In this document: in pieces, positions 1 through 35,201 of the stretch
How positions within the stretch are numbered: the stretch's first letter is position 1
Layout: the number at the start of each line of letters is the position of its first letter
NCBI GenBank assembly: GCA_015485495.1
Contig: WFTL01000025.1
Coordinates: 1 to 35,201 of the forward strand
DNA from: Planctomycetaceae bacterium
GTDB lineage: Bacteria; Planctomycetota; Planctomycetia; Planctomycetales; Planctomycetaceae
Direction: 5' to 3'
Length of the DNA: 35,201 bases
The notes under the pieces: model-generated
The model's input: the letters and a program-made list of their open reading frames with translations, nothing else
The model's database searches: none
Told to the model about the DNA's origin: nothing
Position numbers and translations under genes: made by a program

Positions 1-2
1 CC

Positions 3-596
3 ACGACCTGGCGGCCGGTAGCCGGCCAGATCGATCTGCGGTTTCCTGCCATCGAACGGTACCGCCGGCGTCAGGCCCGCTACGAAGCCTTTCGCCGGCT
101 GACGGAAGCCACCGAACGCCGCGATGCAGAACTGCTGGCACGCCGTCTGGATTCGTCCGAAGGCGGTTTGCCCGAAAACAGTGAGGCCGCTGCACACAGT
201 CCGGATTTGCAGCACGACCTGCCTCTGAATGTGGCGTCTGCCGAACCGGCTGCGCAGTTCGATGGTCCTCTGGCCGCGCCGGATTCCGGAACGCTGTCTG
301 AACCGCAGACGGATCCGGCCCCGACGGCAGACACGCCGGCAATGACCACTCCCTTCATCCCTCCGCACAGCCGCTACGTGGGAGCCGGGATTGTGCAGCG
401 CCTGCCCGAAGGCGGCTATGTGCTGACCGCTCCGGACGGGCGTCGTCTGGCCCGCATCAAGGGCACCGAAAGCGTGATGCTGGACGAGTTCGTGGGAAAA
501 GCGGTTGGCCTGCACGGACAGCGCTGGTACCGGGAAGATCTGAAAAGTGATTTCATCGAAGTTACGGGGCTCGAACCGGTCCGGCTGGAACGATGA
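3..596 (+). CDS. C-terminal part of a SH3-like domain protein (5' end outside the window)
   Basis: The frame is open from the window edge to a TGA at 594-596, giving 197 residues without an in-window start that must be used. The first ~55 residues are Arg/Glu-rich and probably helical, followed by a Pro/Ala/Asp-rich linker of ~60 residues. The last ~75 residues form a compact module beginning Y-V-G-A-G-I-V-Q-R, with V-L-T-A-P-D-G-R in the middle and ending G-L-E-P-V-R-L. From family knowledge, this resembles an SH3-like (bacterial SH3-type) domain that recurs at the C-terminus of secreted or envelope proteins in Planctomycetota. The stop overlaps the next gene's ATG (ATGATG/TGA overlap at 593-596), so the two are probably translated together. 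The function of the whole protein cannot be judged because the N-terminal domains are missing. Confidence 0.75.
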   Translation, partial: TTWRPVAGQIDLRFPAIERYRRRQARYEAFRRLTEATERRDAELLARRLDSSEGGLPENSEAAAHSPDLQHDLPLNVASAEPAAQFDGPLAAPDSGTLSEPQTDPAPTADTPAMTTPFIPPHSRYVGAGIVQRLPEGGYVLTAPDGRRLARIKGTESVMLDEFVGKAVGLHGQRWYREDLKSDFIEVTGLEPVRLER

Positions 597-1618
597 TGTC
601 GGAACCGTCCCGTTCGGATTCCGTCACACCGGCGGCGGCAGAATCTGCCTCGGTGCACACTGTGCTGCGACGTCGGCTGGTCCTGGTCCTGACGGCGGGG
701 GCTGTTGTTCTGGCGGGACTGGTGTTTCCCTTTCCAGTCGACGGACGTCTGTGGAACTCCCTGTTCGACCTGGCCCACGCTCCGGTTTTCTGCGCGCTGG
801 TTCTGGTCATTGCGGGCATTCTGGATCCGACCAGTATCGGACTGCCCGCTTCTCTGGTGCGCGTGGCAGTGGTGCGTCCGGTGGAAGCGGTGTTCATCGC
901 AGGAATCTGTCTGGGGCTGGGATTGGCCGGGGAGGTGCTTCAGGGGCTGGCGGGACGCAGTCCGAGTGTTCATGACGTTGCGGCGAATGCGGCCGGCGCG
1001 GCGGCGGCCGTTCTGTGGATCACGGCCGTTCGTTCGGGACCGGCATTCCGCCGAATCCTGAAGGCGGCCGCCGGGGGTGTTCTGCTGGTCGCTCTGATTC
1101 GGCCGGCTGTGGGAATTCGCGGAGCGCTGCGGCAGCGGGCCGACTTTCCCTGTCTGGCGTCCTTCGAACGATCCGACGAACTGGATGCCTGGGAGCCGGT
1201 GGACGCGCGGCTGCAGCGGACGGACCAGACGGCCACACACGGGACGTATGCCCTGCAGGTGGATCTGCTGCCGGGCGAATTTTCCGGTGCTCTGATGGTC
1301 TGGCCCATGCCGGACTGGCGCGGGTTTTCGTGGTTCTGCTGCGATGTTCAGACGAACGGCGATGCGGCTGTCCCTCTGACGGTGAAGGTGTTCGACCGGC
1401 CGCATGAACGGTCCGGACACGATCCGGACGACCGCTTCGAAACGACGGTCGAGGTGCAGCCGGGCGGATTTCAGCAGATCCGGCTGTCGCTGGAGAAAAT
1501 CCGCGAAGCTCCCCGCACAAGGTCCATGCGTCTGGATCAGATTGCCGGGGTGGAGCTGTTTACGACGGAGCCGGATCGGCCGGTCCGGCTGTTCGTGGAC
1601 CATGTGCGTCTGGAATGA
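593..1618 (+). CDS. VanZ-like membrane protein with C-terminal beta-sandwich-like region
   Basis: 341 residues. An N-terminal cytoplasmic stretch (1-25) is followed by about four to five hydrophobic segments (28-48, 63-78, 97-113, 130-146, 157-172). The VanZ-family signature is visible: Asp59/His62 in F-D-L-A-H-A-P, then Glu114, Gln117, Arg122, Asp128, Asn132 and Gly135 in the segment G-E-V-L-Q-G...D-V-A-A-N-A-A-G. The C-terminal half (about 180-341) is soluble and has alternating hydrophobic residues with W-F-x-x-D-V and L-F-V-D-H-V-R-L, which looks like a galactose-binding/CIA30-type beta-sandwich; this second assignment is an inference. VanZ-like proteins are small membrane proteins of mostly unknown role; glycopeptide tolerance is known only for a few members. 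The start overlaps the stop of the preceding gene; a second ATG three bases on is equally possible. Confidence 0.8.
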   Translation: MMSEPSRSDSVTPAAAESASVHTVLRRRLVLVLTAGAVVLAGLVFPFPVDGRLWNSLFDLAHAPVFCALVLVIAGILDPTSIGLPASLVRVAVVRPVEAVFIAGICLGLGLAGEVLQGLAGRSPSVHDVAANAAGAAAAVLWITAVRSGPAFRRILKAAAGGVLLVALIRPAVGIRGALRQRADFPCLASFERSDELDAWEPVDARLQRTDQTATHGTYALQVDLLPGEFSGALMVWPMPDWRGFSWFCCDVQTNGDAAVPLTVKVFDRPHERSGHDPDDRFETTVEVQPGGFQQIRLSLEKIREAPRTRSMRLDQIAGVELFTTEPDRPVRLFVDHVRLE

Positions 1619-1713
1619 CGGGAATGAACGGTGGATGCATCGCGTGCCGGTTTCCGGAGAATCGACCGAAGGAGAAACAGAGATGGTGTCATGCTGCCGG
1701 AGGGCGATCCCGA

Positions 1714-1743
1714 TTGACAGTCTCGGCCGGATGAAAGTACAAG
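1714..1743 (+). promoter_or_regulatory. Candidate sigma70-type promoter for the TPR lipoprotein gene
   Basis: A perfect TTGACA at 1714-1719 is followed after 18 bases by TACAAG at 1738-1743 (four of six matches to TATAAT). It lies 74 bases before the ATG at 1817 in a gene-free stretch (1619-1816). In a genome this GC-rich an exact -35 box is uncommon, but one match of this quality can still occur by chance. Confidence 0.4.
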
Positions 1744-1816
1744 AGCCTGCGGAATCCGCGGGATTCTGAAATGTCGGGATTTCCGGAATGCGGAATGTTC
1801 CAGGGAGGGAACTGCC

Positions 1817-3220
1817 ATGTGGTCGATGGTCAGAAGCGGGCTGACAGGTGTCCTGTGTCTGCTGTTCGTATGCGGATGCGGAACGTCGGAGACTTCCGAT
1901 GGGGCAGCATCCGGTGCGGCCGGTGTTCCTCTGGCGATCCCCGCTCCACACGCCCCTGCGGATTCTTCGGAACAGCCGCAGCAGGCGGAACGCAGTGAGG
2001 CGGATCAGGCCACGATCGATCAGCTCGTGGCGAAGGCCCGGCAGGCGATCGCTGCAGGCCATTCGGCCCTGGCCGTGGAAGCACTCAGCCAGGCCATTGG
2101 CATTGATCCTGGCGATGCGCGGCTGCTGCGGATGCGGGCCGATGTTTATGCGGCATCACGCGAACTGGCCAGCGCCCGGGCCGATTTCAGTACGGCCATT
2201 CTGGCCGATCCGGACAACGCAGAACTGTACAACGCGCGCGGCTACTTTCTGCTGACCAGTGGTCTGATCGATGAGGCGATGGCGGATTTCGACCGAGCCG
2301 TCGAACTCGATCCGAAACTGGCCGCCGCGTGGAACAACCGGGGACTGGTCTGGCTGCAGCGGGGCGATTACGCTCAGGCGGAACGGCAGTTTCAGGCAGC
2401 GGTCGACTGTCAGCCCGATTACGCCGATGCCTGGAACAACCTGGGTTTTGCGATGATGAAACAGGATCGCCTGCAGGATGCTCTGGACGCCATCCGCCGG
2501 GCTCTGGAAGTGAATCCGGATTACGTAACGGCCTGGAACAATCACGGGCTGATCAGCATGCGGATGCAGGATTACGAATCCGCCGTACAGGCCTTTTCGA
2601 AGACGATCGAACTGGCGCCTCTGGACGGCCGATGGTACGTACACCGGCAGGTGGCGCTGCGGGAGCTGGGACGTTTTACCGAAGCGGCCCGCGATCAGCG
2701 GCGGGTGGAATGGACCCGATCTGTGGCGGACGCCACACAGGAACTGCAGCGTCGCCCGAACGATGCTCAGCGCTGGGTGACCCGCGGGGAGCTGCTGCTG
2801 GAAGGCGATCTGCATGAAGCCGCCATCCGGGACTTCACGCAGGCTCTGAATCTTCAGCCGGACAACGTTCAGGCCCTGAACGGTCGCGCACGGGCTTACA
2901 CGGCGGTCGGACGGCTGCAGGAGGCTCTGGACGACTGCGAACAGTCGATCGTGATCGAAGCCACTCCGGCGGCCCTGTCGCTGCGTGGAGACGTCTGGCT
3001 GGCCATGATGAATCTGGACAGCGCGATTGCCGATTTCGAACGGGCCATGCGGTGCGATTCCACGGTCGCGCAGGCGTATCGCGAACGAGCCGCTCAAAGA
3101 GAAGAACGCGGGCAGCACGAAGCGGCGCAGCAGGATCGGGAGGCGGCAAAACGGATTGAAGATGCGCTGGCCGGGCGGCTGCCGGATGAATCCGGCCAGG
3201 CGCTGCCGTTTCCGGACTGA
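1817..3220 (+). CDS. TPR-repeat lipoprotein
   Basis: 467 residues. The N-terminus is a lipoprotein-type signal: Arg6, a hydrophobic run to residue 18 and V-C-G-C with Cys21 as the likely lipidated residue. A short Ala/Pro-rich spacer follows. From about residue 55 to 450 the protein is made of roughly ten 34-residue tetratricopeptide repeats, each with the W-N-N-x-G-L / A-x-x-x-F-x-x-A-L-x-x-x-P pattern; the copies from ~150 to 290 are the most regular. The seventh repeat is interrupted and carries a ~12-residue insertion. TPR lipoproteins act as protein-binding scaffolds at the membrane; the partner is not evident. The start is set by a strong GGGAGGGA at 1803-1810, six bases before the ATG. 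The gene converges on gpsA with 48 bases between the stops. Confidence 0.88.
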   Translation: MWSMVRSGLTGVLCLLFVCGCGTSETSDGAASGAAGVPLAIPAPHAPADSSEQPQQAERSEADQATIDQLVAKARQAIAAGHSALAVEALSQAIGIDPGDARLLRMRADVYAASRELASARADFSTAILADPDNAELYNARGYFLLTSGLIDEAMADFDRAVELDPKLAAAWNNRGLVWLQRGDYAQAERQFQAAVDCQPDYADAWNNLGFAMMKQDRLQDALDAIRRALEVNPDYVTAWNNHGLISMRMQDYESAVQAFSKTIELAPLDGRWYVHRQVALRELGRFTEAARDQRRVEWTRSVADATQELQRRPNDAQRWVTRGELLLEGDLHEAAIRDFTQALNLQPDNVQALNGRARAYTAVGRLQEALDDCEQSIVIEATPAALSLRGDVWLAMMNLDSAIADFERAMRCDSTVAQAYRERAAQREERGQHEAAQQDREAAKRIEDALAGRLPDESGQALPFPD

Positions 3221-3268
3221 TTCACGAACCGGTCCGGTCGAAGCGGCGGATCGTCTGTTCGCAGCCTT

Positions 3269-4300
3269 CTATTCGGACCGCAGAGGACGCTGCAGAAGTT
3301 CGTCTGTGGCTTCCCGCGGCGATCGATTCTCGAACAGAACCTGATAAACCTGTTCAGCAATCGGCATTTCGATGTTCTCCTGCCGGGCGAGTCGACGGAC
3401 GCTCTGAACCGTGAACACGCCTTCCGCCACAGCCTGCATGGACGCTTCGATTTCCGGCAGACTCATCCCCTGCCCCAGCAGTTCGCCCACATGGCGGTTG
3501 CGGCTGTGCCGGCTGCCACAGGTGACGATGAGGTCTCCGACACCGGCCAGACCGTACAGTGTTTCGGGAGCCACCTGCATGGCCCGGCAGAACCGGACCA
3601 TTTCGGCCAGACCGCGCGTGATCAGAGCGGCCTGGGCGTTGTCTCCCAGTTTCAGTCCCGCGCAGATGCCGGCGGCGATGGCCATGACGTTCTTGAGTGC
3701 TCCGCCCAGTTCGACTCCCGCCAGATCGCCGCTGGAATACACCCGGAACGATCCGTTCGAAAAGGCGTCTCGTATCTGTTCGGCCACTGACAGGTCGTCG
3801 CAGGCAGCGACGACGGATGTCGGGCACGATCGAGCCAGCTCCTCCGCGTGGCAGGGACCGCCCAGAGCCGTCACCGGTCGGTTTCCGATCACTTCCTGCA
3901 GCATCTGACTGGGACGAACCAGAGAAGTGGTTTCAATTCCCTTGGCAGCACTGACCAGCCGGGCAGCTTCGGGCAGGAAGGGAACCACCGTCCGGGCGGC
4001 TTCACGGATGCTTCGTGTGGGGACACAGAAAAGCACGATCGTGGCATCGGCCAGTGCCGTTTCCGGATCGCTCGTTACACCCACATCGTCGGGAATCGTC
4101 ACGCCGGGAAGGCGGCGGTCATTGCGACGCTGTTCGCGGATGGTCTGAGCGAATCGGGCGCTCCGCAGCCACAGGCGGACCATATGCCGTCGCGGGCGTG
4201 CCAGGGCAACGGCGCACGCGGTTCCCATGGCGCCGCCTCCCAGGACAGCGATCGTTTCGGACGGGCCGGAGTGTTCATCGGATGGAGCTGTTTTCACCAT
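3269..4300 (-). CDS. gpsA: Glycerol-3-phosphate dehydrogenase [NAD(P)+]
   Basis: 343 residues, the usual length. It reduces dihydroxyacetone phosphate to sn-glycerol 3-phosphate for phospholipid synthesis in the cytoplasm. The Rossmann dinucleotide motif G-G-G-A-M-G is at 21-26; the A-A-K-G motif with Lys120 and the catalytic Lys203 in G-A-L-K-N-V are present; L-G-G-P-C-H-A-E-E (147-155) and the helical dimer domain with G-D-N-A-Q-A-A-L-I-T-R-G (219-230) match the family well. The first ~15 residues before the beta strand are extra and variable. No Shine-Dalgarno sequence is visible ahead of the ATG. It stands alone on the minus strand, convergent with the TPR gene and divergent from the small protein gene at 4525. 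Confidence 0.96.
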   Translation of the reverse strand: MVKTAPSDEHSGPSETIAVLGGGAMGTACAVALARPRRHMVRLWLRSARFAQTIREQRRNDRRLPGVTIPDDVGVTSDPETALADATIVLFCVPTRSIREAARTVVPFLPEAARLVSAAKGIETTSLVRPSQMLQEVIGNRPVTALGGPCHAEELARSCPTSVVAACDDLSVAEQIRDAFSNGSFRVYSSGDLAGVELGGALKNVMAIAAGICAGLKLGDNAQAALITRGLAEMVRFCRAMQVAPETLYGLAGVGDLIVTCGSRHSRNRHVGELLGQGMSLPEIEASMQAVAEGVFTVQSVRRLARQENIEMPIAEQVYQVLFENRSPREATDELLQRPLRSE

Positions 4301-4479
4301 GGGAGAACCGGCGGAATGATGCGGCAGGTCACCAGCAGACGGAAACCGTCATAACCGGTTCCTGTCGGACAGGCAATGCAGACGGAATGCGACTGTTCGG
4401 GCTGTCCCGGAAAGCCGGGCGGTTCCGGAATTCGGAATTGCCCAGGACGATTTCGCGTCGCACAGTCCAGACAGGCGCG

Positions 4480-4495
4480 GACCGCCGCGGCGGTC
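4480..4495. repeat. Perfect 16-bp palindrome upstream of the first small paralog
   Basis: GACCGCCG is followed directly by its reverse complement CGGCGGTC. The dyad lies 29 bases ahead of the ATG at 4525 and just upstream of its ribosome binding site, in the divergent gap between gpsA and the small protein gene. The position suits an operator or an mRNA hairpin; GC-only palindromes also arise by chance at this base composition. Confidence 0.4.
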
Positions 4496-4524
4496 GAAAC
4501 GCTGCCCGACCAGGGGGAGAAACC

Positions 4525-4782
4525 ATGATGCTGCAGAAGACAGAACAGATGCTGAACGGCACGGAATTCATCGATCGTCGCCGGGCGGATACCGGTGCGG
4601 ACGCCGGCAGAGAACGGCGTCAGTTTCGTGACGGGAACCGATCGGCCCGGCCGGAAGTGGCAGAATTCGCGGATGCCGTCGATCAGTACAAGATGACGCA
4701 TCGGCGCCGCTTCATCACGTACGAAGAACTGTTCGACGTGTTCTGCTCGCTGGGCTATCGCCGGCAGGACGACGCCTGCTGA
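4525..4782 (+). CDS. Small protein, first of two tandem paralogs
   Basis: 85 residues. The start is chosen because AGGGGGAGA at 4512-4520 sits five bases before the ATG; a second ATG follows directly. The N-terminal half is Arg/Asp-rich and disordered-looking with a D-R-R-R motif (near residue 16) and E-R-R-Q. The C-terminal ~38 residues form a compact module: E-F-A-D-A-V-D-Q-Y-K, then R-R-F-I-T-Y-E-E-L-F-D-V, then S-L-G-Y-R-R. The same module is in the gene at 5139 ([25 protein letters not shown]). I recall similar short proteins in planctomycete genomes but know no function. There is no signal peptide or membrane segment, so it is probably cytoplasmic. A helix-turn-helix-like or protein-binding fold is possible but not shown. 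Confidence 0.8.
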   Translation: MMLQKTEQMLNGTEFIDRRRADTGADAGRERRQFRDGNRSARPEVAEFADAVDQYKMTHRRRFITYEELFDVFCSLGYRRQDDAC

Positions 4783-5138
4783 TCGGCGGGCCGGATTCGA
4801 CAGATCCCGGATGGCACCAGGGCAGGATGAGAAAACGATGCCGTTTCCGAATGCCGGGGCGACCGCATTCAGCCGCTACAATCGCTGCAATCGGATTTTT
4901 TCCGCATTGCCTTCAGTTTCGCCACCCTGCCGAAAGTTTCCAGACAGAAAAATCGGTCGTCCCTCCCGTCGTGTGGCAGACTGACGGTACAGCAGGGGCT
5001 GCCAGGCTCGGCCTCCGGCTCCGGATCCTTTCGGGTCGGGGTGGTTTTCGGAAGGCATGTTGCTGGTTTGCTGCAGGTGCCGTCCGAAAAATGCCCGCTG
5101 CGCCCCGTCTTTCCTCTCAGGCGTGACAAGGGACGACA
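4783..5138. other. Gene-free stretch between the two small paralogs
   Basis: 356 bases without a convincing coding frame; the short open frames here lack family resemblance and ribosome binding sites. It contains the hairpin at 4887-4910. A TACAAT hexamer at 4877-4882 has no matching -35 box at the right distance. Otherwise nothing is recognised. Confidence 0.6.
4887..4910 (+). terminator. Hairpin with all-T loop, possible terminator or processing site
   Basis: GCAATCGGA (4887-4895), a five-T loop, then TCCGCATTGC (4901-4910) form a nine-pair stem with one bulged C. It lies 105 bases after the stop of the first small paralog. The T residues sit in the loop and not after the stem, so it is not a textbook Rho-independent terminator. 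Confidence 0.3.
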
Positions 5139-5489
5139 ATGTTGGAAACTTCTTCAGATGTGGTGGTGACGGATCGTCGCCGTCCCGCCAGCGATCGGCG
5201 CGTTCGGAAAATGCGGTGTGATCAGGGAACGGACTCGACAGGCGGTCAGTGTCTTTCGGAAGGCCCCGACCGGAGGCGGCGGGAACGGCGTCGACAGATC
5301 GACCCGACCACCTGCGAACGCGACTATTCCATGGACGAAGTGGAATTCATGCGGGCCATGGATGATTACAAACGCCGCAGCGGCCGTCCGTTTCCCACGT
5401 GGAGCGAGGTTCTGGAGGTGCTGGTGAGTCTCGGTTACCGCAAAGTGGCGGAACCGACGGAGATGACCTGGCGGTCTTCTGCGGACTGA
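5139..5489 (+). CDS. Small protein, second of two tandem paralogs
   Basis: 116 residues. AAGGGA at 5128-5133 lies five bases before the ATG and supports this start. The N-terminal 65 residues are very rich in Arg, with two D-R-R-R-type blocks (near residues 11 and 48), and look disordered. Residues ~70-105 carry the conserved module: [23 protein letters not shown] and S-L-G-Y-R-K. This copy looks closer to a family consensus than the one at 4525, which has R-F-I-T-Y-E-E-L in place of P-F-P-T-W-S-E-V. The basic N-terminus could contact nucleic acid; this is a guess from composition. It converges on the FHA-phosphatase gene with 87 bases between the stops. Function unknown. Confidence 0.82.
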
Positions 5490-5576
5490 TGTGCCGGCAG
5501 AACGAACCGGGCCACAGGCGCCGGCCCGGTTTCCGGACGACGCGCCGCCGGCACGATGTGACCGGCGGAACTGTGC

Positions 5577-7238
5577 TCAGGTCCGGCCGAACGCCATGAT
5601 GGTGATGTCGTCGTTCTGGGGGCGGCCGGCCGCATGGGCCCGGACGTCTGCCAGCAGCGCCCGGCCGAGTTCTTCCGGGTCATCATTGCATCCGGCCACG
5701 AACTCCCGGACACGATCTTTGCCGTACAGATTGGAATCCGGATCCATCGCTTCATCGACTCCGTCGGTGATCAGGACCCAGGTGTCTCCCCGCTTCAGCG
5801 GCTGCGTCACGACTTCGTACGGGTAATCGGACAGGATGCCCACGGGGATTCCGATCGTGGCGTCGTCGACTTCATCGACCTGGCCGCTGGCGCGGCGAAT
5901 CAGCGGAGACATGTGGCCGGCGTTGGCGAACGTGAACGTGTGTTTCGACAGATCGATCACTCCCAGAATGAACGTGACGAACCGCCCTTCCACCATGTTG
6001 TGGCACATGTGATTGTTGATTGTGCGCATGGCCACGGAGACATCATCGGTGAACGACATGGTGTTCTGGACGACACTGGAAATCCGGGACATGATCAGGG
6101 CGCCGGGCACTCCCTTTCCGGCCACATCGCCGAACGCCACGCACACCCGGTTTTTCCCGAATTCGAAGCAGTCGAAGTAGTCTCCGCCGACCGCCTGAGC
6201 CGCATCGTACGATGCATAGAACCGGTAGCCGTCGATTTTGGGAAGTTCGTCCGGCAGCAGCGCCCGCTGGACGCTGCTGGCGATGCTCATTTCCTTGTCC
6301 TGTTTCTGTTTTTCCAGGTGCGATACCAGCAGCCGCGTGTTTTCGTAGGTGTGTGCCGCCTGAGTGGCCACGGCCAGAAGCAGCTGGAGATCTTCTTCGG
6401 TGAACCTTTTCAGAGGATTCTGGGTGTCCAGGCTGATCACGCCGAACGGTTCGCCTTCCAGGTTCAGAAGCGGCACGCACATCATCGAGTGAATCGTCAG
6501 GCTGGAAATCGATTCGCTGGCGCTGAATCGCGAATCACTGGCCGCATCGGCAGACAGAATGCCGTCCCGGTCATTCAGAACACGGTCCAGAATCGTGCGG
6601 CTCATGCGCACGGATGCCGATTCGTCACTGCCCAGACCACGGTGTTTCTGGGCGACGGGAATCAGCGGGGAACTGCTGTCGTCGCGGATCAGAATCATGC
6701 CGCGGTCGGCCTGCGGGAAAATGTCGAACAGCGTGTCCAGAATGCGCGGAGCAATGCTGCTCAGTTCCACCGTGCCGGACAGCGCTTCGGTGATCTGCAG
6801 AATGCCGCGCAGTTTGTCTTCCGGACGCACTTCCAGCAGACCGTACCCGCTGGCCTGCGCCGACCCCATGATGGTGCTTGTGTCTCCGTCATCGAGCTGA
6901 ATGGTGCCTTTCAGCGTAAACCGGCCGGTGCCGGAATCGTCCTGCGAATCATCTTCAAACCGCAGTTTGACCGGTCCCAGTTTGATGCGGTCGCCGTTGT
7001 TCAGAGGCTGCGGAGAATGCACGGCCAGCTGGCGGCCGTTGACGAACGATCCGTTGCCGCTGCCCAGATCTTCCAGCAGCACCCGGTTGTCTTCACTGAC
7101 AAGCTGGGCATGAAAGCGGGAGACCATTCCCGAATCCAGGTGGATATCGCAGTCCGGATGCCGTCCCAGGCGAACCGGGAACGATGTCAGCTCGTAGGGG
7201 GTGGCTTTGCCGTCTGTCAGCAGGACAATTCGCGCCAT
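5577..7238 (-). CDS. FHA-GAF-PP2C (SpoIIE/RsbU-type) protein serine/threonine phosphatase
   Basis: 553 residues, three domains in order. An FHA domain (about 3-95) has G25-R26, S40-R41-x-H43 and G61-N62-G63, the residues that read a phosphothreonine peptide. A ~40-residue Asp/Gly/Thr-rich linker leads to a GAF sensor domain (about 140-300), then a short coiled coil (300-320) and a PPM/SpoIIE phosphatase domain (320-552). The metal-binding aspartates are in place: Asp353 in G-G-D-Y-F-D, Asp371 in G-D-V-A-G-K-G, Asp492 in T-D-G-V-D-E-A and Asp543-544 in N-D-D-I-T. Such proteins dephosphorylate anti-sigma antagonists or FHA-bound kinase substrates; the partner is not in the window. It starts 41 bases after the uronate-isomerase-like gene and is probably co-transcribed with it. 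It is cytoplasmic: no membrane segment. Confidence 0.93.
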   Translation of the reverse strand: MARIVLLTDGKATPYELTSFPVRLGRHPDCDIHLDSGMVSRFHAQLVSEDNRVLLEDLGSGNGSFVNGRQLAVHSPQPLNNGDRIKLGPVKLRFEDDSQDDSGTGRFTLKGTIQLDDGDTSTIMGSAQASGYGLLEVRPEDKLRGILQITEALSGTVELSSIAPRILDTLFDIFPQADRGMILIRDDSSSPLIPVAQKHRGLGSDESASVRMSRTILDRVLNDRDGILSADAASDSRFSASESISSLTIHSMMCVPLLNLEGEPFGVISLDTQNPLKRFTEEDLQLLLAVATQAAHTYENTRLLVSHLEKQKQDKEMSIASSVQRALLPDELPKIDGYRFYASYDAAQAVGGDYFDCFEFGKNRVCVAFGDVAGKGVPGALIMSRISSVVQNTMSFTDDVSVAMRTINNHMCHNMVEGRFVTFILGVIDLSKHTFTFANAGHMSPLIRRASGQVDEVDDATIGIPVGILSDYPYEVVTQPLKRGDTWVLITDGVDEAMDPDSNLYGKDRVREFVAGCNDDPEELGRALLADVRAHAAGRPQNDDITIMAFGRT

Positions 7239-7279
7239 GGCGGGGTCTTTTTCCTGAAGATTCCGTCAGAAACCGCTGG

Positions 7280-8728
7280 TCAGGTTTCCGGATGTCCTTC
7301 GATCGGCCGGATGGGCGCCTTCTGTTGCCGCACCGGAGTGGCCTGTGAGGATACCGATTCGTCCTCGGCCGCCGCAATCGGAGGGTCCGACTTCCCGTGG
7401 GCCGGTGCGTCCGCCGGCGCAGACAGAGAATCCCCGGCGGGGACGGCTGCCGGTGGCGGTCCGAAGATGGTTTCCACATTGCCGCGCAGAACCTGCCGTC
7501 CCAGTTCCACCGCCCGCTGTGTGCTCCAGCCGCGATCGTCCACGAAATCGGATGCCAGAATCCGGGCCAGAATCCGCCGGTACATGGCGAATTTCGGCAG
7601 TGCGAATTCCAGTTTGTACATGTCGCTGTAATAGCCGATCTGACGATTGCCGGGAACCGCCTGCAGGCGGGCCCGGCAGTCGCGTTCGATGTACACCGGA
7701 ATGTTGGAATACCACCAGTGACCGTGAGGAATCACGTTGGGAAAGATCCACGCGTAGCTGACCAGTTCCTGACCGCTGGTTTCCGACAGCACCGACACGG
7801 GAAACAGGACATTCGGAAACGCGTTGAACAGGTGCCGGTACTGGATCAGTGAGACCCGTTTGTCGTACAGATCCTGCCCCTGGAAGACGCCGTGTTCATA
7901 AACCCGCCGATTGACGCCGATCATCAGGTCGAACGGCAGTCCCCGGTCGGCACAGTGTTCGGCCAGCGACCAGAAGACAAAACTCCGCAGGTCCGTTCGG
8001 TCGGCAGCATCCAGAGAACAGTCCGATGCGGCCTTGTCCACCACGGTGTCCGCCCGGCGGCTACTGACCGGAGACGGAGCGAAATCGGGCGGCAGAGAAA
8101 TCGCACAGGCCCGGGCATTGTGAGATGTGAAATGGTCGAACAGAACGCCCAGGGCCCGCTTCATGGTTGCAGCATCCCGCACCGTGATGTCCGTCGCTGC
8201 AGCCAGCCGCTCCCGCACTTTCTCCGTTTCGAAGTGGAAGACCAGGTCGTCCGTTCGCAGGCAGGGGACATAACGCTGCGTGTCGAAGCCGGTCAGCGGG
8301 TCGTCGAAATCATTCGTCAGGTACACCTGATCCAGACCGCTCATGTCCAGAACCGTCTGTTCCCATCCGGGGGCCTGCATCCGCGCTGCGGATGTCTCGT
8401 ACAGAGCTTCCCAGTTCGATTCCGTGATGCGGTCGTCATCGAAGTCGAAGAACACCTGGCACATTTCCAGCAGCCAGCTGTACTGAGCCGTGTTTTCGAT
8501 GGTGCGCAGCCAGGGAATCAGTCGGCCGACTTTTTCCTTCGGATCCAGCCCTTCCTGCTCGATCCGTTCCCGGGACAGGCCGGCCGAATGAGCCAGTTCC
8601 GTGTAATAGTGATAGCCCAGAATATCCGCGAGTGTTGCCGATGCCGGAGAATGCGGATCGATGTGCGTGTGCGGATCGATCAGTCGGATGGATTCCAGTT
8701 CGGAAAGAATCTCGGCTTCCGCGGACAT
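7280..8728 (-). CDS. Uronate isomerase (UxaC)-like amidohydrolase-fold protein
   Basis: 482 residues. The N-terminal metal motif D-P-H-T-H-I has His20 and His22. Near residues 340-400 it has H-G-H-W-W-Y-S-N, matching the G-x-W-W-F-N region of UxaC, and then Y-Y-S-D-M with K-F-A-M-Y-R-R-I-L, matching the T-D-S-R-S ... R-R-I-L region. UxaC interconverts glucuronate/fructuronate and galacturonate/tagaturonate. The substitution of T-D-S-R-S by Y-S-D-M-Y suggests a divergent member with possibly another substrate. A Pro/Ala/Ser-rich tail of about 45 residues (from ~435) is not typical. AGGAG, read on the minus strand at 8737-8741, lies eight bases before the ATG. It follows the Gfo/Idh/MocA gene by 35 bases, which fits a sugar-acid pathway. 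Confidence 0.8.
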   Translation of the reverse strand: MSAEAEILSELESIRLIDPHTHIDPHSPASATLADILGYHYYTELAHSAGLSRERIEQEGLDPKEKVGRLIPWLRTIENTAQYSWLLEMCQVFFDFDDDRITESNWEALYETSAARMQAPGWEQTVLDMSGLDQVYLTNDFDDPLTGFDTQRYVPCLRTDDLVFHFETEKVRERLAAATDITVRDAATMKRALGVLFDHFTSHNARACAISLPPDFAPSPVSSRRADTVVDKAASDCSLDAADRTDLRSFVFWSLAEHCADRGLPFDLMIGVNRRVYEHGVFQGQDLYDKRVSLIQYRHLFNAFPNVLFPVSVLSETSGQELVSYAWIFPNVIPHGHWWYSNIPVYIERDCRARLQAVPGNRQIGYYSDMYKLEFALPKFAMYRRILARILASDFVDDRGWSTQRAVELGRQVLRGNVETIFGPPPAAVPAGDSLSAPADAPAHGKSDPPIAAAEDESVSSQATPVRQQKAPIRPIEGHPET

Positions 8729-8763
8729 GATGAAGGCTCCTGAAAGATCCGGGGAACAGGTGG

Positions 8764-9900
8764 TCAGTGAGAATCCGCTGCCGAAGGAATGTCGGACAGG
8801 GACACGGGCCGGGATCCGTCGGCGGCCGATTCCAGGGCGGCATCCAGAATGCGCTGTGTTCTCAAAGACAGTTCGGGCCAGTGAGACTCCAGATTACCCG
8901 AAATCACGATGTCAGAAAATCGACGAAACAGCCGGACTTCCTGAGCATCCGGGGCATTGTTGCTGTATTCGGACACGCTGTGCCGCCGGGTCCGTTCTTC
9001 CATGTGGAACAGACAGCCCCGTTTCGTGAACGTATGGTGCCCGGTGACGAAGGACAGTTCACTGCCGAAAAACGGCAGGACAAAGTCGTTCAGCTGCAGA
9101 TATCCGTTCGTTCCGCTGATCACGGCCGGCTGAGAATTGCCGCATCGAAACGACGTGAAAAACGTGGACGTGACGCCGCCGGCGAATTCCAGCTCGCCCA
9201 GAAACTCCACCGGGACCTGCCCCTGACCATCCTGGCGCTCCACGCCATCCAGCAGGCGTCCGCGAACAGACACCGGCATTTCGTTGCGCATCACCCAGAG
9301 CGACAGGGCGATCGTGTACCAGCCGAGATCTCCCAGACAGCCGGCCGGTTCCAGACCGGCGCGGCCCCGGATGTTGGATGCGAAAAATTCATCATCGCCG
9401 GCGAAGCTGAACTGGCTGAAAATATGCCGCACCGCCCCGATGCCGCTGTCCGGATCATCCAGAACCTCCCTCATGGCCGGCAGACGTCGGCTGTGCAGAA
9501 ACATGACTCCGTCCATGAACTGCACGCCGGCCGATCGACAGGCGTCGATCATGGTCTGGACATCCGCAGCCGATACTCCGCATGGTTTTTCCACGAGAAC
9601 GTGTTTTCCCGCATCGGCCGCGCGAATCACCCAGTCGCGGCGAACAGCCGTCGGCAGCGGCACATACACGGCGTCGATGTCGGCTCGCTGCAGCAGTTCG
9701 TCGTAGCTGCCCAGAGCCTCTACCGGCTGCGGAACCGGGACAGACCGGCAGCATTCGCTGATGAACTGTTCGGCTTTGTGTCGATCCCGACTGGCCACGG
9801 CCACCAGTCGGCTGTTTCCGGCCAGAGCGACCGAATGCCAGTTTTTGCGGGCGATGTCGGCAGCGCCCAGAAATCCCCAGCGGCAGATGTCGTGTGTCAT
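8764..9900 (-). CDS. Gfo/Idh/MocA-family NAD(P)-dependent oxidoreductase
   Basis: 378 residues from the ATG at 9900. The N-terminal Rossmann fold begins W-G-F-L-G-A-A-D-I-A-R-K (8-19) and the family's E-K-P motif is at 104-106 in V-L-V-E-K-P-C-G. The C-terminal beta-sheet domain has F-A-G-G-V-T-S-T-F, a feature of the dimer/substrate half. Members oxidise or reduce sugars and inositols, or hydrolyse through a redox step; the substrate is unknown. The frame stays open 66 codons upstream, to 10098, but those codons give a Pro/Arg-rich sequence unlike the family, so the start at the Rossmann strand is preferred although no clear Shine-Dalgarno precedes it. Close spacing with the uronate-isomerase-like gene suggests a shared transcript. 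Confidence 0.9.
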   Translation of the reverse strand: MTHDICRWGFLGAADIARKNWHSVALAGNSRLVAVASRDRHKAEQFISECCRSVPVPQPVEALGSYDELLQRADIDAVYVPLPTAVRRDWVIRAADAGKHVLVEKPCGVSAADVQTMIDACRSAGVQFMDGVMFLHSRRLPAMREVLDDPDSGIGAVRHIFSQFSFAGDDEFFASNIRGRAGLEPAGCLGDLGWYTIALSLWVMRNEMPVSVRGRLLDGVERQDGQGQVPVEFLGELEFAGGVTSTFFTSFRCGNSQPAVISGTNGYLQLNDFVLPFFGSELSFVTGHHTFTKRGCLFHMEERTRRHSVSEYSNNAPDAQEVRLFRRFSDIVISGNLESHWPELSLRTQRILDAALESAADGSRPVSLSDIPSAADSH

Positions 9901-10558
9901 GAATTCGTCGGAGTGGCAGATGGTGACGGATGGTGATGGACGCCGGACAGGCGGCGGAGCGACCCTCCGGAGGCGCCCTGTCGGCGGTTCGGAATCCTGC
10001 CGTATCTCCGGCCCGTTCTCAAGTGAACACTCAGCACCCCGGTCAAACCGGTGCACGCAGTGATTTGTCGGGTCACTGTCGAAACCAGGAACTGTCACGA
10101 TCTGGTCCGGTGGGGGCAGCCGGGTTCAGCGGTTTCGAGACGATCAATATGCGCACGGTAAGCTGCAGCGTGCAGGCCGGATCCGGAAACGGAGCGACGC
10201 CGATCCGGCAATCCGGAAGCTGCTGGCATGTGATCAGCGACCAATTGCCCGAACAACACGGCCTGTTTGCGGCCTCCGGGACTTTGTCCCATGTCACCGC
10301 CGGCTCTGCCGAGCAGAGAGAATGATCCGATGCGATGAAGGGATCTCTCACGGAGTCTCAGAGCCACAGAGGTCCCGCGTCCGGGGGCCGGGCCTCTGTG
10401 GCCAGGGACAGCGCATGGAAGCGGAACGGCTCGATCAGTCCGGTCGGTGCGCGGGTGATCGTTGTCACCGGAGGGCTCGCGCCCGCCGCTGTGATGGAGA
10501 ATCTGTCTGCAGAGGTGATCCGGCGGTCCGTGATCAGAACGAGTGGCTTTTCGGGGAG
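9901..10558. other. Long gene-free stretch
   Basis: 658 bases with no coding frame I can support. Open frames on both strands have random-looking Arg/Pro/Ser-rich products and no family resemblance. It contains the inverted repeat at 10363-10402. It may hold the promoter of the minus-strand operon that starts at 9900, or remnants of a decayed gene; neither can be shown by eye. Confidence 0.55.
10363..10402. repeat. Inverted repeat (10-bp perfect arms)
   Basis: GCCACAGAGG (10363-10372) and CCTCTGTGGC (10393-10402) are exact reverse complements around a GC-rich 20-base centre that itself can pair CCCG with CGGG. The outer arms resemble the CACAGAG-type intergenic repeats I recall from several bacterial genomes, but I see only one copy here. 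No T-tract follows, so it is not an obvious terminator. Confidence 0.5.
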
Positions 10559-11290
10559 TCATTCGTCCGCTGCGAACGACGACCGAACGGACCACAGGAG
10601 CTGAACGATCCAGCCGACAGCCAGACCCGGGCCGATGGTGAATCCGAAACGCTGCGGATCACAGAAGGCTGCAGCGACGGCTGCGGATCCGGCGATCGCT
10701 GCGGCGCCGGCCGGTTTCCACGCGAACCCGGGACGCGTCAGCAGAAACCACCCTGCCCCGGCTCCGCTGATCATCAGCAGAAAAAACTTGATCCACACGG
10801 GAATGGCCAGCCAGGTGATCCCCGGAACCGTGTCCGGATGGGCCGTGATGTTCAGCAGAATCACGTTTTCCACTGCGTCGCTGACTGCGGCCAGCGGGCC
10901 CAGGAGAGCAAAGACCGTCCACTTCGTTTCGTTCCGTGTTCTCCGAACGGCCAGGAAAAATGTTCCCAGAAAGGCGCCGTAGGCCAGCATGAAAGCATAG
11001 TCCAGGCAATTGCCTCGATTCATCGCCGCCGTGCGGTCCGCGGTTGCCGGATCATCCGGCCGTCCCAGAACCGCCTGGACATCCTCTGCGGAACGTGCCA
11101 TTTCCAGAGCGATCACCGGTGGTCCCAACCCCTTCGGATAACCGGCTCCTTCCTGAGGAAACGTGCGTCCCATCACTCCGGACAGAACCACCACCAGCAT
11201 TCCCGCACCCACGCACCGTCTCCACGCCCGACGGGCACCGGACGCCGTCGTCGGAGCCTCTGAAGAGCCATCCACGTTCATGGTCACCAT
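10559..11290 (-). CDS. Multi-pass membrane protein of unknown function
   Basis: 243 residues. Hydrophobic segments are at about 26-41, 96-114, 126-146, 158-184, 194-210 and 215-235, so five to six membrane spans, with a periplasmic or cytoplasmic loop between the first two. The loop 91-100 (N-R-G-N-C-L-D-Y-A-F) and the third span with A-A-V-S-D-A-V-E-N-V-I-L-L are the most distinctive parts; an acidic D-x-x-E-N pair inside a membrane segment recurs in uncharacterised integral membrane proteins I have seen in bacteria. I do not recognise a named family. Two starts are possible, at 11290 and 11281; neither has a clear ribosome binding site. It is followed by the 658-base gap and preceded by the MDR-family gene with 91 bases between. 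Confidence 0.75.
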   Translation of the reverse strand: MVTMNVDGSSEAPTTASGARRAWRRCVGAGMLVVVLSGVMGRTFPQEGAGYPKGLGPPVIALEMARSAEDVQAVLGRPDDPATADRTAAMNRGNCLDYAFMLAYGAFLGTFFLAVRRTRNETKWTVFALLGPLAAVSDAVENVILLNITAHPDTVPGITWLAIPVWIKFFLLMISGAGAGWFLLTRPGFAWKPAGAAAIAGSAAVAAAFCDPQRFGFTIGPGLAVGWIVQLLWSVRSSFAADE

Positions 11291-11381
11291 CCGTCAGCAA
11301 ACGGAAAGGACGGAAACCGGCCCGGGCACCAGCCGGACAGGTCACTTCTTCTTCGTGGTCGTCGTCAGCGTGAAGACAGGT

Positions 11382-12380
11382 TCAGCCGGGGACGATGACG
11401 AGTTTTCCTTTCGCCTGCCGTGATTCCAGAAGTTTCAGGGCATCGGCGGTCTGTTCCAGGGGAAACGTCTGCGTGACCTGTGGGCGAATATGGCCTTCGG
11501 CGACCATCTGCTGCAGTTCCTGGACATTTTCCAGATGCTGGCTGAGATCGCGCATGACGGCTGCTCCCCAGAACACCCCCACCACCTGACAGCTTTTCAG
11601 AAGAATCAGATTCCACGGAGGCGCGGGAATGCCGCCGGGAAAACCGACAACCAGATAGCGTCCTTCCCAGGCCATGCAGCGCAGAACCGGTTCCGCCCAC
11701 GGGCCGCCGACAGGATCATACGCCACCTGGACACCGTCCGATCCGGCGATGTCTTTGATCTGCCGCGTCAGCGTCTTCTGACTTTCTTTATCCAGTTCGC
11801 GCGGATAAATGAGTGTGTCGTCGGCGCCGAGCGTGCGGCAGAAGTCGGCTTTTTCCTGACTGGAAACCGCGGCGATCACACGGGCTCCCAGGGTGCGTCC
11901 CAGCTGGACGGCCGCAGACCCCACGCCGCCGGCGGCGCCCAGAACCAGCAGCGTTTCACCCGGTTGCAGGGCAGCGCGGTTTTTCAGAGCGTAATACGAC
12001 GTGCCGTATGTCATGAGAAACGCCGCAGCTTCCTCAGACGACATGTCGGCAGGCAGCGGCAGCAGTTCGTTCTCTTTCGCCAGAGCGTGTGTGGCGAATC
12101 CGCCGTTCTGCATGAGGATGGCGAACACGCGGTCGCCCGGACGGACGCGCTGCACGCCTTCTCCTGCGGCAGCCACCGTTCCGGCGACTTCCGTACCCGG
12201 AGTGAACGGACGCGGTGGAAGGAACTGATACAGGTCGCGAATGATGAGCGTGTCCGGATAGTTGACTCCGGCCGCCTGCACGTCGATGAGGACCTCCCCC
12301 GCCCCAGGCTGCGGCGTGGGAAGTTCGTGAAGTTCCAGCGTGTCCGGTCCGCCCGTGGTGACGCTTCTGATCGCTTTCAT
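11382..12380 (-). CDS. NADPH:quinone oxidoreductase-type MDR family protein
   Basis: 332 residues, normal for the family. The GroES-like N-terminal domain has A-A-G-V-N-Y-P-D (36-43) and G-T-E-V-A-G-T-V (62-69); the cofactor domain has L-G-A-A-G-G-V-G (147-154), the NADPH-binding loop of quinone oxidoreductases (Qor/zeta-crystallin type). The zinc-ligand cysteines of alcohol dehydrogenases are absent, as expected for this branch. It probably reduces quinones or enoyl-type substrates with NADPH; the substrate cannot be told. A (CTGC)7 tract lies 41 bases upstream of the start, where promoter or leader sequence is expected. The ribosome binding site is weak (GAAAGA). Confidence 0.92.
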   Translation of the reverse strand: MKAIRSVTTGGPDTLELHELPTPQPGAGEVLIDVQAAGVNYPDTLIIRDLYQFLPPRPFTPGTEVAGTVAAAGEGVQRVRPGDRVFAILMQNGGFATHALAKENELLPLPADMSSEEAAAFLMTYGTSYYALKNRAALQPGETLLVLGAAGGVGSAAVQLGRTLGARVIAAVSSQEKADFCRTLGADDTLIYPRELDKESQKTLTRQIKDIAGSDGVQVAYDPVGGPWAEPVLRCMAWEGRYLVVGFPGGIPAPPWNLILLKSCQVVGVFWGAAVMRDLSQHLENVQELQQMVAEGHIRPQVTQTFPLEQTADALKLLESRQAKGKLVIVPG

Positions 12381-12421
12381 CGGCGCACGTCTTTCGTTCT
12401 GCCGTTGCCCGCGGCTCTGTT

Positions 12422-12449
12422 CTGCCTGCCTGCCTGCCTGCCTGCCTGC
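12422..12449. repeat. Tetranucleotide repeat (CTGC)7
   Basis: Seven exact CTGC units in a row, with a further partial unit, in the 329-base gap between the MDR-family gene (start 12380) and the aldehyde dehydrogenase gene (end 12710). On the minus strand the unit is GCAG. Tracts like this change length by slipped-strand pairing. It sits outside the coding frames, so any effect would be on promoter spacing or the leader of the MDR gene. Confidence 0.85.
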
Positions 12450-12709
12450 CGGTTTTCGGGGCGATCGCCGGGGCCGGCCCGGTTCGGGGCGCGGCCGGCT
12501 GATGATGGATCATCCGTCCGGGGCGGCGGGAGTCAACCGATGCGGAAAATTTCCCCGCGGCCGATGGTGCTCCGACGGCGCCGACGAGCAGTGGTTTTGC
12601 CCGGATCTCATCCCGGATGTTCCCGGCAGCCCCGCTTTCGGATATGGCGGCCGGACACCAGTGGCGGAGCAACGGCCGGCGGGGCCGGCAGTGGTTCTGC
12701 GCCTGCGTT

Positions 12710-14113
12710 TCAGGTCTGCGTTCGAAAATGAATGCTTTTGCGTCGGGTCAGATGCAGAAATCCATAACGGGAAAGCGTAGATCCCCGGCCGCTGTCTCCC
12801 CAGCCCGTCCAGGGGAGCTGCGGATCCAGATAGTCGCAGCGGTTCTGGAAAACTGTGCCGGCCTGCAGTTCACGGGCCATTCGTTCAGCGCGTTCGACGT
12901 CACGAGTCCACACGGACGCGGTCAGGCCGAAGACCGAATCGTTCATCAGGGCCAGAGCCTGGTCGTCATCCGTCACCGGGCACACCGGCATCAGCGGTCC
13001 GAAGCTTTCCTGCTGCATGATGTCTGCCTGGTTGTCCACATCGGCCAGGAGAGTGGGCAGATAAAAGGATCCCGGCAGATCATCGGGTGTTCGTCCTCCG
13101 GTCAGCAGTCGGGCTCCGCGACGAACGGCATCGTCGACCTGCTGCTGCAGAAAGGCGGGAGCGGACGGACTGGCCAGAGGTCCCAGGGTGGTGGATTCTT
13201 CCAGAGGATCGCCGAGCGTGTACTGTGCCATCCGTTCCGCCGCCCGTTCCAGAAATGCTTCGTACAGATCGCGATGCACGTACACGCGTTCCACTGCGCA
13301 ACAGGACTGCCCGGCATTGTAACAGGCTCCATCGACCAGATTGTCCACGGCGAAGTCCAGATCAGCATCGGCGGCGACGTAGGCCGGATCTTTGCCTCCC
13401 AGTTCCAGGCCGATGTCGATCAGCCGGGATGCCGCCAGAGCGCGGTAGATCTGCTGTCCGCCTTCGACAGATCCCGTGAAGGAAACGTGTCCGATACGGC
13501 GATCTGCAATCAGCCTGGCGGTCTGTTCGTGGCTGAGGATCAGGTGGGTGAGCAGATCGGGAACGTCGGTGGTGGAAAATGCGTCTGCGAATGCCTGGCC
13601 GGTCAGAGGCGTGCGGGCGGAATGTTTCAGCAGCACGACGTTGCCGGCCAGCAGCGCCGGAACAATCACGTTGATCGGAATCACCAGCGGATAATTCCAT
13701 GCGGCGATGTCGAAAACGATACCCAGAGGTTCATGTTCGATGCGGCGGACGAATCCGTCGCGCGGCAGTTCGTCGGCGGCCAGAGCGGCCGGGGCATCGG
13801 CGATGGACTGCCGGGCACGGTCCAGCAGCGTGTGCAGTTCTGCGCGGGACTGCGTGATGGGCTTTCCCATCTGCCGTGTGACATCCCTGGCAATGGTGTC
13901 TCCGGCATCGCTCAGGTGTTCCAGAACGGCTTCCACCGTGCGGATGCGGTCCGGCAGCGGTACGCGGCGCCAGCGGGTCTGAGCCGCCTGGGCGGCCTGC
14001 AGACGCGTTTCGATGGTATCCGGCGTGTCGTACGGCACATCGGCCACCAGGGATCCGTCGAAGGGGCTGGTGACCTGAAGCCGGGATCTGGACGAAGCGG
14101 ATGCAGAGGACAT
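12710..14113 (-). CDS. Aldehyde dehydrogenase (NAD(P)-dependent)
   Basis: 467 residues from the ATG at 14113. Catalytic features of the ALDH superfamily are all visible: W-N-Y-P (139-142) with Asn140, Lys163 in L-L-K-H-S, the base Glu237 in L-E-L-G-G-K, and the nucleophile Cys271 in G-Q-S-C-C-A-V-E-R. The C-terminal D-S-G-R-G-S-T-L-S-R and H-L-T-R-R-K-S match a subgroup often labelled succinate-semialdehyde or general aldehyde dehydrogenase. It oxidises an aldehyde to the acid; the substrate is unknown. The frame remains open to an ATG at 14182 that would overlap the SDR gene by 17 bases and add 23 Ser/Thr/Asn-rich residues; the shorter form is chosen because the family begins at about R-L-Q-V-T-S-P-F-D-G. 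Probably co-transcribed with the SDR gene. Confidence 0.93.
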   Translation of the reverse strand: MSSASASSRSRLQVTSPFDGSLVADVPYDTPDTIETRLQAAQAAQTRWRRVPLPDRIRTVEAVLEHLSDAGDTIARDVTRQMGKPITQSRAELHTLLDRARQSIADAPAALAADELPRDGFVRRIEHEPLGIVFDIAAWNYPLVIPINVIVPALLAGNVVLLKHSARTPLTGQAFADAFSTTDVPDLLTHLILSHEQTARLIADRRIGHVSFTGSVEGGQQIYRALAASRLIDIGLELGGKDPAYVAADADLDFAVDNLVDGACYNAGQSCCAVERVYVHRDLYEAFLERAAERMAQYTLGDPLEESTTLGPLASPSAPAFLQQQVDDAVRRGARLLTGGRTPDDLPGSFYLPTLLADVDNQADIMQQESFGPLMPVCPVTDDDQALALMNDSVFGLTASVWTRDVERAERMARELQAGTVFQNRCDYLDPQLPWTGWGDSGRGSTLSRYGFLHLTRRKSIHFRTQT

Positions 14114-14165
14114 CGATGCGGGCCTGTTGAGTGATCTGGTGAAATCGGTCGGCGGCTGTGCGGTG

Positions 14166-14942
14166 TTATTCCGGAGTGACATAAGCGGCCGTGATGCCGC
14201 CGTCGACCAGGAATTCGCTTCCCGTCATATAACTGGATGCATCCGACGCCAGAAACAGGGCTGCCTGGGCCATTTCTTTCGCTTCGCCGAAACGGCCCAT
14301 GGGAATATGCACCAGACGCCGCTGTCGTTTCTCTTCGGTGTCCAGAAATTTCATCAGCAGTTCGGTTCGCAGGGGCCCCGGACACAGGGCATTGACGCGA
14401 ATGTTTTCCCGGGCGTGAATGACAGCCAGTTCGCGGGTCATGGCCAGAACGCCGCCTTTGCTGGCCGTGTAGGCGATCTGAGCCGTGGCAGCACCCAGAT
14501 GGGCCACAAAGGAGGCGGTGTTGATGATCGATCCGCCGCCGCTGCGGCGCAGAGCCGGAATGCCGTATCGGCAGCCCAGGAACACGCCTTTCAGATTGAT
14601 GTTCATCGTCAGGTCCCAGATGTCTTCCGGAGTGTCCTGACTGGTTCCGTCGTCCGAATGCATAATGCCCGCATTGTTGAACAGGACATTCAGGCGGCCG
14701 AAGGTCTGTTCGGCTGCAGCGATCATGGCTTCGGCATCGGCTGCCCGGGACACATCGGCCCGGCAGGCGGCGGCCTGGCCGCCGGCGTCCTGAATCATGC
14801 GGACGGTCTGTTCGGCTCCGTCCTGGTCGATATCGACACACAGAACCCGGGCTCCCTGTTCTGCGAACAGCAGAGCGCTTTCGCGGCCGATACCGCTGGC
14901 CGCTCCGGTGATCAAAGCCACTTTGTCGTTGAGATCCGGCAT
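14166..14942 (-). CDS. Short-chain dehydrogenase/reductase (SDR, classical type)
   Basis: 258 residues. Classical SDR features: T-G-A-A-S-G-I-G (12-19) for the cofactor, Asp36-x-Asp after the second strand (favouring NAD(H)), N-N-A-G (89-92), Asn114/116 in the M-N-I-N-L-K-G helix, catalytic Ser144, Tyr158 and Lys162 (Y-T-A-S-K), and C-P-G-P near 190. The end, F-L-V-D-G-G-I-T, is also standard. It oxidises or reduces an alcohol/ketone; placed before an aldehyde dehydrogenase, a two-step alcohol to aldehyde to acid route is one possible reading. The start at 14942 is supported by AGGAA (minus strand, 14949-14953), six bases upstream; the frame is open further to 15020 but without family match. 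Confidence 0.93.
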   Translation of the reverse strand: MPDLNDKVALITGAASGIGRESALLFAEQGARVLCVDIDQDGAEQTVRMIQDAGGQAAACRADVSRAADAEAMIAAAEQTFGRLNVLFNNAGIMHSDDGTSQDTPEDIWDLTMNINLKGVFLGCRYGIPALRRSGGGSIINTASFVAHLGAATAQIAYTASKGGVLAMTRELAVIHARENIRVNALCPGPLRTELLMKFLDTEEKRQRRLVHIPMGRFGEAKEMAQAALFLASDASSYMTGSEFLVDGGITAAYVTPE

Positions 14943-15033
14943 GGTGCGTTCCTGATGGTTCCGGCTGTCCGGGACAGTCCGGGGAGAAGGATGCAGGGAA
15001 AATCGATGAATCCTGGCCACAGCGTGCCCGGCT

Positions 15034-15903
15034 TCAGCCGTGACCGGTCATGGTCGGCAGAACCAGCCGCCGGACCCAGTTTCTCACTTCGCACAGACGA
15101 ACCTCCTCACTCATCACATCCGCATCGATTCCCAGACGCCAGGCGAGGTCTTTGCGGTCGGGGTCTGTGTGGAGTGCTTCCAGGTCGTCGATGTAGCGCA
15201 GTGCGGCCTGTTCGTCGCGAAAGAAGCCGTATCCGATGAGTTTCGGGATGCGGCAGTAGGTCAGCCGGGCCAGTTCGTGCAGGTCGTATTCGGGATGGTA
15301 CTGCAGTCCCCAGAATGTCCCGCCTCGAAAAGACACGGAGACCGACTGCACTTTCGTCCAGGCATTGCGGCTGAGAATCACGGTTCCCGGCGGCACACGG
15401 ACGATTTCGTCATCGTGACTGGTGAATGCGTCGAACACGTTCGCCTTGCCTTCGTAAAGCGGGTGCGCACGCCCTTCGGGTGTCAGTTCGATCTTGCGGG
15501 CAATCCCCATTTCCCGTCCGTTCGGGTTGGCCTGCACGAGTCCCCCGGCGGCCACGACGGCGATCTGAGCCGCCCAGCAGCTTCCGAACCCCGGAATGCC
15601 GATTTCGAATGCCCGGCGGGCCAGATCGACCTGCTGACGCACTTCCGGCAGATGGTCGTCGTTGAGACACAGGCTGCATCCGGTCCAGGCGATGCCGTGG
15701 TAGCCGGCCAGTTCGCTGTCCGTGGGATACGCTGCGCCGGGATCAGACGGGAACAGAACGTCGCACTGCGCTCCGGCAGGCGAACATTTCAGCAGCATGG
15801 TGCGGTACAGATCGGCTGCCATGGAAGCACCGCCGTCGACAAGCTGATCGCGGGCGGCTTTCGTGTAACCGTCGATTACCAGATACCGGGGAGCGGCAGA
15901 CAT
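15034..15903 (-). CDS. Class I glutamine amidotransferase-like protein
   Basis: 289 residues. The triad of type I glutamine amidotransferases is visible: nucleophile Cys109 in G-F-G-S-C-W-A-A-Q (the second Gly of G-x-C-x-G-x-Q is replaced by Ala), and His203 and Glu205 in Q-Y-H-P-E-Y. The arrangement is that of GMP-synthase-like or GuaA-N-like stand-alone GATases. Enzymes of this type release ammonia from glutamine or cleave gamma-glutamyl bonds. A C-terminal region after residue ~215 (to 289) is helical and has no assignment. The start lies three bases after the stop of the HAD hydrolase gene, so the two form one transcript. The acceptor domain or substrate is not known. Confidence 0.88.
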   Translation of the reverse strand: MSAAPRYLVIDGYTKAARDQLVDGGASMAADLYRTMLLKCSPAGAQCDVLFPSDPGAAYPTDSELAGYHGIAWTGCSLCLNDDHLPEVRQQVDLARRAFEIGIPGFGSCWAAQIAVVAAGGLVQANPNGREMGIARKIELTPEGRAHPLYEGKANVFDAFTSHDDEIVRVPPGTVILSRNAWTKVQSVSVSFRGGTFWGLQYHPEYDLHELARLTYCRIPKLIGYGFFRDEQAALRYIDDLEALHTDPDRKDLAWRLGIDADVMSEEVRLCEVRNWVRRLVLPTMTGHG

Positions 15904-15906
15904 CGT

Positions 15907-16677
15907 TCAGTGTCCTGCGGAAACCAGGGTGTCGATGATGCCGGGCAGGTCGGCGTATCGTGAGCAGATCGCGTCCGCCCGGGTTGTGTGCCGGTCGACA
16001 TCGCGCGTCGCCGTGAACAGAACGGCCCGCATGCCCACCGCGTGTGCTCCGCGCACATCATTGTGGTCGCGGTCGCCGATGTGGATCATCTGTTCCACGT
16101 CCACGCCAAGTTGTTCGGCGGCCGAACGGAACATGGACGCGTGGGGTTTGGAACGGCCCACTTCGTCGGAAAACGCGAACCCGTCGAAATACCTGAGGAC
16201 GTCGTGCTTTTTCAGCAGATCGCGCAGTTTTCTTCCCGGAGTGACAATGGCGTCGGAAACAATGGCCAGACGAAAACGGGATGCCAGTTCTTCCAGCGCG
16301 TCCCGGCAGCCTTCGATGAGATCCGGTTCGATGTCGACTTCCATCACTTCGTGAGCCCGAACCAGTTCTTCGAAGGCCTCATCCGGAAGAGAACGTTTCA
16401 GTCCCTTCAGGGTCACGTCGAGACGTTCGGCGATCGTCCAGGTCACGTGCTGGCTGCGCCACACGCGGTTGAATGCCGCTTCGGCCGTGTCGCAGGCCAG
16501 ATCGACGGCCGTCTGATCGATCGGTTCGACACGGTTGAGAGCTTCCCAGACGAGATGACGCCGCTCGGCACGCTTCGTGCGCAGACCGCGCGCGGCCCGT
16601 TTGGGTTCGTCGGAATCGTCGTGAACGATCGTATCCCACAGATCGAAGGTGATGGCCCGGACCGGACTGTTCGACAC
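15907..16677 (-). CDS. HAD-superfamily hydrolase (GTG start)
   Basis: 256 residues. Motif I is F-D-L-W-D-T (11-16), giving nucleophile Asp12; the usual second Asp at +2 is Trp and an Asp sits at +3, a variant seen in a subset of HAD proteins. Motif II Ser141 (I-V-S-D-A), motif III Lys177 (G-R-S-K-P) and motif IV G-D-R-D-H-N-D (201-207) are all present, with a helical cap at about 20-120. It is probably a phosphatase or dehalogenase-like hydrolase on a small metabolite. The frame stays open to 17703, but only codons from the GTG at 16677 match the family, and AGGGGAG (minus strand, 16688-16694) is placed ten bases before it. It is the first gene of a set with the GATase. Confidence 0.9.
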   Translation of the reverse strand: MSNSPVRAITFDLWDTIVHDDSDEPKRAARGLRTKRAERRHLVWEALNRVEPIDQTAVDLACDTAEAAFNRVWRSQHVTWTIAERLDVTLKGLKRSLPDEAFEELVRAHEVMEVDIEPDLIEGCRDALEELASRFRLAIVSDAIVTPGRKLRDLLKKHDVLRYFDGFAFSDEVGRSKPHASMFRSAAEQLGVDVEQMIHIGDRDHNDVRGAHAVGMRAVLFTATRDVDRHTTRADAICSRYADLPGIIDTLVSAGH

Positions 16678-16687
16678 GCCGTGTATT

Positions 16688-16694
16688 CTCCCCT
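16688..16694 (-). promoter_or_regulatory. Ribosome binding site that fixes the HAD hydrolase start
   Basis: On the minus strand this reads AGGGGAG, ten bases before GTG at 16677. It decides for the GTG start over the far longer open frame. Confidence 0.65.
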
Positions 16695-16898
16695 GGAACG
16701 GCCGGGAAGAAGGGTCCGCAGCCGGTCGAAAAAGAAAGACGATTTCTGGACTGTTCCATCCGCCGGTCCCCACACGCACCGCGGCGGGATTTCGGCAGAT
16801 GCCGATGGAATTGCCGCAGCATACCAGGGAACGAAGCGGCATCCACCGGCGACGCCTCCGTTCCGGGAATTGGTGAAGCCGGTTTCTCGCATCGAACC

Positions 16899-16923
16899 GC
16901 CTGCCGACACTCGGGCAGGCTTT
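16899..16923 (+). terminator. GC hairpin followed by TTT
   Basis: GCCTGCC (16899-16905) and GGCAGGC (16914-16920) form a seven-pair stem with an eight-base loop, followed by TTT on the + strand. Flanking ACCGC and GCGGT can extend the pairing. No + strand gene ends nearby, so it may be a leader hairpin or a dispersed repeat and not a terminator. Confidence 0.3.
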
Positions 16924-17106
16924 GCGGTGTCTTTCGACGGGGGATGAATCGGGATCCGGCTGGAAAGCGGACGCGGGATCGCCGATCATGAAGCTTCGGC
17001 GGGCGGTGCTCCGAAAAGTCGGCTGGCGGCCGGATGCTGACGCCGGTTCATTGCGAACCATGCGCCGCCGACTCGGATGGCGGGAAACGCCTGCAGGAAC
17101 GTTGTC

Positions 17107-17685
17107 ATGACCGGAGCGATCGCCGAACACCTGGACCTTCTGGACCGGCAGAGAGAGGCCATCTTCTCTGAACTGCACGGGATTTCGGAAAGAACTTTGT
17201 GGCATCGTCCCGGTTCGGGGATCTGGTCGATCGGAGAACACCTGGACCATACGCGGGTTCTCAACTGCTTCACCCGCCGGCTGCTGCTGTTCTGGTATCC
17301 GCTGGCCGTCCCCTTCGCCTGGCCGTTTCGCAGGCGGCCGTACGAAGCGTCCATCGACAATGTCTATCTGCGGCCGGGCGTGCCGAACAACGTGGGCTGG
17401 ATCTGGCCGCCGAAATTCACGCCGGAACGTCCCGTGTGTCTCGACGATCTCCACGACGGACTGCGGCGCGAACACCAGGCGCTGAGACGATTTTACACGT
17501 CGCGTGATGAACGTCTGCTCGGCCATGTACGCCTTCCCGATCCCGTTATTGGAATACTGAATCTCGTTCAGTGGCTGCGGGTGAGCGGCTGGCATGATGC
17601 GCATCACTTCGACCGCGTGCGGGCTCGCCTGGAAAATCCGATGTCTGTGAAGAAGGCCACGTCTGAGAATGAAGCGGACGGATGA
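17107..17685 (+). CDS. DinB-like four-helix-bundle protein
   Basis: 192 residues. The start is chosen by AGGAA at 17095-17099, seven bases ahead of the ATG; a start 10 codons earlier is possible but puts that site inside the frame. The sequence fits the DinB/YfiT-like metal-binding bundle: a first helix (4-25), then W-S-I-G-E-H-L-D-H (40-48) with His45 as a likely metal ligand, and G-W-H-D-A-H-H-F-D-R near residue 168-177 with the other histidines. An insert with W-P-F-R-R-R and P-N-N-V-G-W lies between helices. Such proteins often act as thiol (mycothiol/bacillithiol)-dependent transferases or as metal-binding stress proteins, but no role can be assigned here. No membrane segment is certain although 55-75 is hydrophobic. 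Confidence 0.82.
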   Translation: MTGAIAEHLDLLDRQREAIFSELHGISERTLWHRPGSGIWSIGEHLDHTRVLNCFTRRLLLFWYPLAVPFAWPFRRRPYEASIDNVYLRPGVPNNVGWIWPPKFTPERPVCLDDLHDGLRREHQALRRFYTSRDERLLGHVRLPDPVIGILNLVQWLRVSGWHDAHHFDRVRARLENPMSVKKATSENEADG

Positions 17686-17898
17686 CACGGTGACAGGATG
17701 CATGATGTTCCGGAAGATGCATGAAGCCGTCCGGACCTCAAAGCGGGCAGTTCAAAAGGCGGGTCCGGCGGCCGATTCCGACATGGCATACGGAGACGGC
17801 AGGCAGACCGGACCGGTTTGACAGGATCCGGGACACGGTGCACAGTGTTCCCGATCTGTCGACAGGCAGCATCGCATTCTGATGAAAGGTGCTAAGTC

Positions 17899-19545
17899 GT
17901 GCCCCGAATGATCCCCGCTGTTCCGGACTCCGACTGTCCGCGATCGGAACGGACCGTGTTCGATGTCCTGGCATCCGGTCTGCCGGAAGACTGGACCGTC
18001 ATTCATTCCCGGCGGTTCACTCTGCCGGCATCCGGGTCGTCGCGCAGCATCGAGTGTGAAGTCGATTTTCTCATTCTGCATCCGGGACGCGGTGTGCTGG
18101 GACTGGAAGTCAAGGGAGGACAGGACATCGGCCGCAGTGAAAACGGCTGGTATTCCGTCGATCATCAGGGGCGTCGCCACGCGATCAGGGATCCCGGCCG
18201 GCAGGCTCAGCGAGCCATCCACTGCGTGAATCGTTATCTGAGCGGTCAGCGGGAGTTTCTCGATGGCACGCTGCCGTTCGGCTGGGCGGTGTGTTTTCCG
18301 GATGTTGCGGTGAACGGCAGTCCGGATCCGGCTCTGCCCCGGGAACAGGTGATCGACAGCACGGACCTGATCGACATTCATCAGCGGATGGAACAGGTTT
18401 TTGCGGCAGCGGGAATGCCTGCCCGGTCTCTTTCCCAGGCGAAAGTTCGGGCATTCGTCCGCCGCCTGGCGCCGTCGTTTCGTCTGGCTCCGTCGCTCGC
18501 GTCCCGGTTCGCCCGCGATGATGCCGTGCTCGTGCGCATGACGGATGACCAGGCGGATGTTCTGGATCTGTTTGAAACGAAACATCAGGTGGCCGTTCGC
18601 GGGGCTGCCGGAACCGGCAAGACGCTGGTGGCCATGGAAAAAGCGCGTCGCCTGGCAGCAGCGGGCCGGCAGGTCGTGTTTCTCTGCTTCAATCGGCCTC
18701 TGGCCGATTTTCTGGCCGACCGTGCTCAGGATTTCCATGTGGACAGTTTTCACGGGCTGGCCATGGAGGTGATCGAACAGGCGGGGCTGAATCATGAAGT
18801 GCCGCAGGATTCCGAGGCACGCCGGCGTTTCTGGGACGAAGACGTGGCCGAACTGTTTCTGCAGGCTCTGGAGCGGAGTCCGCAGACACGCTGGGATGCT
18901 GTGATTGTGGACGAAGCCCAGGATTTTCGGGCGGACTGGTGGATCCCCGTGCGGACTCTGCTGCGCTGTCCCGACAAAGGGGTCCTGTATGTGTTTTACG
19001 ATCCTAATCAGCAGATTTACGGAGACGGTCCGGCCGCGGAACTGGGGCTGGACGAAGTGCATCTGAAGTACAACTGCCGCAACACCCGAAAGATCGCCGC
19101 TGTCAGCACTCAGCCGGTCGGCATCAGCCCGGTGCTGAAACCGGAAATGCCCGAAGGGGCGGATGTGATCGTTCGGGAATGCCCGACGGAACGCGATATG
19201 ATCGACGCGGTGCGTCGGGTTCTGCACGAAGTGATCACGGTGAACAACGTGTCGTCGGATCGGGTCGTCGTGCTGTCTCCCAGGAAGCCGGACCACAGCG
19301 CTGTGTACGGAGCCGGAAAACTGGGCAACTTTTCGCTGGTGGAACTGAATGAGACTCCTGGGCCGACCGACGTCCGGTTTTCCACGCTGCATCGCTTCAA
19401 GGGGCTGGAAGCGGACGTCGTGATTCTCTGCGACGTGCCTTCCGATGCCGAAAAGAAATCGCCCAGGCATCTGTATGTGGCCATGTCCCGGCCGCGTCAT
19501 CTGCTGGCGGTGTGCCGTTATGCGCCCGGAACGGCAGGGGACTGA
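17899..19545 (+). CDS. NERD-nuclease domain fused to a UvrD/Rep-type (SF1) helicase
   Basis: 548 residues. The N-terminal NERD domain (about 15-135) has Asp56 and Glu70-x-Lys72 (E-V-D-F-L-I-L then L-E-V-K-G-G), the PD-(D/E)xK nuclease core. The helicase part has Walker A G-A-A-G-T-G-K-T (235-242), motif Ia F-L-C-F-N (261-265), Walker B V-D-E-A-Q-D-F (337-343), motif III F-Y-D-P-N-Q (366-371), Y-N-C-R-N-T (391-396), H-R-F-K-G-L-E-A (498-505) and Y-V-A-M-S-R-P (526-532). It is short for a UvrD-like helicase, with little room for a 2B domain. Probable role: DNA end processing or nucleic-acid defence or repair. The start is GTG after AAAGG at 17885-17889; an ATG three codons later is possible. 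It is transcribed alone. Confidence 0.92.
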   Translation: MPRMIPAVPDSDCPRSERTVFDVLASGLPEDWTVIHSRRFTLPASGSSRSIECEVDFLILHPGRGVLGLEVKGGQDIGRSENGWYSVDHQGRRHAIRDPGRQAQRAIHCVNRYLSGQREFLDGTLPFGWAVCFPDVAVNGSPDPALPREQVIDSTDLIDIHQRMEQVFAAAGMPARSLSQAKVRAFVRRLAPSFRLAPSLASRFARDDAVLVRMTDDQADVLDLFETKHQVAVRGAAGTGKTLVAMEKARRLAAAGRQVVFLCFNRPLADFLADRAQDFHVDSFHGLAMEVIEQAGLNHEVPQDSEARRRFWDEDVAELFLQALERSPQTRWDAVIVDEAQDFRADWWIPVRTLLRCPDKGVLYVFYDPNQQIYGDGPAAELGLDEVHLKYNCRNTRKIAAVSTQPVGISPVLKPEMPEGADVIVRECPTERDMIDAVRRVLHEVITVNNVSSDRVVVLSPRKPDHSAVYGAGKLGNFSLVELNETPGPTDVRFSTLHRFKGLEADVVILCDVPSDAEKKSPRHLYVAMSRPRHLLAVCRYAPGTAGD

Positions 19546-19580
19546 CACGCGGGGCTGCAGAGACGCCGGAGTGCGGGCCA

Positions 19581-19607
19581 TGGCCGCAGCCGCCCTGTGG
19601 CGGCCAC
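19581..19607. terminator. GC hairpin between convergent genes
   Basis: GCCGCC (19589-19594), a CTGT loop and GGCGGC (19599-19604) pair perfectly; an alternative longer-loop stem pairs TGGCCGC (19581-19587) with GCGGCCA (19600-19606). It lies between two convergent stops (19545 and 19620). There is no T-tract, so termination is inferred from position only. Confidence 0.35.
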
Positions 19608-19619
19608 ATGAATCAGGCG

Positions 19620-20435
19620 TCAGTTGAATTCGAAGTTTCCCGGCGGCCAGCCGGCATCGTCTGCATCTTCTGCGTCGGAACCGAACACGTCGTCGGGAGG
19701 AGCCACCTGCGGGGCGTCCCCATGAAGTGACTCGTCCTCATCGAACGGAAAATCGTTATCGGCACTGAGTGATGCCGATTCGGTCTGTCGGCCGGCACTG
19801 CTGCTGTTCGGGACGGATTCCGAAGATGGCTGCTCACCGGGAAAACGGAAGAACGGATTGTCTTCGTCGGAATCATTCGGAGACGGATGGGCGGGTCGCC
19901 GAGAGTCGCTCGGAATCGTCGCGTCCGCCTGAACGACTTTCCGATTCTGGCTGCGAAGGAAGGCATCGAATGCGTCGTCCGTTTCCGCGGTCGACTGTTC
20001 GCCGGCGGTCTGACGGATCGGAGAGGATTCGGGGTGTTCCGAATGGTTCTCAGAAAACAGGTCGGTGATCGCTTCCTGCGGTGCCGTTTCTTCCGGGAAA
20101 GAGAATTCATCGGATTCCGAACGGCAGCAGGAATCGTCGCGGGCGGCCGACGCGTCCGGGGCCGCGGGGCGTTCCGGACTGACGGCCGTCAGGACCGGAG
20201 CCGAATTCTGGTGCTCATGGGATTCGTGAGCATCGTGTGAGGGATCGTCGGAATGATGCTGGGAAGATTCCGCGACGGTCGATTTTTCATCCTGGACAGC
20301 GGAGGAACCGCTGAGGAAGGGATCGTCGTCCAGCCGCGAGTACTGTTCCGGGGTGAATCGTCCGGTGGCGGCACAGCCGGACAGGATTCCGGCCAGAAGC
20401 CAGCCGGACCAGAAACAGCAGCGATTCGTGCTCAT
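19620..20435 (-). CDS. Acidic, low-complexity lipoprotein
   Basis: 271 residues. The signal has a hydrophobic run W-L-L-A-G-I-L-S-G-C with lipobox L-S-G-C and Cys21 lipidated. AAAGGA (minus strand, 20442-20447) six bases before the ATG decides this start over one six codons upstream. After F-T-P-E-Q-Y-S-R-L-D-D-D-P-F the rest is rich in Asp, Glu, Ser and Pro, with a His-rich patch at about 59-77 and repeated N-P-F-F/D-F-P-F/D-D-V-F-type short motifs near the C-terminus. No domain is recognised. The start is 26 bases after the stop of the CxxCH protein gene, so they are one operon, and both products leave the cytoplasm. It may be a surface linker or metal-binding protein; this is inferred from composition only. 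Confidence 0.75.
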   Translation of the reverse strand: MSTNRCCFWSGWLLAGILSGCAATGRFTPEQYSRLDDDPFLSGSSAVQDEKSTVAESSQHHSDDPSHDAHESHEHQNSAPVLTAVSPERPAAPDASAARDDSCCRSESDEFSFPEETAPQEAITDLFSENHSEHPESSPIRQTAGEQSTAETDDAFDAFLRSQNRKVVQADATIPSDSRRPAHPSPNDSDEDNPFFRFPGEQPSSESVPNSSSAGRQTESASLSADNDFPFDEDESLHGDAPQVAPPDDVFGSDAEDADDAGWPPGNFEFN

Positions 20436-20461
20436 GGCGAATCCTTTGACCACGCAGAGAC

Positions 20462-21631
20462 TCAGGGGGTTTCAGTTCGACGGGATGAAGCGGGTTCTGT
20501 GAGATATCGCGCGTTGAACGTATCCGGATTGAACGGATCCCGGCGATTGCGGCGAGCCGCATCGTCCAGCAGCCGGGCTTCCCGTTCTGTTTCAGCCGGG
20601 GATCCGGCGGATGGGGGTGTGGATGGGGTCTGGGTTTGAGGTGTCTCAGAGGATGTCCGGAACACGGCCTGCCGGACCGACGGGCTGGTTCCCGATGCTG
20701 ATTCGGGGGGATCGGTCTGAGATGCGACCGTGGACGGGCGGTCCGGGGTGTTTGCGCGACGGAGTTCCGGAGCGGCTGCTGCAACCCAGACGGACAGATG
20801 CCGGATCTGCTGTTCGGCCGTTCGTCCCGCCAGGGGCGGCGATCGGAGAGGACCGTGGGCGGTTGTGGCGTATGTCAGCAGCGGACTGTCTTCAGGCCGG
20901 GAACCATCCAGCCAGCGGGCCACGGCATCGAGATTCCGGCGGGCGATTTCCGGCGTGGACCCGTGGCGGAGTGCGTGGAGAACGAAGGATCGGTCTGATT
21001 TCGGGTGATGGCATCGGCCGCACGTGTTGTGCAGCAGCGGCTGAATCCGGCGCGTGAACGTGCGGGCCTGTTCAATAGAAAGCCCTCCCAGACTGCGACG
21101 CGGAAGAGCGACGCCCGTCTGAACCACCTGGCGGAGGTGTTCGGGCGACGAGGAAGATCGCGACACGGACGATTCCTTCTGAAGCTGCATCACACGTGCC
21201 AGCAGACGCCGGGCGTCTTCCCGGTAGGGGTCCAGATGCAGGGCATCCAGCACGTCCTGCCGGGCGGTTCCCCACATCTTCTGGTCGATGCACCACCGGG
21301 CCATCTGCAGATAGGTGTCCGGTGTCCGGCCGGGAAAGGATTCCAGCAGTCGTGTGTGCGCGTCATCCAGGGTTTCCGCAAGGGTCCACACCTGAGACGA
21401 AGCGACGAACATCCGGCCGCTGGCCTGACGCACCGTGTATCCGTCACCTCGGTTGTGAATCCGTCCACGGATGACACGTCCTGATTTCAGGACAAGCACC
21501 GAAGGGGAGGCAGATTCTGTGTGTTCAGGACCGCCCGCAGCGCTGCCGGCGGCATCGCCGTTCTGTGCCGCGGCCGGAGCGACAGCAAGAACACACAGCA
21601 GGAATCTCAGGAATCCGTTCCGGAGAGACAC
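20462..21631 (-). CDS. Secreted protein with a single c-type-cytochrome-like CxxCH motif
   Basis: 389 residues from a GTG start. A Sec signal peptide (1-22, cleavage near A-A-A-Q) is followed by a small beta-rich region (44-85: V-L-K-S-G-R-V-I-R-G-R-I), a helical, TPR-like stretch (90-150), and the motif C204-G-R-C207-H208 inside R-R-I-Q-P-L-L-H-N-T-C. The spacing I-x-P-L-L-x-x-x-C-x-x-C-H, then a region ending in P-P-L-x-G and I-x-x-L-x-x-W-V, resembles the planctomycete cytochrome-like domain found in many secreted proteins. An axial Met ligand is not obvious. A Ser/Thr/Pro-rich tail (290-370) ends with R-R-D-P-F-N-P-D. Probable location: periplasm. It heads an operon with the acidic lipoprotein. 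Confidence 0.8.
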   Translation of the reverse strand: MSLRNGFLRFLLCVLAVAPAAAQNGDAAGSAAGGPEHTESASPSVLVLKSGRVIRGRIHNRGDGYTVRQASGRMFVASSQVWTLAETLDDAHTRLLESFPGRTPDTYLQMARWCIDQKMWGTARQDVLDALHLDPYREDARRLLARVMQLQKESSVSRSSSSPEHLRQVVQTGVALPRRSLGGLSIEQARTFTRRIQPLLHNTCGRCHHPKSDRSFVLHALRHGSTPEIARRNLDAVARWLDGSRPEDSPLLTYATTAHGPLRSPPLAGRTAEQQIRHLSVWVAAAAPELRRANTPDRPSTVASQTDPPESASGTSPSVRQAVFRTSSETPQTQTPSTPPSAGSPAETEREARLLDDAARRNRRDPFNPDTFNARYLTEPASSRRTETP

Positions 21632-21885
21632 AGGGAAGACTCAGTGCGGAGGGGAGAGAAAACCGGAGGGAGAGTGAGAAAAACGTTGTGCACGTCCTGC
21701 GCAGCAACGGCGGACCGTAGCCGGAAATCACAGGTCAGGTCAATACGGGTCTCCGCGTGAGTTCCGAACGTTCCGAGTGCGGGAACCTGGGCCGGGGCGA
21801 CGGAAAGACCCGGGAAAAACCTCATGAAGACGGCATCCGGCAGGAACCCTGCCGCGGCTTCGGGTCGTGGCCGGTGCGGAGGGTT

Positions 21886-22515
21886 TCAGTCGCGTTTTTC
21901 CAGCAGATAGAAGGCGCTATCGGCGCGGAGATTGGCGGCCCAGGCGCGGTCCACGGCGCGGCCGTGGATGATGGGACTTTCACGAACGATCGTCAGACCG
22001 ATGCTTTCCATGAGTTCCCGGAAGTCGTACATCGACATGAAGTGCAGATTCGGCGTGTTGTGCCATTCGTACGGCAGCGTCCCGGTGACCGGTGTCCGGC
22101 CGCTCCACAGCACTTCCAGTCGGATCCGCCAGTAACCGAAGTTGGGGACGACCACCAGGGCCCGGCGGGCGACGCGCAGCATTTCCAGAAGGAGCTGCTG
22201 CGGATGCCGGACCTGCTGGAGCGTCTGACTCAGCACGGCGAAATCGTAACTGCCGCTGGGAATGTCTTTGAGGCCTTCGTCCAGGTCGGCGGCCACCGCG
22301 GGCAGACCGCGTTCGATGACAGCCAGAAGGTTGGACCGTTCCAGATCCACGCCGAGAACCTGGCAGTCCATTTCCCGACGCAGCCGTTCAATCAGTCGGC
22401 CGTCTCCACAGCCCAGGTCGATGACCCGACTGGACGCATCGATGTGCTTCATGATCAGCTCATCCGTGAGCCGGACGCTGACGTCCGGCATCTGGTAGCG
22501 ATTTCCTGATGACAT
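21886..22515 (-). CDS. metW: Methionine biosynthesis protein MetW (SAM-dependent methyltransferase fold)
   Basis: 209 residues, typical for MetW. The SAM-binding motif I is V-I-D-L-G-C-G-D-G-R-L (30-40), followed by G-V-D-L-E-R (54-59) and D-F-A-V-L-S-Q-T-L-Q-Q (90-100), the last being characteristic of MetW. F-G-Y-W-R-I-R near 125 and G-R-x-P-V-T-G-x-L-P-Y-x-W-H-x-T-P-N near 140-155 are also family hallmarks. MetW is encoded next to metX in many bacteria and is needed for or stimulates homoserine acyltransferase activity. Here it lies downstream of metX with a 211-base gap, unusually wide for the pair. Confidence 0.95.
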   Translation of the reverse strand: MSSGNRYQMPDVSVRLTDELIMKHIDASSRVIDLGCGDGRLIERLRREMDCQVLGVDLERSNLLAVIERGLPAVAADLDEGLKDIPSGSYDFAVLSQTLQQVRHPQQLLLEMLRVARRALVVVPNFGYWRIRLEVLWSGRTPVTGTLPYEWHNTPNLHFMSMYDFRELMESIGLTIVRESPIIHGRAVDRAWAANLRADSAFYLLEKRD

Positions 22516-22726
22516 GGCCGGGAGAATTCGTTGAAACGGAATCTTTCAGACGGACGTGTTCAGATCACCCGAGTACACGGTCGGAGTACACAGACAGGAC
22601 ACACGGAATGCAAAACACGGCTGCGAAAACCGCAGTGAACAGAGGAATTCAGGGATTCAGAAAAGCCGTGCGGGCCGCACAGCACGTCGGGAGTCCTTCG
22701 GTTTCGGCACGGCAGGCACCAGACGT

Positions 22727-23929
22727 TCATTGCGAATCGGTCCGTGTCCGGGCTGCCCGCCGCTGTTCCGATGCACGAGTCTGTTTCAGGAACGGGCGAA
22801 TCACTTCTGCCAGAGGATCGATGTCGATGAGAAACGAGTCATGGCCGAAGCTGCAGTCCAGCTCCAGAAACGACACATGCTTCCCGGCCTGCAGAAGGGC
22901 AGACGTCAGTTCGCGGCTCTGGGACGTGGGAAACAGCCAGTCGGTATCGTACGACAGAACCAGAAAACGGGCGGACGCACGGGCACATGATTCCGCCAGT
23001 GACCCGCTGTACCGGGCCAGATCGAAGTAGTCCATGGCACGGGTCAGATACAGGTAGCTGTTGGCATCGAATCTCTGAACGAACCGCTTTCCCTGGTGGT
23101 GCAGATAACTCTCGATTCGGAATTCCGTTTCTTTCAGGATGTCGAAGGCGAACTGATCGCTGTCCTGCAGCCGGCGGCCGAATTTCAGAGCGATGGAATC
23201 TTCCGACAGGTAGGTGATGTGAGCGATCATGCGGGCCAGAGCCAGTCCGAATCGCGGCGGAGACTCCGGATCCCAGGATCCGCCCTGAAAGGCCGGATCT
23301 GCATAAATGGCACGCCGTCCCACGGCGTTGAAGGCGATGCCCTGAGCGGACAGATGATGGCCGGACGCAATCACAATGGCGGCCGCGGTCTGGTCGGGAA
23401 AACGGACGGCCCAGTCGAGAACCTGCATGCCTCCCAGACTTCCGCCGATGACACCGCACAGCCGTTCGATTCCCAGGGAACGGACGAGTTCCGAGTGGAC
23501 GGAAACCATGTCGCCGACGGTCAGGCTGGGAAACGACAGATTGTACCGCCGGCCGGTTTGCGGGTTGATGGATCCGGGCCCGGTCGTTCCCTGGCATCCC
23601 CCCAGCACATTGGCACAGATGACAAAGTACTCATTCGTGTCGATTCCGCGGCCCGGTCCGATCAGCGGGTCCCACCAGCCCGGTTTCGGATCGTCCGCAT
23701 GATGCCGCCCGGCCGCATGGGCATCGCCGGTCAGAGCATGACACACGAACACCCCGTTGTCGCGGGCTTCATTGAGGCGACCGTATGTTTCATAGGCGAC
23801 GGTGATCGGTCCGAGTGTCTGACCGGAGGCCAGAACCAGAGGGCTGTCCTGGAACAGCACCGTGGACTGCGGCTGAACCAGCCCGACGGAATCTTCCGGA
23901 ATCGCGGATTGAGCGGACGATACGGACAT
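22727..23929 (-). CDS. metX: Homoserine O-acyltransferase (MetX family)
   Basis: 400 residues from ATG at 23929. Alpha/beta-hydrolase fold enzyme that acylates homoserine in methionine synthesis. The nucleophile Ser164 is in G-G-S-L-G-G, the acid is Asp330 in D-T-D-W-L-F-P, and His363 is in F-G-H-D-S-F. Y-E-T-Y-G (46-50), C-H-A-L-T-G-D-A-H-A (63-72), N-V-L-G-G-C-Q-G-T-T-G-P (107-118) and S-F-P-x-L-T-V-x-D-M (132-141) are as in the family. Whether it uses acetyl- or succinyl-CoA cannot be read off by eye. The frame extends upstream to 24361, but those codons do not resemble MetX. No Shine-Dalgarno is seen. Order on the minus strand is metX then metW. Confidence 0.95.
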   Translation of the reverse strand: MSVSSAQSAIPEDSVGLVQPQSTVLFQDSPLVLASGQTLGPITVAYETYGRLNEARDNGVFVCHALTGDAHAAGRHHADDPKPGWWDPLIGPGRGIDTNEYFVICANVLGGCQGTTGPGSINPQTGRRYNLSFPSLTVGDMVSVHSELVRSLGIERLCGVIGGSLGGMQVLDWAVRFPDQTAAAIVIASGHHLSAQGIAFNAVGRRAIYADPAFQGGSWDPESPPRFGLALARMIAHITYLSEDSIALKFGRRLQDSDQFAFDILKETEFRIESYLHHQGKRFVQRFDANSYLYLTRAMDYFDLARYSGSLAESCARASARFLVLSYDTDWLFPTSQSRELTSALLQAGKHVSFLELDCSFGHDSFLIDIDPLAEVIRPFLKQTRASEQRRAARTRTDSQ

Positions 23930-24344
23930 GTTCAGAAGGCGGGAAACGTTGTTCGAACGAAGCAGACCGGGATCTCGAATCGGGTTCCGGCCAAAGAATG
24001 ACGTGGGGCAGCCCGCCATGCACGGGAAACCGGCCGCATTTCGGCAATTCCTGACACTCCTGCCGTGCCTGGCGTTCAGATTCGCCGGAATCGTCTGCGG
24101 TTCCGGCTGCCGGCCGCAGCAATCAGGTCCGGTCGGCGGGACCTGTCTTGCGGGGTTCTGAGAAATTCCCGTACAAAACAGGTTCCCCAAAAAGCAGAAC
24201 TCCGCCGACCGAAAGGCCGGTCCTGCAAAGGTGGCAGACGCGATGGCGACCGCCTGGCAGGCGACCAGGGATCTGCCGGCAGGACCATTGATCGATGGGT
24301 GACCGGGTGGTCGAGGAGTGTCGGAGGACAGCAGGGAGGCAGGG
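23930..24344. other. Divergent regulatory gap between metX and lpxD
   Basis: 415 bases. Apart from the lpxD ribosome binding site, no gene is supported. I looked on the minus strand for a SAM- or SAH-type riboswitch ahead of metX and recognised none. Short inverted repeats (for example GACCG/CGGTC around 24208-24223) are too weak to call. Confidence 0.55.
24333..24339 (+). promoter_or_regulatory. Ribosome binding site that fixes the lpxD start
   Basis: AGGGAGG five bases before ATG at 24345. It supports this ATG over the in-frame GTG at 24318, which would add nine residues. Confidence 0.75.
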
Positions 24345-25451
24345 ATGGCAGAGCAGAACACGCTGACAGCTCAGCAGATCGCCGATCATCTGGGAGCGGT
24401 GCTGATCGGATCGCCCGATCGCACCGTGTCGGCCGTGGAAATTCTCGAACGGGCAACGGAGCAGCATCTGGCCTACGTGGGCGACATCCGCCAGATGAAT
24501 CGAATTCGTTCTTCGAAGGCGCGTGTGATTCTCATCCCACCTGACGCTCAGCCGACCGGGGAGTCTTCTGAAGAATCCACGTTCATTCCTGTGCCGGAAC
24601 CGGAACAGGCGTTCCTGGAAATCGCATCGATTCTGCATCCGCGGCGCCGGTCGTCGCTGACCGGCGTGGCCACGACAGCTTCCATCGCCGATTCGGCACG
24701 CGTGCATCCCACGGCCGTCATTGGTCACCATGTGGTCATCGGCAGCGATGCAGTCATCGGGGCGGACTGCCGGATCGAGCATGGCTGTGTGATCGGTGAC
24801 GGATGTGTGATCGGCGACCGCTGCATTCTGCATCCCAACTGCGTTCTTTACGATGATGTTCTTCTGGGATGCGATGTCATTCTGCATGCCTGCTGCGTGA
24901 TCGGCGCTGATGGGTTCGGCTATCGCACCGTCGACGGACGGCACGAACGTCTGCCGCATTACGGAACGGTTCGTATCTGCGACGACGTGGAAATCGGAGC
25001 CGGAACCACGATCGATCGGGCCAAGGTCGGGCAGACGGTTATCGGCAGCGGAACCCGCATCGACAACCAGGTGATGATCGGACACAACTGCCATCTGGGC
25101 GAACACAACCTCATCGTGTCTCAGGTGGGATTCGCCGGTTCTGTCACAACCGGTTCCTACGTGGTCTGCGGAGGCCAGGCGGGAATCGCCGATCATGTGG
25201 TGATGGGAGATGGCTGCCGTGTGGGCGGGAAGGCCGGCGTGCATCGGGATCTGAAGGGGCATCAGGAATACTTCGGCACACCGGCTGCTCCGGTGAGTGA
25301 AACGAGCCGCCAGATGATGGCTCTGCGGCGGCTGCCGGAAATGAGGAACGCCCTGAAACAGCTGTCCAAAGACGTGGAAAGACTCAAACAACAGATCGGA
25401 ATCTCAGCCGGAACCGAAGAGGCCGGCGGTGCACAGCACCGGGCCGCCTGA
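24345..25451 (+). CDS. lpxD: UDP-3-O-(3-hydroxyacyl)glucosamine N-acyltransferase
   Basis: 368 residues, slightly longer than usual (about 340). Third step of lipid A synthesis: N-acylation of UDP-3-O-acylglucosamine. The N-terminal uridine-binding domain (1-100) is followed by a left-handed parallel beta-helix built from hexapeptide repeats ([I/V]-G-x-x-x-x) from about 112 to 300. V-I-G-A-D-G-F-G-Y (185-193) and the catalytic His247 in M-I-G-H-N-C-H-L-G match LpxD. A C-terminal helix (320-350) as in trimeric LpxD is present, then a short Gly/Ala tail. It is cytoplasmic. It is followed after 34 bases by lpxI, and together they point to an outer membrane with lipid A. Confidence 0.95.
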   Translation: MAEQNTLTAQQIADHLGAVLIGSPDRTVSAVEILERATEQHLAYVGDIRQMNRIRSSKARVILIPPDAQPTGESSEESTFIPVPEPEQAFLEIASILHPRRRSSLTGVATTASIADSARVHPTAVIGHHVVIGSDAVIGADCRIEHGCVIGDGCVIGDRCILHPNCVLYDDVLLGCDVILHACCVIGADGFGYRTVDGRHERLPHYGTVRICDDVEIGAGTTIDRAKVGQTVIGSGTRIDNQVMIGHNCHLGEHNLIVSQVGFAGSVTTGSYVVCGGQAGIADHVVMGDGCRVGGKAGVHRDLKGHQEYFGTPAAPVSETSRQMMALRRLPEMRNALKQLSKDVERLKQQIGISAGTEEAGGAQHRAA

Positions 25452-25485
25452 AGAACGGTCTGACGACGTACGGGACGACAGGTTC

Positions 25486-26415
25486 ATGTCTGATTCGACG
25501 GAACATCATCACCATCTGCTGCCGTTCGCGGCCGGGCAGGAGGCTGCCGCCGTGCCGCCGACCCGGCTGGGCCTGCTGGCCGGTGCCGGAGCCTTTCCGA
25601 TTCAGGTGGCCCGGACGGCCCGGGCGGCCGGGCACTGGGTGTTCGGTGTGGGAATCGACGGCATGGCTTCGGAGGAGCTTCGGGAACACTGCGACGAATA
25701 CTGCCGGGTTCCTCTGGCCCGTGGCGGAAAGCAGATTCGCCTGTTTCGCCGCGCGAAAGTCGAACGGATTCTCATGGCAGGAAAGATCGATAAGACGGTC
25801 CTGTTCCATCCGTTTCGCCTGCTGCGGCTCATTCCCGACCTGCGGACGCTGCACATGTGGTATCGCTATGCCGCAGCCAACAAGAAGGACGACACGATTC
25901 TGCTGGCTGTCATCCGCGAATTCGCTCGTGATAATCTGCATTTCGATTCTGCCCTCAGATACTGCCCGGAGCTGCTCGTGAAACACGGATTTCTCACCAG
26001 AAAACGACCGTCGTCGAGTCAGTGGAAGGACATCCGGTTCGGATGGGAACTGGCCCGCGAAATGGGACGACTGGATGTCGGACAGACGGTGGCCGTTCAC
26101 GACACCGCCGTCCTGGCCGTGGAAGCCATCGAAGGCACCGATGCGTGCATTCGCCGAGCCGGGAATCTGTGCCGGCGAGGCGGATTCACGGTCGTGAAAG
26201 TTGCCAAACCGAATCAGGACATGCGTTTCGATGTGCCGACGGTCGGAATCGACACGATCAAAACGATGCACGAAGCCGGCGGTCGGGTGCTGGCTGTCGA
26301 GGCCGGGATGACCATTCTGCTGGATCCGGATGAAGTGACGCGCCTGGCGGATCGATTCGGGATCACCGTGGTGGCGGTCAATTCTGAAGAACTCGCCCTG
26401 CGAACGGCCGCCTGA
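25486..26415 (+). CDS. lpxI: UDP-2,3-diacylglucosamine pyrophosphatase LpxI
   Basis: 309 residues from ATG at 25486. LpxI (DUF1009) cleaves UDP-2,3-diacylglucosamine to lipid X and UMP, replacing LpxH in many bacteria. The N-terminal domain starts at about residue 29 with L-G-L-L-A-G-A-G-A-F-P and has M-A-G-K-I-D-K; the C-terminal catalytic domain has D-T-A-V-L-A-V-E-A-I-E-G-T-D (206-219), K-P-N-Q-D-M-R-F-D-V-P-T-V-G (241-254) and the end with V-L-A-V-E-A-G. An N-terminal extension of ~28 residues with four consecutive His is unusual. A GTG at 25429 overlapping lpxD would add 19 more residues. Only a weak AGG is seen before the ATG, so translation may depend on lpxD. Confidence 0.93.
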   Translation: MSDSTEHHHHLLPFAAGQEAAAVPPTRLGLLAGAGAFPIQVARTARAAGHWVFGVGIDGMASEELREHCDEYCRVPLARGGKQIRLFRRAKVERILMAGKIDKTVLFHPFRLLRLIPDLRTLHMWYRYAAANKKDDTILLAVIREFARDNLHFDSALRYCPELLVKHGFLTRKRPSSSQWKDIRFGWELAREMGRLDVGQTVAVHDTAVLAVEAIEGTDACIRRAGNLCRRGGFTVVKVAKPNQDMRFDVPTVGIDTIKTMHEAGGRVLAVEAGMTILLDPDEVTRLADRFGITVVAVNSEELALRTAA

Positions 26416-26838
26416 CCAGGACAGGCGGCCGAAGCGCCCGCCTCACTCAGACGGGACAGCGAACCGACACCATCGCGCTGCACTCCCGGTCAGTCCGGTA
26501 CCGGCCGGATCCTTTCGCATTGACGTTCTGCCGCATCCTTCCTGACCTTCCGGCTCTGCAGGCGGCAACCTGCGGCGACATGGCCGAATTCCGGCCTGTC
26601 CATGCGCGGATTTCTGCCGCGTCCCGGCACTCGGATTTCCGCTGGCACCTGACCGGCCAGGCGGTCCCGTGACCGGTTCGAACGGTGATTCGCACAGGAA
26701 TGCTGGAGATCCACGGGTGGCTCCTGCGTAGAATCTTCGGGACGGTTCGTGAGGCGTCGCTTGACCGAAAGCACGGGGCATTCTGCAATACGGGCGGTCG
26801 AGCGACGGCTGCCGACAGGACCGTTTTCAGGAAACGTC
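26416..26838. other. Gene-free stretch between lpxI and the MoxR operon
   Basis: 423 bases. Just after lpxI, AGGCGG (26423-26428) and CCGCCT (26438-26443) can pair around a nine-base loop, a weak terminator candidate without T-tract. The rest should contain the promoter for the operon at 26839; no good -35/-10 pair is seen. Open frames here are not convincing. Confidence 0.5.
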
Positions 26839-28551
26839 ATGGTCAGACGCGGGGACAGGCAGACGGTGCGGCGCTATGCCGGGAAACGGGTGGTGTGGCT
26901 GCTGCTGGCAGCAATGACGGGGATCGCTGCGGCGGGCACGCAGCGCCCGCTGGCGCCGCAGGGACCGACCGATCCGCTCCGGCAGTACCGCCTGCTGCTG
27001 GAAATGCAGCTGCAGATGCAGCGTCGTCAGGTGGACGCGATCCGCCGTCACCTGAACCTTTCGGAAGACGACCTTTCTGAGCTGGCTGATGCGCTGAAGC
27101 GAACCGGAGGACTGTTCGAATCCCGACTGCCGCAGCACATCCGGCGGCTGGGACTTCAGCATCCGGAGATTCTGGAACAGGCTGTCCGGGCGCAGGAACG
27201 CCGGCAGATTCTGGAAGGCATGAGGTCCACTCTGGAAGGCCTGTCCCGTGTCCTGAAATCTCCTTCGGACAGAACGGCACCGCGTCCAGCGATATCCGGA
27301 AGCCCCGGCAGCGCGCCGCAAAGAACTGAAGCGGCACAGGACACGGCTGCACCCCGCGACATTCACCGGTCGACTCGGTCTGAAGATTCGCTTCATGCGG
27401 CACACCGCCATGCGGGGCGTTCGAATCGGCCGGGCCGCGGTACAGAAAACACGGATGGGCCGAATTCGGACAAGCCCGTCGGGCACCCTGACGGTGTCAG
27501 CCGGCAGGAAGACCGGAGGCCGGGACGTTCCGGCCAGGTTGAACCGAACCGGCAGTCCGATTCTGCAGCCGACCGCACGGACCCTGTCCGGCCGGAACGG
27601 ACTGCGGCGGATTCTCTGGCGGACACCGCCGACACCGCCGACAGCCCGGCCGCCCGGTCGCCAGCGGCCGGTCCTCCTGCACCGGATTCCACAAGTCCGT
27701 TCGAAGGATCATTGAAAACGGAAACACGACCGGACCGATCTGACGGCGGAAGACGCCTGTTCGGAAGGACCGCGACGCCGTCGCCGAAGGGATTCGATTT
27801 CCGTCAGGAGCTGTCTCAGCGGGGGCTGCTGCCGGCGCTGACCGGTCTGGTTCGCAAAATCCGGGAGGACGCCCGGCGGCAGGAAGAAGGACGGAAGGAT
27901 TCGGAAGACGTCGGTCGGGGAATCTGGAGTCACATTCTGGAGGAAGCGGCCGAACACATGCGCGGGGACCTGGCGGACACTGTGCAGCGCCTGCAGAAGT
28001 GGACTCAGGAATCCATGCAGACAGTGCGGCGCAGCCGGGAGAACCGCACCCGGCGCACGGGGAATCCGGCTGTTGCCGGCCCGACAGCGGAACGGTCCGT
28101 TTTCGGAAGCGATGCGGCGGAACGATTCCTTCCGGACACGGACGCTCTGGAAGCAGTCACGCTGGGGCTGCTGGCAGCCGGCCTGATCGCTGCTGCGATT
28201 CTGATGCTGCCGGGCCGCCGGACACGGCGGGAACGTGCGATGTCGATGCACGCGTTTGTACCGTTGTCAGATAACGTGCCGGAGATTCGGTCGCGGCAGG
28301 ATATTGTGCGGGCGTTTCACTGGCTGACGGATTCGCTGGGGCCGGACTGCCCGGACTGGTGGCACCATCGGCGGGCCGTTCGCCTGGCGACCGAACGGCT
28401 GCCGGAACACACGGCGGAGCTGAATGAACTGGCGGATCTGTACGAATGGGCCCGCTATACAGAGCGGCACGATCGTTCGGACGGGAAGTGCCAGGAAGAC
28501 GACAGCCGGATCGCGCAGGCCCGGCATGTGCTCGCCGGGTGTCTGAAATGA
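26839..28551 (+). CDS. Membrane-anchored protein with C-terminal DUF4129-like domain
   Basis: 570 residues. AGGAA at 26829-26833 precedes the ATG by five bases. A signal-type hydrophobic run is at 18-33. Residues ~45-140 are helical and rich in Gln, Arg and Leu. A long Arg/Pro/Asp/Ser-rich disordered linker runs from ~145 to 310. A second helical part (310-400) precedes a transmembrane span at about 437-457. The last ~85 residues (D-I-V-R-A-F-H-W-L ... A-E-L-N-E-L-A-D-L-Y-E-W-A-R-Y) fit the DUF4129 pattern, a cytoplasmic domain often encoded with MoxR and DUF58 genes. It is the first gene of a five-gene operon: the stop overlaps the next start (ATGA). Function unknown; a link to envelope or periplasmic protein maturation is inferred from the neighbours. 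Confidence 0.8.
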   Translation: MVRRGDRQTVRRYAGKRVVWLLLAAMTGIAAAGTQRPLAPQGPTDPLRQYRLLLEMQLQMQRRQVDAIRRHLNLSEDDLSELADALKRTGGLFESRLPQHIRRLGLQHPEILEQAVRAQERRQILEGMRSTLEGLSRVLKSPSDRTAPRPAISGSPGSAPQRTEAAQDTAAPRDIHRSTRSEDSLHAAHRHAGRSNRPGRGTENTDGPNSDKPVGHPDGVSRQEDRRPGRSGQVEPNRQSDSAADRTDPVRPERTAADSLADTADTADSPAARSPAAGPPAPDSTSPFEGSLKTETRPDRSDGGRRLFGRTATPSPKGFDFRQELSQRGLLPALTGLVRKIREDARRQEEGRKDSEDVGRGIWSHILEEAAEHMRGDLADTVQRLQKWTQESMQTVRRSRENRTRRTGNPAVAGPTAERSVFGSDAAERFLPDTDALEAVTLGLLAAGLIAAAILMLPGRRTRRERAMSMHAFVPLSDNVPEIRSRQDIVRAFHWLTDSLGPDCPDWWHHRRAVRLATERLPEHTAELNELADLYEWARYTERHDRSDGKCQEDDSRIAQARHVLAGCLK

Positions 28552-29984
28552 CGCGTGGCTGGATCGCCGTTCGCCGCAGTCGATACCGACCGGTGGCAGT
28601 TCGCAGGGCCATCGGGATTCTGGCCCTGCTGCTGACCGGGGCGGCTGTGGTCGAACCGGCCGGCGGGCAGAATGTGGATCGATTCGTCAGACGGCAGCCG
28701 GTCGCCGGCTGGGATGTCGGATTCGATCTGTTCGAGTCGATGCTGCAGGTTCAGGGCCTGCATCCTGCGTCCCCGGGCCGCCGGCTGCCGGCGGAACGAA
28801 CCGTGATCGTACTGACGGGGCACATCACGGCCGACCAGCGGACGGCTCTGCCTGGCTGGCTGAATGCGGGAGCTGCCGTTCTGGTGGCGACGGATGAAAG
28901 CGTGTCTGTGCCGGGGTTGTTTCAGATTCGTTCCGGGCCGGTGCTGGACCATCGCCGTGCGTGGATGGGGTACGCAGACTGTCCGATCGCGGTGTCCGTT
29001 CGATCCAGTCGACTGACCGGCGACGTGCGGCGGCTGGTGATGAACGGCTGCGGATGGATCGAACGGCTGGAACCGTGGGCCGGTCGAGACTGGGACATTC
29101 ATGCAGAAATCTCCTCGACTGCACAGCCGCGGCGCAGCCGGGGCCGGCCGGTTCTGGCATCGCTGACCTGGCGGCGCGGCCGGCTGATTGTGCTGTCCGA
29201 CGACAGTCCGCTGACCAACAGCATGCTTTGGCACGGGGACAACCGGCTGCTGCTGCATCGACTGACCGAAAATCTCACGTCCGACGGCCGGTCAGAACTG
29301 CTGTTCCTGAACAGTGGCCGGCCGGTGCAGGGACGCCTGTGGGATCTTCTGGAACAGCGTCTGAAGCAGTCGGCGGAAGAACGGGAACAGATTCCGCCGG
29401 AAGCACTGAACGATCTGCCTGGGGATGTTCTGCTGAAGATCGGCAACGACCTGCTGGCGGAAATCGAAGATTCGGGAGTGCTCAACGACCTGGTGGCCGA
29501 TCGGCCGCGTCGGCTGCCGGCGAGATTTTACCGGCGGGCTGTCCTGCTGGCGGTGTGTGGAGCGGCTGCTGCCTGGTTTCTGGTGCGGTCCTGGCGGGGT
29601 ATCCGAAAGTTCATCCCGTGGCAGCCGGCGATTCGGCGGCCGCCGGAAACGGGACCGGCACCGCTGACGATGAATCTGCACGAGGCTGCTGCGGCTCTGG
29701 CCCGGGATCTGTGCCGTGAGCTGACCGGCAGCGCCGATCCGGAAGTCTGGGACGCACAGCTTGGGCCGGACGGGGCGGTGCGGAGGCGACTGGCGGCTGT
29801 TTCGAAGAACCCGGATACTGTGCGGCAGACGCTGGACGAAGCGATTCGGCAGGCACGGACGAAGGGGCGTTCGTCCGAATGGACACGTGATCAGTTCGAA
29901 TCTTTCGGCCGGCATCTTTACGATCTGCGGCAGTGGAATCATCGACAGGCCCGGACGAGTCCCGTACTGGTGGAGCATTCGTGA
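28548..29984 (+). CDS. DUF4350-like membrane protein
   Basis: 478 residues. The ATG overlaps the TGA of the preceding gene. A signal/membrane segment is at about 19-36, and a second span at about 325-345 (A-V-L-L-A-V-C-G-A-A-A-A-W-F). Between them lies a soluble domain with T-V-I-V-L-T-G-H-I-T, G-W-L-N-A-G-A-A-V-L-V-A-T-D and L-I-V-L-S-D-D-S-P-L-T-N-S-M-L followed by G-D-N-R-L-L-L-H, which is the DUF4350 pattern (Rossmann-like, periplasmic). The C-terminal cytoplasmic part (350-478) is helical and ends with F-G-R-H-L-Y-D-L-R-Q-W. DUF4350 proteins accompany MoxR ATPases. No activity is known. Its stop overlaps the GTG start of moxR. Confidence 0.8.
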   Translation: MTRGWIAVRRSRYRPVAVRRAIGILALLLTGAAVVEPAGGQNVDRFVRRQPVAGWDVGFDLFESMLQVQGLHPASPGRRLPAERTVIVLTGHITADQRTALPGWLNAGAAVLVATDESVSVPGLFQIRSGPVLDHRRAWMGYADCPIAVSVRSSRLTGDVRRLVMNGCGWIERLEPWAGRDWDIHAEISSTAQPRRSRGRPVLASLTWRRGRLIVLSDDSPLTNSMLWHGDNRLLLHRLTENLTSDGRSELLFLNSGRPVQGRLWDLLEQRLKQSAEEREQIPPEALNDLPGDVLLKIGNDLLAEIEDSGVLNDLVADRPRRLPARFYRRAVLLAVCGAAAAWFLVRSWRGIRKFIPWQPAIRRPPETGPAPLTMNLHEAAAALARDLCRELTGSADPEVWDAQLGPDGAVRRRLAAVSKNPDTVRQTLDEAIRQARTKGRSSEWTRDQFESFGRHLYDLRQWNHRQARTSPVLVEHS

Positions 29985-30940
29985 CTGAAATCACACAGCA
30001 GGAACTGGCGGCTCAGGTCAGCCGGCTGAAAAGCCGTGTCCTGGAAGAGGTCGGACGAGTCGTGGTGGGGCTGGATTCCGTAACCGAACAGCTTCTGACG
30101 GCTCTTCTGGCCGGCGGTCATGTGCTTCTGGAAGGGGTACCCGGTACGGCCAAAACGACGCTGTGCCGGGCATTTTCCACGGCTCTGGGCATCCATCACG
30201 AACGGATTCAGTTCACTCCCGACCTGTTGCCGTCCGACGTGACCGGGACACAGGTTCTGGACCGAAACAGCAGTGATTTCGTTCTGCGAAAAGGGCCGGT
30301 GTTCTGTCAGTTGCTTCTGGCGGATGAACTCAATCGGGCTCCCGCACGCACTCAGTCCGCTCTGCTGGAAGCCATGCAGGAACAGCAGGTGACCATCGAA
30401 GGAGTCACGCTGGCGCTGCCGGACCCGTTCATGGTGCTGGCGACCCAGAACCCGATCGAACAGGAAGGGGTCTACCGCCTGCCGGAAGCGCAGCTCGATC
30501 GCTTCCTGTTTCGGGTCCACGTGGGGTATCCGAATCGCGAAGAAGAAATCGGGATGCTCAGTCTGCACAGTCGCACCGCGGAAACACCCCGGACAGTCTG
30601 CGACACAGCCACCGTCATCGGCATCCGCGACCGCATCGATCAGGTGCATTCCGCGGCCGAACTGCAGGCCTACATCATCGATCTGATTCGTGTGAGCCGG
30701 GAGCATCCTGATCTGCTGCTGGGCGGCAGTCCCCGGGCGGCCATTTCTTTGATGAAGGCGGCCCGCGTGCATGCCCTTCTGGACGGTCGGGAATACCTGA
30801 CGCATGCGGATGTGCAGGCCGTCATCGGACCGGTGCTCGCGCACCGGCTCATCATGCGGCCGGAATCCGAAATGGACGGGCTTTCCATGGACGATGTGAT
30901 CCAGCAGATCATCGAATCGGTGCCGGTGCGGCATGAGTGA
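29981..30940 (+). CDS. MoxR-family AAA+ ATPase
   Basis: 319 residues from GTG, which overlaps the preceding stop. MoxR ATPases act as chaperones that mature or insert cofactors into partner proteins, often with VWA or DUF58 proteins. Walker A is G-V-P-G-T-A-K-T-T (52-60), Walker B is L-L-L-A-D-E-L-N-R-A-P (111-121) with Asp115/Glu116, sensor 1 is L-A-T-Q-N-P, and the R-L-P-E-A-Q-L-D-R-F arginine-finger region is present. The C-terminal lid has G-G-S-P-R-A, the family's sensor 2 motif. It has no membrane segment. The next start, for DUF58, overlaps its end by eight bases. Confidence 0.95.
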   Translation: MTEITQQELAAQVSRLKSRVLEEVGRVVVGLDSVTEQLLTALLAGGHVLLEGVPGTAKTTLCRAFSTALGIHHERIQFTPDLLPSDVTGTQVLDRNSSDFVLRKGPVFCQLLLADELNRAPARTQSALLEAMQEQQVTIEGVTLALPDPFMVLATQNPIEQEGVYRLPEAQLDRFLFRVHVGYPNREEEIGMLSLHSRTAETPRTVCDTATVIGIRDRIDQVHSAAELQAYIIDLIRVSREHPDLLLGGSPRAAISLMKAARVHALLDGREYLTHADVQAVIGPVLAHRLIMRPESEMDGLSMDDVIQQIIESVPVRHE

Positions 30941-32657
30941 CGGACCTGGACAGATTACGGTGCGGGGGATCTGCCTGCTGATTCCGGCTCTGACGGGAAC
31001 CGGAATCGGTCTGCTGGCCGCCCGCGAATCTCTGGCACTGCTGTCGCTGACGGTGCTGCTGTGGGTGTTCGGAGAATGGGTTCGCTTTCAGTGGTGGCTG
31101 CTGCGGGGAGCCGATCGGCTGCACGTCCGGCGCACGGTCAACGGCCGGTCGGATGCATCGGTCGTGTGTTTCGCCGGACGGCGGGTGCGGGTGCAGGTGC
31201 AGATTCGCTGTCCGGGAAAGCGGGTGCCGATCTGGACGCGTGTGGCGGATAGTGTCCCCGCGGAGCTGCTTCAGATCGATGGCTGCTGCGACAACGTGGT
31301 CACGCAGCCGGCCGAAACCGTGCTGCTGTCGTGGGACGGCCGACCGCGGGCTGCCGGCACGGCCGTGCTGCACGGAGTCCGGCTGCGGTTTCAGGATCCG
31401 GGCGGATTGTTCGCGGCTGATCGTTTCATCGCCTGTGCCTGCAGGCTGCGTATTCTGCCCACGTTCGATTCCGGCACGCGTCCCTCCACTGCGATCAAAC
31501 GCATCAACAGTCTGCCGCAGCACGGCATTCACCGGCTGCAGCGGGCCGGAATGGGGTCGGAACTGCTTGAAATCAGGGAGTATGTTCCGGGAGATCCGCC
31601 GAAATCCATCGCCTGGAAAGTGTCCGCGCGCCGTGGCCGTCTGATGACGTGCGAATACGAATCAGACGTCCCCATTCGCTGTATCGTGCATGTGGAAGAT
31701 TCGCCGCGCATGCGAACCGGACGTTTCGGGAACCGTCTGTGTGATACGGCCGCCCCCCTGGCGGCCGGAATCGTTCAGACAGCTCTGTCTGCGGGAGATC
31801 CGGCCGGGCTGGTCCTGTTCGGAAAAGCCGGCATTCGTCGGCTGTCACCAGGTCAGGGCGATCGGATGCTTTATCGGGTACTGGAACAACTGGCGCTGGC
31901 CTGTCGGCTGGAAACGTCCCCGGTTCGCTGGTCGCGCCGGCTGCAGCAGCACGTTCTGGAAGTCTGTCGAAACTGTCTGCCGGATCTTCTGGACCACCGG
32001 GTCAATCAGACACCGTGGACCGTCTTCCCGCTGCTACCGTGGAATCGGTCCGTGTTTCGGCAGCGATCCTGCCTGGCTGCGGTGATCGGGGAGGCGATGG
32101 GGCTGAGTGTGATGGATCGGCAGCGGCTGCTGGACGACGATGCATTCCTGGGGCAGTGGATGACCCGTCTGCTGGACGAACTGGGGTTTCCCTTCACAGT
32201 GCCGTCCGCCGGTTCTCCGGAACATCCGTTCGGTCCACCGGCGAATCCCGGATGCCTGGATCATCTGGTTCGATCGATCCGGCAGTCGGTCAGCCGGGCA
32301 CGAGACAACGAACACCACATCGTCATCTGCAGTCTGCTTCCGGAACATTCCTGGGAACCGATTCGGTCGGCGGTGCGGCTGGCCCGCAGCCGCCATCATC
32401 GTGTGGGATTCGTGTGTCCGCTGCCGGAAAGCCGCGGCATTTCCGCAAATGCCGATGATCCGCCAACCGCAGACAGCCTCCTGCACGAAGCCTGGCACGT
32501 CGAACTGCAGGACCGCTGCCGGGAACTCACTGAAAAGGTCCGTTCCGCGGGGGCTCAGATCGCCTTTGCCGGACGAGGACGCCCCCTGTCTCAGATTCTG
32601 AAGGACCTGCGTCTGGCTCATGCCGGACGCGGCCTGGCGGGAGGACGATGCGGATGA
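30933..32657 (+). CDS. DUF58-domain protein with degenerate metal site
   Basis: 574 residues. Two membrane spans lie at about 12-30 and 34-56. The DUF58 core is Y217-V-P-G-D221 ... I-A-W228-K-V-S-A-R233, the usual Y-x-x-G-D and W-x-x-S-A-R. The VWA-like start that follows is V-H-V-E-D-S-P-R-M (252-260), where a D-x-S-x-S metal site is expected; here Glu255 and Arg259 take the first Asp and last Ser positions, so metal binding is doubtful. A long C-terminal part (from ~330) contains H-I-V-I-C-S-L-L-P (452-460) and C-P-L-P-E-S-R, and is longer than typical DUF58 proteins. The partner is MoxR, encoded just upstream with an eight-base overlap. The role is unknown. Confidence 0.9.
   Translation: MSDGPGQITVRGICLLIPALTGTGIGLLAARESLALLSLTVLLWVFGEWVRFQWWLLRGADRLHVRRTVNGRSDASVVCFAGRRVRVQVQIRCPGKRVPIWTRVADSVPAELLQIDGCCDNVVTQPAETVLLSWDGRPRAAGTAVLHGVRLRFQDPGGLFAADRFIACACRLRILPTFDSGTRPSTAIKRINSLPQHGIHRLQRAGMGSELLEIREYVPGDPPKSIAWKVSARRGRLMTCEYESDVPIRCIVHVEDSPRMRTGRFGNRLCDTAAPLAAGIVQTALSAGDPAGLVLFGKAGIRRLSPGQGDRMLYRVLEQLALACRLETSPVRWSRRLQQHVLEVCRNCLPDLLDHRVNQTPWTVFPLLPWNRSVFRQRSCLAAVIGEAMGLSVMDRQRLLDDDAFLGQWMTRLLDELGFPFTVPSAGSPEHPFGPPANPGCLDHLVRSIRQSVSRARDNEHHIVICSLLPEHSWEPIRSAVRLARSRHHRVGFVCPLPESRGISANADDPPTADSLLHEAWHVELQDRCRELTEKVRSAGAQIAFAGRGRPLSQILKDLRLAHAGRGLAGGRCG
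32639..32645 (+). promoter_or_regulatory. Ribosome binding site inside the end of the DUF58 gene
   Basis: GGGAGGA lies eight bases before ATG at 32654 but only two before ATG at 32648. The spacing favours the second ATG for the next gene. Confidence 0.6.
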
Positions 32658-33436
32658 CGCGGCTGCCTGCTGAATCAGCCCGCAGCGATTCCGAACCGGC
32701 TGCGGGCGACTGGAAGCGTGCGGACACACGCATTCTCATTGTGCTTGCCTGTGTTCTGGTCTGGCTGGTGCAGGACAGCGGGATTTCCTCTTTGGCCCGC
32801 ATCATTGTCATCGGTCTGCTGCTGCTGGGGCTGGTGCGCTGGACGGCCGCCCTGCTGCTGGTGCTCTTTCAGCTTCACCTGTACTTCGGAACCGCATACG
32901 GATCGACCCTGTCGAATTCTCCGGTCATGGTTCAGGCAGTGCTGGTGACTCTGATGTCCCTGTCTCGACTGCGATCGTGCCAGGAACTGACGGGGGTGGA
33001 ATCCGTGGCGGCCCTGCTGATGTCTGCGGTCGGACGGGCCGCGGCCCGTTCGGCGACCTCCGAATCGGAGGACGAAGAACGGAGCGGCGGCCCCCGGGTT
33101 GCGTGGCGCGGCGAACTGCTCTGGATGGCTGTCGTGGGGATGATTCTGACTGGAACGGCCGGCATGGTGCTGCAGTGGTTTCCGGAAAGGCCCGAATCCG
33201 TCGGTCTGTACGGACTGACGCCGTCGGGGCTCAGAGCCATTCAGATCGGACTGCTGCTGTTCGCCGTGTGGCTGCCCGTTTCGCTGGTTGTGTCCGAAGG
33301 GCACTGGAAGCACCTGCGGCCACGACAGGCTCGTCTGTGGCTGCGCAGCCGTCTGCTGGAACAGCACCATCGGGAACTGAAGGCGATTGAACGCCGCCGA
33401 GAAGAAGGTATGCGCACGGTGAGCGACAGCATGTAG
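32654..33436 (+). CDS. Membrane protein, last gene of the MoxR operon
   Basis: 260 residues from ATG at 32654 (262 if the ATG at 32648 is used). Hydrophobic segments are at about 27-40, 47-63, 67-80, 88-100, 152-172 and 194-212. A charged, flexible loop with S-E-S-E-D-E-E lies near 133-145, and the C-terminal ~45 residues are basic and helical (L-E-Q-H-H-R-E-L-K-A-I-E-R-R-R-E-E), so cytoplasmic. No family is recognised. In related operons a membrane protein of the transglutaminase (TgpA) type often follows DUF58; this protein keeps only membrane spans and no papain-like Cys-His-Asp domain. It overlaps DUF58 by four bases, so co-translation is likely. Nothing on the + strand follows. Confidence 0.8.
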   Translation: MTRLPAESARSDSEPAAGDWKRADTRILIVLACVLVWLVQDSGISSLARIIVIGLLLLGLVRWTAALLLVLFQLHLYFGTAYGSTLSNSPVMVQAVLVTLMSLSRLRSCQELTGVESVAALLMSAVGRAAARSATSESEDEERSGGPRVAWRGELLWMAVVGMILTGTAGMVLQWFPERPESVGLYGLTPSGLRAIQIGLLLFAVWLPVSLVVSEGHWKHLRPRQARLWLRSRLLEQHHRELKAIERRREEGMRTVSDSM

Positions 33437-33459
33437 GCGGCAGGCCGGATCCAGGAACA

Positions 33460-33522
33460 GTGGAGGGCCCCGCTCCGTCGGGGCCGTCGATGACACGGAC
33501 GCGACAGAGCGCGTCCCTCCAC
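33460..33522. repeat. REP-like near-palindrome made of two mirrored hairpins
   Basis: Outer arms GTGGAGGG (33460-33467) and CCCTCCAC (33515-33522) are exact complements. Inside are two perfect seven-pair hairpins: GGCCCCG-CTCCGT-CGGGGCC (33466-33485) and GGACGCG-ACAGAG-CGCGTCC (33497-33516). The loop of one is almost the reverse complement of the other, so the whole element nearly equals its own reverse complement while the stems differ by paired changes. This is the layout of REP/BIME-type elements. No copy is seen elsewhere in the window. Confidence 0.75.
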
Positions 33523-33556
33523 ACACCCTTCGGACGGGCCGGACCCCGTTCCTCCG

Positions 33557-33600
33557 GCAGGCAATGGCATGCATACGGCGGATTGCAGGCAGTGGCCTGC
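33557..33600. repeat. Two related 16-base units, the second a perfect hairpin
   Basis: The unit at 33557-33572 (GCAGGCAATGGCATGC) and that at 33585-33600 (GCAGGCAGTGGCCTGC) differ at two positions and are 12 bases apart. The second is a perfect six-pair stem with a four-base loop; the first is a damaged version of it. Confidence 0.5.
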
Positions 33601-33650
33601 TGAGTTTCCCGATGCGACCTGAAATCACGGCGGAAGGCCGAAAGGCCTCC

Positions 33651-33666
33651 GGTGAGTACACTCACC
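33651..33666. repeat. Short inverted repeat
   Basis: GGTGAGT (33651-33657) and ACTCACC (33660-33666) are exact complements separated by two bases. It is preceded directly by another imperfect hairpin (AGGCC-GAAA-GGCCT type near 33634-33650). Confidence 0.45.
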
Positions 33667-33818
33667 CGCGCACCGACCGGGCGGCTTGCGCCGTTCCGCT
33701 ATCATTGCCACCGCCACGCGCCGGCGCTGCTGACGGTTCCGAGTCGCTCCGCTCCTGGATCCGGCCTGCAGGCTGCAGTTTGCCGTGCGTATACCAATTC
33801 CACCACCTTCGGAACGGT

Positions 33819-35201
33819 TCACTCCACCTTCAGAACGGCAGTGTGCGGCTGATCCGTTCGAATGATGACCTCTCCAGCGCCTCCGTCGCTTCCGTCTCGA
33901 AATGACGCGTCCACGCGCACCGTCAGAACGAAACGACGGCGCGGCTCATCGATGACACCATCCACCGTGATGCCCTGTCCGCAGTCCACCTGCGTGATCC
34001 GAAATTCCTCCTTCGCATTCGATCTCACGAGGATACGGTACTCCCGAGGCCAGTTGCTCTCGGAGGCGGCAACAGCAATCCGTGGAGGAATCACGGACAC
34101 CGGCGGCACCTTCTTCGCGCGCACATCGACAGCAATCTCAGGAAAACGCTCGTCATCGAACCGGAACGACAACAGGTCGCGGATGTCCCCTTCGGCGACA
34201 TCCGCCGCAATGGACACATCGAAAATCAGAGCCCCCGGAACGCTTTCCCGCTGCTGAACGGAAATCCCGGAATGGTTCCAGTGGACCTTTTCGAACTTCT
34301 CCAGCAGGCCCGGAACGACGGACTCGATACGCAGCCGTTTCTTCGGCGCTTCCTGGCTGTCGACGATGCCGAAGATCAACTGAGATGGAATCGCGCGAAG
34401 CTTCTTTCGGATGTCTGCTGTCAGACTCAGATGAATCGTCTTCAGCGATTCGTGGTCCGCATCCGTCGTGATCGTCACCCGCCCGGACTGACGCCCCAGC
34501 AGGTGTTCGGTCCACACGCGGTAAGAAACCAGGCAGACCGCACCGGGAGCGATCGTCTGCCCGACCGAAATGTCGATATCCTGGCAACTGCACGTTTTTT
34601 CGATCCCGGTGATCGTGATCTTCCGATCCGTCACATTCCGGATGGCGAAAACGTGGTGCAGATCGTCCCCGGGAGCCAGTTCACCCAGATCGACCGACCG
34701 CCGTTCATCCACGACGCCCTGTCCGCCATGATCCTTCTGCACACACCCGACCAATCCCGGCAACAGCAGCGCGAGCAGGACACAGATATGCTTTGTCTGT
34801 TTTCCGGCCTTCACGCCGGAAAACAGCATCCGCGTGAGAACCCCGCACAGAACCACAGGTGTTCCGCCCCAGTACCACGTAGCCAGTGTACTCCGGGCAG
34901 ACAATGTCAATGGTTCCGGAATCGGATCATCCGACACCAGAAGTCCAATTCCCGTAAAACGCGATTCGATCACTTCCCGCGACCGCCACGCGACAGTTCT
35001 CGGCGGACTGAAAAGATACAGGTCGCCGGTTTCAGAATCCTCGCCGAGCGATACCACGAAGTGATTCAAATCATCCGAACTTTCGAGATGCAGAATCGCA
35101 GGAACTCCCGTCTGCAGAATCTGCGAAAGCGGAACTTCGACGCCTGCTGCGCAGAGTCCGAGTTTCTGTGCAGCAACCCGGACGTGATGAAGACTCGTAC
35201 C
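33819..35201 (-). CDS. C39-peptidase-like domain joined to a DUF1573 region (5' end outside the window)
   Basis: The frame is open from the window edge to the TGA at 33819-33821: 460 codons. At the edge the sequence reads L-H-H-V-R-V-A-A-Q-K-L-G-L, then V-P-A-I-L-H-L-E, N-H-F-V-V-S-L and Y-L-F-S-P-P, which follows the C39 (bacteriocin-type) cysteine peptidase pattern; the Cys would be further upstream. His of N-H-F is kept, but the Asp of the usual D-P is Ser. Two hydrophobic segments follow, the second, H-I-C-V-L-L-A-L-L-L-P-G-L-V-G-C, looking like a lipoprotein signal. The rest is DUF1573-like with T-C-S-C-Q-D (Cys pair) and I-A-P-G. It may be one fused protein, or a separate DUF1573 lipoprotein may start at M-L-F-S-G-V-K (ATG near 34830). 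Confidence 0.75.
   Translation of the reverse strand, partial: GTSLHHVRVAAQKLGLCAAGVEVPLSQILQTGVPAILHLESSDDLNHFVVSLGEDSETGDLYLFSPPRTVAWRSREVIESRFTGIGLLVSDDPIPEPLTLSARSTLATWYWGGTPVVLCGVLTRMLFSGVKAGKQTKHICVLLALLLPGLVGCVQKDHGGQGVVDERRSVDLGELAPGDDLHHVFAIRNVTDRKITITGIEKTCSCQDIDISVGQTIAPGAVCLVSYRVWTEHLLGRQSGRVTITTDADHESLKTIHLSLTADIRKKLRAIPSQLIFGIVDSQEAPKKRLRIESVVPGLLEKFEKVHWNHSGISVQQRESVPGALIFDVSIAADVAEGDIRDLLSFRFDDERFPEIAVDVRAKKVPPVSVIPPRIAVAASESNWPREYRILVRSNAKEEFRITQVDCGQGITVDGVIDEPRRRFVLTVRVDASFRDGSDGGAGEVIIRTDQPHTAVLKVE

Follow-up and report, generated by a model that had tools for sequence, protein, structure and literature searches.

The window, by which we mean the whole stretch of 35,201 nucleotides of Planctomycetaceae DNA that was analysed, contains two convergent ORFs (32648-33436, plus strand, and 33819-35069, minus strand) separated by a gap of 382 nt. 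Within this gap lies a 63-bp element that reads directly as GTGGAG-GGCCCCG-CTCCGT-CGGGGCC-GTCGATGACAC-GGACGCG-ACAGAG-CGCGTCC-CTCCAC (Table 1). The earlier note, made from the letters of the window, had described it as a mirrored double hairpin nested in 8-base outer arms, with mirrored loops and paired differences between the halves, and this description was borne out: the two 7-pair stems have no mismatch, all 8 positions of the outer arms (GTGGAGGG/CCCTCCAC) are complementary, the loops (CTCCGT and, read on the minus strand, CTCTGT) differ by one base, and two paired changes (C-G to A-T and C-G to G-C) set the stems of the two halves apart. The element is also nearly its own reverse complement, as had been claimed, with 46 of 63 positions equal. 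Each half matched our covariance model R1 of single hairpins, type A at C25:33459-33489 (plus strand, 51.9 bits) and type B at C25:33493-33523 (minus strand, 47.6 bits).

Table 1. Location of the repeats in the window and of the transposase gene with its neighbouring repeats on contig C72 of the same genome
Feature	Position	Strand	Details
REP doublet (REPIN/BIME-like unit)	33460-33522	.	inverted pair of REPs with outward tags; spacer 33486-33496 (11 nt)
REP type A	33462-33485	+	tag GGAG 33462-33465, stem GGCCCCG/CGGGGCC, loop CTCCGT
REP type B	33497-33520	-	tag GGAG 33520-33517 (minus strand), stem GGACGCG/CGCGTCC, loop CTCTGT
REP2, 5' half	33440-33456	+	head GCAG, joined to the REP doublet; 26.6 bits
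REP2 copy	33728-33769	-	closes the mosaic on the right; 58.1 bits
REP2 copy	10172-10213	+	
Mosaic core	33553-33725	+	doublet included in some copies; own genome 23 matches, counting this one, two congeners none
Mosaic core match	10420-10495	-	
RAYT gene	C72:28503-28976		REP-associated tyrosine transposase
REP type A copies by RAYT	C72: 28422; 29007, 29082, 29157	+	B partners truncated or altered

In folding tests, none of 200 dinucleotide shuffles on either strand folded as well as the 83-nt segment 33450-33532 (z -3.7 and -4.4). In its minimum-energy RNA fold, this segment forms one long hairpin with imperfections instead of the two small ones. Since two stem pairs, the first two G-C ones, also belong to the outer arms, the long and the double form are in part mutually exclusive. 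Across the whole 35,201-base window, with spacers of 0 to 20, only this doublet reached at least 23/28 complementary arm positions. A chance palindrome was rejected on the basis of the shuffle folding test, the lack of a second inverted repeat of this score in the window and the presence of multiple copies; a known RNA family was rejected on the basis of an Rfam scan of the whole window, which gave no match at the gathering threshold.

The genome of origin is a draft of 4.67 Mb in 180 contigs. A blastn search with a 101-base query (the element plus flanks) gave 48 matches at E ≤ 10, many of the weaker ones falling on a second repeat, REP2, which was included in the flanks. We built R1 from 24 single hairpins (alignment A1), 23 found by perfect pairing and one located beside the transposase gene, after excluding as unrelated three of the 26 hairpins found by the perfect-stem search. 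With R1, the genome-wide search that the earlier note had proposed yielded 35 single REPs at E ≤ 1. At E < 0.01 there were 32, which form 19 clusters and are spread over 16 contigs; nine of the clusters have opposite-orientation neighbours and the other ten have none at E < 0.01. Hence, the element is a short GC-rich palindrome in many dispersed copies, in part arranged as inverted pairs, and belongs to the REP/BIME/REPIN elements in the broad sense. The earlier note had regarded a single copy, together with absence in relatives, as evidence against its reading; the repeat is multicopy, though the two congeneric genomes lacked a match. REP families usually have over 100 copies according to the available text of PMC2817692, so the copy number here is low, although collapse at contig ends may hide copies. 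In A1, the tag is GGAG in 23 of 24 hairpins and GAAG in one, preceded by T in 22 and by C in two, and the arms pair at 99% of positions, partly by selection, since the source search required perfect stems. The core of REP type A is letter-identical at nine sites, and type B stems in the perfect-pairing set are GGACGGG (seven copies) or GGACGCG (three).

REP2 has a head that is mostly G[C/T]AG and a stem GCCGGATC...GATCCGGC. Its model, R2, had matches in 8 of 38 genomes: 57 in the genome of origin, 31 in G008, 7 in G012 and one each in G001 (weak), G010, G016, G039 and G044, with none in G002. We rejected the possibility that REP2 belongs to the same family as the REP of the window doublet (REP1), based on its other head, longer stem, lack of compensated changes in 18 copies and other distribution. 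In a search for a cognate transposase of REP2, R2 gave one match (L083, 24.8 bits) around 20 strong RAYT loci from relatives (L071-L090), and none at the one G008 RAYT locus among them. The doublet and REP2 are parts of a larger mosaic (33408-33792), which recurs at full length at 87% identity in L003 and partially in L002, L004, L019 and L030, its core abutting REP2 in several copies; this repeat of 330-385 bp may be a species-specific MITE. Six mosaic copies were aligned, that of the window included, with the doublet present in four, half of it in one and none in one.

The earlier note had read the element as REP/BIME-like, with no transposase of the RAYT type in the window, and had proposed a search for one in the genome. 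This reading holds: the only match to PF01797 (Y1_Tnp) in the whole genome is on contig C72 (C72:28581-28844, 31 bits, cut-off 23), in a gene located among copies of the window REP. The product matched NF047646 (REP-associated tyrosine transposase) with 96 bits, above the NCBIfam cut-off of 80, and PDB 4er8 (E. coli TnpArep) with an E value of 2e-7, which place it in the HUH-Y1 REP-associated family. In the alignment to 4er8, from which the numbering is taken, W94, Q95, R104 and the Y115 motif are kept and E100 is replaced by D; the frame is open, with the HUH, W-Q and Y motifs present, and the tyrosine equivalent to Y115 is residue 129 of the frame used (158 residues, residue 1 being the one before Met). 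By the motifs printed in the accessible part of PMC6006769, DHIH, WQ, E100D and YVLNNP resemble in part those of subclasses 2.4, 2.5 and 2.7 alike. One REP A match ends 50 nt upstream of the RAYT start; past the stop, a partial B hairpin is followed by three REP A matches, all within 211 nt and with altered B partners between them, and REP2 copies lie further out on both sides. The gene is thus flanked by REPs of its own family, with the strict inverted flanking described in the available text of PMC2817692 blurred on C72. The RAYT-adjacent REP A copies (L117, 820-1620) share one stem mismatch, GGCACCG/CGGGGCC.

For comparison, we collected 106 related RAYT loci, the C72 locus included and with at least four pairs of identical rows. 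Under a looser placement of the head, TGGAG-headed hairpins numbered 118 within 700 nt of the RAYT (137.7 kb) versus 16 further out (329.9 kb), and GTAG-headed hairpins 56 versus 26. When the tetramer directly 5' of hairpins was counted without regard to any tag, GGAG ranked top (34/106 loci within 700 nt and 12/106 further out) and GTAG second (10 near versus 9 far). GGAG stands at the hairpin foot at 40 loci (142 hairpins), and the commonest loop over these loci is CTCCGT (13.2/40 locus weights, or about 17.4 including CTCTGT, CTTCGT and CTTTGT), other loops including TCCT, GCT, GTCCCT and TTCCAC. A tag GTGG placed two bases back was not supported, as G stands two bases before GGAG in just 15% (weighted over the 40 loci). 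Around the related RAYTs, the stems differ yet stay paired, the tag being kept across loci. A head-and-loop pattern, which allows G-T pairs and makes no selection for pairing, is a fairer test of this than the 99% of A1: among its 106 hits, all seven pairs were formed in 60 and six in 10, and the arms paired at 78% of cells versus 50% after shuffling (maximum 55%). The related RAYTs that have GGAG-tagged hairpins beside them carry the labels of eight named phyla; in two of these (Pseudomonadota and Hydrogenedentota) the loops are other than CTCCGT. Most of the related loci are from MAGs, and misbinned contigs could inflate the phylum count.

We then placed the tags on the RAYT tree. A rule-based procedure assigned tags to 50 of the 106 loci (32 GGAG, 17 GTAG and 1 GTGG) and left 56 without, including 26 of the 29 rows of a planctomycete-rich branch; the C72 RAYT (L031) was labelled GGAG by hand, since the rule requires perfect stems. 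A first tree contained 101 of the 106 rows, five under 110 residues having been dropped, and a more careful tree contained 97, additionally without L112, L113, L114 and L116. The GGAG rows (29) and the GTAG rows (16) fell on two sides of one branch with support of 98/97, present in 99% of bootstrap trees, the bootstrap of the careful tree being not fully settled (0.979). A single tag change is needed, versus a mean of 13.4 after shuffling, or two with the long branch L116 kept (101-row tree). At the position of H101 of E. coli, H is found in E. coli and in all 16 GTAG rows, whereas the 29 GGAG rows have T (25), R (3) or S (1); in left-out rows aligned by eye, this position is M in L112 (GTAG), R in L115 and V in L116 (both GGAG). 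Four columns, 113, 115, 116 and 26, fully separate the tag labels, and the first three fall within W94-R104 of E. coli TnpArep, the segment in which the tag-contacting residues are placed in the available parts of PMC6006769 and PMC8266576 (hypergeometric 0.0015 for three of four columns in an 11-residue segment over 138 columns, post hoc). Since the two tag groups are the two sides of one branch, many columns differ between them, and the association of tag and protein segment is a correlation along that branch. E. coli has W at position 113 as does the GGAG group, so this column is no tag reader by itself, and assignments of single residues to the bases that they would read are predictions.

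We slightly favor the view that this RAYT branch has spread horizontally over up to eight phyla with a different code, namely a GGAG tag, often a CTCCGT loop, and, in the segment that would read the tag, a substitution of H101 (E. coli numbering; H in the GTAG enzymes), mostly by threonine. If this is true, swapping the residues of this segment would swap the tag specificity. According to the accessible text of PMC8266576, the last two tag bases are strongly selected in a Marinomonas enzyme with a CT substrate; as GGAG keeps these bases (AG), cutting at CT would be kept as well. The earlier note had not gone as far as the GGAG tag, which stands in place of GT(A/G)G, or its link to one cross-phylum RAYT branch.

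Among 59 genomes, that of origin included, R1 matches at E ≤ 0.01 were found in the genome of origin and G045 only, stricter filters having been used above 40 genomes, whereas NF047646 matches at E ≤ 1e-5 were present in 47. The two congeneric genomes had neither an R1 match at E ≤ 0.01 nor an NF047646 match at E ≤ 1e-5. Relatives of the C72 RAYT at E ≤ 1e-10 were found in 29 of 397 genomes of the class (its own included), the best other being 55% identical. Among the 80 of 119 loci that were kept, the nearest RAYT in a named genome is that of a Planctomycetota MAG (61%), followed by those of a Dehalococcoidia MAG, Lentisphaerae, Kiritimatiellae, Verrucomicrobia and Desulfobacterales (54-57%). 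In the careful tree, the C72 RAYT pairs with that of the Planctomycetota MAG (100/86), and the next node out adds those of Dehalococcoidia and a Verrucomicrobia MAG (96/89). Five RAYTs from f1, the family of its own genome, are united with it only when 62 rows are taken together, and another one only at the midpoint root. The RAYT rows of f1 genomes G199, G226 and G031 are identical to rows of loci named Schlesneria, Fuerstiella and Planctomycetaceae, which makes this the most likely family of origin of the window.

The tree placement of the C72 RAYT and the lack of matches in the congeners indicate horizontal gain, and a source outside the genus probably supplied the RAYT together with the REPs; we infer the direction of the gain, and loss of both from the congeners could also account for their absence. 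An empty site of the window doublet was sought in the congeners and not found, the genes flanking it having congener matches of 37-43% (upstream, in both congeners) and only 23-25% (downstream). All 24 letters of the core of the window REP B recur unchanged in L125 (Planctomycetota), L129 (Kiritimatiellae) and L132 (Desulfobacterales). Genome-wide R1 searches were positive in 14 of 14 genomes with related RAYTs (5, 6, 79, 8, 12, 8, 147, 7, 2, 15, 91, 2, 20 and 59 matches), these genomes having been chosen for R1 matches near their RAYT. In the Desulfobacterales genome G410 (L224-L243; 147 R1 matches), the doublet lies inside a longer repeat of its own and many copies of one REP have equal scores, suggesting recent expansion. 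For one of the 20 copies fetched from this genome (L243), a CT immediately preceding GGTGGAG lies close to where the shared sequence begins; no CT is present in the 20 bases upstream of the window copy, and we make no claim about a CT cut site.

R1 matches number 63 in G045, which belongs to the same class and is a complete genome; the ten that were read (L061-L070) are GGAG-GGACCCG-CT[TC]GT hairpins with a five-base loop. Its sole match to the C72 RAYT is 27% identical and is bracketed by a different REP, TGGAGT-GCGGCGA-TTTA. G045 thus illustrates that REPs of the window design can exist without a close RAYT: the RAYT can have been lost, the REPs can be an orphan family, or another enzyme can serve them.

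Our observations comprise doublets in multiple copies, a common design of tag, stem and loop, co-location with the genome's only RAYT match, the lack of a match for either in the two congeners and a tag split on the RAYT tree. The window element is a non-autonomous REP doublet, most likely served and spread by the C72 RAYT via its GGAG tag, and we hold this reading with considerable confidence. The RAYT would bind the single-stranded REP hairpin through the tag and loop, cut beside it with tyrosine 129 and re-join it elsewhere, such that doublets would spread as small mobile units; both the cutting and the spread are predicted from sequence. The tag read by this RAYT branch would be GGAG in place of the GT(A/G)G of classical RAYTs, and the change from T to G at tag position 2 is accompanied by changed residues in the tag-contact segment. 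REP2 brackets this gene too, so that the C72 RAYT may serve either family, and the surrounding mosaic could have carried the window doublet along. Indeed, the element may be a passenger of a larger, REP2-bounded MITE-like mosaic of about 330-385 bp mobilised by another enzyme, which we regard as possible though on the unlikely side; the whole of 33408-33792 recurs as a block with many core matches in the genome, and the Desulfobacterales doublet likewise lies within a longer repeat, but doublets also occur outside the mosaic (C143, C40, C107 and C117), not all mosaic copies carry complete REPs, and the 106 RAYT loci, in which the REP design is found again, gave no match to the mosaic core at 1e-3.

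It is unlikely that the REPs are dead remnants of past activity and that the RAYT is now in decay or has another use: the stem mismatch of the RAYT-adjacent REPs, their truncated or altered B partners and the REPs of G045 without a close RAYT would agree with decay, but the RAYT frame is open with its motifs, and the nine sites with a letter-identical REP A core argue against it. We consider it improbable that the element is used by the host, whatever its origin, as a bidirectional terminator or mRNA 3'-end hairpin between the convergent genes; the 382-nt convergent gap and the strong fold on both strands would suit such a role, but no T-run follows either hairpin, by reading of the sequence, and the loci conserve the tag, for which a terminator would have no use, but vary in their stems. 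Host use and spread by the C72 RAYT are not mutually exclusive.

As for known systems, the GT(A/G)G REPs and REPINs/BIMEs of Gammaproteobacteria (E. coli, Pseudomonas and Stenotrophomonas), with their RAYT/TnpAREP, share with the present system a short hairpin with four tag bases on its 5' side, inverted doublets that combine two types of stem, a REP-bracketed RAYT gene and stems that keep pairing. The differences here are the GGAG tag, the six-base CTCCGT loop (in the window, and the commonest at related loci) and the RAYT tag-contact segment; by the published tag, the window element, with GGAG and not GT(A/G)G at the hairpin foot, is not a canonical REP but belongs to the GGAG-tagged branch, which the sequences suggest to work like the GT(A/G)G systems. 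The Class 3 TnpAY1 of Planctomycetes, as described in the accessible part of PMC6006769, has in common the host group, a REPtron-like neighbourhood and a non-GT(A/G)G tag, but is characterised there by a CnGA foot, NHVH, W[TA] and YV..EQ motifs and weaker structures; the DHIH, WQ and YVLNNP motifs, GGAG foot and perfect seven-pair stems of the window place the present system outside that class. The GTAG- and CGTC-tagged repeat superfamilies of PMC3733652, in its available text, are likewise palindromes tagged at one end, form dimers and occur in PVC bacteria, but REP1 has neither tag, REP2 with its G[C/T]AG head being nearer the GTAG type; the word GGAG is absent from the main text of that paper. 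Literature searches (RAYT name, TGGAG, REPtron) gave no TGGAG paper, and no RAYT paper with GGAG was among the matches listed. Because supplementary tables and most subscription papers were beyond their reach, we claim no priority for the GGAG tag.

In-vitro recognition has been described for three RAYT systems, all GTAG-tagged, in the accessible text of PMC8266576. A cross-phylum branch with another tag and a matching change in the protein segment provides a natural experiment on the pairing of residues with the tag bases that they read, and on whether cutting is guided by the tag, as it is in IS200/IS605. In addition, the identity of the REP B core across three groups and the lack of a match to either part in the congeners suggest that REPs move between phyla with their enzyme. 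In G045, the very distant RAYT (L116, 1400-2950) lies amid TGGAGT-tagged hairpins with TTTA or TTCA loops, possibly representing an independent GGAG tag.
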